From: Thermotoga petrophila RKU-1
Lineage (GTDB): Bacteria > Thermotogota > Thermotogae > Thermotogales > Thermotogaceae
DNA: 64,000 bases
Direction: 5' to 3'
Assembly: GCF_000016785.1 (NCBI RefSeq)
Contig: NC_009486.1
Span: forward strand, 124,001-188,000
The notes below the pieces were generated by a model. It made no database searches. It had not been told where the DNA came from and saw only the letters and a list, made by a program, of their open reading frames with translations. A program made the position numbers and the translations under genes. Each line of letters begins with the position of its first letter. The first letter of the stretch is position 1. Below are positions 1-64,000 of this stretch, one piece after another.

Positions 1-1
1 A

Positions 2-415
2 GGGGCAGCAGAAGCCATGAAACTCGCCCTGAAAGAATCCGGTCTGGCTGTCGAAGACATCGACTACGTGAGCTGTCACGCCACAAGCACACCAGCAGGT
101 GATGAAGCGGAACTCAAAGCGATAAAGAAAGTCCTTGGAGAACATGTAAAGAACGTCGCCATAAACTCTTCGAAAGCCCTTATAGGACATCTCCTTGGTG
201 CTGCCGGTGCTTCCGAACTCGTTCTTGCCATCCTTCAGATGCAGAACTCTTTCGTCCACGGCATGCCGAACCTTGACAATCCGATCGACGAAGCGAAAGG
301 AACCGGTCTTGTTGGTAAAGAGCCCGTTCAGATGGAGATCAAAAACTTTATAAAGAACTCCTTCGGTTTTGGCGGGCACAACGTGTCCATCGTGGTGGGG
401 AGGTATGAATCATGA
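2..415 (+). CDS. fabF: 3-oxoacyl-ACP synthase II, C-terminal part
   Basis: Partial gene cut by the window start. The reading frame is open from base 2, so the ATG at base 17 is internal. FabF condenses malonyl-ACP with acyl-ACP in fatty-acid elongation. The visible 137 residues contain the two catalytic histidine regions of the KAS II family, CHATSTP (window residue 26) and GHLLGAAGA, and the closing NSFGFGGHN motif. The catalytic cysteine lies upstream of the window. The stop overlaps the fabZ start by four bases (ATGA), so the two are translationally coupled as first genes of a fab operon. Confidence 0.96.
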   Translation, partial: GAAEAMKLALKESGLAVEDIDYVSCHATSTPAGDEAELKAIKKVLGEHVKNVAINSSKALIGHLLGAAGASELVLAILQMQNSFVHGMPNLDNPIDEAKGTGLVGKEPVQMEIKNFIKNSFGFGGHNVSIVVGRYES

Positions 416-825
416 ACATAGATTACGTGAAGTCGATCCTTCCGCACAGGTATCCATTTCTCCTCGTTGACGGCGTGATAGAAGAATCAGAAGACAGAAT
501 CGTCGCCTTCAAGAACATCAGCATTTCCGATCCCGTCTTTCAGGGGCATTTCCCGGAGTATCCGATATACCCGGGTGTTCTCATCGTAGAGGGCCTTGCT
601 CAGACCGCAGGAATTCTCCTTTTGAAGAGTGTAGAAGGAATTCCCCTGTTTCTTGGAATAGACGAAGCGCGTTTCAAAAAGGAGGTACGTCCGGGTGACA
701 GGCTGATCTACGAAGTGAGAAAGCTCGGTGAAAAACTCGGAACGGTTCAGGTGGAAGGAGTCGCAAAGGTCGATGACAAAATCGTGGCGAAAGCCAGGCT
801 TTTGCTGGGGGTGAAAAAGAAATGA
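412..825 (+). CDS. fabZ: 3-hydroxyacyl-ACP dehydratase
   Basis: Dehydrates 3-hydroxyacyl-ACP to trans-2-enoyl-ACP in the cytoplasm. The 137-residue protein has the usual FabZ length and hot-dog fold signatures: HRYPFLLVD at 12-20 and GHFPEYPIYPGVLIVEG at 45-61, which supply the catalytic His46 and Glu60. It overlaps fabF upstream and fabK downstream by four bases each. It sits in the order fabF-fabZ-fabK-bioY-fabD. There is no FabA-type isomerase in view, so unsaturated fatty-acid synthesis cannot be inferred from this locus. Confidence 0.97.
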   Translation: MNIDYVKSILPHRYPFLLVDGVIEESEDRIVAFKNISISDPVFQGHFPEYPIYPGVLIVEGLAQTAGILLLKSVEGIPLFLGIDEARFKKEVRPGDRLIYEVRKLGEKLGTVQVEGVAKVDDKIVAKARLLLGVKKK

Positions 826-1766
826 CCGTGAGAACAAGAGTGACAGATCTTCTGGAAATAGAGCATCCAATCCTCATGGGTGGAATGGCCTGGGCGGGAA
901 CTCCCACCCTCGCAGCAGCGGTATCGGAAGCAGGAGGACTTGGAATCATCGGATCCGGAGCCATGAAACCGGACGACCTGAGGAAAGCGATCTCCGAGCT
1001 CAAACAGAAGACGGACAAACCTTTCGGTGTGAACATAATCCTCGTGTCTCCGTGGGCAGACGATCTCGTCAAGGTGTGCATAGAAGAGAAAGTACCCGTC
1101 GTCACGTTCGGTGCGGGAAACCCAACGAAGTACATAAGGGAACTCAAGGAAAACGGAACAAAGGTGATACCCGTTGTCGCTTCCGACTCTCTGGCAAAGA
1201 TGGTGGAAAGAGCGGGAGCGGATGCGGTGATAGCGGAAGGGATGGAGTCCGGTGGACACATAGGTGAAGTCACAACCTTCGTTCTCGTCAACAAAGTCTC
1301 CAGGAGTGTGAACATCCCCGTGATCGCAGCGGGAGGCATCGCCGACGGAAGAGGTATGGCAGCAGCCTTCGCACTCGGAGCGGAAGCCGTTCAGATGGGA
1401 ACCAGGTTTGTGGCGAGTGTAGAAAGCGACGTGCACCCGGTTTACAAAGAAAAGATCGTCAAGGCCTCCATAAGAGACACCGTTGTGACGGGAGCCAAAC
1501 TTGGACACCCCGCGCGCGTTCTCAGAACTCCCTTTGCGAGGAAGATCCAGGAGATGGAGTTTGAAAACCCCATGCAGGCTGAAGAAATGCTGGTGGGAAG
1601 TCTCAGAAGAGCGGTTGTTGAAGGCGATCTGGAGAGAGGATCCTTCATGGTAGGACAGAGCGCCGGTTTGATCGATGAGATAAAACCGGTGAAGCAGATC
1701 ATAGAGGATATCCTGAAGGAGTTCAAAGAAACGGTGGAGAAGCTGAGGGGGTACATTGGAGGATGA
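822..1766 (+). CDS. fabK: FMN-dependent enoyl-ACP reductase
   Basis: Last reductive step of fatty-acid elongation, using FMN and NAD(P)H. The 314-residue TIM-barrel protein belongs to the nitronate monooxygenase/FabK family. It has GGMAWAGTPTLAAAVSEAGG near the N-terminus, SGGHIGE around His146 (the conserved FMN-site histidine) and AAGGIADGRGMAAAFALGA in the phosphate-binding part. Family membership alone cannot separate FabK from nitronate monooxygenase. The position inside a fab operon, overlapping fabZ by four bases, makes FabK the better call. Confidence 0.92.
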   Translation: MTVRTRVTDLLEIEHPILMGGMAWAGTPTLAAAVSEAGGLGIIGSGAMKPDDLRKAISELKQKTDKPFGVNIILVSPWADDLVKVCIEEKVPVVTFGAGNPTKYIRELKENGTKVIPVVASDSLAKMVERAGADAVIAEGMESGGHIGEVTTFVLVNKVSRSVNIPVIAAGGIADGRGMAAAFALGAEAVQMGTRFVASVESDVHPVYKEKIVKASIRDTVVTGAKLGHPARVLRTPFARKIQEMEFENPMQAEEMLVGSLRRAVVEGDLERGSFMVGQSAGLIDEIKPVKQIIEDILKEFKETVEKLRGYIGG

Positions 1767-2272
1767 AACAGCTCGTAAAGGCAGGGATTTTCACAGCTCT
1801 CATCGTGGTGGGGGCATGGATCTCGATCCCTCTGGGGCCTGTTCCCTTTACCCTTCAGGTGTTCTTCGTCTTTCTTTCAGCATACGTTCTGGGAAAGAAA
1901 TACGGAACTCTTGCAGTCGCAACGTACGTTCTGCTTGGAGCCATGGGACTTCCCGTCTTTGCGAATTTCAAAGGTGGTGCGCAGGTCCTTGTGGGGCCAA
2001 CTGGTGGGTACCTCTTCGGATTCATCCTCGGAGCGTTCGTGATCGGCCTTCTGGCTGAAAAGAAGGAAAGTTTCGCCTGGTATCTCGCTTCCGGAGTAGC
2101 GGGGCTCTGCATCATCTATGCGCTCGGTGTCTTTGTATTGAACTTCTACGTTCACGACATCAGGAAGGCAATTTCCGTGGGATTCGTTCCCTTCGTCTGG
2201 TTCGATCTGATAAAACTGGTCGTTGCTGCCTTGATAGCGCTGAGGCTCAAGAAACTGGAGGTGGAACGGTGA
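1763..2272 (+). CDS. bioY: Biotin ECF transporter S component
   Basis: Substrate-binding membrane subunit for biotin uptake; works alone or with shared EcfA/EcfT, which are not in this window. The 169-residue protein is almost all hydrophobic, with about six membrane segments. It carries the BioY signatures GPVPFTLQ (25-32) and LVGPTGGYLFGF. The ATG overlaps the fabK stop. Its place among fab genes makes sense because acetyl-CoA carboxylase, which feeds this pathway, needs biotin. No biotin-repressor operator was identified. Confidence 0.94.
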   Translation: MKQLVKAGIFTALIVVGAWISIPLGPVPFTLQVFFVFLSAYVLGKKYGTLAVATYVLLGAMGLPVFANFKGGAQVLVGPTGGYLFGFILGAFVIGLLAEKKESFAWYLASGVAGLCIIYALGVFVLNFYVHDIRKAISVGFVPFVWFDLIKLVVAALIALRLKKLEVER

Positions 2273-3150
2273 AAGCGTTTGTCTTTCCCGGACAGGGATC
2301 GCAGTACTCTGGAATGGCGAAGGACTTTTCCGTTTACGAGTCTTCGAAAGAAATATTCGAAAGAGCGAAAAAGGTACTGGGCTTTGATATCACGGAGATC
2401 ATGAACGGTGACGAAGAAACACTGAAACTCACAGAGAACGCCCAGCCTTCGATCTACATAACGAGTTACATCGCTTTTCTCGAATTGGAAAAGAGAGGTA
2501 TCCTGCCCGATGTTGTGGCAGGACACAGCCTCGGAGAGTACACCGCCCTGGCAGTGGCAGGGGTCTACGATTTCGAGACGGGGCTTTATCTTGTGAGAAA
2601 AAGGGGAGAGTACATGTCGAAGGCACTGGAACCGGGAAAAGGAACGATGGCCGCTGTCATAGGACTCAACATTGAAAACATAGAGGAAGTGGTGAACTCT
2701 ATCGAAGGAGTTTACATAGCAAACTACAACTCCCACGATCAGGTTGTGATCAGTGGGTTGAAGGAATCGGTGGAAAAGGCAATGGAGATTCTCAAAGATA
2801 AGGGGGCCCGTCGCGTCGTGGAACTCATGGTTTCAAGCCCGTTTCACACACCGTTTCTGGAGTACGCCAGGGAGAAAATGAAGGAAGAAGTGGAGAAGGT
2901 GGACTTCAAAAAGCCGAGATGGCCCATCGTTATGAACTCGACAGCAAAACCAACGGAAAATCCTGAAGAGATAAAGAGAAACATAATCGAACAGATCACA
3001 GGGCCGGTTCTGTGGAAACAGTCGGTTGACACCATGAAGGAAATGGGAGTAACCGAGTTCATTGAAGTTGGTCCAAAGACCGTTTTGAAAAACCTGTGTA
3101 GAAGAATGGGAGCGAACGCAAAGCACTTCACGGAAATTCTTTCAGAATGA
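2269..3150 (+). CDS. fabD: Malonyl-CoA:ACP transacylase
   Basis: Transfers malonyl from CoA to ACP, starting fatty-acid elongation. The 293-residue protein shows FPGQGSQYSGM at the N-terminus, the nucleophile elbow GHSLGEY with Ser87, and SSPFHTPF with His193. The start is GTG, overlapping the bioY stop, with GGAGG eight bases upstream. The last 23 bases (3128-3150) overlap the 3' end of the convergent comB-like gene, an antisense overlap in a compact genome. Confidence 0.96.
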   Translation: MKAFVFPGQGSQYSGMAKDFSVYESSKEIFERAKKVLGFDITEIMNGDEETLKLTENAQPSIYITSYIAFLELEKRGILPDVVAGHSLGEYTALAVAGVYDFETGLYLVRKRGEYMSKALEPGKGTMAAVIGLNIENIEEVVNSIEGVYIANYNSHDQVVISGLKESVEKAMEILKDKGARRVVELMVSSPFHTPFLEYAREKMKEEVEKVDFKKPRWPIVMNSTAKPTENPEEIKRNIIEQITGPVLWKQSVDTMKEMGVTEFIEVGPKTVLKNLCRRMGANAKHFTEILSE

Positions 3151-3811
3151 ACACACCGTTCACGAGGGTAGGTACTGTCTTGAAAAGATCCTCAGTCGTG
3201 CAGAATTCAACATCTTTTTCGAACCCAAGGGAAATCAGCCTTTTCGCGTGGGAGGAGTGTTTTTTGATCTCCTCCCTTGTGTTTTCCACAGACTCAAAAT
3301 ACCTCTCCGCCGCGCGAGCGCCGTCCCCAAGATCGTTTCGCTTTAGCCTCTTCACTACCGCGCCAGCGAGTAGAAAATCTTCCAGGGAGAATCTGCCGTT
3401 CGTTCCAGCACACACGAGCAGTATGTCTTCTTTGCTTTTCAAATACTCAACGACCGCTGACAAATTCAAAAAAGAAGCCGCTATTATCTCTTCACTTCTG
3501 ATTCTCTCTATCACCTGAGTGCCGTTTGTGGTCGTGAGAACGATGGTTTTTCCTGATATCTTTTCCTTCCTGTATTCTAGAGGGGAATTTCCAAGGTCGA
3601 ATCCTTTTGGTTTTTGTGCGTTTCTCTCTCCACAGATCAGAACACCTTCTTTTCTCTTCTTCAGAGCCTCTTCGATGGTTTTCACGGGTATCACACCGGA
3701 AGCACCGTTCGAAAGAGCGGTCACAATGGTGCTAGTTGCCCTCAGAACATCTATCACAACCGCCGTTCTACACTCCACAGGTGAGCATGGTGCCATTACA
3801 ACGTCTACCAT
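3128..3811 (-). CDS. comB: 2-phosphosulfolactate phosphatase-like protein
   Basis: The 227-residue protein matches the ComB family: VIDVLRATSTIVTAL near the N-terminus, GERNAQKPKGFDLGNSPLEY in the middle and TTTNGTQ. In methanogens ComB removes phosphate from 2-phosphosulfolactate on the way to coenzyme M. Bacteria such as Thermotoga are not known to make coenzyme M, so the true substrate here is uncertain. Its start overlaps the stop of the upstream DUF1611 gene by seven bases, indicating a two-gene operon. The 3' end runs 23 bases into fabD on the other strand. Confidence 0.85.
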   Translation of the reverse strand: MVDVVMAPCSPVECRTAVVIDVLRATSTIVTALSNGASGVIPVKTIEEALKKRKEGVLICGERNAQKPKGFDLGNSPLEYRKEKISGKTIVLTTTNGTQVIERIRSEEIIAASFLNLSAVVEYLKSKEDILLVCAGTNGRFSLEDFLLAGAVVKRLKRNDLGDGARAAERYFESVENTREEIKKHSSHAKRLISLGFEKDVEFCTTEDLFKTVPTLVNGVFILKEFP

Positions 3812-4821
3812 ACCATTGCCCTCTCCAGCATCTCGTCGAGGTCTTCTGTGTTGAACGGATCGTAAACAGGAAGATCCGTTTCAAATTTTCCGTTGAGAGA
3901 CACCCCACCTATCACCTTCGCGTTAGAGAGAGTCTCTATCAACCTTCTTTCTTCTTCAAAATCCGGTTTTTTTGGAATTTCCGGGAAAGATTCAAAATGG
4001 TCTCTGCTCGGATCGTGTACCAAGAAAACCACGTCAGGATTGGAACCGTACAGAAGACCGAGGGTGACCTGGCCGTAAGCGGGATGTCTCAGGGCTCCTT
4101 GTCCCTCCACGAAGACGATCTCTTTTCCCGTTTTTTCGAGTTTCAGAACAGCTTTTTCCACCACACCGGAAACGAAATCCGCGGGAACAGCGTCGATCAC
4201 GTACCCCGCATCCGCTCCTATGAGGATCCCTGTCTGTCCTGTTGCGAGAAAACCCGCTTTGATCCCCTTCTCCAGAGCTCTTTCCCAGAGCTGAACAGCG
4301 GTGGTCCTTTTACCCACCACGCAGTCAGTTCCGAATACACCGACGACTTTTATCTTCTTTCGGTATATACCTCCCCTGAGAACGTCGAGCTCGAGGGGTG
4401 GAATGCGAACGTCTATTATTCTCGCACCGTTTTCATGGGCAATCTTCAGAAATTCTGTTTGCTGTGAGATTTTGAAATGAAGACCAGAAACGACATCCAT
4501 ACCGAGCGAGAGTGCTTTTTTTACGAGTGTCGCTATCTGCTCTTCCAGATATCCACCAGGGTTCGACACTCCAATTATCAGAACCTCAGCTCCCATTTCT
4601 TTCGCCTTTTCAACAGAGGAGACCACGGGCACGTCGTATCGAATGGACTTCACAAAGTCACTCGCTATTTTCCCTTCGTGTTCCGCGACTACACAAACGG
4701 GTTTGAAGAGTCTGCTGTGCCTTAGAAGTCCGTAGGTGGTTTTGGCATGAGGTGTTCCCAGCTGTCCCCACGCCACGATCGCCGCTGGTGTGCCGGGCTG
4801 GTATAATTTCCAGAGATCCAT
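3805..4821 (-). CDS. DUF1611 family protein (DgcN-like)
   Basis: A 338-residue cytoplasmic protein of the DUF1611 family. It has a Rossmann-like N-terminal part with an NPGG motif, then GTDCVVGKRTTA (P-loop-like), GFLATGQTGILIG and VEGQGALRHPAYGQVTLGLL. Some members are annotated as D-glutamate N-acetyltransferase (DgcN). I cannot confirm that activity from sequence. The ATG at 4821 has a GGAGG about ten bases upstream. It forms an operon with the comB-like gene, and a plausible promoter (TTCAAA, 17 bases, TAGAAT) lies at 4847-4875. Confidence 0.82.
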   Translation of the reverse strand: MDLWKLYQPGTPAAIVAWGQLGTPHAKTTYGLLRHSRLFKPVCVVAEHEGKIASDFVKSIRYDVPVVSSVEKAKEMGAEVLIIGVSNPGGYLEEQIATLVKKALSLGMDVVSGLHFKISQQTEFLKIAHENGARIIDVRIPPLELDVLRGGIYRKKIKVVGVFGTDCVVGKRTTAVQLWERALEKGIKAGFLATGQTGILIGADAGYVIDAVPADFVSGVVEKAVLKLEKTGKEIVFVEGQGALRHPAYGQVTLGLLYGSNPDVVFLVHDPSRDHFESFPEIPKKPDFEEERRLIETLSNAKVIGGVSLNGKFETDLPVYDPFNTEDLDEMLERAMVW

Positions 4822-4846
4822 TCTCTTTCCCTCCGTTTTTTAAAAG

Positions 4847-4875
4847 ATTCTACCATGGGAGGTTTCCGTTTTGAA
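4847..4875 (-). promoter_or_regulatory. Predicted promoter for the DUF1611-comB operon
   Basis: On the minus strand TTCAAA (4870-4875) and TAGAAT (4847-4852) are separated by 17 bases, a fair sigma-A match placed 25 bases upstream of the start codon. The -35 overlaps the first codon of the divergent kinase gene. That gene may use the extended -10 TGGTATAAT at 4799-4807 on the plus strand. Confidence 0.5.
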
Positions 4876-5683
4876 GATAGCCGTTGTGGGTGGTACTTTC
4901 TGGGATATCTTCATCTTCGGTGAGAATCCACACTCTTCGATCATAAAGGAATCACCGGGAGGATCCGGCCTCAACGTAGCCTATGGCCTGTTTCTTTTGG
5001 GTCACACCGTTGACTTCTACTCGAACATCGGGGATGACTGGAGAGGAAAACAAACAACAGAAATCCTGAAAAAGGCAAGTTTTGACACTTCACACATGTT
5101 CACCATTCAAGGTGGAAAAACTGGAATCTTCATTGCCCATAATGGAAAGCCCCTCGCTGTTGACCCGGGTGTGAACAGAAAAGAGATGAAACTGCCTTCT
5201 TTGAGCGAATACGACCTTGTTTTCGCGACTGGAGAGATTTCAGAAAAAACGATAAGAAAGATCTGTGAAAACACCAAAAACGTGATTCTGGACGTGGGAC
5301 CAGGTGCAAGATTCGCCACCACCGATTTGAACGCGCTCGTGATAGGAAACGAGTGCGAGTGTTCTTTCAGAAGGTGCGACGTTGTGAAGATGGGTTCGAA
5401 AGGGGCAAGATGGGGAGAAGTGTACGTTCCAGGAAACGGCATTTCATATCCTCACTCGATCGGACTGGGAGATCTGTTCGACATCGTCTTCGTGCACCAT
5501 CTTCTCCTTGGAAAGTCTAAGAAAGAAATTCTCGAAGAAGCCGTGAAGTGCTCTCAGATTCTCGGTCAAAAAGAAAATGTGACCCCCTTTGAGAGGATCT
5601 CATTCCTCGAGTCGTTCAGCGCGAAAGACGATACGCTTGAATGCCCAGATGAATCCAAAGACGCTTCCCACCACGGTGGCTAA
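4871..5683 (+). CDS. PfkB/ribokinase-family sugar kinase
   Basis: ATP-dependent kinase of the PfkB family, substrate unknown. At 270 residues it is shorter than typical ribokinases (about 300-330). It keeps the N-terminal GGSGLNVA motif and the anion-hole/catalytic-base motif GLGD with Asp201. The usual DTTGAGD sequence is replaced by SIGLGD. The start is TTG, preceded by GGGAGG; the nearby ATG at 4855 is out of frame. It is transcribed divergently from the DUF1611 gene. The 3' end overlaps the convergent ABC permease by 84 bases (5600-5683). Confidence 0.85.
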   Translation: MKIAVVGGTFWDIFIFGENPHSSIIKESPGGSGLNVAYGLFLLGHTVDFYSNIGDDWRGKQTTEILKKASFDTSHMFTIQGGKTGIFIAHNGKPLAVDPGVNRKEMKLPSLSEYDLVFATGEISEKTIRKICENTKNVILDVGPGARFATTDLNALVIGNECECSFRRCDVVKMGSKGARWGEVYVPGNGISYPHSIGLGDLFDIVFVHHLLLGKSKKEILEEAVKCSQILGQKENVTPFERISFLESFSAKDDTLECPDESKDASHHGG

Positions 5684-7012
5684 CAGGATCAAGAAGAACA
5701 TCAGGTGAGAACCCGTTGAAAGAGCGTATCCGAGCACACCGACAACCCCTATGGCCACAAGCTGTAGAAGGAGTATTTCAGGACCAGAAAAGACCTTCGC
5801 TGGATTCGTGAGACTTCCTGTTTTTTCCCATTTAGAAAGAAGCAGACCAAGGGCTGAGACGAGAAGAAACAGACTCAAACTCGCCGGTACGAAGAAAATG
5901 TAGAACACACGCTTTTGATAAACCGCCAGAAAGATCACAAAAGCAGAAACGACAGCCGAGTTCAGCAGAGATGAAACGAGTATCTTCGAAATCATCACTT
6001 CACTCGTCTTGACGGGTAAAACCTTCGGAAGCGGCCACACTTCCATTTCCTTTCTCCACAACATAGCGCTCATCGTCGCATTGTAGAGCGCTGCGATCCC
6101 GATTGCAAAGATCAACCCAAAATCGGGACTTCCAACGAACGTCATGAGAACACCAAAACCGATTGGGTACAAAAGAAGGTAGAGCGATCTTTCTTCCCGG
6201 AGGAGCGTGATGAGATCCTTCTTGAAAAACCCCTTACCCGGAAACCTCGTGGGTTTTTCAGCGGGCATTCTTTCTTTACGCAGAACAGGTTCGAACACGA
6301 CGGTTCTGGAGATCATCCGAAAGACGAGGAAAGTTCCAAGACATATCAGAATTTCATAGAGAAGAAAGATCGGATTTTCCCTTGAAAAAACAGCGTACGC
6401 GAAAACGTTCCAGTTTGAGATGAACCATCTTCCAAAAGATACGGAGAAATCAGGGAGATTGACGAGTATCAGAAACAGGAACACGGCAAGAAGTTGAATC
6501 AGCGAGTAAAGCTTCCGTGACAGCGAGGTTCTCAAGAGTCTTCCAAACAGAACTGAAAGAATGGCTCCCCCGAGGAGCAGAAAAACGGTGTGAAACACTC
6601 CGGTGACGAAGGGCATCCAGTTGTTCATCAAAAGAGAATACATGAGGAAATTAAGAACCATCATTATGAGAATGAAGAACTGATAGAAGAGGGATATCAA
6701 CAGCTGATAGATCACTATCGTGCTCCTTTCAATGGGAAGGGTGAGCAGAAACTCGATCTCTCCCTCCAGAACGAACGAATTGGAAAGATAAAAAGACACA
6801 CCGAGAAGAAACATCACAGAAAACATGGTGGTCGAAAAAGAAAGTGAAGCAGAGAAGGCTTCTTCTCCGAACTCTTCGAGTATCGCTTTGAAATTGTTCC
6901 CCATGAGCGAGTAGAACAGAAAACCTGTCATCAAAACGGAGATGAGAACAGAGTACAACCCTTTCCTCCCACGAGCCGGAGCGTATCTGAGCAAAACAGA
7001 AAGTTTTCTCAT
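5600..7012 (-). CDS. ABC-2 type exporter permease
   Basis: A 470-residue membrane protein with about a dozen hydrophobic segments, beginning MRKLSVLLRYAPARGRKG; it looks like an ABC-2 permease partner of the ATPase at 8391-9143. The open frame runs further upstream to 7582, but that part is antisense to tnpB and has no meaning. The real start is the ATG at 7012. No good ribosome site precedes it now, because the IS element at 7021-8393 replaced its upstream sequence. Without the element, AAGGAG in the end of the ATPase gene lies 11 bases upstream. Transported substrate unknown. Expression may now be uncoupled from the ATPase. Confidence 0.85.
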   Translation of the reverse strand: MRKLSVLLRYAPARGRKGLYSVLISVLMTGFLFYSLMGNNFKAILEEFGEEAFSASLSFSTTMFSVMFLLGVSFYLSNSFVLEGEIEFLLTLPIERSTIVIYQLLISLFYQFFILIMMVLNFLMYSLLMNNWMPFVTGVFHTVFLLLGGAILSVLFGRLLRTSLSRKLYSLIQLLAVFLFLILVNLPDFSVSFGRWFISNWNVFAYAVFSRENPIFLLYEILICLGTFLVFRMISRTVVFEPVLRKERMPAEKPTRFPGKGFFKKDLITLLREERSLYLLLYPIGFGVLMTFVGSPDFGLIFAIGIAALYNATMSAMLWRKEMEVWPLPKVLPVKTSEVMISKILVSSLLNSAVVSAFVIFLAVYQKRVFYIFFVPASLSLFLLVSALGLLLSKWEKTGSLTNPAKVFSGPEILLLQLVAIGVVGVLGYALSTGSHLMFFLILLATVVGSVFGFIWAFKRIVFRAERLEE

Positions 7013-7030
7013 AGAAATTGTCTGCGGAGA

Positions 7031-7057
7031 CCCATCCCCTTTAGGGGATTGGGAGGA
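7031..7057 (+). repeat. Left-end hairpin, also found at 21136-21162
   Basis: An imperfect hairpin (ATCCCC, loop TTTA, GGGGAT, extended by CCC and GGG with one bulged T) followed by AGGA. The same 27 bases with one change recur in the same orientation at 21136-21162, near the right end of the other IS element. Confidence 0.75.
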
Positions 7058-7120
7058 AGCAGACATGTGTACCACCTCCAGATTCAATAGTGTTAATATA
7101 TAGACGAGGTGATTGAACAA

Positions 7121-8350
7121 ATGACTGTAACTCTGACCTGTAGATTCAAACTTGAACTTAGCAAAGACCAAAAACAGCAGTTCCTGGATATTGCGACGGC
7201 TTACACAAACGCCGTCAACTATGTGCTCGAACAAAACTTCAAGGATAAATCGACGAACGTTAAAAAGCTCCATAGACTTTACTACAGCACAATTCGTGAA
7301 AAGTTCAGCCTTCCAGCTCAAATAGCCATCAATGTGAACAGAGACGTTTCTGCAATGTACAAAACTCTCTGGGCTCAGTTCAAAGAACTCAAGCGTCGAA
7401 AACCCGATTCGAAAGCAGTCAAGAAATTCTGGGATAAACCACCGAAGCGAAAGAGCCTGATCGTCAAATACACATACAACCGAACTGCAAGCTTCAAAAA
7501 AGTCAACGGAGAGTGGCATGCTTCTTTGTCCACGCTTCAAGGACGAATCAAATGGATCCCGATGAAAGGCTGGTCCAAACACTTTGAGTACCTCGAGTCT
7601 GGCAAGATCGGCGATCCGATACTGACTTACGACAAATCATCCAAAACCTTTTTCTTGCTTGTTCCCGTAACACTTGAAGTTCAGGAGCAGCCACCGAAAG
7701 AAATCGTCGGTGTTGACGTTGGAGAAAGACACATTGTTGCTGTTGCTTCTACCAGAGGCACCAGGTATTTGATAGACCTTCCTGAAGAGTTCAAACAAAG
7801 AAAACAACACTATCAGCGTCTGCGCTCTGAGCTCATGTCAAAAGGCACTCGCTCTGCTAAGAGAAAACTTGCCAGGATCAGCAGGCGAGAGAAACGGTTC
7901 ACTGAGAACGTACTGCACATCATTGCAAAAAAGCTCATCACAAACCATCCTGGTGCCAAGTTCGTTCTCGAAGACCTTACTTACATCAAAGCCAACAGAA
8001 TCACCTACCGTGGTAAAGACAAGGAAGCAAGAAGACAGTCAGAGCAATGGCCATTTGCAAGTCTTCAGCAGAAGATAGAGTACAAATCAAAGCTCTACTA
8101 TGGAGTTCAGTCCGAGAAGGTCGATCCAGCATATACATCTCAGACATGTCCTGTGTGTGGTCACGTCTCTAAAGAAAACAGACCAGACCATGGAGAGCGT
8201 TTTATATGTCAAAACTGCGGCTACGAAGAACACGCAGACATAGTTGGTGCAATCAACATAGCTCTAAAAGTTCTTGCCAAAGACCAGCAGGTCAATCTTG
8301 AAAATCTCTTAAGGGCCGATGTCAGCCGGCCTAATGCTCCCTCCTCGTGA
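7121..8350 (+). CDS. tnpB: TnpB RNA-guided nuclease, IS605 OrfB family
   Basis: A 409-residue TnpB. All three RuvC acidic residues are in view: Asp in GVDVGER, Glu in FVLEDLTYIK and Asp in EHADIVGAIN. The zinc ribbon CPVCGH...CQNCGYEEH lies between the last two. The protein therefore looks catalytically intact. The frame opens with GTG at 7109, but the ATG at 7121 is better spaced from GAGGTGA at 7107-7113. By analogy with characterised TnpB proteins, the guide (omega) RNA would be made from the 3' end of the gene and the right end at 8350-8393. Its guide would then read into the ABC ATPase gene, antisense. Confidence 0.93.
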   Translation: MTVTLTCRFKLELSKDQKQQFLDIATAYTNAVNYVLEQNFKDKSTNVKKLHRLYYSTIREKFSLPAQIAINVNRDVSAMYKTLWAQFKELKRRKPDSKAVKKFWDKPPKRKSLIVKYTYNRTASFKKVNGEWHASLSTLQGRIKWIPMKGWSKHFEYLESGKIGDPILTYDKSSKTFFLLVPVTLEVQEQPPKEIVGVDVGERHIVAVASTRGTRYLIDLPEEFKQRKQHYQRLRSELMSKGTRSAKRKLARISRREKRFTENVLHIIAKKLITNHPGAKFVLEDLTYIKANRITYRGKDKEARRQSEQWPFASLQQKIEYKSKLYYGVQSEKVDPAYTSQTCPVCGHVSKENRPDHGERFICQNCGYEEHADIVGAINIALKVLAKDQQVNLENLLRADVSRPNAPSS

Positions 8351-8360
8351 GGTAGAGCAA

Positions 8361-8382
8361 GCCCTCCTTCAGGGGGAGGGCA
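8361..8382 (+). repeat. Right-end hairpin of the tnpB element
   Basis: GCCCTCC, a short loop containing TTCAGGG, and GGAGGGC form a 7-bp stem just downstream of the tnpB stop. This is the expected place for the right-end hairpin and for the scaffold of a TnpB guide RNA. Confidence 0.6.
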
Positions 8383-8390
8383 GCTGACTT

Positions 8391-9143
8391 TCACAGCTCC
8401 TTCATGATCTCTTCTATCTCTTCTCCCTCCGCGGTGAGCTGGAGGAACAGATCCTCCAGACTGGCTTCTTTCTGACCGGCGAGCTTTCTGAGCTCTTCCA
8501 TGGTACCTTCCGCTATCAGTCTGCCTTTGTTTATAATGCCTATCCTATCGCACATCTTTTCTGCGATCTCCAATATGTGGGTGGTGAGAAATATTGCGGC
8601 TCCCTCGTCAGCGTACTTTCTCAAAAGGAGTTTCAATATCCTTGCACTCTTCGCATCGAGCCCTACCGTCGGTTCATCGAGAAATATCACTCTCGGCCTC
8701 CTCATGAAAACGCTGACCAGCATGAGCTTCTGTTTCATACCGTGGGACATCTCACCTACTCTTTTTCCGAGGTAATCCACTTTGAAGGCTTCGCAGAGCT
8801 CCGCTATCCTCTTATCGATCTCTTCTTCTTTCAGATCGTAGATCTCGATGATGAAATCCAGAAACTCCTTCCCCGTCAGATGCGAATAGATCTTTGGCTC
8901 GTCCGGTATCACACCGATACTCTTCTTTATCTCGATCTCGTGGGTGCTCATTTTCATGCCGAGGATTTCCACTTCTCCTTCCGTTGGTTTCAAAACTCCG
9001 GTGAGCATCTTTATTGTGGTGGTTTTCCCCGCACCGTTCGGTCCCAAAAAGCCGTATATCTCCCCCGGCCTCACCGAAAGATCGATGTGATCGACCGCGG
9101 TGAAATCCCCGAACTTCCTGGTTAGCCCCCTTGCAACTATCAA
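8391..9143 (-). CDS. ABC exporter ATPase
   Basis: Nucleotide-binding subunit, 250 residues from the TTG at 9143, which is preceded by AAGGGAG. The longer frame up to 9398 is antisense to the yhhQ-like gene. Walker A GPNGAGKTT is at 34-42, the signature MSHGMKQKLML follows, then Walker B VIFLDEPTVGLD and an H-loop in LTTHILE. Five bases separate it from the upstream yhhQ-like stop. Its partner permease is 1.38 kb away across the IS element. The present stop codon TGA is read from the element's own end (8391-8393), so the natural C-terminus has probably lost three residues. Confidence 0.93.
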   Translation of the reverse strand: MIVARGLTRKFGDFTAVDHIDLSVRPGEIYGFLGPNGAGKTTTIKMLTGVLKPTEGEVEILGMKMSTHEIEIKKSIGVIPDEPKIYSHLTGKEFLDFIIEIYDLKEEEIDKRIAELCEAFKVDYLGKRVGEMSHGMKQKLMLVSVFMRRPRVIFLDEPTVGLDAKSARILKLLLRKYADEGAAIFLTTHILEIAEKMCDRIGIINKGRLIAEGTMEELRKLAGQKEASLEDLFLQLTAEGEEIEEIMKEL

Positions 9144-9148
9144 AGAAA

Positions 9149-9787
9149 TCAGCTCCCTTCTTTCACTGTCCACTGGCCGCTGATCAGTTTCACCCCAAGA
9201 TACACAAAGGGTGTGTCGATCAGTGCCATGATCAGCTTCACCACGTACTGGGAAAAGATCATCTGAACAAGCACGTTCCCTGGAATCGTTCCAGCGAACG
9301 CCACGGTGATGAAGGTGAGCGTGTCTATGAACTGGGAGACCATCGTGGACAGGTTGTTTCTGAGCCACAGGTGTGATCCTCTGGTGACTTTCTTCCAAAA
9401 GTGGAAGGCCCAGACGTCGTGAGTTTGTGAAATGATGTAAGCCAGAATACTTGCGAGCACGATCCTCGGAGTTGATCCAAAAACCTTCACGAAGGCCTCA
9501 TTGTTCGCAAAGATGGAAGCGGGAGGATAGAAAACCGCAATCTGGGAGTAGATCACCAAGATCAGAGACGTGAAGAATCCCGTCCAGACCATCTTCTGGG
9601 CTGTTCTTTTCCCATAGACTTCCGATACGATATCCGTTACGGCGAACGTGATAGGGTAACACAAAACCGCCACCGGGACAAGGAAAGGCCCTATGTTCAC
9701 CAGTTTTCCTGCGATCACGTTGGATATGGTCAAAGCAGAGACGAATATTCCCGTCAGGAGAATGAGCTTTTCATTCGACTTCTCCAC
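9149..9787 (-). CDS. yhhQ: Queuosine precursor transporter (YhhQ/QPTR family)
   Basis: A 212-residue integral membrane protein with about six hydrophobic segments and the family features [32 protein letters not shown] and [10 protein letters not shown]. YhhQ members import preQ0 or preQ1, precursors of the tRNA wobble base queuosine. The start is GTG with GGAGGGG seven bases upstream, and it overlaps queF by 17 bases. Next to queF the queuosine role is well supported. Confidence 0.92.
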
Positions 9788-10184
9788 TCTTTTTCCCCTC
9801 CAGTGAACCCATCTGAGTGGTTGTCTTTATGCCACCCCTTATGTTGTAGATCACCGTGACCCTGATTCGGTCGGTTTTGAGAAGATTCTTCAAATCTTCG
9901 TAGATTCTCTTCGTTGCTTCTTCCTGGTATATACCAACGTTTCTGAAGCTGACGAAGTAGTACTTCAAAGATTTGAGTTCGACGATCTTTCCACCGTCCG
10001 GGTAATACTCTATGATCACTCTCCCGATGTCTGGAAGACCGGAGAAGGGACAGACTGCGGAGAACTCGTCGGTCTCTATCTTTATGTACTCGTCTTTTCC
10101 ATCGAAATCGATCGCTTCGAGAAAGTCTGTCCTTATCGCATCGTGCCCTTTGAAGTCGAAGATCCTTCCCTCTGCCTTCGGCAT
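9771..10184 (-). CDS. queF: NADPH-dependent 7-cyano-7-deazaguanine reductase
   Basis: Reduces preQ0 to preQ1 in queuosine synthesis. The 137-residue unimodular QueF has Cys45 (thioimide-forming) in [10 protein letters not shown] and Asp52 as proton donor. The NADPH-binding motif [14 protein letters not shown] is also present. It starts four bases after the thiDN stop with a GGGAG ribosome site, so it is likely transcribed from the thiamine operon. It overlaps the preQ transporter gene. Confidence 0.96.
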
Positions 10185-10188
10185 AGGA

Positions 10189-11385
10189 TCACTCCCTTAC
10201 CATGAGTTTTATTTTTTCAAGAACCTCTTTTGGATTTCTTCCGAACACCCTTATCATCGCTTCTTTTCCCCACCAACCTTCATTATATATCACATCTGGA
10301 GGTGATTTCAACTCCGCTATCGCCTGTTCGATCATCCACACCATGGACTGCCCCTCTTTCTCCTGAACCTCCTTCGGCTCTTTCGACCGATCGTAGTGGA
10401 AAACCTTCAACCCTCTTTTCTTTGCCCTTTCAACGTACTCTCTTTCGTAGCGAACGTTCACCACACACCTCATATGAGGATGATACCTCATCATCGTGAC
10501 AGCCATACGTGCCGTGTGAGATCTGTCTTTGAAAGAAGCACAGGACACCGCCACCGCTTTTCCTTCTTTGAGTCTTATCCTTCCGGGGAACTTTCCCACC
10601 TCGAATTCGTTCTTCGCCCACGGGAGAGCGTAGGAAACGTTCTGCCCCACCTCCGGCACCGTGAGATGGCCGATCTCGAGGAACTCTGGAAGAATCTCAT
10701 CGAGTGTGTTCAGAGTGTCGTACCTGTACCAGTCCCGAAGGAGTTTTTCCGTCTCCACCACACCTGAGGATCTTTCAAGAATTTTTTTCAAAAGTTCCAT
10801 GGCGGATCTGATGGCCTCTTCCACCGGATAGCTCATCGCTAAAAATCCCGAAACGGCACTGGAAAAGGCACAACCTGTTCCATGGAACTCTCCAGGAACT
10901 CTGGGAATTTCAAAAACGAAATCTCTATATTTCACTTTCACCGTGTTGCCTTTTTCGTGCCCGCCAGTGACGATGAAGTTATTGTATTCGCCGAGTTTTT
11001 TCGCTTCTTCACTGTTCAAGATCACGTAGTCAGCGTATTCCACGAATTTCTTCACTTCCTCCGGATCCTGAAACCCGAAACCCGAGGACGATTCGAGTAC
11101 CACGTTCCAGACGATCGCTGAATCCGGGAACATTTCCCTCAGTCTTTTCACCGTCTCCGGTGCAGAGAGTCCTACCTTTATCACCCGCGGAGGTGTCAGG
11201 ACTTCTATTTCTTTTCTCATTTCTTCCCAGTCTCTGAAGTTCACTGAAAACACCCGGTTTTCGTTCTGCACGGTCAGAGCTGAGATCACCGCATGAGTTT
11301 TCACACCGAGAGCCGAGAGAACCTTCACATCTTGAATTATCCCCGCACCTCCCGAAGGATCGAAACCCGCAACTACAAGAACCAT
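10189..11385 (-). CDS. thiDN: Bifunctional HMP-P kinase / thiamine-phosphate synthase (ThiD-ThiN)
   Basis: A 398-residue fusion. Residues 1 to about 215 are Thi[15 protein letters not shown] and the [10 protein letters not shown] anion hole; it phosphorylates hydroxymethylpyrimidine phosphate. From about 225 to the end is ThiN, the non-ThiE thiamine-phosphate synthase known from archaea and Thermotoga ([37 protein letters not shown]). ATG at 11383-11385 overlaps the upstream stop (TAATG), with GGAGGG ahead. The ThiD half is a little short. No thiE or thiG is present in this operon. Confidence 0.94.
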
Positions 11386-12131
11386 TAGAGATCCCTCCAG
11401 TATTCGAAGAGTTTTTCCAGACCTTCTTCACATTCCGGTGTCGGCTCCAGAACGAAATCCGCGTCGAAATCCTTTATGAACTCCAGCACTTCAAGAAACT
11501 CTTTCGATTCACCCCAGGGAGCGTGATGGCATTTTTTGTAGGTTTCGAAATCCGCGTAGTAAATGTGAAATTCTTCTACAAAATCAGAGAGTTTTTCTAT
11601 GAATTCGATGGGAGAAAAACCGTAAACCTCAGCGTCTAGAAGAAGATGGCCGATGTCAACGCACATCTTGCAACCTGTGTTTTCAAGAAAGGTCCTGTAA
11701 TCTTCAGCGGAGTGGAAATGATCGTTTCCATAAACGTTCTCCACTCGAACGCTGATGACACCCGCAAGCTCGGAGAATTCTCTCTCCACCTCTCTGTAAA
11801 CAGAAAGCCAGTTTTCTTTCTGAAGGGCATTTGGGAAGTGAATTATCATGTATTCTGCGCCGATCTTCCTGGCAAGCTCAGCGCATTTTTTGTTCACAGA
11901 AAAGGTGTCCTCTCTTTCTTCCTCGTTCAGAGAGGTCGGATTCGGATGGTGGTATCTGTATCTGTAGATGAAAGGAGCGTGGATTCCAAAATTTTTGTCG
12001 TGAAAAAAGCGGAGGACCTTCTCGAGGTCTTCCGCCTTGAAAAAACCCAGTTCGTAAAGTTCTGCTTTCGGGAGTGCTTCAAGCAGATCGGGATTGCTTC
12101 TTATGATGCTCGTGGATACACCTTTTCTCAA
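11385..12131 (-). CDS. TIM-barrel protein of the xylose isomerase/endonuclease IV superfamily
   Basis: About 248 residues from the TTG at 12131. This start overlaps the thiC stop (TTGA), with GGAGG seven bases upstream. The ATG-initiated longer frame to 12173 would overlap thiC by 46 bases and is less likely. Features of the AP endonuclease 2/xylose isomerase fold are visible: [30 protein letters not shown] and FHIYYAD, with likely metal-binding His, Glu and Asp residues. The substrate is unknown. Tight placement between thiC and thiDN under a TPP riboswitch suggests a role in thiamine metabolism or salvage; this is an inference. Confidence 0.8.
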
Positions 12132-13402
12132 GAGAACTCCTCCGCTATCTTTATCGCACAGAATGGTCCACACATAGAACAGCCTTTGTCGGGGTACGGT
12201 CTTTCCTCGTATTTCTTCTTCGCAACGTCCTTTCCCAGCGAAAGGCTGAACATCGTCTCCCAGTCGAAGTTCTTTCTTGCGAGGGCCATCTTTTTCTCAA
12301 GCTCCCAGGCTTTTTTGTTTCCGCGCGCCACATCCGCGACAATAGCCGCTATCTTAGAGGCTATCACACCTTCTCTCACGTCTTCAACATCCGGAAGCGA
12401 GATGTGCTCTGAAGGAGTCACATAACAGAGGAAATCGGCTCCGTAGTAGCCAGCCAGCGCACCACCTATCGCGCAGGCTATGTGATCGTAGCCCATGGCT
12501 CTGTCCGTTGGAAGAGGTCCCAGAAGGAAGATGGGGGCTCCTTTTCCGATCTTTTTCATGAGCCTCACGTTCATCTCCACCTCGTTCAGAGGAACGTGCC
12601 CCGGCCCTTCCAGCATCACCTGGACCCCTTTTTCCCTCGCTCTCTCCACGAGTTCTCCCATCACGAACAGCTCTTCGAACTGCTGGGCGTCGCTCGCGTC
12701 CACCACAGCTCCGGGTCTCATGCCGTCGCCAAGACTCAGAGTGATATCGTAGTCTTTTGCGATGTCCAAGAGTTCATCGAAGTGTTCGTAGAACGGATTT
12801 TCCTTGTTGTTCTTTATCATCCATCCCGCGATGATCGCTCCGCCTCTACTCACGATCTTCAAAACCCGCCTTGAACTTTTTATCCTATCAAGCACCCTTC
12901 TCGTCACACCGACGTGGATCGTCATAAAGTCTATGCCATCTTCCGCGTGTGCTATGACCATATCGAAGAAGTCCTTCTCCGAAAAATCCACCACGTTCTT
13001 TTTCATCTGGTAACTCCTCACGGCGGAATCGTATATGGGCACCGAACCAACTGGAACGGGCGACATCTCCACGATGGCCCTTCTGATCTCCCTCAGGTCC
13101 CCCCACGTGGAGAGGACCATGAGGGAGTCAGCACCGTATTCTATCGCCACTCTTGCCTTTTCCTTTTCCTCTTCGAGCGAAGAAAATCCCTGGGAGGTTC
13201 CTATGTTCGCGTTCACCTTCACACTGAAACCTTCTCCAACGATCATTGGCCTTTCTATCCTGTGGAGTTTGTTCTTTGGAAGAACCGCTCTGCCTTCCGC
13301 AAGTTTTTGCCTGACGATCTCGACATCCACTCCCTCGTACTCCGCCACCTTTTTCATCTCGTCGGAAACAACACCCTTTCTGGCCATTTCCATCTGGGTC
13401 AT
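12128..13402 (-). CDS. thiC: Phosphomethylpyrimidine synthase
   Basis: Radical-SAM enzyme that rearranges AIR to HMP-P for thiamine. At 424 residues it is a short-form ThiC. The C-terminal cluster motif is CSMCGPFC, giving Cys408, 411 and 415. That is CX2CX3C, one residue shorter than the CX2CX4C I recall for long-form ThiC. Other conserved blocks include [27 protein letters not shown] and [11 protein letters not shown]. It starts four bases after the thi4 stop, with GAGGTGA ahead of the ATG. Confidence 0.95.
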
Positions 13403-13406
13403 GATA

Positions 13407-14153
13407 TCACCTCAACCTTTCACTCACGATTCTCGCCACTTTCTGACCGGACAGAATCATTCCACCGAAGATGGGACCCATCCTCGGTCCGCCGTGAACA
13501 GCGCAGACCGCCATCCCTGAGACGAGAAGCCCCGGGAAGATCTCACCGGTGTTATCTACCACGAATTTTTCCGCTTCATCGGCGTCCATAGGAAATTCTG
13601 TTTTCATCTCTACGAGACCTCTCTTTGCAAGAAGTGAAACCACGTTCGCGGGGTGACCGGTGCCATCCACAACGAACGAAGCCTTCACTGTTATGGGATC
13701 GACGTGCAACCCGAGTCTCACCGTTGGACCCCAGTTCACCACCACTCCACAGACCCTACCGTTCTGGACTGCCACATCTTCAACCGAAACGTTGTTGAAG
13801 ACAATGGCTCCTGCCTTCGTTGCTCTGTAGAGAAGTCCCGAAGCGAAATGCACGGAATCCACCACTATGTGGTCTTCTTTCACTTCGTATTCGATTTCTA
13901 CCTCCTTCAGAAAGTTCTCGAGTTCTTTCTCCAGCACGATCTCGTTGAACATCATTCCTCCACCCCAGATACCGCCTCCCGGGGTGTTTCTCTCTTCGAA
14001 CACGGCCACTTTAAAACCGTTCTTTGCCAGCTCGTACGCTGCCGTGAGACCGCTCGGTCCCGCTCCCACGATCGCAACATCCAGCTCCAGACTATTTCTG
14101 AGTTTTTCAAAATACCTCTCAACGATGAGTCTGGAGATCAACACATCTCTCAT
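13407..14153 (-). CDS. thi4: Thiazole synthase Thi4, histidine-type
   Basis: Makes the thiazole half of thiamine from NAD and glycine. 248 residues from the ATG at 14153, which lies seven bases after GGAGG; the GTG at 14159 would be too close to it. An FAD/NAD-type GAGPSG motif is at 30-35, and [13 protein letters not shown] follows. At the site where yeast Thi4 donates sulfur from a cysteine (CMDP), this protein has His150 (HVDP). That is the archaeal pattern, where sulfide serves as sulfur source and the enzyme is not a suicide enzyme. First gene behind the TPP riboswitch. Confidence 0.93.
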
Positions 14154-14170
14154 AGACACACCTCCTTAGT

Positions 14171-14198
14171 AAAAATAAAAACCTCCGCCGAGCGGAGG
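14171..14198 (-). terminator. Intrinsic terminator of the TPP riboswitch
   Basis: On the minus strand CCTCCGC, loop of three, GCGGAGG (14182-14198) is followed by an eleven-base T-rich tract (14171-14181). It lies between the TPP aptamer and the thi4 ribosome site, so it is the likely expression platform: ligand bound, transcription ends. Confidence 0.85.
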
Positions 14199-14212
14199 TT
14201 TTTTATTTCCTC

Positions 14213-14313
14213 CTTCCCCGATCCCTCCGCCGGCATTACCCGGATCAGGTTCTTGGGGTCGAGGACTTCCGTCCTCCTCTCAGCCCCGGAATAGGAGCTC
14301 CCCCTGGGGAAGG
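14213..14313 (-). promoter_or_regulatory. TPP riboswitch (THI element) aptamer
   Basis: The minus strand carries the conserved TPP aptamer landmarks. GGGGAGC opens the aptamer, CTGAGAGG forms the pyrimidine-sensing loop, and ACCTGATCCGGGTAATGCCG forms the pyrophosphate-sensing side, followed by GGAGGGA closing the P1 stem. A variable helix (GAGGAC against GTCCTC) lies between. It precedes thi4-thiC-TIM barrel-thiDN and sits just upstream of an intrinsic terminator. Confidence 0.97.
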
Positions 14314-14416
14314 TTTTCGATATTCATTTTTTCAACCTCAATTTTAAAGGATTTTTGTGTGATACAATTTAAATGGAGGTTTCATTTTAGAAAGCGTTCA
14401 ACGGAGGTGAAAGGAA

Positions 14417-15573
<1,157 letters not shown>

Positions 15574-15576
15574 TCT

Positions 15577-15606
15577 GGTCCGCTCCTCGGAGCGGACCTT
15601 TCGATC
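15577..15606 (+). terminator. Terminator after the encapsulin operon
   Basis: GGTCCGCTCC, loop TC, GGAGCGGACC forms a 10-bp stem at 15577-15598, followed by TTTCGATC, a weak T tract. It separates the convergent encapsulin operon and the 171-residue gene. Confidence 0.65.
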
Positions 15607-16120
15607 AAAGAACGTCCAGTTTTCCCTTCGCCCACGTTCCCACTACTTTCCCCGCAATCGCAACTATTCCCAATATTCCAGAATTTTCTCTGACATCTTT
15701 CAAGAACTTTGGAATGTCATAGGAGTTTCTCACGGAATCTTCAAACGAATCTACTACCCTGTCGCATATCGCTTCCTCTTTTCCAAGAACGAGTATTCCT
15801 TTCCCACCAGCGAATACTCCGGTGACGCACACAGACGGTGTGAGTTCAGGGAAGATCTTAACACTTATGCCTTCAAAGAAATGAACCACGATCGGCTGTG
15901 ATATCTTCAGGAAGAACTTCCCATCTCTTTCCAGAGCAAAATCAGACTCTTTGAGAGCATCCACGAGGATCGCTCCGTTCTTTTCGAGGGGAGATCCGTT
16001 CAATGAAAGTTCTTCCGGGAGAACAGCAGATCTATCCACCAAAAGCGTGTATCCGTTCTTCAAGCCCACTCTCTTGAACCTTCCCGACGCAAGGACAGGA
16101 GCTCCTGCAGCAATCCTCAT
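15605..16120 (-). CDS. Unrecognised 171-residue protein
   Basis: I do not recognise the family. It is soluble and moderately charged, with a beta-rich look in the first 110 residues and a C-terminal hydrophobic stretch (SGILGIVAIAGKVVGTWAKG) that could be a membrane-associating or buried helix. The ATG at 16120 follows the strong ribosome site GGGAGGTGAGGAG. An intrinsic-terminator-like hairpin lies only about 15 bases before that site. Expression therefore probably depends on read-through from the cluster upstream (33-codon ORF, GH130-like gene, 71-residue gene). Confidence 0.75.
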   Translation of the reverse strand: MRIAAGAPVLASGRFKRVGLKNGYTLLVDRSAVLPEELSLNGSPLEKNGAILVDALKESDFALERDGKFFLKISQPIVVHFFEGISVKIFPELTPSVCVTGVFAGGKGILVLGKEEAICDRVVDSFEDSVRNSYDIPKFLKDVRENSGILGIVAIAGKVVGTWAKGKLDVL

Positions 16121-16135
16121 CTCCTCACCTCCCTA

Positions 16136-16170
16136 TAAAACAAAAGGGGCCGACCATCCGGCCGGCCCCT
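16136..16170 (-). terminator. Attenuator-like terminator before the 171-residue gene
   Basis: On the minus strand GGGGCCGGCC, loop GGAT, GGTCGGCCCC (16145-16170, one mismatch) is followed by TTTTGTTTT. There is no room for a promoter between it and the next ribosome site. The 13 bases at 16161-16173, which include its 5' arm on the transcript, are exactly complementary to 16211-16223 inside the upstream small ORF. An antiterminator pairing is therefore possible. Confidence 0.7.
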
Positions 16171-16223
16171 CGATTTCAGTCTCACTGCTCACACGAAAAC
16201 TCCCGGTCCTTCGAGGGGCCGGC
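16161..16223 (-). repeat. 13-base perfect inverted repeat (candidate antiterminator)
   Basis: Bases 16211-16223 and 16161-16173 are exact reverse complements over 13 positions (GCCGGCCCCTCGA). The first arm covers codons 23-27 of the 33-codon ORF; the second arm is the 5' side of the terminator at 16145-16170. The first arm can also form its own hairpin (CCGGCCC, CTCGAA, GGACCGG). Confidence 0.7.
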
Positions 16224-16290
16224 TTTTGATCGTAGTGCACATTATCATATCGCTGAGAATTCCTTGCTCAAAGAGTACGAAACTACCCAT
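16189..16290 (-). CDS. Small ORF, 33 residues, possible leader peptide
   Basis: ATG at 16290 preceded by GAGGTGA with five bases between, ending with TGA at 16189. It encodes a 33-residue peptide beginning MGSFVLFEQGILSD and ending in a Pro/Gly-rich tail SRPLEGPGVFV, with one Cys. It lies 42 bases after the GH130-like stop and ends 19 bases before the stem of the terminator. No family is recognised. Either a translated leader peptide that controls the downstream terminator, or a genuine small protein. Codon evidence is too short to decide. Confidence 0.5.
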   Translation of the reverse strand: MGSFVLFEQGILSDMIMCTTIKSRPLEGPGVFV

Positions 16291-16332
16291 TGTCTCACCT
16301 CACAAAGATACGATACCACCGCACTGTTAAAT

Positions 16333-17337
16333 TCATGTTGCTTCTTTCATTAAATTCATGATCTCTCTTTCACTCGTCTCAAAAACACCTATCGCCCAAT
16401 CGGAAACACCGCCTATCCATATCACTCTTCCTTCATAGACGACGAGCCCACACCCGAATATCACCCTTATTCTGTCTCCGTACTCCTCAATCACACCTTT
16501 TGGTGAGAGAACGTAATTCGTGGTACCGAGGAGCCTTCCCCTGCCATCCACGAGTGCCAGACCGTTTTTGTAGGTGAGATCTTTGAGAACAGCGTGCCAT
16601 CCCACCAGATAACCTTCCTTCACTTCAACAGTGTTCGTTGACCATCCAACTTTCGTCTCCCACTCTTCCGGGAAAAAGACGGGATCGAGCGAATACAGAT
16701 CTATGTAACTTCCTTCGAGCCTTCCTCTCCAGCAGACCTTGGCATCACCAACCGTCAATCTCGTCAAGATAACGTTCGACTCCACAAAAGAACTGTCTTT
16801 CATGGAAACCGGCACATACTCACCCAGCGTACTTTTTATCGATATGTATCTCTTCTCAATCAGGTTCAGATCCTCATCGAGAACGGCGTACGCAAGAAAA
16901 TCGGTGTGGGGCTTTCCTTCCTGTGACCAGTCTTTGTATCCTTTCGCTGTGTAGAGAAGCTCGAAACGGGAATTTCTGAAGAACACCCTCGGATCTTCGC
17001 ACCCCAGAAACTCCTGAATATCTCTCGGCCAGAATACAACTTCCATTTCCAATGGTTTTTTTACTTCTCCATTCAACAGATCGTCGATGTTCACTATAAA
17101 ATGACCAATAGACGAAACGTACTTGTAGTAATCGAAAATCAAACGGGGAAAAACATGAAGTGCTTTGCCAACGAGAACCGCTCCAGGATTGAACACAGCC
17201 ACCGGATTTCTGGGATAGTTCGTGATGACGAAATCTTTTGGGAAAAAGTAAGTCACCCGATTGAACACATCGATCGTCTCATCTTTCCTCAGGGATCTTT
17301 TTCGTGCCAGTGCTTTTCCGAGGAGCTCTTCCACCAT
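16333..17337 (-). CDS. GH130-like glycoside phosphorylase/hydrolase
   Basis: A 334-residue protein of the five-bladed propeller type found in GH130, whose members phosphorolyse or hydrolyse beta-mannosides. The key motif is GCEDPRVF at 112-119, where Asp115 would be the general acid. Other blocks are ESNVILTR and GWHAVLKD. Similarity is clear only in these blocks, so the substrate cannot be named. It lies 40 bases after a 71-residue gene that has a sigma-28-type promoter, and before the small ORF. GGAGATGG is at the start, ATG at 17337. Confidence 0.7.
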   Translation of the reverse strand: MVEELLGKALARKRSLRKDETIDVFNRVTYFFPKDFVITNYPRNPVAVFNPGAVLVGKALHVFPRLIFDYYKYVSSIGHFIVNIDDLLNGEVKKPLEMEVVFWPRDIQEFLGCEDPRVFFRNSRFELLYTAKGYKDWSQEGKPHTDFLAYAVLDEDLNLIEKRYISIKSTLGEYVPVSMKDSSFVESNVILTRLTVGDAKVCWRGRLEGSYIDLYSLDPVFFPEEWETKVGWSTNTVEVKEGYLVGWHAVLKDLTYKNGLALVDGRGRLLGTTNYVLSPKGVIEEYGDRIRVIFGCGLVVYEGRVIWIGGVSDWAIGVFETSEREIMNLMKEAT

Positions 17338-17358
17338 CTCCTATTTCCCCCCTTGAAA

Positions 17359-17382
17359 CCTGAAGGGGAGGTCCCCTTCAGG
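17359..17382 (-). terminator. Intercistronic hairpin
   Basis: A perfect 11-bp inverted repeat, CCTGAAGGGGA and TCCCCTTCAGG, separated by two bases and overlapping the end of the 71-residue gene. On the minus strand it is followed by TTTC, a poor T tract. It may be a weak terminator or an mRNA stabilising stem rather than a full stop. Confidence 0.45.
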
Positions 17383-17593
17383 CCAGCTGGTCCATCATCT
17401 TTCCGTAGAGTTCTCCTGCAATTCTCACGAGCTTCACGTTCAGACCCGTTTGCTGATAAAGGGAGAAGAAGAGTATCTGCTCCATCTGCTCTTTTGTCAT
17501 GACAGGAGAACTACCAGCTGTTGAAACGGGGGTAGTGCGCTGCTGAGCATAACTTTGATAAACGGGGTTGTAGCCGATCCCTTCTACTCTCAT
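17378..17593 (-). CDS. Unrecognised 71-residue protein, sigma-28 controlled
   Basis: ATG at 17593 with GGGGTGA upstream. Residues 1-30 are Tyr, Gln, Thr and Ser rich and look disordered. Residues 32-71 (TKEQMEQILFFSLYQQTGLNVKL...) look helical. Length and layout resemble small flagellar export substrates, but no family is recognised. Its promoter (17612-17638) is TAAA, 15 bases, TCCGATAA, almost the same as the flagellin promoter of this window. It is therefore very probably a late flagellar or chemotaxis gene. First gene of the cluster that continues with the GH130-like gene. Confidence 0.8.
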   Translation of the reverse strand: MRVEGIGYNPVYQSYAQQRTTPVSTAGSSPVMTKEQMEQILFFSLYQQTGLNVKLVRIAGELYGKMMDQLA

Positions 17594-17611
17594 GGTATCA
17601 CCCCTATTTTC

Positions 17612-17638
17612 TTATCGGAAAAATCATCGAGATGTTTA
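17612..17638 (-). promoter_or_regulatory. Predicted sigma-28 (FliA) promoter
   Basis: Minus strand TAAA (17635-17638), 15 bases, TCCGATAA (17612-17619); the bacterial sigma-28 consensus is TAAA, N15, GCCGATAA. It matches 11 of 12 fixed positions and ends 18 bases before the start codon of the 71-residue gene. Confidence 0.8.
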
Positions 17639-18109
17639 TTTTGAAAGACGCTCGAGCGCTTCTTCTATTTCTTCGTAGGGTGGTTCCTTACCTGGATCTT
17701 CGGAAACCCAGGAATAAACTATCGTTCCGCCTCCGTCTACCACGTAAACAGCCCTCTTCGCAGCGGTGTAGCCGGGGATATTCAGAAAGTTCTCGTGGAC
17801 ACCACCGTACTGTGAAGCCACCCTTCCGCCGAAGTCGGAGAGCAGATCGAACGTGATGTGGTTTTTCTCAGCGAAGGCCTTGTTTGCGAACGGACTGTCC
17901 ACGCTGATTCCAAGAACCACCGCGTTGAGTCTGTTAAACTTGGAGAGAGAATCCCTGAACGTGCAGAGTTCTTTCTCACAAACACTCGTGAACGCTCCTG
18001 GATAGAAAGCAAGCACAACGTTCTTTCCAGAAAAATCGGAGAGTTTCACCATTTTCAAATCGGTGTTCACCAGCTCAAAATCGATCGCCTTATCGCCTGA
18101 CTTCAACAT
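17636..18109 (-). CDS. Peroxiredoxin (AhpE/Bcp-like)
   Basis: Thiol peroxidase reducing H2O2 and organic hydroperoxides in the cytoplasm. 157 residues from the ATG at 18109, which sits seven bases after GGAGGT; the GTG at 18118 is too near that site. The active-site block [13 protein letters not shown] gives peroxidatic Cys44 with Thr41, and a second cysteine at 49 as in Bcp-type enzymes. It fits with the flavodiiron and encapsulin genes as protection of an anaerobe from oxygen. Confidence 0.94.
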
Positions 18110-18172
18110 GAAAACCACCTCCAGTTAGGCTGAACTTACCCATTAGAATTCTACCACGAAAGGGGATCATCT

Positions 18173-18916
18173 ATGAAATACGAAAAAATAGCCTTTTTCA
18201 GGTTTTTCGGTAGATTGAACGATTTCTTCAGAAATAGTGAAAGAATAAAAACTCATCGCTTCACGGGTTTTCAGACGGTGAAGGACAGAATAGAAGCCCT
18301 TGGAGTTCCACATGTGGAAGTGAGCCTCATCACACTGAACGGAAAACCGGTCGGCTTCGATCATATGGTGGAAGATGGAGAACTCTTCTTTGTGTATCCA
18401 GAGTTCCAGAACATAGAAATTCCTGAAGACTGGCTCGTCACTCCCAGATACATAGGTGAACCCCGTTTTGTGCTCGATATACACCTTGGAAAATTGGCAC
18501 GGCTTCTCAGAATGCTGGGTTTTGAAGCGGTTTTTGGTGAAGAAAGCGACGAAAAACTCTGCTGGATGGCGGTGAAAAAGAAAGCTATCCTTCTGTCCAG
18601 AGACACGGGTCTTTTGAAAAGAAAAGAGCTCGTCTTCGGTTACTACGTGAGAAACACGGATCCGAAGGAACAACTGGTGGAGGTGGTGGAAAGATACGAT
18701 CTGAAGAAGTGGATGAAACCCTTCACCCGATGTATCGAATGTGGTGTGGAACTCGAAGAAGTACCAAAAGAAGCTGTGAAAAACAGAGTTCCTCCAAAAG
18801 TCTATGGATTCTTCAACGAGTTCGCTCGCTGTCCGGTGTGTGGAAGAATCTACTGGAAAGGGTCGCACTACGATCACATGGTGGAGTTCATAAAATCGAA
18901 CATAAATAAGGGATGA
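18173..18916 (+). CDS. Mut7-C RNase-domain protein with N-terminal ubiquitin-like domain
   Basis: 247 residues. The first 80 or so resemble the Mut7-C ubiquitin-like domain (VSLITLNGKPVGFDHMVEDGE). From about 95 on is the Mut7-C PIN-like domain: LDIHLGKLARLLRMLGFEA and LLSRDTGLL with acidic residues. Then comes a C-terminal zinc ribbon, CIECGVELEEVP...CPVCGRIYWKGSHYDHM. A ribonuclease function is inferred for the family. It is divergent from the peroxiredoxin gene; the 63-base gap contains the palindrome TAGAATTCTA, giving -10-like hexamers on both strands. Confidence 0.88.
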   Translation: MKYEKIAFFRFFGRLNDFFRNSERIKTHRFTGFQTVKDRIEALGVPHVEVSLITLNGKPVGFDHMVEDGELFFVYPEFQNIEIPEDWLVTPRYIGEPRFVLDIHLGKLARLLRMLGFEAVFGEESDEKLCWMAVKKKAILLSRDTGLLKRKELVFGYYVRNTDPKEQLVEVVERYDLKKWMKPFTRCIECGVELEEVPKEAVKNRVPPKVYGFFNEFARCPVCGRIYWKGSHYDHMVEFIKSNINKG

Positions 18917-18921
18917 TTAAC

Positions 18922-19440
18922 ATGAAAATACTTTTCTTACTTTTTCTGGTGACCGCTTCCCTGCTTCTCATGATGGGAACCAGCTGTGAATCGAGGGTTC
19001 AGGTGCCGGTGCCTCTTCCCAAAGTGGATGTCGAAATGCCGAAGGTGGACCTCGGTTTCAAGGTAGTGGAACCAACGGGAACAGAGGATTTCTTTGAAGA
19101 TTTTGAAGCTTACGGCCAGGGTCAGGTTGCCCCGTTTGGGCCCTGGAAGGTACTTGGAAAGGCTCCACACGTTGAGGAAGGAGTCCAGGCAGATAAAACC
19201 ATAGGCAAGGTCCTCAAAGTGATCATAGACCGTGGAGTCTTCACTCCAGGAGAGTGGACAAACTTTATCCTCGAGTGCAACCTGAAGAGAGAAGGATCTG
19301 CAGAGGGAAGAGTGTACTTCAGACTGTCCGAAGATGGAAAGAAAAGTTTCTACGTGATTTTCTCAGAGTGCGGTATATCTCTTCACAAGTTCGCAGGAAG
19401 TATAGACATGAAGATAGCGGAAAACAGTAGTTTCAAATTG
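18922..19440 (+). pseudogene. Secreted protein gene truncated by an IS element
   Basis: ATG at 18922 after AAGGGA; MKILFLLFLVTASLLLMMGTSC is a signal peptide, perhaps of a lipoprotein although the lipobox is weak. About 150 residues follow (PVPLPKVDVEMPKVDLGF, then a jelly-roll-like region FEDFEAYGQGQVAPFGPWKVLG). After Leu173 (base 19440) the frame enters the IS200/IS605 element and ends at 19515 with foreign residues. The missing tail is probably 21169-21195 (NVRVETIE-stop), which is in the same frame when 19440 is joined to 21169. The IS-fused product may still be made. Function unknown. Confidence 0.75.
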
Positions 19441-19492
19441 AGTGACAGAACCCCAACCACGCAAGCCATCCCCCTTCAGGGGGATAGGTTTG

Positions 19493-19521
19493 TTGTGGTG
19501 TTAATTATCTTATGATATAAT
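19493..19521 (+). promoter_or_regulatory. Predicted tnpA promoter inside the IS
   Basis: TTGTGG (19493-19498), 17 bases, TATAAT (19516-19521). The TTG at 19521 that opens the frame is part of this -10, so translation must begin later. Confidence 0.6.
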
Positions 19522-19538
19522 TGAATGTGGTGATAGGT

Positions 19539-19928
19539 ATGCATATCAAGAAGACAAGGTGGAGTCATTATAATCTGAACTATCATTTTGTGTGGATACC
19601 TAAATACCGCAGAAAAATCCTGGTCGGCTCCATAGCTGAAGAACTTGAACGAATACTCCGCAACACAGCAAAACAACACGGAATAGAAATACTGGCCCTC
19701 TCTATTCAGCCTGATCATGTTTATTTGTTTGTATCGGCGCCTCCGAGATTTTCACCGGCTGAGATAGCAAACCTATTCAAGGGTGTTTCAGCGAGGAAAC
19801 TGCTGGAGAAATTTCCAGAGCTTAGAACCAAAGAGGGCCTTTGGGCTCGAAGTTACTACGTTGGAACAGCTGGTGATGTCTCTGAAGAAACTATCAGGAG
19901 GTACATCGAGGAATGTCAAGACGTGTGA
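19539..19928 (+). CDS. tnpA: Y1 transposase TnpA with altered HUH motif
   Basis: About 129 residues from the ATG at 19539 (MHIKKTRWSHYNLNYHFVWIPKYR). HUH-superfamily single-strand transposase. The catalytic tyrosine region ETIRRYIEEC is present. The metal-binding HUH motif reads DHVYLFV: the second His is Tyr. The codon is TAT where CAT would give His, a one-base change, so the enzyme may have lost metal binding. It overlaps tnpB by 16 bases. Confidence 0.88.
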   Translation: MHIKKTRWSHYNLNYHFVWIPKYRRKILVGSIAEELERILRNTAKQHGIEILALSIQPDHVYLFVSAPPRFSPAEIANLFKGVSARKLLEKFPELRTKEGLWARSYYVGTAGDVSEETIRRYIEECQDV

Positions 19929-21121
19929 TACGAACCTACAAACTCGCCGTACCAGGACACCTGAGTCAAACATGCGAAGAACTCAACCGCACAGCAGCAA
20001 GAATCTACAACAAAACGATGTCTCTCGTGCAAAAGATACACCAAAAGAAAGGCTTCTGGCTGTCCTGGCTCACCGCAGACAAATACATCCTCCGCTGGGC
20101 AGAAAACATCAAAATCCACGTCCATTCAAAGCAGGCATTTGTTCAGCTCTACTTTCAAGCCCTCAAAGGATACTTCAAAGCAGCCAAAAAGAATCAAGAT
20201 GCAAAACCTCCCCACAAGAAAAAACGCTATCTGCCGTTCATATGGAAAGAAAGCGCTGTGAAGCTTCTGCCAGACGGTACCCTGAGATTGTCTTTGGGCA
20301 AAGAACGAGAACCATTTGTTGTACAAACACCTCTCAAACCTCCCCTTCGCATCAAACAGGCAAGACTTGTCTTTGAAGATGGATACTATCTCCACCTTGC
20401 GATAGAGGTGGAGATTGAAGAGAAGAATGCTGGCTCTGGTGTTATGGCGGCCGACCTTGGAGTGCTCCGTCCCATCACGTGCTTTGATGGAAAAGAAGTC
20501 ATCAGCTACCACGGAGGAGTCCTCAGCAGCACTCTTCGCTATCGAAACAAACGCCTTGCAAGTTTTCAGTCTGCCATAGCAGAGTGCAAGAAGGGATCAA
20601 GAAGGTACAACAAGCTTGTTAGTGCAAAGAAAAGAGCCCTGAGACGGCTCAGAAACCAGATCAACGACATCATGCACAAGATCACAAGCAGTTTCATCGG
20701 ACTGTGCCTCAGAAAACAAATCGGCACCATCGTGATAGGAGACGTCACAGGGATCAGAGAAAGAGCAGACTACAGCGACAACGCGAACCAGAAGATCCAC
20801 CAGTGGCAGTTCAGAAAACTCATCGAGATGATAAGGTACAAAGCAGAGCAGTTCGGAATCGAAGTGAAACTCATCTCAGAAGCGAATACAAGCAAGACGT
20901 GTCCTGTCTGTGGTGCAAAGAACAATCCGAACGGAAGAAGATACCACTGCGAAGCCTGTGGTTTTGAGTATCACAGGGACGGAGTTGGAGCAATCAACAT
21001 CTGGAAAAGGTATCCTGGCACAGGCCAGGTAGTAGCGGGCTTGGCCCCCGTCAGAGGTGTGAGGTTTCATCCACACCTCTGTGGCCATGGAGCATCTTTG
21101 GCTCCATGGAAGGTGGCCTGA
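19913..21121 (+). CDS. tnpB: TnpB RNA-guided nuclease, IS200/IS605 type
   Basis: 402 residues. N-terminal RNA/DNA-binding region, then RuvC. Asp of RuvC-I is in MAADLGVLRP and Asp of RuvC-III in YHRDGVGAINIW. The zinc ribbon is CPVCGAKNN...CEACGFEYH. The RuvC-II block reads IVIGDVTGIRER, with Gly where many TnpBs have the catalytic Glu (for example LEDLT in the other copy here). This is a known variant pattern in the family, possibly with a displaced acidic residue. The last 40 residues (GTGQVVAGLAPVRG...) are encoded by the structured right-end region and may double as guide-RNA scaffold. Confidence 0.92.
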   Translation: MSRRVIRTYKLAVPGHLSQTCEELNRTAARIYNKTMSLVQKIHQKKGFWLSWLTADKYILRWAENIKIHVHSKQAFVQLYFQALKGYFKAAKKNQDAKPPHKKKRYLPFIWKESAVKLLPDGTLRLSLGKEREPFVVQTPLKPPLRIKQARLVFEDGYYLHLAIEVEIEEKNAGSGVMAADLGVLRPITCFDGKEVISYHGGVLSSTLRYRNKRLASFQSAIAECKKGSRRYNKLVSAKKRALRRLRNQINDIMHKITSSFIGLCLRKQIGTIVIGDVTGIRERADYSDNANQKIHQWQFRKLIEMIRYKAEQFGIEVKLISEANTSKTCPVCGAKNNPNGRRYHCEACGFEYHRDGVGAINIWKRYPGTGQVVAGLAPVRGVRFHPHLCGHGASLAPWKVA

Positions 21122-21135
21122 GAGCCACCAAAAGT

Positions 21136-21162
21136 CCCATCCCCTTCAGGGGATTGGGAGGA
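21136..21162 (+). repeat. Right-end hairpin, copy of 7031-7057
   Basis: Same 27 bases as at 7031-7057 with a single T/C difference in the loop. Here it lies 14 bases after the tnpB stop; in the other element it is upstream of tnpB. Confidence 0.75.
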
Positions 21163-21196
21163 GGTCAAAACGTGAGAGTAGAAACGATTGAATAAA

Positions 21197-21224
21197 GAAG
21201 GGGCTTTCGCCCCTTCATTTTTGT
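21197..21224. terminator. Bidirectional terminator
   Basis: GAAGGGGC, loop TTTC, GCCCCTTC (21197-21216) with ATTTTTG on the plus-strand side and TTTATT on the minus-strand side. It ends the infB operon (minus) and the interrupted plus-strand gene; it overlaps the infB stop. Confidence 0.8.
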
Positions 21225-23287
21225 TCTTGATCTGCCTGTTCCTCCACGAAAGTCGGCTTTCTCTTCACCTTTCTTATCACGTAGAACTCCAATTCGTCTC
21301 CTTCCTGTATATCGTCGAATCCCGCGAACTTTATTCCACACTCCTGCGGTGCTTCAACTACGTTGACGTCCTCTTTGTAGTGTTTCAAACTCTCTATTTT
21401 TCCTTCGAAAACGAGCTGTCCGTTTCTGTAGATTCTCACAAAACCGTTCCTGTCGGCTTTACCATCGAGCATTTGAACTCCCGCCACTTTTCCTACTTTG
21501 GATATCTTGAAGACCTTTCTTATCTCGCCATGACCGATGACTTCTTCAACTTCCTCTGGCTCCAGCATACCTTCGAGTGCGAGCTTCAGATCTTCGACGA
21601 GTTTGTATATGATGGAGTAAGTTCTGACATCGACGCCTTCCTGCTCCGCGAGTCTTCTCGCCTGGTTGTTCACCTTCACCCTGAAACCGAGGATGACTCC
21701 ATCCACCGCAGCGGCGAGCATCACGTCGCTTGTACTGATCTCACCCACTCCAGCGTGAACTATGTTCAACTCGATTTCTTTGGACTGGAGCTTGTTTATC
21801 GCATTCTTCAAAGCAGCCACAGAGCCGTACGTGTCCGCCTTCAGAATGAGATTGAGCACTTTCTTTTCCTTCTCCTGCATCATCTTCATGAGCTCCTCGA
21901 GGTTTATGTGCTTCCTCGATTGTTTTTGGGCTTCGAGCCTTTGCAGTCTCTTTTCCACGATCTCTTTGGCTTTTTCTGCGCTTTCAACCACGTAGACGTT
22001 GGAGTGCACGTCGGGAACATCTTCGAAGCCGAGGATCATAACGGGCTGAGATGGATAGGCTTCTCTGATGGGTCTCATGTTGTCGTCGAAGAGATTCCTA
22101 ACTCTTCCGTACGTATTCGAAGCAACTACCGCGTCTCCAACCTTCAGAACACCATCTTTCACGATCACACTCGCGACAGGCCCCATTTTTTTGTCCAGTT
22201 TAGACTCTATGATCACGGCCCTCGCGGGTCCTTCGGGGTAACACTTTATCTCGTTCATCTCCGCGACGAGAAGGATCATCTCCAGCAGTTCATCGACTCC
22301 CTGACCGGTTCTTGCTGATATGGGAACTACTATCGTGTCTCCACCCCACTCTTCGGGGATGAGTCCCAGCTTTTCTACGAGCTCCTGCTTCGTCTTTTCC
22401 ACGTTAGCGTTTGGCTTGTCGATCTTGTTTATCGCCACGATGATCGGCACGTTGGCGGCCTTGGCATGGTTGTAGGCCTCTATCGTCTGTGGCATCACGC
22501 CATCGTCCGCCGCCACGACGAGAACCACTATGTCCGTCGCCTGAGCTCCTCTTGCACGCATCTCGGTGAAGAGCTCGTGGCCGGGTGTGTCTATGAAGGT
22601 GATCTTTTTCCCATTGACCTCCACCTGATACGCACCTATGGACTGCGTTATTCCTCCCTCTTCCCTTTCGGCAACTCTTGTGGATCTGATCCTGTCGAGG
22701 AGCGTAGTCTTTCCATGATCGACGTGTCCCATGACCGTTACAACAGGAGGCCTTGGAACGAGTTTGTCCTTCTCTTTTTCGTAGAGCTCCTGGTATCTCT
22801 TTTCCAGAAGTTCAAATTCGTCAACTTCTTCCACTGAAGTTTGCTGTTCTTCCTCTATCTCTATCTCGATCTTGTACTCCTTGAGGATCTGTTCTACTTC
22901 CTCAAGCTTCAGGATCTGACCGGGTCTCAACGCGATTCCTCTCTTGACAAACATGTCTTGGATGATCTTGTTTTGTGGAACACCTATTTTCTCCGCGATG
23001 ATATCGAGCTTGAGTTCGTCTGGCTTCAAAGTGATCTTTTTCTTCTTTTTCTTTTCGACGACCTCTTTTTCTACTTCCTCTTCTCCCTTTTCTTTCTTTG
23101 GCTTGGAAGGCTGCTTGGCTTTCCGGTTATCTTCTTCCAAAAGATCTATGATGATATTCGCCATTTCTTCGTCCACATAACTCATATGGCTCTTCACGTT
23201 CACGCCGAGCTCTTCCAGTTCCTGAAGAAGTTCTTTTGGTGACATGTTCAGTTTTCTGGCTAACTCGTAAACTCTCAGTCTGGCCAT
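21215..23287 (-). CDS. infB: Translation initiation factor IF-2
   Basis: GTPase that brings initiator tRNA to the ribosome. 690 residues from the ATG at 23287, which has GAGGTGATAGAA directly ahead; the GTG at 23296 is inside that site. Order: N-terminal helical domain ([19 protein letters not shown]), a Lys/Glu-rich linker (about 55-100), the second IF2N domain, then the G domain with [15 protein letters not shown] and NKID, followed by domains II-IV. Last gene of a five-gene minus-strand cluster; a bidirectional terminator overlaps its stop. Confidence 0.98.
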
Positions 23288-23306
23288 TTCTATCACCTCG
23301 CCCTGT

Positions 23307-23621
23307 CTATTTTACCATCCCCAAAATGGCATCTATCAGATTGTCCTCTTCAAGACCTATCACCGAAACAGCGGGTTTGTCGAGCAACCTTCCCAGTTCC
23401 TCTTTGCTGAACATGATAACATAAGGGACTTTCTTGTTCTCGCACCTCATGATCGTGTCCCTCTTCATCCTTTCACTGGTATCTTCCGCTATGATTATGA
23501 GCTTTTTTTCCCTCGGTGACCTTATGTAAGCCCTTATTCGTTCCTTACCAAAGACGATCTTTCTGGCTCTAACAGCGAAACCTATGTAACTGTAAACCTT
23601 TCTTCTGATCTGGTCCTCCAT
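23307..23621 (-). CDS. L7Ae/YlxQ-family RNA-binding protein
   Basis: 104 residues of the L7Ae/L30e/S12e/Gadd45 family, which bind kink-turn RNA. Recognisable are [14 protein letters not shown] near the N-terminus and [15 protein letters not shown] and [16 protein letters not shown]. In Firmicutes ylxQ lies between nusA and infB; here it is directly upstream of infB (19-base gap), supporting the same role around translation or ribosomes. Confidence 0.87.
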
Positions 23622-23625
23622 TCTA

Positions 23626-23847
23626 TCACCTCATACGTGAGATCAGATAGAGAATGAAGGAAACTAAGAGACTGATGATCAAACTGGTCATCAGCGGGAA
23701 GTAAAAGACGAAATTCTTCCTTTTTATCACTATGTCGCCGGGAAGCTTTCCCAGGAACGGGATCCTTTCGAACAAAATCAGAAGAATTCCAAAGGCCACA
23801 AGAATCAATCCCATGAGGATCAGAAACTTCCCGATCCCCTGGAACAC
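23626..23847 (-). CDS. DUF2905 small membrane protein
   Basis: 73 residues, two hydrophobic segments (LILMGLILVAFGILLILF and a C-terminal one) around the conserved ERIPFLGKLPGDIVIKRKNF, which marks DUF2905. Function unknown. GTG start at 23847, three bases after the ricT stop. Four bases before the L7Ae-like gene. Confidence 0.88.
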   Translation of the reverse strand: MFQGIGKFLILMGLILVAFGILLILFERIPFLGKLPGDIVIKRKNFVFYFPLMTSLIISLLVSFILYLISRMR

Positions 23848-23850
23848 CTA

Positions 23851-24666
23851 TCATTCCCCCTTCCTGAAATAATCGAACGGCAACTTGATCATTTCCCCTT
23901 CCTGTTCCGAGAAGAGAGTCACCGTCCTGAGAAACACGTTCACGTTCACGACTTTGTAGCGCTTTCCTTCGTAGGTGATCGTGCTCCCTTCGTCAGGAAT
24001 TCCCTCCAGCTCCTTTTCGTAGAAATCGTATTCGTAGGTAAGACAACACAGAAGCCTTCTGCATGGTCCGGATATCTTCGCTGGGTTGATCATCATCTGC
24101 TGCTTCTTTGCGTGCTTCAATGTAACACTGGAGAAATCCCTGAGAAATGTGGAACAGCAGGTCGGAAGTCCGCACAATCCGAGGCCTCCAAAGAACTTCA
24201 TCTCATCCCTAACACCGACCTGTCTCAACTCTATCCTCGTTTTGAAGATCTTTGCGAGGTCCCTTACAAGCTCTCTGAAATCAACCCTTCCTTCCGCACT
24301 GAAGAAAAAGATGAGCCTCGTTCTATCGAAGGTGTACTTGGCGTAGAGAAGCTTCATGGGAAGACCGTGTTCTTTTATTTTCTGCCTGCAAATCTGGAAA
24401 GCATTCCACGCATCTTCTACATTCTTTCTGTACTGTTCTAGATCTTCATCCGTCAGCTTTCTGATGACAGCCTTGAGTTCGTACCCCACCTCGTCTATGA
24501 CCACTTCCCTGGGAGGTATCAGTACTTTCCCAACTTCAAGTCCGAAATCTCCCAGAACCAGAACGAGGTCTCCTCTCTCGTACTCATCACCGTTGGGTAC
24601 AGAGTAGTAAATTATCTTACCCTTTGGTATTATCTCCACTCCCACTGCCCTTGCCTTCAGCTCCAA
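23851..24666 (-). CDS. ricT: PSP1 domain protein, RicT/YaaT-like
   Basis: 271 residues. The C-terminal PSP1 domain carries the cysteine-rich motifs CGLPTCCSTFL and GPCRRLLCCLTYE. In Bacillus RicT these help hold iron-sulfur clusters within a RicA-RicF-RicT complex that promotes RNA maturation by RNase Y. Whether Thermotoga has the partners cannot be seen here. Its start overlaps the end of the upstream DNA polymerase delta'-like gene by ten bases; ricT next to holB is a common arrangement. Confidence 0.9.
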   Translation of the reverse strand: MELKARAVGVEIIPKGKIIYYSVPNGDEYERGDLVLVLGDFGLEVGKVLIPPREVVIDEVGYELKAVIRKLTDEDLEQYRKNVEDAWNAFQICRQKIKEHGLPMKLLYAKYTFDRTRLIFFFSAEGRVDFRELVRDLAKIFKTRIELRQVGVRDEMKFFGGLGLCGLPTCCSTFLRDFSSVTLKHAKKQQMMINPAKISGPCRRLLCCLTYEYDFYEKELEGIPDEGSTITYEGKRYKVVNVNVFLRTVTLFSEQEGEMIKLPFDYFRKGE

Positions 24667-25595
24667 GCGTTGACACCTCTCTTTCTCTCTCTGTGTATCG
24701 CGAGAATATTCATCAGAGTGAGTTTGTTGTTCAGATTCGCTATTTTCACCCTGAGAATTGAATCGAGGAAAGACACGCTTTTTTGATCTTCAACGCTTTC
24801 CCAGGTGTTTTCGTGAAGGACAATTCTTGTCAGTCTCTGGATCAAAAGAAATGAGTCTTTTCCCGTTATCGTGTTGGTTAATTGGTCAAAAAGCGCAAAG
24901 AATTCCTTCGATTCCACCTTTGAAAATCTCTCCAGAAGCTCCCTACACGCGAGATAACCCTCGAGTCCTTCTGAAAGGGCTTTCTTTAAGAGTTTTTCCG
25001 TCTCCAAAACTTTGAGACTTTCCATCAATCCAGAAAGTTTTTCCGCACCAAGTTTGTAGGCTTCGAAAGCCGTTTTGAAGTCTCTCTCAAGGAGCGGAAG
25101 TTCCTCCCAGAAATCGCCTATTTTCTCTTTCACGAGATCTCTGAACTCCTTTGGAACGTTCACAACCACTCTGAACACTCGGCTCTTTATCGTCGGCAGT
25201 AGATAATGCCAGTGGCGGGTGTTCAGAACGATCACAGCGTATTCTGGCGGTTCTTCAAGGGTTTTCAAGAACGCGTTCGCCGCCTGCTGGGTCATTCTTT
25301 CACAGTCGTGGACTATCACGTACTTTCTCGTGTAGAGTTCAGGGCTGTAGTTCAGGAAGTCCTTTATCGTTCTGATTTCGTCTATACCTATGTTCTCCTC
25401 CTCGGGATCTACCTCCAGAACATCCGAGGCCTTCGGGGGAAATTTCTCCACGTACTCGGGAAGTTCAAGGGATACTTCTCTCGGATACGAGAGATCTTCT
25501 CCGTTTATGAGAATGGATATTCCTTCAGACTTTTCTATGATCCTTTTCAAAATTTCCAGTTGATCTTTAGCGTACTTTCTGATCAAATCGTTCAT
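24657..25595 (-). CDS. holB: DNA polymerase III delta' subunit-like protein
   Basis: 312 residues from the ATG at 25595 (GAGGTGA six bases upstream); the longer frame to 25640 is upstream noise. It resembles the clamp-loader delta' AAA+ fold: GIDEIRTIKDFLN, YVIVHDCERMTQQAANAFLKTLEEPP (sensor/SRC-like region) and LPTIKSRVFRV. The Walker A is degenerate (SILINGEDLS), as is normal for delta'. A TATAAT sequence on the minus strand at 25615-25620 could be its -10. Confidence 0.88.
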   Translation of the reverse strand: MNDLIRKYAKDQLEILKRIIEKSEGISILINGEDLSYPREVSLELPEYVEKFPPKASDVLEVDPEEENIGIDEIRTIKDFLNYSPELYTRKYVIVHDCERMTQQAANAFLKTLEEPPEYAVIVLNTRHWHYLLPTIKSRVFRVVVNVPKEFRDLVKEKIGDFWEELPLLERDFKTAFEAYKLGAEKLSGLMESLKVLETEKLLKKALSEGLEGYLACRELLERFSKVESKEFFALFDQLTNTITGKDSFLLIQRLTRIVLHENTWESVEDQKSVSFLDSILRVKIANLNNKLTLMNILAIHRERKRGVNAWS

Positions 25596-25655
25596 GATCT
25601 CACCTCGCCTTCTAATTATAACAACCAATGATAAAATCAAAACTGAGGTGAAAGG

Positions 25656-27455
25656 ATGATTCTAAAATTCTTGAATGAAACACTTCCCTGGGTTAGAAAA
25701 CCGAGTAGATACATAGGAAGAGAAATCAACAGCGTTGTGAAAGATCCAGAGGAGGTTTCCCTCCGGATAGCCCTCGTTTTTCCCGACACTTACGAGGTAG
25801 GTACTTCAAACCACGGTCTTGAGATACTGTACCACATTTTGAACGAACAACCGGACGTTTGGGCGGAGCGGAGCTATCTTCCCTGGATCGACATGATAGA
25901 GCGCATGAAAGAAAAGGATATCCCCCTTTACACTATGGAGTCCTACACACCACTCTATCAGATGGATGCCGTTGGAATCTCTCTGGAGTACGAACTCTCG
26001 TACACCAACGTCATAGAGGTTTTGAAACTCTCCAGAATACCCCTCTTCTTCTGGGAGAGAAAGAAGAAAGATCCCATTGTTCTCGGTGGAGGTCCGTGCT
26101 CTTCGAATCCCGAACCGATCTACGGATTTTTCGATGCGATTCTCATTGGTGATGGTGAGGAAGCGATCCTTGAAATCGCTCAGGTGTTGAAAGAAACGAA
26201 GGGAGAAGAAAGAGAAACGATCTGGAAAGAACTCTCCAAGATCGAAGGGGTTTACGTTCCAGCGTTCTACGAGCAGAAAGGAAAAAAGATAGTTCCAGTT
26301 TCACCGGAATATCCTCAGACCATAAAAAGAAGAGTCGTGAAAGATTTGAACTCCCAACCCGTTCCGGTGAAGAAGATCGTGCCGAACGTCGAATCAGTCC
26401 ACGACAGAGCCATCATAGAGGTCGCGAGAGGATGCACGAGGGGATGCAGATTCTGCCATGCGAGCGTTTATTACAGACCTGTGAGAGAAAGATCCCTCGA
26501 GAACATCCTCGAAAATGTCGAAGAAATGCTGAAAAACACCGGCTATGAAGAAGTATCCCTCCTTTCTCTCTCGACGATGGATCACACTCAGATAGGGGAG
26601 ATAGTATCCGAACTTTTGAAAAGATACTCAGAAAAGAAGATCGCCGTATCCATACCATCCACGAGGATGGACAGGTTCGGTGTGGAGATCGCCGGGAGAA
26701 TTGCCTCCGTGAGAAAAACAGGCCTCACCTTCGCACCCGAAGCAGCTACACAGCGGTTGAGAAACATTATCAACAAGAACATAAGTGAAGAAGATATCTT
26801 CGCAACGCTCGAAGCTGCGAAAAAATCCGGCTGGAGGCGTGTGAAACTCTATTTCATGATGGGACTTCCTGGAGAGACGAATGAAGATCTCGAAGAGATG
26901 GTCGAACTCTTAGAGAGAGTGAAGAGACTCGGTTTCAAAGAAGTTTCCGCTTCCGTCTCTGTGTTCGTTCCAAAGCCGCACACGCCCTTTCAGTTTGCGA
27001 GGCAGATCTCTCCCGAAGAAGCGTACGAAAAGATCAAAACACTGAAAAGAGCAAAAAAATTCGCAGAAGTTTCCTATCACGATCCAAGAATGAGTCTTCT
27101 TGAAGGAGTTTTCTCAAGGGGTGACAGAAAACTTCTGAATCTCATAGTGAAGGCACACGAACTGGGAGCACTCTTCGACGAATGGAGTGAGATGTTCAGA
27201 TTCGATCTGTGGGAAAAAGCTTTCGATGAAACGGGAATAGATCCCAAGGACTATCTCAGAGAGATCGATCCTTCTGAAGACCTCCCATGGGACCACATAG
27301 ACATGGGAGTAACAAAGGAGTTTCTGAAAGAGGAGTACAGAAAAGCAATCAAGGGAGAAACCACAGACGACTGTAGATGGAACAGGTGTTATCTGTGCGG
27401 TGTATGTTTTAGATTTGGAGTTAAAAACGTTCTTTTCGGAGGTGAGAGAGGATGA
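25656..27455 (+). CDS. Radical SAM protein with N-terminal B12-binding-like domain
   Basis: 599 residues. N-terminal half has a Rossmann-like region (LRIALVFPDTYEVGTSNHGLEILYHILN ... VLGGGPCSSNPEPI) as in B12-binding radical SAM proteins. The cluster motif CTRGCRFCH (CX3CX2C) is near residue 260, followed by VSLLSLSTMD and LTFAPEAATQRLR. The C-terminus ends with a Cys-rich tail (CRWNRCYLCGVCFRFG). Matches the uncharacterised TIGR03960-type family; substrate unknown. GAGGTGAAAGG before the ATG; the stop overlaps the next gene by four bases. Confidence 0.87.
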   Translation: MILKFLNETLPWVRKPSRYIGREINSVVKDPEEVSLRIALVFPDTYEVGTSNHGLEILYHILNEQPDVWAERSYLPWIDMIERMKEKDIPLYTMESYTPLYQMDAVGISLEYELSYTNVIEVLKLSRIPLFFWERKKKDPIVLGGGPCSSNPEPIYGFFDAILIGDGEEAILEIAQVLKETKGEERETIWKELSKIEGVYVPAFYEQKGKKIVPVSPEYPQTIKRRVVKDLNSQPVPVKKIVPNVESVHDRAIIEVARGCTRGCRFCHASVYYRPVRERSLENILENVEEMLKNTGYEEVSLLSLSTMDHTQIGEIVSELLKRYSEKKIAVSIPSTRMDRFGVEIAGRIASVRKTGLTFAPEAATQRLRNIINKNISEEDIFATLEAAKKSGWRRVKLYFMMGLPGETNEDLEEMVELLERVKRLGFKEVSASVSVFVPKPHTPFQFARQISPEEAYEKIKTLKRAKKFAEVSYHDPRMSLLEGVFSRGDRKLLNLIVKAHELGALFDEWSEMFRFDLWEKAFDETGIDPKDYLREIDPSEDLPWDHIDMGVTKEFLKEEYRKAIKGETTDDCRWNRCYLCGVCFRFGVKNVLFGGERG

Positions 27456-28867
27456 TTCTGTTCGGAACGGGTGGAATTCGAGGCGTGATGAGGAAAGGGG
27501 AATTCGACGAAGAAACGGTGAAAAGAGCCTCTCTGAGCACCGCCCTCTGGCTGAAAGAGAAAGGCCAGAAAAGCGTGGTGATTGCTTACGACACGAGAAA
27601 GAATTCCAGAGAATTCGCAGAACTCGCCGGCAGAGTTTTCGCCGGTGAAGGTTTGGAAGCCTACGTTTTCCCTGAACCTACCCCGACACCGGTTCTTTCC
27701 TTCGCCGTGAGATACATGAAAGCGGGTGGAGGTGTGGTCGTCACCGCAAGCCACAATCCTCCGGAATACAACGGCTACAAGGTCTACACCTGGAACGGTG
27801 TACAGGCGATACCCGAATACACAGACGAAATCACAGAGATATACAAAAAAGTCGATACCTCCCGTGTGAAAGAGGGAGAAATCAAGTTCGTGCCACCTGA
27901 AGTGAAAGAGAGCTACATAAATACTGTGCTTGAGCTTGTTTCAAATCTTCCGATGAAGACCGATCTGGATATCGCCTACTCTCCGCTTCACGGAACAGGA
28001 GCAAACTACGTGCCTGAGGTCCTGAAGAGGCTTGGATTCAAAGTCAGACTCGTAGAAGAGCAGATGAAACCTGATCCGAACTTCTCAACCGCACCCACAC
28101 CTAATCCCGAGGAAGATGAAGCGCTTGTTCTTTTGAACAAAAAAGGAGCCACTCTGGGACTCGCCACAGACCCGGACTGCGATAGAGTGGGAGTAGTCTT
28201 CAGAGGACGGAGACTCACAGGAAATCAAGTAGGTGTCCTTCTCACGGACTTTCTCCTGGATTATGTGAAGGTGGAAAATCCCCTTGTGATAAAGACGATC
28301 GTTACAACGGACATGGTGAGACCGATCTGCGAAGAGAAAGGTGCCTTCCTGGAAGAAACGCCGACTGGATTCAAGTTCATAGGCCACTTGATAGAGGAAC
28401 ACAGCAGAAAGGGTGACAGGAACTTCGTCTTCGGTTTCGAAGAAAGCTGTGGGTACCTTGCAGGAACCCACGCGAGGGACAAAGACGGTGTGGTGGGCAG
28501 TGTGCTCTCCGCAATTGCCTTCAGCAACCACGATCCTTACGAGAAGCTCGAAGAACTCTACCAGAAGCACGGGTACTACATGGAAAAGCTCATCAATTTC
28601 AAAGTTGAAGATGTCGAAAAAGCGATCAAAATATACGAATCCCTCAAAACTCGCAACGATATCATCGACTACTCAAAGGGTTACGGAAACGTTATTCCAA
28701 ACGAGACCATAGCCTTTGTCTTTGAAAAATCAAGAATCTTCGTGAGACCTTCGGGAACAGAACCGAAGCTCAAGGTTTACATCCACGTAAGGGGAGATAC
28801 GAGAGAAGAAGCAGAAGAATTGATCAGGGAGAACGAGAAGAAAATAGAGGAGATTCTGAAACTGTGA
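27452..28867 (+). CDS. Phosphoglucomutase/phosphomannomutase
   Basis: Alpha-D-phosphohexomutase, 471 residues. Four domains with the phosphoserine loop TASHNPPEYNGYKVY (Ser100), metal loop DPDCDRVG, sugar-binding GFEESCGYLAGTHARD and phosphate loop RPSGTEPKLKVYI. It interconverts hexose 1- and 6-phosphates; whether it prefers glucose or mannose is not decidable. Overlaps its neighbours by four bases on both sides. With manA in the same window it could feed GDP-mannose or glucan metabolism. Confidence 0.93.
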   Translation: MILFGTGGIRGVMRKGEFDEETVKRASLSTALWLKEKGQKSVVIAYDTRKNSREFAELAGRVFAGEGLEAYVFPEPTPTPVLSFAVRYMKAGGGVVVTASHNPPEYNGYKVYTWNGVQAIPEYTDEITEIYKKVDTSRVKEGEIKFVPPEVKESYINTVLELVSNLPMKTDLDIAYSPLHGTGANYVPEVLKRLGFKVRLVEEQMKPDPNFSTAPTPNPEEDEALVLLNKKGATLGLATDPDCDRVGVVFRGRRLTGNQVGVLLTDFLLDYVKVENPLVIKTIVTTDMVRPICEEKGAFLEETPTGFKFIGHLIEEHSRKGDRNFVFGFEESCGYLAGTHARDKDGVVGSVLSAIAFSNHDPYEKLEELYQKHGYYMEKLINFKVEDVEKAIKIYESLKTRNDIIDYSKGYGNVIPNETIAFVFEKSRIFVRPSGTEPKLKVYIHVRGDTREEAEELIRENEKKIEEILKL

Positions 28868-29652
28868 GCTGGTATCCCGGTCATATAGAGAAAGCAAAAC
28901 GGCAGATAAGGGATCTTCTGAAACTTGTGAACACGGTGGTGGAGGTCCGCGACGCGCGGGCCCCCTTTGCCACATCGGCGTACGGTGTGGACTTCTCCAG
29001 GAAAGAAACGATCATCCTTCTGAACAAAGTGGACATAGCAGACGAGGAAACAACGAAGAAGTGGGTGGAGTTCTTCAAAAAGCAGGGAAAAAGAGTGATC
29101 ACCACTCACAAAGATGAACCAAGGAAGGTCCTCCTGAAGAAGCTCTCCTTCGACAGACTTGCCCGCGTTCTGATCGTTGGTGTTCCAAACACGGGAAAAT
29201 CAACGATCATAAACAAGCTGAAAGGAAAAAGGGCGAGCTCTGTTGGAGCACAGCCTGGCGTTACAAAGGGTATCCAGTGGTTCTCCCTGGAGAACGGCGT
29301 GAAGATTCTGGACACACCCGGTATTCTCTACAAGAACATCTTCAGTGAAGACCTCGCAGCGAAGCTCCTTCTTGTGGGAAGCCTACCAGTGGAGAGAATA
29401 GAAGATCAGAGGATCTTCGAAAGGGCCTTTGAGATATTCGCTCAAAATGTCAGAATAGCATCATCGTTCAGCGAGTTCTTCGAGGACTTTGCGAGAAAAA
29501 GAGGACTCCTCAAAAAAGGAGGAGTCCCCGATATAGAAAGAGCTTTGATGCTTTTTTTCACAGAAGTGGCTCAGGGAAAAGCAGGGTGCGTTTCCTTCGA
29601 ACGCCCTGAAGATATCACTCCTGTACAACAAGAACAAAATCAAGGGGTTTGA
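28864..29652 (+). CDS. rbgA: Circularly permuted ribosome-assembly GTPase
   Basis: 262 residues, YlqF/RbgA family, helps assemble the 50S subunit. The GTPase motifs appear in permuted order: G4 NKVDIAD first, then G1 GVPNTGKSTIIN and G3 DTPG. N-terminal WYPGHIEKAKRQI is characteristic. GTG start overlapping the mutase stop. The last 38 bases overlap the convergent maltosyltransferase gene. Confidence 0.95.
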   Translation: MSWYPGHIEKAKRQIRDLLKLVNTVVEVRDARAPFATSAYGVDFSRKETIILLNKVDIADEETTKKWVEFFKKQGKRVITTHKDEPRKVLLKKLSFDRLARVLIVGVPNTGKSTIINKLKGKRASSVGAQPGVTKGIQWFSLENGVKILDTPGILYKNIFSEDLAAKLLLVGSLPVERIEDQRIFERAFEIFAQNVRIASSFSEFFEDFARKRGLLKKGGVPDIERALMLFFTEVAQGKAGCVSFERPEDITPVQQEQNQGV

Positions 29653-31528
29653 GGACTACCTTCTCTTCATCACTCCACTTTCCGTTCCAAACCCTTCCGC
29701 CGGTGATCTCTTTTGGCTCTTTTCCAACATTTGCGGCGACGATGATCTTTTGTCCGTTTCTCTCGTAAGAGTACATGACGAGATCTTCCGTTGTGAGGTT
29801 TTCAAACTTTCCGTTGAGGACAAAATCGAGGAACTGCTGGCGCACCTTTATCAGTTTTTTGATGAAGCTCAAGATTCCTCTGTCCGGGCTGTCCCAGTGG
29901 AGAACGTAGTGGTCGAAAAATGCGAGTTTCCCGAAAAACTCGTCGGTTGGGGAGAGGACTTTTCTCAGGTTTGGATCCGTGTCCAGCCCCAGGTTCATGG
30001 GCTGTTTCTCTCCAATCTCCTGTCCCGTGTTCACATAGGGAATAGAGTTCGGTAGAAAGTAGGTTACAAACGGTGCCAGTTTTTTCATCTTGGAAGCGTA
30101 CTTTCTTGTGGCAATGCGCGGTGTGTCGGGAGTCTCAACGGAGGCGAGGAAAGGAAGAACGAGCTTTTCGGCGATTTCAGGGAGTTTTCCTATTTCCTCC
30201 ACTCTTCCCGCAAAGTACCAGCTACTTCCCAGGATCACGTCATATCCCGCTTCCTTCGATACTTTGTCCTTCCCCATGTCCAGCTCCTCTGCGATCATCG
30301 CAAATGCGGGATCGTACTCCTTCACGTTCTTTATTATGAGGTCAAGAAGTTCTTTGGGAAGTGCGTGCCCCATATCGAGTCTTGCACCGTCTATTCCGTA
30401 TTTTTTCTGGTAATGTGGTATCACGCCCGCGAGGTACTCCCAGAGCTCTCTGTTCGGCTCTTTTCCAGGAAATTTGCTCGCCTTTATTACGTCGTAGAGA
30501 ACGTAGGGAGGCTGGTTCGGCTCGAGAAATCTTTTCGAAGCCTCCGGGTGATCCAAGTACAACCTCAAAAACGTGACATCATCCCATGTAGGTTGTGGAT
30601 CGTTGATCAAATCGGAAAATCCTGGAGGAGTGATGATTCCAAATTCTTTCACAATCAACTCCAGAATGTTCCCCTCTTCTCTTTTTATTTTCTCCCACTT
30701 TTGAGGGTCGATCAGATTCGGAGGAAGTGTGAACTTTTTGAGGTGTCTTTTCACATTTTCTTTGCTGTATATGATCTCGAGTTCATCCTCATCCGGCACC
30801 TTGAACGGAAGTTCCTCGGCCCTTGGAGGAGTGTAATCTGCAAGTTCCTCCACCTTTATCCAGTAGAACCAGTCCGGATGTTCTCTTATGAGATCAGAGT
30901 CTCTGGAAGCCGTTCTTGGAATGAAATCGAGAATCACTCTGATTCCGAGGATGTGACACGCTTCCACAAAGGCCTTGAACTCTTCATCCACCTTGAAAGG
31001 TTCGAGAAGCGGATCGTGGTACCTCTCATCGAGCTCCATTGGATTCTTCACGGAGTACGGTGATGGAGCGTCTCCCTTCTTGAAGAGATCGCTCATTCTA
31101 CTCACGGGAAGTAAATAGATAGCGTCCGCACCGAGACTTTTGATGAACGGAAGAAGCAGCATCATCTTGAAGAACGTTCCCGCTTCTCTGAAACCAAGAA
31201 CGTCGTTCTCTTCGTAGTATCCAGAGCCTTTGTGATTGTACGCCGTGGTGGTCCTGGGGAGGGATCCATAAACAACGGAACGCTTAATCCAGTCCGGTGT
31301 TTTCTCGCCCTTAAGAAATGAAATAGGCTGGGAATAATCCTGCTCTCTGGACTGATTCAAAATCCAGTCGGTGATCTCGGCTCCGAGTTCGTAAGGATCG
31401 ACGAAGCACCTGCCGGATTTTTCGTCGAACTTTTTGAAGAAACTCGGTATCCACAGCTTTGGAACTGCGTAGATTCTCTTTCCGGTGGCTTTTTCTTTGC
31501 AGTATCGGTTTATCTCTCTCAAAAGCAC
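29615..31528 (-). CDS. mmtA: Maltosyltransferase (GH13)
   Basis: 637 residues from the GTG at 31528, spaced six bases after AGGAGGG; the ATG at 31534 is too close to that site. Alpha-amylase-fold enzyme that moves maltosyl units between malto-oligosaccharides and to phosphate; the sequence matches the Thermotoga maltosyltransferase as I know it. GH13 motifs: VILDFIPRTASR (region I), GARLDMGHA with the nucleophile Asp, MIAEELD with the acid Glu, and ASVETPDTPR. No signal peptide, so cytoplasmic. Its 3' end overlaps rbgA by 38 bases. Confidence 0.94.
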   Translation of the reverse strand: MLLREINRYCKEKATGKRIYAVPKLWIPSFFKKFDEKSGRCFVDPYELGAEITDWILNQSREQDYSQPISFLKGEKTPDWIKRSVVYGSLPRTTTAYNHKGSGYYEENDVLGFREAGTFFKMMLLLPFIKSLGADAIYLLPVSRMSDLFKKGDAPSPYSVKNPMELDERYHDPLLEPFKVDEEFKAFVEACHILGIRVILDFIPRTASRDSDLIREHPDWFYWIKVEELADYTPPRAEELPFKVPDEDELEIIYSKENVKRHLKKFTLPPNLIDPQKWEKIKREEGNILELIVKEFGIITPPGFSDLINDPQPTWDDVTFLRLYLDHPEASKRFLEPNQPPYVLYDVIKASKFPGKEPNRELWEYLAGVIPHYQKKYGIDGARLDMGHALPKELLDLIIKNVKEYDPAFAMIAEELDMGKDKVSKEAGYDVILGSSWYFAGRVEEIGKLPEIAEKLVLPFLASVETPDTPRIATRKYASKMKKLAPFVTYFLPNSIPYVNTGQEIGEKQPMNLGLDTDPNLRKVLSPTDEFFGKLAFFDHYVLHWDSPDRGILSFIKKLIKVRQQFLDFVLNGKFENLTTEDLVMYSYERNGQKIIVAANVGKEPKEITGGRVWNGKWSDEEKVVLKPLDFVLVVQE

Positions 31529-31600
31529 GATCATCCCTCCTGATTTAATTGATTTCATCATCTATTTTAACAAAACGCAACAAAACACGCAAGACAGAAC

Positions 31601-31636
31601 TTGGTTCTGAGAGTAGTGTAATAGTATAATATTACA
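31601..31636 (+). promoter_or_regulatory. Promoter with embedded YtrA-type operator
   Basis: TTGGTT (31601-31606), 18 bases, TATAAT (31625-31630). The inverted repeat TGTAATA, six bases, TATTACA (31617-31636) covers the -10. It lies 14 bases upstream of the regulator gene, so autorepression by the GntR-type protein is likely. Confidence 0.72.
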
Positions 31637-31650
31637 GTGAGGTGGTGGTC

Positions 31651-32016
31651 TTGTGGTTCAAGATCGACTTTCACTCCTCAAAACCCATCTATGAACAAAT
31701 AAAGGAAAAGATAAAACTTCTGATCCTGTCGGGAAAACTGAAAGAGGGTGAATTTGTGCCCTCCATAAGATATCTTGCGGAAGACCTCGGTGTGAACCTG
31801 AACACCGTCGCCCGCGCTTACAGAGAGCTCGTCCGGGAAGGAGTTTTAGAAGTGAGAAGAGGAGAGGGCTACGTCGTCTCAAAAGTAAACTTGGAAAAGA
31901 TCCGAACACAGCTTGAAACAGAACTCAAGAAGAAGATCGAAGACTGCAAGAAAGCGGGTATTCCACTGGAGAGGATTCTGAAAATAACAGAAGAAATCTA
32001 CAGAGGTGATGAATGA
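31651..32016 (+). CDS. GntR-family regulator, YtrA subfamily
   Basis: About 121 residues from TTG at 31651 (MWFKIDFHSSKPIYEQI), six bases after GAGGTG; GTG codons at 31642 and 31645 are alternatives. N-terminal winged helix (LSGKLKEGEFVPSIRYLAEDLGVNLNTVARAYRELVREGVL) and a short C-terminal helical tail, the hallmark of YtrA-type repressors. Encoded ahead of an ABC exporter it presumably controls. The stop overlaps the ATPase start by four bases. Confidence 0.9.
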   Translation: MWFKIDFHSSKPIYEQIKEKIKLLILSGKLKEGEFVPSIRYLAEDLGVNLNTVARAYRELVREGVLEVRRGEGYVVSKVNLEKIRTQLETELKKKIEDCKKAGIPLERILKITEEIYRGDE

Positions 32017-32810
32017 TGATCCTCAAGGTGAAAGATCTCAGAAAGTTCTACGGGGAAAAAGCGGCCGTGGACGGCATCAGTTTCGAAGTGGAAAAAGGAG
32101 AGATCTTTGCCATACTCGGTCCAAACGGTGCCGGTAAAACAACGACTCTGAAGTGCATCACAGGTTTGAGAAGGAAAAACTCCGGAGAGATCGAACTGAA
32201 CGGCACGTTCACTTATCTACCGGAGGAGAAGAAGCTCTATCCGTATCTCAGAGTGAAAGAGATCATCGATCTCTTCGAGAAGATAGGGAAGGACTTCAAC
32301 AAGAAAAACTGCCTCGAACTTCTCGAAAGGTACAGAATAGACCTGAACGAGAAGGTGACCAATCTCTCGCACGGTATGAGAACTATTCTCTACCTTTCAC
32401 TCGTTTTCTCTGAGAACGTGGATCTCTACATACTGGACGAACCCACCTGGGGACTCGATCCCCTCGTGCGAAACGAGGTACTCGATCATATAAGGTCCCT
32501 CACCTTCGAAGGCAAATCCGTTCTGTACACAAGTCACGTTCTGGCAGAAGTGGAAAAGATCGCAGACAGAGTTGCCATCATGAAGGAAGGAAAGATCATC
32601 TTGACGGGAAGCCTCGACGACATAAAGTCCTCTTACGGCCTTGTGGTTTCCAAAGAGGATCTGAACGGTTATCTTCTGAAAACTCTCAAAAGTGGAGAAA
32701 AAGTTTACCTTATGAAAAAGGAAGAAGCCCCTGAAGGTGTGGAGATCGAAGAAGCAACCTTTGAAGACATATTCAAAGCGATTGTGAGGGGTGAGAGAAA
32801 TGATCGTTAA
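32013..32810 (+). CDS. ABC exporter ATPase
   Basis: 265 residues. Walker A GPNGAGKTTT, signature LSHGMRTILYLSLVF, Walker B LYILDEPTWGLDPL and a following switch region YTSHVLAEVEK. The LSHGM signature and the YtrA-type regulator match drug, peptide or cell-envelope-stress exporters. Two adjacent ATG codons (32013, 32016) could serve as start. Overlaps both neighbours. Confidence 0.93.
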   Translation: MMILKVKDLRKFYGEKAAVDGISFEVEKGEIFAILGPNGAGKTTTLKCITGLRRKNSGEIELNGTFTYLPEEKKLYPYLRVKEIIDLFEKIGKDFNKKNCLELLERYRIDLNEKVTNLSHGMRTILYLSLVFSENVDLYILDEPTWGLDPLVRNEVLDHIRSLTFEGKSVLYTSHVLAEVEKIADRVAIMKEGKIILTGSLDDIKSSYGLVVSKEDLNGYLLKTLKSGEKVYLMKKEEAPEGVEIEEATFEDIFKAIVRGERNDR

Positions 32811-33546
32811 GGAGTTAAAGGACATGAAGGTGAGATTCCTTGTGATGTTCTTCCTCCTTCTTGGAACGTTCGTGCTCCTGGTGGTGATGAAAGATTACAC
32901 ACCGGCCCTCACCGAAATGTTGAAAAACATTCCCGAAGGATTTCTTGAAAAATTCGGTGTCACAGAGGAGTTCATAAAGAAGCTTTCAGAGTGGAATTTC
33001 TACATCATCACGCAGTGGTACGGAAAGAACCTCGGACAGTTTGTACCGATACTTGCGATCATAATTGCTTTTCCCATATTTGCAAGAGAAATAGAGAACG
33101 AAACGATCGAACTTTTACTCGTGAGGCTGTCCAGAAAAAAGCTCTTCATCGTGAAGTTCTTCGCTCCTCTTGTTTTCACTTTCGTAGCGCTTTTCGTGCT
33201 TGCTCTTGTTCCAGTACCTGTGAGCTGGTTCATCGGAGAAAAACTCGATACAGGACTGGTGTTCAGATACCTCCTTGTGGAAATGATAACAATCTACCTG
33301 TGGTTTTCCATCACGGTGTTCTTCTCTGTGATCTCTTCAGATCAAGTGCAGCCTCTCATCGCTTCGATTGCTACTCTTGCGGGAACCACCGTCCTTGGCG
33401 GATTTGTGAAAACTCTCTCCACTTTGAACACCTACTCCTACGTTTTGAAGGGTGATCTCACACTCTGGCCGTCGCTGATCTACACTTTAACCGGTGTTGT
33501 TTTCACTTATCTTTCTTGGAAGAGTTTCAAAACGAGAGACTTCTGA
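32800..33546 (+). CDS. ABC-2 type permease
   Basis: About 248 residues from the ATG at 32800; the GTG at 32791 abuts the ribosome site GAGGGG and is less likely. Six hydrophobic segments, the ABC-2 layout, beginning MIVKELKDMKVRFLVMFFLLL. Overlaps the ATPase stop. Substrate unknown. A YbjQ-like gene follows 14 bases later. Confidence 0.88.
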   Translation: MIVKELKDMKVRFLVMFFLLLGTFVLLVVMKDYTPALTEMLKNIPEGFLEKFGVTEEFIKKLSEWNFYIITQWYGKNLGQFVPILAIIIAFPIFAREIENETIELLLVRLSRKKLFIVKFFAPLVFTFVALFVLALVPVPVSWFIGEKLDTGLVFRYLLVEMITIYLWFSITVFFSVISSDQVQPLIASIATLAGTTVLGGFVKTLSTLNTYSYVLKGDLTLWPSLIYTLTGVVFTYLSWKSFKTRDF

Positions 33547-33560
33547 AGGAGGTGTGGAGA

Positions 33561-33881
33561 ATGATTATCACCACCACGGAACAGGTGCCTGGATACAGGG
33601 TGAAAGAGATCCTCGGTGTAGTCTGCGGAAACGTGGTGATGTCGAAGCACCTGGGAAAAGACATAGCCGCCGCTTTTAAAACCCTCGCGGGTGGCGAAAT
33701 CAAGGGCTACACGGAGATGCTCACGGAGGCAAGAAACATCGCACTGGAAAGGATGATAAAAGAAGCGGAGAAACTCGGAGCAGATGCGGTGATAGGATTT
33801 AGATATTCTTCGTCCACGATTATGAGCGGTGCTGCGGAGATACTTGCGTACGGAACCGCAGTGAAACTGGAAAAAATTTAA
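33561..33881 (+). CDS. YbjQ/UPF0145 family protein
   Basis: 106 residues from the ATG at 33561 behind AGGAGGTG. Family features: TTTEQVPGYRVKEILGVV, GYTEMLTEARNIALERM and LGADAVIGFRY. Members form pentamers and are sometimes labelled heavy-metal-binding; the function is unknown. Last gene of the exporter operon, with a terminator right after the stop. Confidence 0.9.
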   Translation: MIITTTEQVPGYRVKEILGVVCGNVVMSKHLGKDIAAAFKTLAGGEIKGYTEMLTEARNIALERMIKEAEKLGADAVIGFRYSSSTIMSGAAEILAYGTAVKLEKI

Positions 33882-33902
33882 AGGGGCGGGGACGCCCCTT
33901 TA
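33880..33902. terminator. Bidirectional terminator between ybjQ-like gene and rpsB
   Basis: AAAGGGGCG, loop GGGA, CGCCCCTTT. On the minus strand it is followed by AAATTTTTTCC, a good T tract for rpsB; on the plus strand only by ATCA. Confidence 0.78.
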
Positions 33903-34685
33903 TCACACTTCTTCTTCCTCTTCGAATTCTTCCAGATTAAAGTCCTCTGTCATTTCTTCGATCATTTCTTCCGAACTTTCCACTTCTTCCGTGGTGAGAG
34001 GAGCTCCCTCTCTTCCCTCGAGATACGCATTTGCAATGACGGAAGTGATGAGCTTTATGGATCTGATCGCATCGTCGTTTCCAGGGATAACGTAGTCAAT
34101 GGGATCGGGGTCGCAGTTCGTGTCAACAATAGCCACGATGGGGATTCCCAGCTTGTTCGCCTCTGCCACAGCGATTCTTTCTTTCCTTGGATCAACGATG
34201 TAGATGATGTCTGGAATCTTTCTCATCTCTTTGAGACCGCCAAGGTTCTTTCTGAGTTTTTCGAGAATTCTTCTGATCCTGCTCTGTTCTTTCTTTGGAA
34301 GTTCGTCGAGCTTGCCGCTCTGCTCCATTTCTTCGAGTTCGATGAGTTTTTCTATCCTCGATCTGATCGTTTTGAAGTTCGTCAAAAGTCCTCCAAGCCA
34401 TCTGTTGTTCACGTAGAAGGCTCCACACCTTTCTGCCTCAGCCTTTATGACTCCCTGGGCCTGCTTTTTCGTCCCAACAAAGAGAATCGTTGCACCTTCG
34501 CTGGCTTTCTCCCTTACGAAGTAGTAAGCCTCTTCGAGCAACTGCTGGGTCTTCTGAAGGTCGATGATGTAGATGCCTTTCCTTTCCGTGTAGATGTAGG
34601 GAGCCATCTTCGGGTTCCATCTTCTCGTTCTGTGTCCAAAGTGAACTCCCGCTTCCAGAAGCTGTTTCATCGTAACAACCGCCAC
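33903..34685 (-). CDS. rpsB: 30S ribosomal protein S2
   Basis: 260 residues from the GTG at 34685 ([27 protein letters not shown]), six bases after GGAGGTG. S2 signatures [29 protein letters not shown] and [15 protein letters not shown] are clear. The C-terminus is a long acidic tail rich in Glu. No tsf follows here, unlike in many bacteria; instead the gene stands alone with its own promoter, structured leader and terminator. Confidence 0.98.
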
Positions 34686-34720
34686 AAAAAACACCTCCAC
34701 TCTTTTGGTTTTGATCCTCC

Positions 34721-34777
34721 GCTCCCTTCACACCCACGCCGGCCTTTTCACAGGCACCGAGGGTGGGATCCAGGAGC
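34721..34777 (-). ncRNA. Structured leader of rpsB mRNA (candidate S2 autoregulatory element)
   Basis: On the minus strand GCTCC pairs with GGAGC at the ends, CCCAC pairs with GTGGG inside, and GCCT pairs with AGGC around a GTGAAA loop, giving a nested multi-helix RNA of 57 bases. It lies between a good promoter and the rpsB ribosome site. rpsB leaders that bind S2 are known in other bacteria; identity here is inferred from position and fold. Confidence 0.7.
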
Positions 34778-34799
34778 GTGCGTGATATACACCTTGAGA

Positions 34800-34828
34800 A
34801 TTCTACCATTGAAGAGAGGAAATTTCAA
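34800..34828 (-). promoter_or_regulatory. Predicted rpsB promoter
   Basis: Minus strand TTGAAA (34823-34828), 17 bases, TAGAAT (34800-34805). It would start transcription near 34793, about 108 bases before the rpsB start codon, leaving the structured leader in the mRNA. Confidence 0.75.
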
Positions 34829-36072
34829 TTGTTCTTGTTTGAAACCCTCGGGTCCACGATAAACTTCACAACGTAGAAAATCCCGAATACACCGATCAAC
34901 CCCGTGAGAACCATGAGAACACCGTATCCAGAAAGATCTGCTATTTTACCTCCGATGAGGGGAGCAACGAAGGAAAAAGGAGCGATTGAGAAGTACAGAG
35001 ACCCCATGTAGAGTTCTTTTCTCTTCCCAGACACGAAATCCAGTGTGATCGCCATGTTTCCAACGTTGTTCGTGGTGTTCACAAGGCCCATCAGAGCAAA
35101 GACGGGATAGGCGTGCACCGGTGATGTGGAAAGAAACGCCAGTATGACAGCTGCAGAATAAAAGATCTTGCTGAGAATAAGATTCAGTTTGTGCCCCTTT
35201 CTGTCACCGAGGGGGCCGAACAGGAAAGAAGACAGTCCTTGGGAAACGAGAACGATCGCCGTGAAAACCGCCGCTGTCTCATCTGGAAGTGAGAACTTCT
35301 CCAGCAAATACACCGTGATGAAACCGCTGGACGCAAACATAAAACTCGTGATGATCCTATCTATCAAAAAGTTCCGGAAATGTCTGTCCAGAAAGACATT
35401 CTTCATGTTCTTTATGTAGTTCCATATGGACTCATCGTCTGGTAGTGTGTGATCCGGCACTTCCCTTGTGAGGGCCAAAAACACAAAAGATACCATGAAG
35501 AAGACAAACGCTGTGAGAAAGACGTAACCAAAGTTCACGGGAAACGGGTGGCTCGAGAGAAGCTCTCCGGCGATGGCAGAGCCACCGACTCCCAGCATCG
35601 CTCCAAGACCGTTTCCCATGGCAAAAAAAGTGCCTCTTCTTCGTGGATCTATCACCTTCTCCATCATACTCATCCACGGAGGACCCAGAAAGCCCATTGA
35701 GAATGTAGCGATCCCAACCATCAGAATGGAAAGGTAAAGAGACAGCCTCGGAGAAGGAACAGCGAGGTAGAAACTGATCAGCGCCATGAACAGGTAAGGG
35801 AGCCTCTCTCCCAGAGTTACCTTGAGGACGAGATTCAATTTCTTTGGCGATCTCTCCGCGTACTTTGCGCCCCATATGGCAGGAATACCCCATCCCAGGT
35901 TCGCAATGGCCGGGATGAGCCCCAGCTCCAGATTGGAAGCGCCGAGATTTCTGGCAAAAACGGGAAACAGCGTGAAAATGGATCCAAGGGTCATTCCAAG
36001 ACTGAAGAACGCGTAATCCAGTGAATTCACAATGAAATTCCACCGGTAGTCCTTCTCCGTCAAACGTTCCAT
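34825..36072 (-). CDS. Major facilitator superfamily transporter
   Basis: About 415 residues from the ATG at 36072 (MERLTEKDYRWNFIVNSLDYAFFSLG) behind GGGAG. Twelve hydrophobic segments. The inter-helix motif GAKYAERSPKK (after helix 2) and FGPLGDRKGHKLN in the second half are MFS loop motifs. The substrate is unknown. The 3' end reaches the rpsB promoter. Confidence 0.88.
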   Translation of the reverse strand: MERLTEKDYRWNFIVNSLDYAFFSLGMTLGSIFTLFPVFARNLGASNLELGLIPAIANLGWGIPAIWGAKYAERSPKKLNLVLKVTLGERLPYLFMALISFYLAVPSPRLSLYLSILMVGIATFSMGFLGPPWMSMMEKVIDPRRRGTFFAMGNGLGAMLGVGGSAIAGELLSSHPFPVNFGYVFLTAFVFFMVSFVFLALTREVPDHTLPDDESIWNYIKNMKNVFLDRHFRNFLIDRIITSFMFASSGFITVYLLEKFSLPDETAAVFTAIVLVSQGLSSFLFGPLGDRKGHKLNLILSKIFYSAAVILAFLSTSPVHAYPVFALMGLVNTTNNVGNMAITLDFVSGKRKELYMGSLYFSIAPFSFVAPLIGGKIADLSGYGVLMVLTGLIGVFGIFYVVKFIVDPRVSNKNN

Positions 36073-36131
36073 CTTCTTCTCTCCCGGCTCTAAAGTATGC
36101 AGCATAAGATATTCTATCCTAACTTTTCGTT

Positions 36132-37328
36132 TCAGGAGAGTACGAAACTCCTTAACTTTTCGTAAAGTCGACCCCAGTCTCTTTCCTTCACCACATACTC
36201 TCTGTTTCTTCTGCCGAGTTCTGAAAGATCCTCGAGGAGGATCTTTCTCAATGCCTCCTCGAGGTTATCCTTCCTGAAAAAGACAGCGCCTTTCGTTTTC
36301 TTGAAAGGGAGATTTTCGATATCGACACAGAGGACTGGTTTTCCAGAGGCCATGTAGTCTACCACCTTGTAGGAACTCACGGCGGGGTGATCCATCACGG
36401 TTTGAGAGAGAGTGAAGAGGAGAACATCTGCCTTCTGAAGAAGGTAGGGAACACACCTTTTTGGAACAGGATCAAAAAAGAACACGTTCTGCAGATCTTT
36501 CGCCGTTTCTTTCACAGAAACAAGATAATCCGCCTGAGACGCCCCGACAAAGAAAAACACAAAACGATCTCTCAGGTTTTTGTTCACTTTTGAGAGTGCT
36601 TCTATGAACTCTTTTATTCCCTTATGTTCGACGATGGACCCCGCGTAGACAACTTTCATCTTATCGGCAGGCACCTTTGAAAAGAGCTCATCCACCGCCG
36701 GGCACGGTTCTGGATCTTTGAAAATCTTCAGATCAACACCGTTGGGAATGTAGATGAAATTTTTTGGTCGAACCTTCAGTCTGTTGAAGTGATTGGAAAG
36801 ATCTGGAACAAGGGAAATGATTCCATCTGCTTTCGGATAATACTTTTTGCACATGTGGTCGAAGAGCTTTGAAACTGGATGACGGTAGCTCAGAGAACCA
36901 AGTTCTACAAGATCGTCCGGCCAGACGTCTCTGATCTCGATGAAGAACCTTCCACCTTTTTTCTTCACGTAATACCAGCCGAGGCTCCAGGAAAACGGGT
37001 GCGGAGAAGACGCTATAATGACGTCGTATCTACTCTGAATGATCTTCTTCCTTCCGTTTCTGTAATAATCTATCGAGGAGAGAAGCCTTGAGAGAGAATT
37101 TCCGATGTACTCTCTTGTTTCAACGACGATGAAGTCCGCACCGTCTTTAGAAAAGCTCCATCCGAACATCTCGCTCCATCTTTTGCCAGTGAGGTGCGAA
37201 AAGTCTCCGACGTAGATGTCCACCCTGTGACCTTCTCTTACAAATCGCCTTGCGAGTTCAAAATGCCTCGTTTCGGCGCTTCCCACCTCTGGTACGCTTG
37301 CGTAGTGATTGAGTATAGCGATGTTCAA
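36132..37328 (-). CDS. GT4-family glycosyltransferase
   Basis: 398 residues, GT-B fold. Begins MNIAILNHYASVPEVGSAETRHFELARRF, as in WbuB/colanic-acid type enzymes; IRDVWPDDLVELG and IPNGVDLKIF are family landmarks, and VVYAGSIVEHKGI opens the donor-binding half. TTG start overlapping the upstream stop (TTGA), with GGAGG ahead. Forms a pair with the hexapeptide acyltransferase, next to but divergent from flagellin. Confidence 0.9.
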   Translation of the reverse strand: MNIAILNHYASVPEVGSAETRHFELARRFVREGHRVDIYVGDFSHLTGKRWSEMFGWSFSKDGADFIVVETREYIGNSLSRLLSSIDYYRNGRKKIIQSRYDVIIASSPHPFSWSLGWYYVKKKGGRFFIEIRDVWPDDLVELGSLSYRHPVSKLFDHMCKKYYPKADGIISLVPDLSNHFNRLKVRPKNFIYIPNGVDLKIFKDPEPCPAVDELFSKVPADKMKVVYAGSIVEHKGIKEFIEALSKVNKNLRDRFVFFFVGASQADYLVSVKETAKDLQNVFFFDPVPKRCVPYLLQKADVLLFTLSQTVMDHPAVSSYKVVDYMASGKPVLCVDIENLPFKKTKGAVFFRKDNLEEALRKILLEDLSELGRRNREYVVKERDWGRLYEKLRSFVLS

Positions 37329-38089
37329 GAGGATTCCTCCTTGTAGTAACTTTGATTTTCCAAAAGCTGCTCTTCAGGAACGTCTCTCACCACTTTTGCT
37401 GGAACTCCCATGACTATTTTTCTGTCGGGAACATCCCTTGTGACAACAGAACCAGCTGCTACCAAAGCATCTTCACCTACAACAACACCTGGTAGAATAG
37501 TTGCGTTCGCTCCTATGCGTGCACCCTTTTTTAGAGTTGGTCCCTTGAAAAATTTCTTTCTCTCTTCTGTTCTTCCAAGAAAATTGTCATTTGTGAAAGT
37601 CACCTCAGGTGCAATAAAGCAGTAATCTCCTATCGTTGAAAGTGCTGTTATGTAGGCGTTCGTTTCTATTTTCACATATCTTCCTATGGTAGTTCTGTTC
37701 TCAACAGTGACACCCTTTCCTATCACCGTGTAAGGCTCTATTTTTACATCTTCCCTTATCACTACAAGATCTCCCACAAACACAAAGTCTTCCAGGATAC
37801 TTCCTTGGTATATCACACAGTTAGCACCTATAGTCACACCGTTTCCTATTTTGAGAGGAGGAAGCTCTTTTTCCTCAGTCACGGCAGATGTAGCAGATTT
37901 GAAAGGAGGTTTCCCAAGAACTGTCCCATCGAAAATAACACAGTTGTCACCTATGATTGTTCCTTCCCTTATCACTACATTGTGACCTATCATTACGTTG
38001 TTTCCTATAACCACATCGTCTTCTATCACCACGTTGCGACCTATTTTTACCTTTTCTCCAATTTTTGCCCTGTTTGAAATAAAGCTCAT
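37325..38089 (-). CDS. Left-handed beta-helix acyltransferase (WbpD/DapH-like)
   Basis: 254 residues from the ATG at 38089, seven bases after AAGGAGG. Almost the whole chain is hexapeptide repeats (IGEKVKIGRNVVIEDDVVIG, VIREGTIIGDNCVIF, KKGARIGANATILPGVVVGE, ALVAAGSVVTRDVPDRKI). It probably acetylates a nucleotide-sugar amine or other sugar; acceptor unknown. Coupled to the following GT4 gene, suggesting glycan assembly. Confidence 0.87.
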   Translation of the reverse strand: MSFISNRAKIGEKVKIGRNVVIEDDVVIGNNVMIGHNVVIREGTIIGDNCVIFDGTVLGKPPFKSATSAVTEEKELPPLKIGNGVTIGANCVIYQGSILEDFVFVGDLVVIREDVKIEPYTVIGKGVTVENRTTIGRYVKIETNAYITALSTIGDYCFIAPEVTFTNDNFLGRTEERKKFFKGPTLKKGARIGANATILPGVVVGEDALVAAGSVVTRDVPDRKIVMGVPAKVVRDVPEEQLLENQSYYKEESS

Positions 38090-38156
38090 AATCCAGCCTC
38101 CTTCTTGGATTATCTGGAAAAATTTTACCACTTGTGTTGTTACCAAAATTTAACAT

Positions 38157-38183
38157 TAAAATCCCTAAAGCCTCTTCCGATTA
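38157..38183 (+). promoter_or_regulatory. Sigma-28 promoter of flagellin
   Basis: TAAA (38157-38160), 15 bases, TCCGATTA (38176-38183), matching the sigma-28 consensus TAAA, N15, GCCGATAA at 10 of 12 positions. The 5' untranslated region of about 58 bases has the perfect palindrome CCCGGCGCCGGG at 38198-38209. Confidence 0.85.
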
Positions 38184-38248
38184 AAAATAATGGAAAGCCC
38201 GGCGCCGGGACAGGGAAGTAAGAATACTCACACGGAGGTGAGTAGGTT

Positions 38249-39412
38249 ATGAGGATCAATCACAACATCAGTGCGTTGAACGCTTGGAGAAACATTGATC
38301 AGACCCAGTACAGCATGAGCAAGACACTCGAGAGACTCTCCTCTGGTTTGAGGATCAACAGGGCAGGAGACGACGCAGCAGGACTTGCCATCAGCGAAAA
38401 GATGAGAGGTCAGATCAAAGGTCTCAACATGGCGATCAAAAACGCTCAAGACGCCATCTCTCTGATCCAGACTGCAGAAGGAGCTCTCACAGAGGTTCAC
38501 TCGATCCTTCAGAGAATGAGAGAACTTGCAGTTCAGGCAGCGTCTGACACCAACACAAACGTTGATAGAGAACAGATCCAGAAGGAAATCGATCAGCTCA
38601 GAGAAGAAATCGACAGAATCGCAAGAACAACAGAGTTCAACACTAAAAAGCTTCTCGATGGAAAACTGGAAGGTTTCAGAAGCCAGGTTGATGCAAAAGT
38701 TGTTACCGGTGGAAATATAAATGTTCAGCTTGGAACAGTTTCCAGCAAAGCAGTTGAGGGAACATACGTCATCGAAGTAGGACAGTTTAATGGAACTGAA
38801 ACTTCACAACTTGATGTCAAGATAACCCTGTTCACCGCTGGTGGTTATTCTAGCACAGTTGTAACCATAACTGCAGGTTCAGCAACACTTGGAGGTATCA
38901 CCTTCAAATGGGATACGAATGTTCTCAGCATTAACGACTTTGGTGGAGCCCTACCGAAAAACGAAGTAGTCGACAGCGCAGTTGTCAGAGTAGAAGCTAT
39001 CTACACAGCTGCTTCACAGCTCATTTTCCAAATCGGAGCGAACGAAGGACACAACATGGTTGCAGGAATTGACAACATGAGTGCATCAGCACTCGGATTG
39101 ACAACAATTTCCCTCAAAGTTACCACTCAAGATGCGGCGGAAAGAGCAATCATGGTTGTGGACGCTGCGATTCACAGGGTGAGCACGGCAAGGGCAGCGC
39201 TTGGTGCCATTCAGAACAGGCTCGAACACACCATCTCCAACCTTGGAGTTGCAGCAGAAAACCTCACAGCAGCAGAATCCAGAATCAGAGACGCAGACAT
39301 GGCAAAAGAGATGATGGAGTTCACCAAACAGCAGATACTCCTGCAGTCCAGTATGGCAATGCTCGCTCAGTCCAACACACTCCCGCAGAACGTCCTCCAG
39401 TTGATGAGATAA
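38249..39412 (+). CDS. fliC: Flagellin
   Basis: 387 residues. The conserved N-terminal D0/D1 region (MRINHNISALNAWRNIDQTQYSMSKTLERLSSGLRINRAGDDAAG) and C-terminal region (AAENLTAAESRIRDADMAKEMMEF...LPQNVLQLMR) are complete; the central 170-300 part is variable and Thr/Ser/Val rich, probably surface exposed. GGAGGTGAG precedes the ATG. Driven by a sigma-28 promoter and ended by a strong terminator. Flanked on both sides by sugar-transfer genes, which suggests glycosylation. Confidence 0.98.
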   Translation: MRINHNISALNAWRNIDQTQYSMSKTLERLSSGLRINRAGDDAAGLAISEKMRGQIKGLNMAIKNAQDAISLIQTAEGALTEVHSILQRMRELAVQAASDTNTNVDREQIQKEIDQLREEIDRIARTTEFNTKKLLDGKLEGFRSQVDAKVVTGGNINVQLGTVSSKAVEGTYVIEVGQFNGTETSQLDVKITLFTAGGYSSTVVTITAGSATLGGITFKWDTNVLSINDFGGALPKNEVVDSAVVRVEAIYTAASQLIFQIGANEGHNMVAGIDNMSASALGLTTISLKVTTQDAAERAIMVVDAAIHRVSTARAALGAIQNRLEHTISNLGVAAENLTAAESRIRDADMAKEMMEFTKQQILLQSSMAMLAQSNTLPQNVLQLMR

Positions 39413-39432
39413 AAATAAACACCGTCAATTCC

Positions 39433-39458
39433 GGGGGCGCAAGCCCCCTTTTGTTTTT
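39433..39458 (+). terminator. Flagellin terminator
   Basis: GGGGGC, loop GCAA, GCCCCC (39433-39448) followed by TTTTGTTTTT; strong intrinsic terminator. Confidence 0.92.
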
Positions 39459-39519
39459 GTGCAAAAATATATGAGGAAGAAGAGAACAGGATATAGAAAT
39501 ATACAACTGAGGTGAGAAA

Positions 39520-42102
39520 ATGAGAAAGTGCCTGCTTTCTGTAGCTATGATAGTGAAAGACGAAGAACACAACATAAGAAGAGCCCTTGAAAGTATCAAA
39601 GACGTCGTAGATGAAATCGTGGTGGTCGACACGGGATCTACAGACAGAACACCAGAGATCGTAAGAGAATACACGGACAAACTCTACTTCCACGAGTGGA
39701 AAAACGATTTCTCTGAAGCAAGAAACTTCTCTTTGAAATTTCCCACCTGCGAGTGGGTCCTTATTCTGGACGCCGACGAAGAAGCTTCAGAAGAGTTCAG
39801 ACAAAACATCAGAAGTTTTCTGGAAAGCCTTCCAAAAGACGTGAACACCGTGTATCTTCCCACAGTGAGTTATCTTGATTGGGACTTCAAAAAAACTGAA
39901 ATAGCCTCAACTCCTAGAATCTTCAGAAACGGTACTGTTTATTATCAAAATATTGTGCACAACCAAGCCGTTTACAAACCAAAGGTGGTGCATGCACCAT
40001 TTGTAATTTATCATTACGGCTACATCTGGACAAGAAAGCTCAAAAAGAAAAAGTATGAACGAACAGCGACGCTGATCAGGGAACAACTAAAAACTGTGAA
40101 AAATCCCATTGAAAAGATATATTACCTTGTTCAGCTCTACAAAACAGAGAAAACAGGTGGCAGAAAACATGAGGAAAACAGAATTGCATGGGAAACTCTG
40201 CAGGAAATAATGAAGGTTGGGAAAATACCTCCAATAGGTCTGGAGTTTCTTTATATATTCGGAATGGAGCTGATTTTGAACGGATTTCTCGAAAAAGGAG
40301 AAGAGCTTATAGATACTGCTATAAAAACTTTTCCAGAAAATCCAGATCCCTATTTTGCAAAGCTTGCTATCTATGAGAGAAGAAAAGACTGGGAAAATCT
40401 CTATCAATGGGGAAAGAAATTTCTCGATGTTTTAAATAAAGCTCTATCGCAGGCTGAAAAGTATGAATTCACCATCACAACTATAAAAGAAATAGGAACA
40501 GCTCATCTTCTCATGTGCCATGCTTGTATAAAGCTTAAAAAATGGGATGAAGCCTATGAACATCTACTGAAAGCAATCGAAAGTAATATAGATGAGTCTA
40601 AATTCATCCTCACACTCCAAATTGTTTCAGAGATAGGCGAAAGAGAAGACTTCCAAAAGGTACTTAAATTGGTAGAAAAGATCGCTGAACACTCTGAAAA
40701 TCTGTTTTTCGATGAAATAGTTGAGAAAATCGCAGAATTTGAGATAGAAGCATCCGAAGAACTTTTGAACAAACTGTCCGTTTCAAGAAAAATCTCCAAA
40801 CTCATTTTGAAAAGATTAATAGAAAAAAAGGATCTCCTGTTCGAATACCTGACAGACGGTGATATTAACTCCTTTGTGGAAAAAACAGGTATCCCCGGAC
40901 TTCTTTTCATTTTCGATCTTTTGAAGAATAGGGAAACAGAAGGAAGGCTCATCAGAATTCTCTCGAAGATAGAAGGCGATGAAAAGCTAAACGGTATCGT
41001 ACAGGCTCTCATCGGTGACCTGTATCTGAAACTTGGAAACTTCTCAGAAGCCATCTCGAGGTACAGAAAGGCGCTGGAACTGGTACCAGAGATAGCAAAA
41101 TTTATAAAACCCGTGATAGAAGATCTGAAAACAAGGCTCGATTCGGACATAGAAGGAGTCTACGAGGAACTGTGCAGATACTTCTCCGGCTACAGAGAGT
41201 TCCCGTTCAACATTCTTGAATTTGCAAAAGAAGACGCAGAAAAACTGTATCTCATCTCTGATCACCCACTCGCCATCTACACCTCGGCGGTGGCTGTGTT
41301 TCCAAAAGGCAAAGAAAAAGCAAGAGCGCTTCTTGAAAGAATAAAGGAAGTCTCAAAACTTCCATTCTACTACTACCGCCTCGCAAAGACATGGCAAGAA
41401 GAAAATCCATCGAAAGCTTTCGAACTTCACATAAAAGCAGTAGAAGAAAACGAAAACCTGGGAGACATAGTACTTGGAAGATACAAATACAACGGGCTTT
41501 ATCCAAATCAGACTCTTCCGTTCATGAAAAAAGAAGACGAAATCGTCTGGGTAGGAAACATAACAGAGAAATTCTCCGGCCTTGGTGTGATCCACCCTGT
41601 CAGGGCTTGGAAGAGAAAAGAAAACTTCTACTACGCACTTCCACATCCTACAGATGAAGCTCTGAAGCTCTACAAAGAAAGGGAAAAAGAAATCCTGAAG
41701 GAACCTCCATTCAAAGTGAAAGAAGAGCACATGATAGGGGTTCTCCTGGAAAGCGATATAAGAGACCTGAGAATCAAAGGGGAAGCTTCTGGTCTTGAAT
41801 CCATTCTGAAAGATCTGGAAATAGAACTGAAAGAAGACTCCAAAAACCTCCTTGTTGTTTCTGGTGTTGAAGAGACTCTCGATCTGAGTAAAATTGCTGA
41901 AGATGCTGAAAGGGTTCTTCTTTTCTTCTTCGTTCCTGATCTGAGAGATAGAAATAACTCTGTTTGGTATTATCCTGCTTTTAGAGTATTGAGAACCACC
42001 CATCAAATGAAGAAAACTCTGGAAGATTTGAGATTCTCCGTTGTTAAAGTGAAAGCACTTGATAAAAACCTCAGGTTCATTGAAGCCTTAAGGAGGCTCT
42101 GA
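39520..42102 (+). CDS. GT2 glycosyltransferase with TPR repeats
   Basis: 860 residues. Residues 1 to about 110 are a GT2 nucleotide-diphosphosugar domain: SVAMIVKDEEHNIRRALES, VVVDTGSTDRT, and LILDADEEAS with the metal-binding Asp motif. Much of the remaining chain is helical TPR-like repeats (for example GDLYLKLGNFSEAISRYRKALEL). The last 150 residues are unassigned. GT2-TPR proteins of this design often glycosylate flagellin or other surface proteins; its place behind flagellin supports that, but acceptor and sugar are unknown. Two bases separate it from the next giant gene. Confidence 0.88.
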   Translation: MRKCLLSVAMIVKDEEHNIRRALESIKDVVDEIVVVDTGSTDRTPEIVREYTDKLYFHEWKNDFSEARNFSLKFPTCEWVLILDADEEASEEFRQNIRSFLESLPKDVNTVYLPTVSYLDWDFKKTEIASTPRIFRNGTVYYQNIVHNQAVYKPKVVHAPFVIYHYGYIWTRKLKKKKYERTATLIREQLKTVKNPIEKIYYLVQLYKTEKTGGRKHEENRIAWETLQEIMKVGKIPPIGLEFLYIFGMELILNGFLEKGEELIDTAIKTFPENPDPYFAKLAIYERRKDWENLYQWGKKFLDVLNKALSQAEKYEFTITTIKEIGTAHLLMCHACIKLKKWDEAYEHLLKAIESNIDESKFILTLQIVSEIGEREDFQKVLKLVEKIAEHSENLFFDEIVEKIAEFEIEASEELLNKLSVSRKISKLILKRLIEKKDLLFEYLTDGDINSFVEKTGIPGLLFIFDLLKNRETEGRLIRILSKIEGDEKLNGIVQALIGDLYLKLGNFSEAISRYRKALELVPEIAKFIKPVIEDLKTRLDSDIEGVYEELCRYFSGYREFPFNILEFAKEDAEKLYLISDHPLAIYTSAVAVFPKGKEKARALLERIKEVSKLPFYYYRLAKTWQEENPSKAFELHIKAVEENENLGDIVLGRYKYNGLYPNQTLPFMKKEDEIVWVGNITEKFSGLGVIHPVRAWKRKENFYYALPHPTDEALKLYKEREKEILKEPPFKVKEEHMIGVLLESDIRDLRIKGEASGLESILKDLEIELKEDSKNLLVVSGVEETLDLSKIAEDAERVLLFFFVPDLRDRNNSVWYYPAFRVLRTTHQMKKTLEDLRFSVVKVKALDKNLRFIEALRRL

Positions 42103-42104
42103 TC

Positions 42105-45080
42105 ATGGACATCTTTGAAGAGATAAGAAAAAAGATTGAACAAAAAGAATTCTCGAAAGCAAAAGAAATGGCTGAAAAAATAGAAGATGAAGTGGAAAAA
42201 TACAACTCACTTGGAATCATACACTACTACGAAGGTAAAGTCAGCGAAGCGCTTGAGTTTTTCAAAAAAGCCCTCGATATCAATCCAGTTCACGATGATG
42301 CTCTTTTCAACTACTCGAAGGTGCTCTTCGAAAAGGGAGAATACTTTGAATCCTGGAGATATTTGACGAGGATCAACAACAAAACGTGGGAAGTCTACGA
42401 CATGCTCGGAGACACACAGCTGAAACAGAACAATCCAGCGATGGCTCTTTATTATTACAAAAAGGCAGCAGAACTTTCCAACATACCGGAAATGAAAGAA
42501 AAATACCAAATCCTGAAAGACCAGTTCAAAAAAGACGTAAAGCTTGCCATATTCTGCCTTCCTGGTCTGGACAACTTCATAAAGGATATAGCTCAGATTT
42601 TGTCGAACATCTACGATGTGAAGCTTGTTGTTACAACAGATGTCAGACAGATCCAGGAAGCTTACAACTGGGCGGATATCGTTTGGCTCGAATGGGCGAA
42701 CGAAATGGCAGTGGAGGTAACAAATAAGCTTCCAAAGGATGGGAAAAAAATTCTTTGTCGACTTCACAGCTATGAAGCATTGGCCAATTACCCTGAAAAA
42801 ATAAATTGGAAAAACGTCGATAAATTGATTCTTGTTGCAGAACATATAGAACGTATCCTTCGAGATTACCATTCTGAAGTTTACAAGCAAGTAAAAGACA
42901 AGATAGTAATTGTTCCAAACGGTCTTGATCTGAACAGACTTAAGTTCAAAGTTAGACAACCCGGATTCAACATAGCAGTTGTGGCTCACATCAATCATAA
43001 AAAAGATCCTGCTATGTGGCTTCAAATTATAGGCATGTTGAGAAAAATTGATGAAAGATACACTTTACACATAGCTGGGGATTTTCAGGAAATAAGGTAC
43101 GCTAATTATTTCAAACACTTCATAAAGGACGCAGGCCTTGAAAAGAACGTAAAACTCTACGGCTGGGTCGAGGACGTGAACGCTTTTCTTGAAGATAAAA
43201 ATTATCTGCTTTCAACGAGTATTCATGAAAGCTTCGGGTACAACATTGCTGAAGCGATGGCAAAAGGGATAAAACCTATTATACATAACTACGCTGGGGC
43301 AAAGACGCAGTGGCCAGATGATCTTGTATTTAACTTTATCGACGAAGTAATTCGAATTGTAACCAGCAGAGATTACAACTCAGAGAAATATAGATCGTTT
43401 GTCGAAAAAAACTGTTCTCTTGAGAAGCAAATTACATCAATATTGAGCATTGTCCAACTTCAAGATAACAACAGAACAAAAAATAAATCAATCCATAAGA
43501 AATCAACCACAGACACAGAGAATAGTTTCGCGAAAATATGGAAAGAGTATAGTAAAATTGATTCTTTCACGATCATGAACGATCTTCCAGGAAAAAGTCT
43601 TAGATCAGAATTCGTAAGTTTATTAGAGCGCTTTTTTATTCTCAATAAAGCACGGATTTTAGAAGTCGGAACTGGAACAGGGGCGTTCTCAATTGAACTT
43701 GCACTCAGAGAAGCAGATGTCACTGGTATAGACATCGATCCTACTTCCATCGAACTAGCAATCAGGATAAGCAAGGATTATAATGTTGAAAACGTTGAAT
43801 TCAAAGTAGGTGATGGTTTCAAACTAACAGAATCGTTCAAACCACAGGAGTTTGATATTGCTTTCAACATGGGAGTGGTTGAACACTTTAAAGATGACGA
43901 CATAATCAAAATGTTAAAGCAGATGGGTGAAGTTGCGAAATTCGTTGTAGTAGGCGTTCCGTACAGTGGTTCGTTTGTTTACAAAACAGCAAAAGAAACC
44001 GCTCAAAAACTTGGTGCCTGGGAATATGGTTTTGAAAGAGATTTTTTAACCTTGGAACCTCTTATCAGACGAGCAGGTTTGATCCCTCTTCATGAAGAAG
44101 TAATAGGAGTTCTGGCAGAACCGTTTTACCTGAGAAGGATAAATCCAGAGTGGGTACCTTTAAAAATAGCTGAGAATTTGCAAAAATATTTTCAAGGTGA
44201 AAAAGTTGGTTCATGGCTGATTTGTTTTGCAACAAAATGGCCAGGTTACGCAGATGAATTTCTGAAATTAGATGATCACAAGAAAATAAAGTTTGAAAGC
44301 ACACAAATAAGCTTATTAACTGTCCCCAAGCCGCTGGTTTCTATTGTTATACCTGTTTTGAACGGAGCAAATTATGTAAAAAGACTCGTGGATAATATTA
44401 AACGGATCGATTATGAGAATTTCGAAGTTGTATTAGTTGACGATGGTTCAACTGATGGAACAGCTGATTTATTTGAAAGGCTCATAAAAGGAGAACCTAA
44501 GTTACGAGAGAAGATTTTGATAATTAGAAATAAAGAAAACGTTGGAACCTTTCACTCAAGATTGATAGGCGTTAAACACAGCCAAGGATCATTTGTTTTC
44601 TTTCATGATATTGATGATCTTGTTTACTCCAAAGGAGTCAAAAAACTTCTGGATGATTTGTTGAATTTTCCGAACAAAAAAACATTACTCACTGTAACAA
44701 ATGCTTTGATGTCAGGAGAACAGTTCAATGGAGAAATTTGGTGTAGTAATTTTTACAAAAACAAAGAAGAATTGTTTGTTTCAGAAATCACTTCTCTTTC
44801 AGGGAAATTTTCGATAATAGACACTCTTATAGAACGTATCCCTCTTCAAAAAGCTTATGAAGAACTTGCCGAAGTTCTTCATAAAGTAGGAATAATAAAA
44901 ATGACGATTGCCGAGGATACAATTCTTGCCGATTATCTTTTATTGGAGCATTTTGTGGAAAAAATGATTCCTACTTTCTACACTTTCCTGGGCTATGAGG
45001 TCGGTAACTTACAATCGAGCTCAAAAAACTTTTGGAAAGGATCAAACAGATTCCCATACAAATCTCTTTCCTCATGGTAA
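42105..45080 (+). CDS. Four-module protein: TPR, GT4, methyltransferase, GT2
   Basis: 991 residues in one frame. About 1-140: TPR (GIIHYYEGKVSEALEFFKKA). About 145-450: GT4-like transferase (VIVPNGLDLNRL, LHIAGDF, STSIHESFGYNIAEAMAKG). About 495-690: SAM methyltransferase with motif I ILEVGTGTGAFSIELA near 518 and FNMGVVEHF. About 740 to the end: GT2 (LVSIVIPVLNGANY, VLVDDGSTDGT, FFHDIDDLV). Such a protein could build and methylate a glycan on flagellin; this is inference. From about 42,750 on the DNA is richer in A and T than neighbouring genes, suggesting acquisition or exchange of the 3' part. Confidence 0.85.
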   Translation: MDIFEEIRKKIEQKEFSKAKEMAEKIEDEVEKYNSLGIIHYYEGKVSEALEFFKKALDINPVHDDALFNYSKVLFEKGEYFESWRYLTRINNKTWEVYDMLGDTQLKQNNPAMALYYYKKAAELSNIPEMKEKYQILKDQFKKDVKLAIFCLPGLDNFIKDIAQILSNIYDVKLVVTTDVRQIQEAYNWADIVWLEWANEMAVEVTNKLPKDGKKILCRLHSYEALANYPEKINWKNVDKLILVAEHIERILRDYHSEVYKQVKDKIVIVPNGLDLNRLKFKVRQPGFNIAVVAHINHKKDPAMWLQIIGMLRKIDERYTLHIAGDFQEIRYANYFKHFIKDAGLEKNVKLYGWVEDVNAFLEDKNYLLSTSIHESFGYNIAEAMAKGIKPIIHNYAGAKTQWPDDLVFNFIDEVIRIVTSRDYNSEKYRSFVEKNCSLEKQITSILSIVQLQDNNRTKNKSIHKKSTTDTENSFAKIWKEYSKIDSFTIMNDLPGKSLRSEFVSLLERFFILNKARILEVGTGTGAFSIELALREADVTGIDIDPTSIELAIRISKDYNVENVEFKVGDGFKLTESFKPQEFDIAFNMGVVEHFKDDDIIKMLKQMGEVAKFVVVGVPYSGSFVYKTAKETAQKLGAWEYGFERDFLTLEPLIRRAGLIPLHEEVIGVLAEPFYLRRINPEWVPLKIAENLQKYFQGEKVGSWLICFATKWPGYADEFLKLDDHKKIKFESTQISLLTVPKPLVSIVIPVLNGANYVKRLVDNIKRIDYENFEVVLVDDGSTDGTADLFERLIKGEPKLREKILIIRNKENVGTFHSRLIGVKHSQGSFVFFHDIDDLVYSKGVKKLLDDLLNFPNKKTLLTVTNALMSGEQFNGEIWCSNFYKNKEELFVSEITSLSGKFSIIDTLIERIPLQKAYEELAEVLHKVGIIKMTIAEDTILADYLLLEHFVEKMIPTFYTFLGYEVGNLQSSSKNFWKGSNRFPYKSLSSW

Positions 45081-45238
45081 TGTCACAAAAAGAAAAATTA
45101 TTCGATAAGGCAACTCTCAATCAGCTTGAAAATACTGTGAAGCAAAGCGCTGCTAGAATCTATGGTCAGGAATTGGGACAGAAATTCTTTGAAAACTATC
45201 TAGAATTCAAACGTCGCTTTTCCAGTATACTTCTATAA
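45080..45238 (+). CDS. Small ORF at the end of the glycosyltransferase gene, possibly a broken C-terminus
   Basis: 52 residues from an ATG that overlaps the previous stop (TAATG): mostly charged helix, ending ENYLEFKRRFSSILL. No ribosome site is visible. The frame is open upstream to 45032. It may be a separate small protein, translated by stop-start coupling, or the original C-terminus of the 991-residue protein lost by a frameshift. AT-rich like the preceding 2 kb. Confidence 0.4.
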   Translation: MSQKEKLFDKATLNQLENTVKQSAARIYGQELGQKFFENYLEFKRRFSSILL

Positions 45239-45303
45239 ATTACAATATATGAAAAAATTCACATAGTTGTTCCAGTTTTTGAAACCGCTTTCCTTACATT
45301 TTC

Positions 45304-45312
45304 TGCTATAAT
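45304..45312 (+). promoter_or_regulatory. Extended -10 promoter of the flavodiiron operon
   Basis: TGCTATAAT, an extended -10 with no good -35 at 17 bases, 38 bases before the ATG. The identical nonamer also precedes the uridine-kinase-like gene at 49912-49920. The 111-base gap 45239-45349 otherwise holds nothing recognisable. Confidence 0.6.
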
Positions 45313-45349
45313 CACTTTGGAATCCCTAATTTAATGGAGGTGTCTCTGT

Positions 45350-46546
45350 ATGCCAAAAATCTGGACTGAAAGGATCTTCGACGATCCGGAAATCTACGTT
45401 TTGAGGATAGATGATGACCGAATAAGATACTTCGAAGCGGTCTGGGAAATACCCGAAGGGATCAGCTACAACGCATATCTTGTGAAGCTGAATGGTGCAA
45501 ACGTTCTGATAGACGGCTGGAAGGGAAACTACGCAAAAGAGTTCATCGACGCTCTGTCCAAGATCGTTGATCCCAAAGAAATCACGCACATCATCGTGAA
45601 CCACACCGAGCCGGACCACAGCGGATCTCTCCCCGCAACACTCAAAACGATTGGACACGATGTGGAAATAATCGCTTCAAACTTTGGAAAAAGACTACTC
45701 GAAGGATTCTACGGCATAAAAGACGTGACTGTCGTGAAGGATGGAGAAGAGAGAGAAATCGGAGGGAAAAAATTCAAATTCGTCATGACTCCCTGGCTTC
45801 ACTGGCCCGACACGATGGTGACGTATCTTGATGGAATTCTTTTCGGCTGTGATGTGGGCGGTGGATACCTGCTCCCAGAGATCCTGGACGACTCAAACGA
45901 GAGCGTTGTGGAAAGATACCTTCCCCACGTCACAAAGTACATCGTCACAGTGATAGGACATTACAAGAATTACATCCTCGAAGGTGCGGAAAAGCTCTCC
46001 AGTCTGGAGATAAAGGCGCTCCTTCCAGGGCACGGACTGATTTGGAAGAAAGATCCTCAGAGACTTTTGAATCACTACGTAAGCGTTGCGAAGGGAGATC
46101 CGAAAAAAGGAAAGGTCACGGTGATCTACGATTCCATGTACGGCTTCGTCGAGAACGTGATGAAGAAGGCGATCGACTCTCTCAAGGAGAAAGGTTTCAC
46201 ACCGGTTGTGTACAAATTCTCCGACGAAGAGAGACCCGCGATCAGCGAGATCCTGAAAGACATCCCGGACAGTGAAGCACTGATTTTCGGTGTTTCCACC
46301 TACGAAGCAGAGATACATCCGCTCATGAGATTCACCTTCCTTGAGATAATAGATAAAGCGAACTACGAAAAACCCGTCCTCGTTTTTGGAGTGCACGGCT
46401 GGGCTCCATCCGTTGAAAGAACAGCGGGAGAGCTTTTGAAAGAAACGAAGTTCAGAATTCTCTCTTTCACGGAGATAAAAGGTTCAAACATGGATGAGAA
46501 GAAGATCGAAGAGGCGATATCTCTCCTCAAAAAAGAACTGGGGTGA
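45350..46546 (+). CDS. Flavodiiron protein (FprA-like oxygen reductase)
   Basis: 398 residues: a metallo-beta-lactamase-like diiron domain (1-250) and a flavodoxin domain (about 255-398, VTVIYDSMYGFVENVMKKA). The diiron ligands include His85, Glu87 and Asp89 of NHTEPDHSGSL. Such enzymes reduce O2 to water (or NO) with electrons from rubredoxin. GGAGGTGTC precedes the ATG. The NAD(P)H-dependent reductase that would feed rubredoxin is the next gene, six bases on. Confidence 0.96.
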   Translation: MPKIWTERIFDDPEIYVLRIDDDRIRYFEAVWEIPEGISYNAYLVKLNGANVLIDGWKGNYAKEFIDALSKIVDPKEITHIIVNHTEPDHSGSLPATLKTIGHDVEIIASNFGKRLLEGFYGIKDVTVVKDGEEREIGGKKFKFVMTPWLHWPDTMVTYLDGILFGCDVGGGYLLPEILDDSNESVVERYLPHVTKYIVTVIGHYKNYILEGAEKLSSLEIKALLPGHGLIWKKDPQRLLNHYVSVAKGDPKKGKVTVIYDSMYGFVENVMKKAIDSLKEKGFTPVVYKFSDEERPAISEILKDIPDSEALIFGVSTYEAEIHPLMRFTFLEIIDKANYEKPVLVFGVHGWAPSVERTAGELLKETKFRILSFTEIKGSNMDEKKIEEAISLLKKELG

Positions 46547-46552
46547 TGAACT

Positions 46553-47629
46553 GTGAAAGTAGTGATCGTTGGAAACGGCCCCGGCGGGGTTGAACTCGCA
46601 AAACAGCTTTCAGAAGAACACGAGGTCACCATCGTGGAAAGAGAAACGGTGCCCTACTACACAAAACCCATGCTCAGCCATTACGTCGCGGGACTGGCGG
46701 AAGAAAAAAGTCTCTTTCCCTATCCGATCGACTGGTACGAAAAAAAGGGAATAAAACTCCTTCTTGGCACAACCGCAAAGAGAATAGACGCAGAAAAGAA
46801 AGTTCTCGAAACAGACAGAGGAAACTTTGAGTACGACGTCCTCGTTCTCGCAACGGGTGCAAAGCCAAGAGCCCTCAAAATACCCGGCTGGGAGCGAATG
46901 TACACTCTGAGGACGATAAAAGATGCAAAAAGACTGAAAGAAGCAGTGGAAAGAGAGAAGGATCTTCTCATCATCGGCGGAGGATTCATCGGTCTTGAAA
47001 TCGCAGGAAATCTGTCGAAGCGAGGAATCAAGGTGAGAGTGGTTGAGAAGATGACCCGTCTCATGGGTCTGGACGAAGAACTGACAGAGAGAATAAAAGG
47101 AGAGCTCGAAAAACACGGAGTGGAGTTTTACCTCGGCAGGGACGTGGAGAGAATAGAAAACGATGTTCTCGTCACAGACAAAGAAGAGATACCGGCGAGG
47201 GTGATTCTCTGCTCCATAGGAATTGTCCCGGAGGTGTCGCTCGCAAAGGAGAGCGGACTCGATGTGAACAAAGGCATCTTGGTGGACAAAACGTTCAGAA
47301 CCTCAAAACCTGACATATATGCCATTGGAGACTGCGCAGAGCACGAAGGCATCATCTGTGGAACGGCGAAAGCCGCTATGGCACACGCGAAAGTTTTGGC
47401 AAACACGTTGAAGGGCATACCCGATGAGTACGATTTCCACTTCAGATCTTCTTACTTCAAGTTCGGAGACTTTCCTATAGCCATAGTTGGAGAGCTCACA
47501 GACAGAGGAGAGTGGATCGACAGCGAAACAAAGTCTTTCTACAGAGACGAAAAAATCGTCGGTGTGGTCGTTCTCTCCGACGTGAGAAAAGCCAGGGAGT
47601 GGGAGGAAAGACTAAGAAGCACGCGATGA
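46553..47629 (+). CDS. FAD-dependent NAD(P)H:rubredoxin oxidoreductase-like protein
   Basis: 358 residues. FAD motif GNGPGGVELAKQL at 7-19, a second GxGxxG (IIGGGFIGLEIAGNL) for NAD(P)H, and the FAD-ribityl motif DIYAIGDCAEH. It resembles rubredoxin reductases and the NADH:flavorubredoxin reductase NorW. GTG start, six bases after the flavodiiron stop. Probably carries electrons from NAD(P)H via rubredoxin to the flavodiiron protein. Confidence 0.92.
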   Translation: MKVVIVGNGPGGVELAKQLSEEHEVTIVERETVPYYTKPMLSHYVAGLAEEKSLFPYPIDWYEKKGIKLLLGTTAKRIDAEKKVLETDRGNFEYDVLVLATGAKPRALKIPGWERMYTLRTIKDAKRLKEAVEREKDLLIIGGGFIGLEIAGNLSKRGIKVRVVEKMTRLMGLDEELTERIKGELEKHGVEFYLGRDVERIENDVLVTDKEEIPARVILCSIGIVPEVSLAKESGLDVNKGILVDKTFRTSKPDIYAIGDCAEHEGIICGTAKAAMAHAKVLANTLKGIPDEYDFHFRSSYFKFGDFPIAIVGELTDRGEWIDSETKSFYRDEKIVGVVVLSDVRKAREWEERLRSTR

Positions 47630-48288
47630 AACTCTTCGACAGAATAGCGGAAAGGTACGATCTTTTGAACAGGATTATCTCTTTTGGTATGGATACAAAA
47701 TGGAGAAAACGGGTAGTGGAACTCATCCTTGAGGTGAATCCAGAAAAGGTCCTCGATCTTGCCACAGGAACCGGAGATGTAGCCAGACTCCTGAAAAGAA
47801 AAGCACCGCATCTCGAAATCACAGGCCTGGATTCTTCATCGAAGATGCTGGAAATAGCAGAAAAGAGATTGAAAGATGGAGAGTTCATCGTAGGAGACGC
47901 TCACAATCTTCCTTTCTACGATAGAAGTTTCGATGCCATCACCGTGGCTTTCGGCTTCAGAAATTTCTCAGACAGAAGAAAAGTCCTGAGAGAGTGCAGA
48001 AGAGTTCTCAAAAGAAAGGGAAGGTTGGTGATCCTTGAACTCCTTCCACCTAACACCAAAAGATTCACGGGAAAGATCTACTCTTTTTATTTGAAGACCT
48101 GGGTTCCATTCGTTGGGGGTCTTTTCAGTGGGGATTTCCATGCCTACAGGTACCTCTCCACCTCAGTCCTCAACTTCCTGACACCGGATCAAATAGTGGA
48201 GATGATGAAAGAAGAAGGCTTCGAGGTGAGTTTTGAACCTCTTTTCTTCTCTGTAGCGGGAATTTTCATCGGCGATTTGATTTGGTGA
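47626..48288 (+). CDS. UbiE/MenG-family methyltransferase
   Basis: 220 residues from the ATG at 47626, overlapping the reductase stop; the longer upstream frame is a shadow. SAM motif VLDLATGTGDVARLL and the UbiE signatures FDRIAERYDLLNRIISFGMD and VAFGFRNFSDR. UbiE/MenG enzymes methylate quinone precursors. Thermotoga is not known to make quinones, so the substrate is open. Its position behind oxygen-detoxification genes gives no clear clue. Confidence 0.87.
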   Translation: MKLFDRIAERYDLLNRIISFGMDTKWRKRVVELILEVNPEKVLDLATGTGDVARLLKRKAPHLEITGLDSSSKMLEIAEKRLKDGEFIVGDAHNLPFYDRSFDAITVAFGFRNFSDRRKVLRECRRVLKRKGRLVILELLPPNTKRFTGKIYSFYLKTWVPFVGGLFSGDFHAYRYLSTSVLNFLTPDQIVEMMKEEGFEVSFEPLFFSVAGIFIGDLIW

Positions 48289-48294
48289 GATGTT

Positions 48295-48357
48295 TTGGAT
48301 CACCTGCAAAAGCTGATAGAATTTTCTCAGGTAATTAATTCGTCTCAGAAACGAATT
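48295..48357 (+). promoter_or_regulatory. Promoter and candidate operator of the GH4 gene
   Basis: TTGGAT (48295-48300), 16 bases, TAGAAT (48317-48322). Just downstream of the expected start site is an inverted repeat AATTCGT, seven bases, ACGAATT (48337-48357), well placed for a repressor that blocks transcription in response to sugar. Confidence 0.6.
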
Positions 48358-48377
48358 TAACATAAGGGGGCAGGATC

Positions 48378-49793
48378 ATGAAGATCTCCATCATCGGAGC
48401 AGGAAGTGTGAGGTTCGCACTTCAGCTTGTGGGAGACATCGCTCAGACGGAGGAACTTTCAAGGGAAGATACACACATCTACATGATGGACGTTCACGAA
48501 AGAAGACTGAACGCATCTTACATCCTCGCAAGAAAGTACGTGGAAGAGCTGAACTCTCCTGTGAAGATCGTAAAAACATCCAGTCTGGATGAAGCCATAG
48601 ATGGAGCAGACTTCATCATAAACACCGCCTATCCTTACGATCCGAGGTACCACGACAGCGGCTCTCAAAGATGGGACGAGGTCACAAAGGTCGGTGAAAA
48701 ACACGGCTACTACAGAGGAATAGACAGTCAAGAGCTGAACATGGTTTCCACTTACACCTACGTTCTTTCTTCTTATCCCGACATGAAGCTCGCCCTCGAG
48801 ATAGCGGAGAAGATGAAAAAGATGGCACCCAAAGCGTACTTGATGCAGACGGCAAATCCCGTCTTCGAGATCACGCAGGCGGTGAGAAGGTGGACTGGTG
48901 CGAACATAGTGGGGTTCTGCCACGGTGTTGCCGGGGTTTATGAAGTCTTCGAAAAACTCGACCTCGATCCGGAAGAGGTAGACTGGCAGGTCGCCGGGGT
49001 GAACCACGGTATCTGGCTGAACAGGTTCAGATACAGAGGAGAAGATGCATACCCGCTTCTTGACGAGTGGATAGAGAAGAAGCTACCAGAGTGGGAGCCG
49101 AAGAACCCATGGGACACACAGATGTCTCCTGCCGCGATGGATATGTACAAATTTTACGGTATGCTTCCGATAGGTGACACCGTGAGGAACGGCAGCTGGA
49201 AGTACCACTACAACCTGGAGACGAAGAAGAAGTGGTTTGGAAAGTTCGGCGGTATAGACAACGAAGTGGAAAGACCGAAATTCCACGAGCAACTCAGAAG
49301 AGCAAGAGAGCGCCTCATAAAACTCGCAGAAGAGGTTCAGCAAAACCCAGGTATGAAACTCACAGAGGAACATCCCGAGATCTTCCCGAAAGGAAAACTC
49401 AGCGGAGAACAGCACATTCCTTTCATCAACGCGATAGCGAACAACAAACGTGTGAGGCTCTTTCTGAACGTGGAGAACCAGGGAACACTCAAAGACTTTC
49501 CCGATGATGTCGTGATGGAACTTCCCGTCTGGGTGGACTGCTGTGGAATCCACAGAGAGAAAGTGGAACCCGATCTCACCCACCGGATAAAGATCTTCTA
49601 TCTGTGGCCCAGGATTCTGAGAATGGAGTGGAACTTAGAAGCATACATCTCGAGGGACAGAAAGGTGCTCGAAGAAATCCTCATCAGAGATCCAAGGACA
49701 AAATCCTACGAGCAGATCGTGCAAGTGCTCGATGAGATCTTCAACCTGCCGTTCAACGAAGAGTTGAGGAGATACTACAAAGAGAAACTCTGA
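48378..49793 (+). CDS. GH4 glycosidase (alpha-glucosidase/alpha-glucuronidase group)
   Basis: 471 residues. NAD-binding N-terminus (SIIGAGSVRFALQLVGDI) and metal-binding GFCHG (Cys181) plus VNHG (His210), marks of GH4 enzymes, which need NAD+, Mn2+ and reducing conditions and cleave by an oxidation-elimination route. Some Thermotoga GH4 proteins first called alpha-glucosidases turned out to act on glucuronides, so the substrate is left open. Single-gene unit with its own promoter/operator and terminator; no signal peptide, cytoplasmic. Confidence 0.92.
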   Translation: MKISIIGAGSVRFALQLVGDIAQTEELSREDTHIYMMDVHERRLNASYILARKYVEELNSPVKIVKTSSLDEAIDGADFIINTAYPYDPRYHDSGSQRWDEVTKVGEKHGYYRGIDSQELNMVSTYTYVLSSYPDMKLALEIAEKMKKMAPKAYLMQTANPVFEITQAVRRWTGANIVGFCHGVAGVYEVFEKLDLDPEEVDWQVAGVNHGIWLNRFRYRGEDAYPLLDEWIEKKLPEWEPKNPWDTQMSPAAMDMYKFYGMLPIGDTVRNGSWKYHYNLETKKKWFGKFGGIDNEVERPKFHEQLRRARERLIKLAEEVQQNPGMKLTEEHPEIFPKGKLSGEQHIPFINAIANNKRVRLFLNVENQGTLKDFPDDVVMELPVWVDCCGIHREKVEPDLTHRIKIFYLWPRILRMEWNLEAYISRDRKVLEEILIRDPRTKSYEQIVQVLDEIFNLPFNEELRRYYKEKL

Positions 49794-49801
49794 AAGAACA
49801 A

Positions 49802-49826
49802 AGCCCCCTGACCGGGGGCTTTTCTT
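49802..49826. terminator. Bidirectional terminator, GH4 gene and tRNA-Gln
   Basis: AGCCCCC, loop TGAC, CGGGGGCT followed by TTTCTTTT on the plus strand; on the minus strand the stem is followed by TTGTTCTTTC. It lies between convergent transcripts. Confidence 0.85.
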
Positions 49827-49827
49827 T

Positions 49828-49901
49828 TGGCTGGGGCGGGTGGATTCGAACCACCGATCGCGGATCCAAAGTCCGCCGCCTTACCGCTTGGCCACGCCCC
49901 A
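49828..49901 (-). tRNA. tRNA-Gln (anticodon TTG)
   Basis: 74 bases on the minus strand with encoded CCA. Acceptor TGGGGCG/CGCCCCA, D arm GCCAAGCGGTAAGGC, anticodon arm GCGGA-CTTTGGA-TCCGC, T arm GTGGTTCGAATCCAC, discriminator G. The anticodon TTG reads CAA. Confidence 0.97.
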
Positions 49902-49911
49902 ACCCTTTCCG

Positions 49912-49947
49912 TGCTATAATTTTACCACTGTAGGAAAGCTCCTTCAA
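49912..49947. promoter_or_regulatory. Divergent promoters for tRNA-Gln and the uridine-kinase-like operon
   Basis: Minus strand: TTGAAG (49942-49947), 17 bases, TAAAAT (49919-49924) for the tRNA. Plus strand: extended -10 TGCTATAAT (49912-49920), 41 bases before the ATG at 49962. The two -10 elements overlap by two bases, so the promoters may compete. Confidence 0.65.
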
Positions 49948-49961
49948 GGGAGGAAGCCAGC

Positions 49962-51629
49962 ATGCGAAAGATCACACTTCGTTCAAAACTGGACGGGAGA
50001 GAGATCGTTTTCGAGGAAAATCAAAATCTCTTCGATATAGCCAGAGAGTACCAGAAGTACTACAGGTACAAAATACTGGCTGCGAGGGTGAACAACAGGA
50101 TAATAGAACTCTTCAGAACACCCGATAGAAGCGGAGAACTCGAATTTTTAGACCTCACAGATCCCGACGGACTCAGAATATACCAGAGAGGACTCGTCTT
50201 CCTCGCAAGTCTCGCCGTGAGAAAACTGAATTCGGAATGGCGATTGAAGGTCCTTCACTCACTCGGGAAGGGGATATACTGCGAAATCTATAAGGGAAAT
50301 GAATTAATCGTTCCCGATCAGAATCAGGTGTTCGCCATAAAAGATAAGATGAGAGAACTCGTCGAGAAAGATCTGCCTATTGAGAAGAGAACGTTCTACA
50401 AAGACGAAGCAAGGGAGATATTAATGAAGGAAGGACTTGTGAAAACGGTCAACCTCTTCAAGTACAGAAAGAAGAGAACCGTGAAGCTTTACCACTGCGA
50501 TGGTTTTTGGGCGTACTTCTACGGATATCTTCCACCGAGCACCGGCAGGATTGACGTTTTCGATGTTCAGCCCTACAATCAGGGGCTCGTTCTTGTCCAT
50601 CCGGATCCAAAAACAAGAGAGCTTCCCGTCATCCACATGCCCAAACTCTCCCAGGTGTTCCTCGAATACGCCCGATGGCTGAACGTTCTGGAACTCGAGT
50701 ACGTATCCGATCTCAACGATATCATAGCCCGTGGGGAAAGGCACGTGGCTGACCTTATGCTTCTTTCCGAAGCACTTCATGAAAAGAAGATCTCAGACAT
50801 AGCGGATGAAATCGCAAAAGACAAAAGAAAACGGCTCATTCTGATTGCGGGTCCTTCCTCTTCGGGAAAGACCACCTTCGCCAAGAGACTCTCACTCCAG
50901 CTCAGAGTGAACGGTCTAAAACCGGTTGCCATTTCCCTTGACGACTACTTTGTGGACAGAGAAAAAACACCGCGTGATGAAAACGGAAACTACGATTTCG
51001 ACTCGATAGAGGCCCTCGACATAGAACTCTTCAACAGGAACCTTCAGGATCTTTTGGCTGGAAAAGAGGTGGTCCTGCCGAAGTTCAACTTCAAGACCGG
51101 AAAGAGAATGAGAGGTCCCACGCTCAAATTGGAGAAGGACAACATCATCATCGTCGAAGGAATACACGGTCTGAACGAACGTCTGACGGCCTCAATACCG
51201 AAAGAGCAAAAGTTCAAGATATACGTGAGTGCATTGACTCAGCTGAACATAGACGATCACAACAGAGTCACAACAACGGACACGCGGCTCATCAGAAGAA
51301 TCGTGAGGGACTACAAGTTCCGGGGACACACCGCGTACGATACATTGAAGATGTGGCCAAACGTCAGAAAGGGTGAAGAAAGAAACATCTTCCCGTTCCA
51401 GGAAGAGGCCGATGTGATGTTCAACTCGGCCCTGGTTTACGAAATACCAGTGCTCAGGATATTCGCTGAACCGCTTCTCGTTCAAGTTCCGGAAGATGTT
51501 CCAGAGTACTCGGAAGCGCTGAGACTTCTGAAACTTCTGGACTTCTTCCTTCCGATCACGAACATAGAAGATATTCCCGATAAATCGATCCTCAGAGAGT
51601 TCATAGGAAGGAGTATCTTCAAATATTGA
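49962..51629 (+). CDS. Uridine kinase-like P-loop protein with TGS-like N-terminus
   Basis: 555 residues. N-terminus about 1-60 resembles a TGS domain; the region to about 250 resembles the threonyl-tRNA synthetase editing-like part often fused in this family; the kinase domain has AGPSSSGKTT (Lys303), SLDDYFVDR and EGIHGLNERLT. Canonical uridine kinases are near 210 residues, so the N-terminal half is an extra module of unknown role. GGGAGGAAG before the ATG. First gene of a 13-gene run. Confidence 0.88.
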   Translation: MRKITLRSKLDGREIVFEENQNLFDIAREYQKYYRYKILAARVNNRIIELFRTPDRSGELEFLDLTDPDGLRIYQRGLVFLASLAVRKLNSEWRLKVLHSLGKGIYCEIYKGNELIVPDQNQVFAIKDKMRELVEKDLPIEKRTFYKDEAREILMKEGLVKTVNLFKYRKKRTVKLYHCDGFWAYFYGYLPPSTGRIDVFDVQPYNQGLVLVHPDPKTRELPVIHMPKLSQVFLEYARWLNVLELEYVSDLNDIIARGERHVADLMLLSEALHEKKISDIADEIAKDKRKRLILIAGPSSSGKTTFAKRLSLQLRVNGLKPVAISLDDYFVDREKTPRDENGNYDFDSIEALDIELFNRNLQDLLAGKEVVLPKFNFKTGKRMRGPTLKLEKDNIIIVEGIHGLNERLTASIPKEQKFKIYVSALTQLNIDDHNRVTTTDTRLIRRIVRDYKFRGHTAYDTLKMWPNVRKGEERNIFPFQEEADVMFNSALVYEIPVLRIFAEPLLVQVPEDVPEYSEALRLLKLLDFFLPITNIEDIPDKSILREFIGRSIFKY

Positions 51630-52504
51630 TGAGAAGGTTGATACTGCTCTTTGCTATCTTTTCTGTGACTTTGCTTGCGGAGACAATCACACTCGATGCG
51701 ACTCTTTTGAATTTCGATGATCTGCTGCAGCTTCTGGAGATCCACTCCAGGGTGTTTGACGTCACCCCACCTTCCACTGGGACTGTGGGAAGTATGAGGT
51801 ACCTCGAGTACAACGGGCACGTTCTTGCAAACGTTGAAGACCTCTACATACTCGACAACAACAAACTGCCGTCTCCTGGGGTTCCAGTGGAAACCTTGAA
51901 ACTCTTCGGAGTGGATTACATTCAAACCGGCGATGGTGTGAAGATCATAACGTGTCGCGTGAACTCGATCGAAGAGATAGGAAAAACCGTCGTTGTGAAT
52001 TTCGAAGGTGAGAAGAACTTCGACGTTGAACAAACTCAGAACTCTGTGAGAATCATTGCAAAAGATTGGCTCTTGTTCAGAGGAGTCGTTAAGATGCCCG
52101 AGGAAGTTCTCTACGAAAAAGAGAATGTCAGAATCGAAAGAACGGCCGAGAGTGATGGCCAGTTCAGGATTCTGTTGTCCGCCGAATCGGTAGGAAAATA
52201 CGTTGTGAAACCCTTCGGTGAAAGGGTCGATCCGTACGAGAAGGATGTCGTTTTTCTCGTGGGTTACGGTGATGGAAGAATAATCGTGAGGAGCTTTTCG
52301 AAAGACCTGAACGGGCTGGATCTTCCCGCATATTCAGAATCTTTGAAGCTCGCAAGAAAGATAGCAAATGAGCTGGGCTACAAACTCGAAGAATGTCCTG
52401 TGTACGATATACCCGTTGGTGTTATCGGGATGATCGTACTTTTGAAGGGAAAAGACGAAATGCCCGTATTTCTGAATACCGTTGAGAGGTTGATGGCGGA
52501 ATGA
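51629..52504 (+). CDS. Unrecognised exported protein
   Basis: About 291 residues from the ATG at 51629 (overlapping the upstream stop). MRRLILLFAIFSVTLLAET is a signal peptide, so it is exported to the envelope. The rest looks beta-rich (for example VRIERTAESDGQFRILLSAESVG) and ends with a short hydrophobic helix GVIGMIVLLKG. No family recognised. It precedes a GerMN-domain gene, overlapping it by four bases, which hints at an envelope role. Confidence 0.78.
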   Translation: MRRLILLFAIFSVTLLAETITLDATLLNFDDLLQLLEIHSRVFDVTPPSTGTVGSMRYLEYNGHVLANVEDLYILDNNKLPSPGVPVETLKLFGVDYIQTGDGVKIITCRVNSIEEIGKTVVVNFEGEKNFDVEQTQNSVRIIAKDWLLFRGVVKMPEEVLYEKENVRIERTAESDGQFRILLSAESVGKYVVKPFGERVDPYEKDVVFLVGYGDGRIIVRSFSKDLNGLDLPAYSESLKLARKIANELGYKLEECPVYDIPVGVIGMIVLLKGKDEMPVFLNTVERLMAE

Positions 52505-52947
52505 GGAAAAGCGTCTTTGTTCTTGTTTTTTTGATGGCATCCGTTCTTTTCTCCGTTGAACTGAAGATCTGTTATCTGAACGAAGATCTCCTTCCCATTG
52601 TGAAAGTTACGGAGGGAAGGGACAATCCTGTTCTCGAAATCTTCGAAGCACTTTCTTCTCCACCCGAGGGATTGAAAACCTTCGTTCCAGAAGGTGTTCT
52701 GAGAGCGTACTTCTTTGTAGGTGACTACCTCATTCTCGATTTTTATGGAGAGAAATTGAAGGGAATGAACTTTGATTCGGAGAGGTACTTCCTCCATCAG
52801 GTGCTCTACACGACCTTTCTGAACGTAAAGGGTGTGAACAACGTGTACATCATAATAGATGGAAAGAAACGAGATGTTCTCGCGAAGCACGTGGACATCA
52901 GATTCAGCTTTCCAAGAGAGGTGTGGGAAAAGTGGCCGATACGCTGA
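52501..52947 (+). CDS. GerMN-domain exported protein
   Basis: 148 residues: a signal peptide (MRKSVFVLVFLMASVLFSVE) and one GerMN-like domain. Landmarks are KICYLNEDLLPIVKV, a Pro/Pro-Glu-Gly-Leu-Lys-Thr turn before VPEGVLRAYFFVGDYLILDFYG, and FLHQVLYTTFLNVKGVNNVYIIIDG. GerMN domains are common in cell-envelope proteins; exact function unknown. The end overlaps trmI by 25 bases. Confidence 0.75.
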   Translation: MRKSVFVLVFLMASVLFSVELKICYLNEDLLPIVKVTEGRDNPVLEIFEALSSPPEGLKTFVPEGVLRAYFFVGDYLILDFYGEKLKGMNFDSERYFLHQVLYTTFLNVKGVNNVYIIIDGKKRDVLAKHVDIRFSFPREVWEKWPIR

Positions 52948-53720
52948 AGCCTGGAGACAGAGTACTGCTTTCTTTCGAAGATGAGAGCGAATTTCTGGTC
53001 GATCTCGAAAAAGATAAAAAGCTTCACACTCATCTCGGTATCATCGATTTGAACGAAGTGTTCGAGAAAGGTCCTGGAGAAATCATACGAACGTCCGCAG
53101 GAAAGAAGGGGTACATTTTGATACCCAGCCTGATCGACGAGATCATGAACATGAAAAGAAGGACCCAGATAGTCTATCCAAAGGATTCATCTTTCATCGC
53201 GATGATGCTCGATGTGAAAGAGGGAGACAGGATCATCGACACAGGTGTGGGAAGCGGTGCCATGTGCGCTGTGCTCGCGCGGGCCGTTGGAAGTTCTGGA
53301 AAGGTCTTTGCTTATGAGAAGAGAGAAGAATTCGCAAAGCTCGCCGAAAGTAATCTAACGAAGTGGGGGTTGATAGAAAGAGTTACAATAAAGGTGAGGG
53401 ACATCTCCGAAGGCTTCGATGAAAAAGATGTGGACGCTCTGTTCCTGGATGTTCCAGATCCTTGGAACTACATCGATAAGTGCTGGGAAGCTCTGAAAGG
53501 CGGTGGTAGGTTCGCAACCGTATGTCCAACGACAAACCAAGTCCAGGAAACCCTGAAAAAACTCCAGGAGCTTCCGTTCATAAGGATAGAAGTGTGGGAA
53601 AGTCTTTTCAGACCGTACAAACCAGTTCCGGAAAGACTGAGACCGGTGGATAGAATGGTTGCCCATACTGCGTACATGATATTCGCCACCAAAGTGTGCA
53701 GAAGGGAGGAAACAGAATGA
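52923..53720 (+). CDS. trmI: tRNA (adenine-58-N1)-methyltransferase
   Basis: 265 residues. N-terminal small beta domain, then a Rossmann methyltransferase with IIDTGVGSGAMCAVLARAVG (SAM site) and DALFLDVPDPWNYI. Methylates A58 in the T loop of tRNA, which stabilises tRNA at high temperature. GTG at 52923 is assumed; the GTG at 52932, slightly farther from GAGAGG, is an alternative. Overlaps GerMN gene upstream and ctpA by four bases. Confidence 0.93.
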   Translation: MGKVADTLKPGDRVLLSFEDESEFLVDLEKDKKLHTHLGIIDLNEVFEKGPGEIIRTSAGKKGYILIPSLIDEIMNMKRRTQIVYPKDSSFIAMMLDVKEGDRIIDTGVGSGAMCAVLARAVGSSGKVFAYEKREEFAKLAESNLTKWGLIERVTIKVRDISEGFDEKDVDALFLDVPDPWNYIDKCWEALKGGGRFATVCPTTNQVQETLKKLQELPFIRIEVWESLFRPYKPVPERLRPVDRMVAHTAYMIFATKVCRREETE

Positions 53721-54925
53721 GACTGAACCAGATTTCAAAGTTTGCTATCGTCAGTGTAGTAGTACTCGTTCTTGCGCTTCTTCTCGGGGGTTCTGCTAAA
53801 ACGAATCTCACCGTAGAAGAAGTGAACAAGGCATTGGAGCCGTTCTTTGATTCGCTTTCTTACATCCTGAACTATTACTACGAAGCGGACAAGCTTGACA
53901 TCAACAAGCTCATAGACCACGCGATAGACGGCCTTGTGAAGGGAACGGGAGACGATTTTTCCTATTATCAGGACCCAGAAACCTACCGTGAAAACCAGAT
54001 AGAAATGAAGGGAGAGTACGGTGGGCTTGGAATAGAAGTGACCTACGATGCGGAACATGGCGCTATAAAGGTAGTGGCTCCTATGTATGGCACTCCCGCC
54101 TGGAGGGCTGGACTCAAAGCGGGTGATCTCATCATAACCATAGACGGCACACCCGTGTCCAAGATGACCTACATGGAAGCCGTGAACAACCTGAGAGGAG
54201 AACCCGGAACCTCTGTCACGATCGAGGTTCTCAGAGACGGTGAAAAACTCACCTTCACCATCGTGAGGGAGAAGATCGAGATAAAGATGGTGCTTTACTC
54301 CTTCATAGAAACGGAAAAAGGAAGTATCGGGTACGTCAGGATCACACGCTTCGGAGAAAAAGCAGATTCCGACATGAAAAACGCTCTGGACAAGATCTTC
54401 GAAAAGGGTGTGAAGGGATTGATAATCGATGTGAGGGACAACCCCGGTGGATACCTCGATGTCGCTCTCAAGATCGTCAGCATGTTCGTCGACAAAGGTG
54501 TGATTCTGAAGGTCAGAAACGGATTCGGAGAAGAAGACGTCTACGAATCCTATGGAAACAGCTATCCGAACGTACCGATAGTACTTCTGGTGAACGAAGG
54601 ATCGGCCTCGGCATCCGAGATACTGACGGGAGCGCTCAAAGACCTCGGCATTGCAACCGTTGTTGGGAGAAAAACCTTCGGTAAAGGTTCAGTCCAGACA
54701 GGTTTCCCACTGAGCAACGGTGGTGTTCTCTTTCTCACAACGGCTCACTACCTGACACCATCTGGAAAGGACATTCACAAGATCGGAATAGAGCCCGATG
54801 TCCTGGTAGAAGAAAGCGTTGAGGAGGAACTCCATGCAGAAACCAGAGAACAGATAGAAGTAGATCCAGAAAAGGATCCATTCGTGAAAAAGGGCCTCGA
54901 GGTGTTACTCGAGAAAATAAAATGA
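53717..54925 (+). CDS. ctpA: Carboxy-terminal processing peptidase (S41)
   Basis: About 402 residues from the ATG at 53717 behind GGGAGGAAACAG. One N-terminal membrane segment (FAIVSVVVLVLALLLGG), a PDZ domain (GGLGIEV...AWRAGLKAGDLIITIDG) and the S41 domain: RDNPGG, the catalytic serine in NEGSASASE and the lysine in FGKGSVQ. Envelope protease acting outside the membrane. Overlaps both neighbours. Confidence 0.95.
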   Translation: MRLNQISKFAIVSVVVLVLALLLGGSAKTNLTVEEVNKALEPFFDSLSYILNYYYEADKLDINKLIDHAIDGLVKGTGDDFSYYQDPETYRENQIEMKGEYGGLGIEVTYDAEHGAIKVVAPMYGTPAWRAGLKAGDLIITIDGTPVSKMTYMEAVNNLRGEPGTSVTIEVLRDGEKLTFTIVREKIEIKMVLYSFIETEKGSIGYVRITRFGEKADSDMKNALDKIFEKGVKGLIIDVRDNPGGYLDVALKIVSMFVDKGVILKVRNGFGEEDVYESYGNSYPNVPIVLLVNEGSASASEILTGALKDLGIATVVGRKTFGKGSVQTGFPLSNGGVLFLTTAHYLTPSGKDIHKIGIEPDVLVEESVEEELHAETREQIEVDPEKDPFVKKGLEVLLEKIK

Positions 54926-55308
54926 CGAGAAACGGATTTCTCTTCATCCTGTTTGTGGTAACTCTGGCTTTACTGATTGTAGACGTATCTTTCAAGAACG
55001 AAAGGAAGAGAATCGAGAGACTTCCTTCCTTTGATGTTGTCGTTGAAACACCCTTCAAAGAAACCGTTGAAGAGATGAAGATAGAACTCAACCGATCGAT
55101 CCTGGTGAGCGAGGTTTTGAAGGAAGTGGAGAAAGCCGAGTACTATCCGGAGTGGAAGGCTTTTGTTTTCAGGAGCAGAGCAGACTTTGAAAAGGCGATC
55201 AACGTGGTGAAAAGAGAGACGGGTGAGAGACTGTCCATCAAGACCACAGAAGATGGTGTAGAATACTTCTTTTCCAGCGGGATGTACTTCATTTTGAAGG
55301 TGAAATGA
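54922..55308 (+). CDS. Small membrane-anchored protein (DUF4894-like)
   Basis: 128 residues, one N-terminal membrane segment (FLFILFVVTLALLIVDV) and a soluble remainder on the outside. I only weakly associate it with DUF4894, a Thermotogales family. Overlaps ctpA by four bases and the next gene by four, so it is part of the envelope-related block. Confidence 0.65.
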   Translation: MTRNGFLFILFVVTLALLIVDVSFKNERKRIERLPSFDVVVETPFKETVEEMKIELNRSILVSEVLKEVEKAEYYPEWKAFVFRSRADFEKAINVVKRETGERLSIKTTEDGVEYFFSSGMYFILKVK

Positions 55309-55733
55309 TGCTGAACCTGATAAATCTGGACGATTCAGGGAAGAAGTACTCTTTTCTGGTGCCGATTCTGGTGTTCTTTGTGAACACTGTCGTTTTTTGG
55401 AACGATATAGCGATGGTGTACAACTCGCTCAGGATTCTCCTGAAGATTTTCGAGGATTTCTTTTTGTTTTTTCTCTATTCTCTCTCGATATCCGGGCTCT
55501 ACAAAACGATAACGAACAGAGCACCAGCAGAGATGATGTGGGCACTTTCTCCATACGTTTTCTTACCCCTTCTTTCTGCGTTTCTGGATGTTCGAATTTC
55601 TCTTCTGATTCTCTTTTTCATTTCTTTACTCCTTTTAAGGAAACTGGAACTGAAAAATCTGATTTTTATTTCACTTGCGAGAGCATCTGCGCTTTGCCTT
55701 TTCATATGGAAGATCTCCTCATGGATGAGGTGA
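55305..55733 (+). CDS. Unrecognised integral membrane protein
   Basis: 142 residues with four to five hydrophobic segments (FLVPILVFFVNTVVFW, FFLFFLYSLSISGLY, YVFLPLLSAFL, LLILFFISLLLL). No motif recognised. Two ATG codons at the start; the gene overlaps the one before by four bases and lies six bases ahead of the lipid glycosyltransferase gene. Confidence 0.7.
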   Translation: MMLNLINLDDSGKKYSFLVPILVFFVNTVVFWNDIAMVYNSLRILLKIFEDFFLFFLYSLSISGLYKTITNRAPAEMMWALSPYVFLPLLSAFLDVRISLLILFFISLLLLRKLELKNLIFISLARASALCLFIWKISSWMR

Positions 55734-55739
55734 GGGAAG

Positions 55740-56960
55740 ATGAACATAGCGATGTTCAGCGATACCTACGCTCCTCAAATAAACGGCGTGGCAACGTCGA
55801 TAAGGGTGTACAAAAAGAAACTGACGGAACGTGGTCACAAGGTTGTGGTGGTGGCTCCTTCCGCCCCCGAGGAAGAAAAGGATGTATTCGTTGTGAGGAG
55901 CATTCCCTTTCCCTTCGAGCCGCAACACAGAATCTCCATCGCTTCTACAAAAAATATTCTGGAGTTCATGAGAGAAAACAACGTCCAGATAATACACAGC
56001 CACTCTCCCTTTTTCATAGGGTTTAAAGCGTTGAGGGTTCAGGAGGAAATGGGATTGCCACACGTTCACACGTATCACACACTACTGCCCGAATACAGAC
56101 ACTACATCCCAAAACCCTTCACTCCTCCCAAAAGATTGGTGGAACACTTCAGCGCGTGGTTCTGCAATATGACAAACGTGGTGATCGCTCCCACAGAAGA
56201 CATAAAAAGAGAACTCGAAAGCTACGGCGTGAAAAGACCCATTGAAGTGTTACCCACCGGTATAGAAGTGGAGAAATTCGAAGTAGAAGCACCTGAAGAA
56301 TTGAAAAGAAAATGGAATCCTGAGGGAAAGAAAGTGGTTCTCTACGCCGGAAGAATAGCTAAAGAGAAGAATCTGGATTTTCTTCTGAGAGTTTTCGAGA
56401 GTTTGAACGCACCGGGCATCGCCTTCATTATGGTAGGAGACGGTCCTGAAAGAGAGGAAGTGGAGGAATTCGCGAAGGAGAAAGGACTCGATTTGAAGAT
56501 CACAGGATTCGTACCTCACGACGAAATTCCCCTCTATTACAAACTCGGAGATGTCTTTGTTTTTGCTTCGAAAACGGAAACGCAGGGACTGGTGCTCCTG
56601 GAGGCCTTGGCTTCTGGTCTTCCCGTGGTGGTTCTGAAGTGGAAAGGGGTTAAAGATGTTTTGAAAAATTGCGAAGCAGCGGTTCTCATAGAAGAAGAAA
56701 ATGAAAGACTCTTCGCCGAAGAGATAAAACACATTCTGGAAAACGATCGACTCAGAGAAGAGCTCTCAACAAAGGGGAGAGAATTCGTCAGAAAGGAATG
56801 GTCCGTTGATCGATTCGTTCAAAGGCTTGAAGAGATATACACGAGAGCAATAGAAGAAGGTCCTGTTGAAATAAACACATCTCTCATGATAAAGGAATTC
56901 GTCAAGTTCGAAAAATTGAAAGAGTTCTTCTCAAAGATCGAAGACAGAATCTGGAGGTGA
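55740..56960 (+). CDS. GT4 glycosyltransferase, diacylglycerol glucosyltransferase-like
   Basis: 406 residues, GT-B fold. MNIAMFSDTYAPQINGVATSI and HSHSPFFIGFKAL at the N-terminus, VLPTGIEVEKFE, VVLYAGRIAKEKNL, and FASKTETQGLVLLEALASGLPVV (the EX7E-type motif). This pattern is that of 1,2-diacylglycerol 3-glucosyltransferases; T. maritima has such an enzyme at this place, as I recall. It would make membrane glycolipids at the inner face of the membrane. Confidence 0.88.
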   Translation: MNIAMFSDTYAPQINGVATSIRVYKKKLTERGHKVVVVAPSAPEEEKDVFVVRSIPFPFEPQHRISIASTKNILEFMRENNVQIIHSHSPFFIGFKALRVQEEMGLPHVHTYHTLLPEYRHYIPKPFTPPKRLVEHFSAWFCNMTNVVIAPTEDIKRELESYGVKRPIEVLPTGIEVEKFEVEAPEELKRKWNPEGKKVVLYAGRIAKEKNLDFLLRVFESLNAPGIAFIMVGDGPEREEVEEFAKEKGLDLKITGFVPHDEIPLYYKLGDVFVFASKTETQGLVLLEALASGLPVVVLKWKGVKDVLKNCEAAVLIEEENERLFAEEIKHILENDRLREELSTKGREFVRKEWSVDRFVQRLEEIYTRAIEEGPVEINTSLMIKEFVKFEKLKEFFSKIEDRIWR

Positions 56961-56965
56961 TCTTC

Positions 56966-57609
56966 TTGTTTCCGTTTCATCTGTTCCTTGGGCACGTCGT
57001 AGCGGACCACGGTTTCACGAACAACGCGAAGATAAGAGAGTACAAGGGCTGGAAATTAATCGGGCACATGATCTGGTCGGTCTTTGCCATCCTTGCATTC
57101 ACATTCGACGTCATCTTTCAGTCCACCACTGGTGTGGTTGTCTTCTTGGTCTCTGTGGTGGTGCATCTCACGGGAGATCTCCTGAGAGTCTATCTTCACC
57201 GGAAGGGAAAGAAGCGTTTGATAGATCTTCTGGAAGTCGCCCTTCTTGTGATTTTTCTCGTACTGAACGCCGCGGTGAAAGATCTCTTCAAAGGATCGTA
57301 CCTGACAGCGGAGTTCGTTTTCTATCTGCTTGGGATGAACGCGGTATCCGTTGCCGTGACGTACGTCTTCAGGAACTTCGTCCCGGGAGATCCAAAGATA
57401 TCCGATATCGAAGGAATTTCTGAAAGACTGGCCTTCTTTGTGTTCCTCCTCGCTGGTAAGGATCTCTTCGCTTTCCTTTCCCTCGCCCTTGGTTTTCTAT
57501 ACCGGCTTTGGAAGTTCAGAAAGCCCGATGTGAGGTGGTGGATGAGTCCAGTTCTTGGAGTTCTGATCTCCGCTCTCTGGAACTGGATGATGTACGGGAG
57601 GATCTTCTG

Positions 57610-57610
<1 letters not shown>
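56966..57610 (+). CDS. DUF3307 membrane protein
   Basis: About 214 residues from the TTG at 56966 (eight bases after GGAGG); the GTG at 56957 overlaps the ribosome site itself. Six or so hydrophobic segments and the conserved FPFHLFLGHVVADHGFTN with HLTGDLLRVYLH, typical of DUF3307. Function unknown. Confidence 0.82.
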
Positions 57611-60641
<3,031 letters not shown>

Positions 60642-60645
<4 letters not shown>

Positions 60646-61487
60646 GCGTGAAGTGTTTCTTTGAGAGTGAAGAATTCGAGAAAGCTGTTGAAAAAATAGA
60701 TCGACTCTACGAAAAGGTTGATTCAATGGAGGAGGCAGAAATAGCTTTTTTGAAAGAAAAAAAGCCTTTTCAGGGAGTAGCTGTGGTAAAAGAAGAAACG
60801 TACACCGTTTACAAAGCTGGAAAGAAACTTGTAGAATTCGAAGATCCGGAAAAAGCCACATCGATGGCGTATGCTCTCGCAGGAGAGAAGTTGCTCTCTG
60901 GAAACTGGGTGAGAAGGATGGTCAGCGGTCTCCTTCAGGCGATGATAGTTCTCATGGAGATAGAAGACGAAAACGGCTGGAGTCACTCTCAGAGAGTTGC
61001 AAGACTCGCAGAACGTGTGGGAAAGAAACTGGGCTTATCGGAAGAGAAACTCTCTCTGTTGAGAGAATACGCCATGTTACACGATGTGGGAAAGATCGGA
61101 ATAGAGCAACTCATGCTTTACACTCCAACCCGGATTAGAATTTTCGAGCAATATCCCCAAGATCACACCATCATGGGGTCTGTTTTTCTCGCGTCTTTAG
61201 AGGTTTTGTGGGATGTCGTTCCGATAGTGAGACACCACCACGAAAACTGGGACGGCACAGGGTACCCTGATGGGCTCAAAGGTGAAGAGATCCCACTTGA
61301 AGCGCGAATAATAAGCGTGTGTGATTACTACGACGTTCTCACCAATTTTGTTTCGTCGGAATGGGAAGGGAGAACCAAAACACACGAAGAGGCACTGGAA
61401 ATCATAAAGAAAGAGGCTGGGAAAAAATTCGATCCAAAAGTGGTTGAAGCTTTTCTTGAAATCTTCTCAGACGAGGCTGTCGAGTAA
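60642..61487 (+). CDS. HD-GYP domain phosphodiesterase-like protein
   Basis: 281 residues. About 1-100 is an N-terminal region without clear family. The HD-GYP domain follows with [43 protein letters not shown] (the GYP motif) and VCDYYDVLT. Members hydrolyse cyclic di-GMP or related signals. Last gene of the 13-gene run; its 3' end overlaps the convergent gene by 21 bases. Confidence 0.92.
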
Positions 61488-61952
61488 GACACCAACGAGG
61501 AGTTCTGGTGCTCTGAGACTCGCTTTGAGGATGTTGAGGGCGAGTTTCAATCTTTCCAGATCTTCTTTGAGTCTTTCTCTTTCGAGCGGATCTGTTTCTG
61601 TTTTCAGTCGTCTTTCAAGCTCGAGTATTTTTCTTTCGATCTCCTGCTGTTTGTTTTGAAGTTCCGATCCGAGGGAGTGAGTTCTTTCGCTGCTTTTAGT
61701 TCCTGGTGTATAGATGAAAACCTGTGTTCTTCCCGCAACGGCCGCAAGGAATGAACCTCTCTTTCTGAGATCGAGAGCTATGTTGCTGTAAATGATCGCC
61801 CCGCCCTCTCTGAGGGCTTCTTTTTTGAAGTAGATCAAGTTGGATATTTCCTGAGAAAGAACCCTTAATATACTGCGACTCGCGGGAGCGGAATGTGGAA
61901 TACCGGGTTCTCCGGGATCCAGTTTGTATCCAAGAATGGGGTTTGAGATCAT
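61467..61952 (-). CDS. Unrecognised coiled-coil protein
   Basis: 161 residues. The middle to C-terminal part (about 90-140; ELQNKQQEIERKILELERRLKTE) is a strong coiled coil with a charged heptad pattern. The N-terminal half has PGEPGIPHSAPASRSILRVLSQ and no signal peptide. No family recognised. Starts 11 bases downstream of the metallophosphoesterase stop and may be co-transcribed with it. Confidence 0.72.
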   Translation of the reverse strand: MISNPILGYKLDPGEPGIPHSAPASRSILRVLSQEISNLIYFKKEALREGGAIIYSNIALDLRKRGSFLAAVAGRTQVFIYTPGTKSSERTHSLGSELQNKQQEIERKILELERRLKTETDPLERERLKEDLERLKLALNILKASLRAPELLVGVLLDSLV

Positions 61953-61963
61953 AAATCTCCCCC

Positions 61964-63136
61964 CTAAATTTTCCCGAGAACATTCATGATAGATGCCTTC
62001 ACTTCAACGTTTTTCCCTGAGAAATCCATTACGATCTTTGGAAGCTCCGCTTTTCGGTGGAAACCGTGCTTCTTTCTGATACCGATCTTCTCGAGAACGG
62101 GCCTCCAGCTACCACAGTTCACGTACAGCTTTTTACCCTGAGGCGTTGGAACTATTCGGTAAGCGAAATGATGAACGTGTCCCATCACAAGTATATCAAT
62201 TTCCTCTACTTCATGTAAATCTCCGGGGTAACCCGTCATGAACCTTTTCCAGCGATGGCTTCCTTTCAATATAGATTTTGCCCATTTCTGAAGGTAGTCA
62301 ACTCTTCTCAACTTTCTGAGTGTGTATATACTCCTTACGAGTACCTTACCCAGCTCCATACCACCGAACCTGTTCACAAACACCTTGGAAAGCCAGTGTG
62401 TTCTTGGGAAATTGTTCTTCATCCATTTTTTGGCTTCTTTCGTCTTCAACATACTGAGAAAACTCTTCAGCCAGAGTTCAACCAGATCGACACTGAGATC
62501 GTAGATTTCCGTCACGTAGTCGAACCAGTGAAAAACGTCGAGCAAAGGCCTCACGTTGTCGTAATCTCGAATGATGTCCTCAGGAGCGAAGTTAACCACC
62601 TGACTGTCGAAATTTATCATCATGTATCTGGCTATGTAGTCTCCAAGAGGTGGTATTACCTTTTTGGTTTTCCTGTCCACGGTGAAACGGTTTATAACAT
62701 CGAACTGGTTTCCGTGGAGAACGAGGAGTTTACTGTGAGGATCGTAGTAGTATGGAAGTATCTCGAACTTTTCAAAGCGATTCTTCAAGGTATTCTGGAG
62801 TTTTTTGTTTTTGAGAATATGATAGTCGTGATTTCCCACCACGTAATACACGTTGTGTCGTCTGGAAAACTTCTTGAGAGTCTCGAAGACTTCAGAGTGC
62901 TTTTTCTCGATTTCGTCGATCACCGTCTCATCGAGTTTTTCCACAACCTCATCGAAAGAGACGAGTCCAATTTCCCTCACCGCGTGACTTTCGAGTATTT
63001 CAAATCCATCGCCAACGATGAAGAGTTCAACGTCTTCAGTTTGAGATATGTCTTCGATGAAATTCACAAGCTCTTTATCGAAGAAAAAATCGTCTTTCGC
63101 TGAACCATCTCCTATGTGAAGATCGCTGATGAACAC
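61964..63136 (-). CDS. Calcineurin-like metallophosphoesterase
   Basis: 390 residues. The five motifs are present in order: ISDLHIGD (GTG start directly ahead), VGDGFE, VGNHDYH, LHGNQFD and MGHVHHF. It resembles the UDP-2,3-diacylglucosamine hydrolase type but is longer, with a helical insert of about 110 residues between the fourth and fifth motifs. Substrate unknown. The GTG lies right behind GAGG, so the true start may be slightly different. Confidence 0.85.
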   Translation of the reverse strand: MFISDLHIGDGSAKDDFFFDKELVNFIEDISQTEDVELFIVGDGFEILESHAVREIGLVSFDEVVEKLDETVIDEIEKKHSEVFETLKKFSRRHNVYYVVGNHDYHILKNKKLQNTLKNRFEKFEILPYYYDPHSKLLVLHGNQFDVINRFTVDRKTKKVIPPLGDYIARYMMINFDSQVVNFAPEDIIRDYDNVRPLLDVFHWFDYVTEIYDLSVDLVELWLKSFLSMLKTKEAKKWMKNNFPRTHWLSKVFVNRFGGMELGKVLVRSIYTLRKLRRVDYLQKWAKSILKGSHRWKRFMTGYPGDLHEVEEIDILVMGHVHHFAYRIVPTPQGKKLYVNCGSWRPVLEKIGIRKKHGFHRKAELPKIVMDFSGKNVEVKASIMNVLGKI

Positions 63137-63141
63137 CCTCT

Positions 63142-63978
63142 TTATTTTTTATCACCCCACTGTTCAAAAAACTTTCCGATTCTCATAACCAGAGCCGGTG
63201 CCTGAAGTTTCGCTTTCTCACCTTTTGGTACGATGAACGTTTCAAATGGTAAAACTCGTCTGTTGTCCAGTACACCGTTTTCGAGAATCACAATCGCGCA
63301 GAATCCTTTCAATTCTCCCTCTCTCAGTTTCTCTATCTTGAAGTATTCGCACTCAAAGTCTTTAAAGTTCTTCTCTATCAAATCTTCGACTTTCCTTTTT
63401 TTCATCACTTTGAAAGCCTTCTCTATGTGGAGCTCCCTGCCACGTCCCCAGTCGTAAACCCTGTAGGTGAGGTCGGACGCCTGCTGTACCTCCACGAGAA
63501 GCCCACCGGGTCCAAGGGCGTGAACCGTTCCAGCGGGTAAAAAAACGAAATTTCCAGGTTCTATCTCCACCTTCTTCAACGCTTCATTCCAACTGTTGTC
63601 TTCAAGTGCCTTCCTGATCTTCTCCGGATCTTCTCCTATGGCGATCTGACCTTTTTCTACGAAATACCACGCTTCTGTTTTACCCCAGGGTTCACTCTCC
63701 AGTTCCCGAGCCTCCTCATCGTTTGGATGAACCTGAACAGAAAGCCAGTCCTCAGCAGAAATGAGTTTCACGAGGAGTGGAAAGCGTGGCAATTTCTTTC
63801 CAATGAGCTTCTCCATATCCTCGTTGAGATCGAGGCCATTTTCCGCCTCCGTAATGAAAAGTGGATGCCCGGACAAAAGCCATACTTCTCCTATTCTCTC
63901 ATCTGAACCGAATATCTTGCCAAGACGATAACTACCCCATATCTGCTCTCGCAACTTTGGAAAGACCTTTATCGTCAT
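63142..63978 (-). CDS. manA: Mannose-6-phosphate isomerase (type I-like)
   Basis: 278 residues, cupin fold. Zinc-site motifs LSVQVHPND and Glu/His in GKTEAWYF and PAGTVHALG; RVYDWGRGRELH near the end of the core. Interconverts fructose 6-phosphate and mannose 6-phosphate, feeding glycan precursors or mannose use. AGGAGGG seven bases before the ATG. The next gene (metallophosphoesterase) begins five bases after its stop. Confidence 0.93.
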   Translation of the reverse strand: MTIKVFPKLREQIWGSYRLGKIFGSDERIGEVWLLSGHPLFITEAENGLDLNEDMEKLIGKKLPRFPLLVKLISAEDWLSVQVHPNDEEARELESEPWGKTEAWYFVEKGQIAIGEDPEKIRKALEDNSWNEALKKVEIEPGNFVFLPAGTVHALGPGGLLVEVQQASDLTYRVYDWGRGRELHIEKAFKVMKKRKVEDLIEKNFKDFECEYFKIEKLREGELKGFCAIVILENGVLDNRRVLPFETFIVPKGEKAKLQAPALVMRIGKFFEQWGDKK

Positions 63979-64000
63979 TCTGAATACCCTCCTACTCTTA

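Follow-up and report, generated by a model that had tools for sequence, protein, structure and literature searches.

A putative ribosome-mediated attenuator with a conserved leader peptide upstream of a COG2122-related gene in Thermotoga

The window analysed here, 64,000 nucleotides from Thermotoga petrophila RKU-1 (NC_009486.1, positions 124,001 to 188,000), contains a 33-codon leader ORF followed by an intrinsic terminator and a gene for a 171-residue protein. Counting the explanation that we prefer jointly with two of its rivals, a stall at Arg24-Pro25 and control by amino-acid supply, the locus is very probably a ribosome-responsive attenuator of some sort. The specific reading, held with moderate confidence, is a ribosome-mediated transcription attenuator in which a pause at Met-Ile-Met would turn the 171-aa gene on. 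Transcription would start just upstream of the leader ORF, with a ribosome trailing the RNA polymerase. A ribosome paused at Met-Ile-Met, or the absence of a ribosome, would leave a segment of the ORF (arm A) free to pair with arm B once B is made, so that no terminator forms and the 171-aa gene is transcribed. A ribosome moving through codons 19-34 would mask A, or occupy the A-B loop, B would then pair with arm C, and transcription would stop. The nascent peptide (F4, E8, G10, L12, S13 and M15-I16-M17) would most likely bring about the pause, with methionine or sulfur supply modulating it. Such a methionine or sulfur signal, suggested by the Met codons and by the COG2122 fold family of the controlled gene, is possible, and we put it forward tentatively.

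All features of the locus lie on the minus strand, where the 5' to 3' order is GH130-type gene (17337-16333), leader ORF, terminator and 171-aa gene. The leader ORF (MGSFVLFEQGILSDMIMCTTIKSRPLEGPGVFV) extends from the ATG at 16290 to the TGA at 16189 and is preceded by the Shine-Dalgarno sequence GAGGTGAG (16294-16301), a purine-rich site being present in all eight relatives. Further upstream is a putative extended -10 promoter element, TGGTATCGT (16310-16318), in which TGGTAT is kept in 8/8 genomes, even at the locus from another genus, where the upstream DNA is unrelated. Transcription is predicted to start at about 16304-16302, which would give a 5'UTR of about 12-14 nt. Extended -10 elements predominate among the promoters of T. 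maritima, in which one short class of 5'UTRs measures 11-17 nt (PMC3636130), and transcription beginning some 13 nt upstream of the leader ATG would fit this class.

Three segments of the transcript take part in the alternative pairings. Arm A (GCCGGCCCCTCGA, 16211-16223, codons 23-27) would supply the 5' arm of an antiterminator; it is the exact 13-base complement of arm B (16161-16173), which serves the putative antiterminator as its 3' arm and the terminator as its 5' arm and pairs with A or with C, never with both. Arm C (16144-16155) is the 3' arm of the intrinsic terminator, which has a stem of 12 pairs (16171-16144), a loop of four and a U tract (16145-16137). Much of this had been claimed in a first-pass annotation of the same DNA, and the small ORF with a good ribosome site, the exact match of A (16223-16211) to the complement of B (16173-16161), the terminator stem with its T tract ahead of the gene start at 16120, and the leader-peptide attenuator layout, in which A:B and B:C exclude each other by sharing B, are all borne out, the last in 8/8 genomes. 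Two details needed revision. The first base of the stem lies 17 nt past the stop codon, and the 19 nt given earlier is the distance to GGGG. Segment A, which was said to fold on itself, does have a weak hairpin partner, A' (GGACCGG, 16203-16209), whose RNA sequence is nearly invariant, even in G004, but the energy of the A:A' hairpin, -8.8 kcal/mol at 37 °C, shrinks to about -0.4 kcal/mol at 80 °C, so that this hairpin is probably marginal at such temperatures.

The 13-base complementarity between A and B exceeds chance. We took stretches totalling 1.66 Mb, 91% of this genome, and compared the 5' arms of 220 terminators with stems of at least 7 to the 150 nt upstream of each. The longest exact complement was 3-7 nt in 215 of them, 8 nt in three and 9 nt in one; a 13-nt complement was present at this terminator alone, the other 219 having at most 9 nt. 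Of the two pairings, A:B is the more stable in each of the eight genomes at both 37 and 80 °C, with energies at 80 °C of -11.9 to -14.7 kcal/mol for A:B and -9.3 to -10.7 kcal/mol for B:C. B:C is the weaker because it contains a conserved G-U wobble, one of its 11 counted pairs, 10 of which are invariant across the eight sequences. The proportion of paired cells in the pair counts was 92% for A:B and 99% for B:C. The alignment check proposed with the first reading thus came out in part as hoped, both pairings being kept in 8/8 genomes, but neither showed covariation beyond that of shuffles in the eight sequences; since the core of A:B is invariant, covariation cannot be demonstrated with a set of this size.

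Of the 14 family genomes, eight encode a close form of the 171-aa protein: seven species of the genus and one of another genus, the latter being the only relative found in a scan of the genome contigs. Each of these eight genomes has a single copy of the leader peptide (E 1e-19 to 1e-24), and no strong match was found in the 95 other Thermotogota genomes searched, so that the genomes with the leader ORF are exactly the eight with the close 171-aa gene. Loss of the ORF and of its complementarity in relatives had been named beforehand as grounds for abandoning the reading; the ORF, A:B and the terminator are present in every one of the eight Thermotogaceae genomes that encode a close homologue of the 171-aa protein. 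The locus in the other genus (L008/L035) is without the upstream GH130 gene and keeps TGGTAT, the leader, the arms A, B and C, and the gene. The distance from the terminator stem to the start codon of the 171-aa gene is 23-27 nt in 8/8 genomes, which leaves no room for a separate promoter; the ribosome-binding site, GGGAGGTGAGG (16123-16133), lies directly upstream of the ATG at 16120.

The pattern of substitution differs along the leader. In codons 3-18, synonymous changes are frequent and amino-acid changes rare, with pN far below pS: G006 and G008 differ by six synonymous and no non-synonymous changes (pS 0.73, pN 0), and G000 and G004 have pS 1.10 and pN 0.25. The first half of the leader is therefore kept as a peptide, and together with the Shine-Dalgarno sequence this selection marks the ORF as a translated one. 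In codons 26-33, pS and pN are similar and there is no purifying selection. The codons CGG CCC of arm A are invariant in all eight sequences, which indicates a constraint on the RNA, as CGG is a rare codon (2.3 per 1000) and there is variation at synonymous sites further upstream. The G004 peptide departs from the others directly after GRP and its reading frame differs past Pro25, and the RNA motif GGACCGG is retained despite the frame change, bar a shift of one base.

These observations bear on two explanations that do without attenuation by a ribosome. The ORF could encode a small trans-acting protein, its terminator ending its own unit and the 171-aa gene being fed by constitutive partial read-through. 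Conservation of the peptide over genus distance would agree with such a protein, but we consider it quite improbable, as it would leave unexplained the complement inside the ORF that is unique among the 220 terminators, the strict association with the 171-aa gene in 8/8 genomes, and the RNA motif kept in G004 where the C-terminal frame is lost. Still less probable is a metabolite-binding leader RNA, be it a riboswitch or a protein-binding RNA, to which the ORF would be incidental. In its favour, the predicted fold of the region is better than those of shuffles (z -2.1), but the ORF is under selection at the protein level, and no riboswitch, T-box or leader RNA family could be assigned to the leader region with Rfam at either gathering scores or relaxed E-values, the best sub-threshold match being weak. 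The large upstream hairpin predicted in G000 (about 16325-16235) is, by inspection, unpaired in most relatives and was dismissed as a functional element on that ground; part of it probably falls before the first base of the transcript.

Within the selected part of the leader, F4, E8, G10, L12 and S13 are invariant residues with synonymous changes, and M15-I16-M17 is likewise invariant. The codons of the last three, ATG ATA ATG (16240-16248), are identical in 8/8 genomes and constitute the proposed pause site; the end of codon 17 is separated from the CCGGCC core of A by 17 nt in all eight. The pattern M.M occurs in 1.3% of 32-aa windows among the proteins of the genome. The earlier argument that the peptide has no amino-acid bias and that the signal would be new was too quick, given that an invariant Met-Ile-Met stands at a place relevant for pausing and that the controlled gene encodes a remote relative of a homocysteine-synthesis family, even if the triplet has only two Met codons. 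Control by amino-acid supply in its plain form, with a shortage of charged tRNA-Met (or tRNA-Cys) stalling the ribosome at Met-Ile-Met-Cys and the remainder of the peptide having no role, would draw on the same motif, on Cys18 (7/8 leaders), on the proper distance from A and on the COG2122 fold of the target, and it has a precedent in the tandem Cys codons of the cysS leader uORFC-8-2 (PMC8632094). We regard it as unlikely, however, since Cys18 is Arg in G004 and since control codons do not require F4, E8, G10, L12 and S13 to be kept through synonymous changes, the peptide of a classical amino-acid attenuator being otherwise poorly conserved. Conservation well beyond the control codons points to an effect of the nascent chain.

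A nascent chain might also act further downstream, stalling the ribosome at Arg24-Pro25 and thus covering A, so that the terminator forms; a signal relieving the stall would switch the gene on. Both residues are invariant, selection on the peptide fades just past them, the peptide of G004 diverges straight after GRP, and all the invariant residues from F4 to P25 would then occupy the exit tunnel. The two residues are, on the other hand, specified by CGG CCC, the core of arm A, where RNA pairing alone suffices for their conservation, and there is free variation in the codons from Met17 to Arg24, which makes this reading improbable as well.

For the preferred reading, a pause at Met-Ile-Met, we modelled the RNA ahead of the ribosome at equilibrium, with the leading edge of the ribosome 16 nt from the first base of the P site. 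With Met17 in the P site at 80 °C, the probability of A:B was 0.36-0.85 in six of the eight genomes, and two codons further on A:B was gone in all eight, with values of at most 0.04 in those six. In this model, a ribosome paused at Met-Ile-Met stands at roughly the last position where A is still unmasked, and the terminator is predicted to form two codons on. The claim that ribosome position decides transcription fits the geometry. In six of the eight genomes the modelled fold switches one to two codons past Met17; in G006 and G008 the terminator was dominant at equilibrium whatever the position of the ribosome. The leaders of these two genomes (L006 and L007) have an extra hairpin, CUCAGCGG:CCGCUGAG, across the leader stop codon, which is absent from the other relatives. 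The dominance of the terminator is attributed to competition of this hairpin with arm A, and control in G006 and G008 would need a kinetic argument. Co-transcriptional kinetics would favour A:B, since B emerges ahead of C. In most genomes, masked folding at 37 °C also favoured the terminator. Having reached the stop codon, a ribosome would leave A uncovered behind it, with uncertain consequence.

The 171-aa gene (TM0784-type, 15605-16120) encodes a shortened, divergent protein of the COG2122/UPF0280 fold. No Pfam match was obtained for it. A comparison of its family with the UPF0280 proteins of other Thermotogota, identified by the NCBIfam PRK04334 models, gave an hhalign probability of 98.6 (E 1e-15), and the sole significant PDB match in Foldseek of an AlphaFold2 model (mean pLDDT 72, two sequences) was DVU1097 (E 2.8e-5), which we take to be a COG2122 protein and which is also a weak profile match, in agreement with that identity. 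Profile and predicted fold together match about 126 columns of COG2122/UPF0280/PRK04334 (the fold of MA1715 and DVU1097), and homology is thus detectable. The protein is, however, about 80 residues shorter, is without the NGGD, CTSS and GHS..G.AD signatures, and scores far below the cut-off of the PRK04334 models (best E 3e-4, for the member in G009). It is therefore considered a relative, not a bona fide member, of the family. Desulfovibrio vulgaris needs COG2122 to make homocysteine (PMC5764234). In several other Thermotogota (L023-L026 and L028-L030), full-length UPF0280 genes lie in apparent methionine operons, with HcyBio-, MetF-, MetH- and aspartate-semialdehyde dehydrogenase-like neighbours according to sequence inspection of their N-termini, the HcyBio identity being confirmed by a family search in G003 only. 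In the eight genomes with the leader, neither HcyBio (DUF39) nor full-length UPF0280 was found; the 171-aa protein occurs without this partner, and an operon link between the two was discarded. No SAM riboswitch was detected in the genus, and no literature on TM0784 was found.

Attenuation by leader peptides is a long-known class of mechanism, described mainly from Proteobacteria, Actinobacteria and Firmicutes. Like trpL, hisL, leuL and uORFC-8-2 of the Rhodobacterales cysS gene, in which control codons let a stalled ribosome leave the antiterminator arm free, the Thermotoga locus combines a short ORF with mutually exclusive antiterminator and terminator and a structural gene directly after the terminator. 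It differs from them in having Met-Ile-Met only and no run of control codons, in the conservation of the whole N-terminal half of the peptide, in the location of the antiterminator arm inside the ORF, before the stop codon, and in its predicted default without translation, which is read-through. The conserved peptide, with ribosome position setting termination or read-through, is closer to attenuators that depend on the nascent peptide, such as tnaC and the msrD leader, but the downstream gene is neither a resistance nor a catabolic gene, and the arrest is putative here, suggested by the conservation of the peptide. ermK is another transcription attenuator of this kind, and the segment GILSDMIMCT of the leader may bear a loose resemblance to the ErmCL core GIFSIFVIST. 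In the literature searched, mostly non-subscription papers, neither this leader nor any leader-peptide attenuator in Thermotogota, the methionine type included, is described, and a survey of premature terminators makes no mention of Thermotoga; the peptide, the host group and the putative signal appear to be undescribed.

If the preferred reading is correct, a conserved attenuator in a hyperthermophile would imply tight coupling of transcription and translation at about 80 °C, and the leader would provide a candidate arrest peptide as well as a handle on a COG2122-type protein in species without a detected SAM riboswitch. A bolder version, that the leader is an arrest peptide which, inside the exit tunnel and at about 80 °C, directly senses a compound of the methionine pathway (methionine, SAM or homocysteine) and controls the shortened COG2122-type protein, as a bacterial counterpart of plant CGS1, is decidedly unlikely on present evidence.

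The surroundings of the locus contain further features. An encapsulin gene (Linocin_M18, 14417-15573, plus strand) is located near the 171-aa gene and convergent to it in the four neighbourhoods read (including L032, L033 and L034). In G004 and G006, inspection revealed a B12-binding radical-SAM-like gene between the two, which is absent from G000 and G009. The encapsulin of T. maritima is reported to bind flavin and COG2122 is distantly ApbE-like, which makes a functional link between encapsulin and the 171-aa protein worth a look. A TPP riboswitch (Rfam RF00059, 74.6 bits; 14205-14314, minus strand) lies upstream of Thi4- and ThiC-like genes, and sequence inspection identified an IS200/IS605-like pair of a TnpA (135 aa) and a TnpB-like protein (402 aa) at 19521-21121 on the plus strand.
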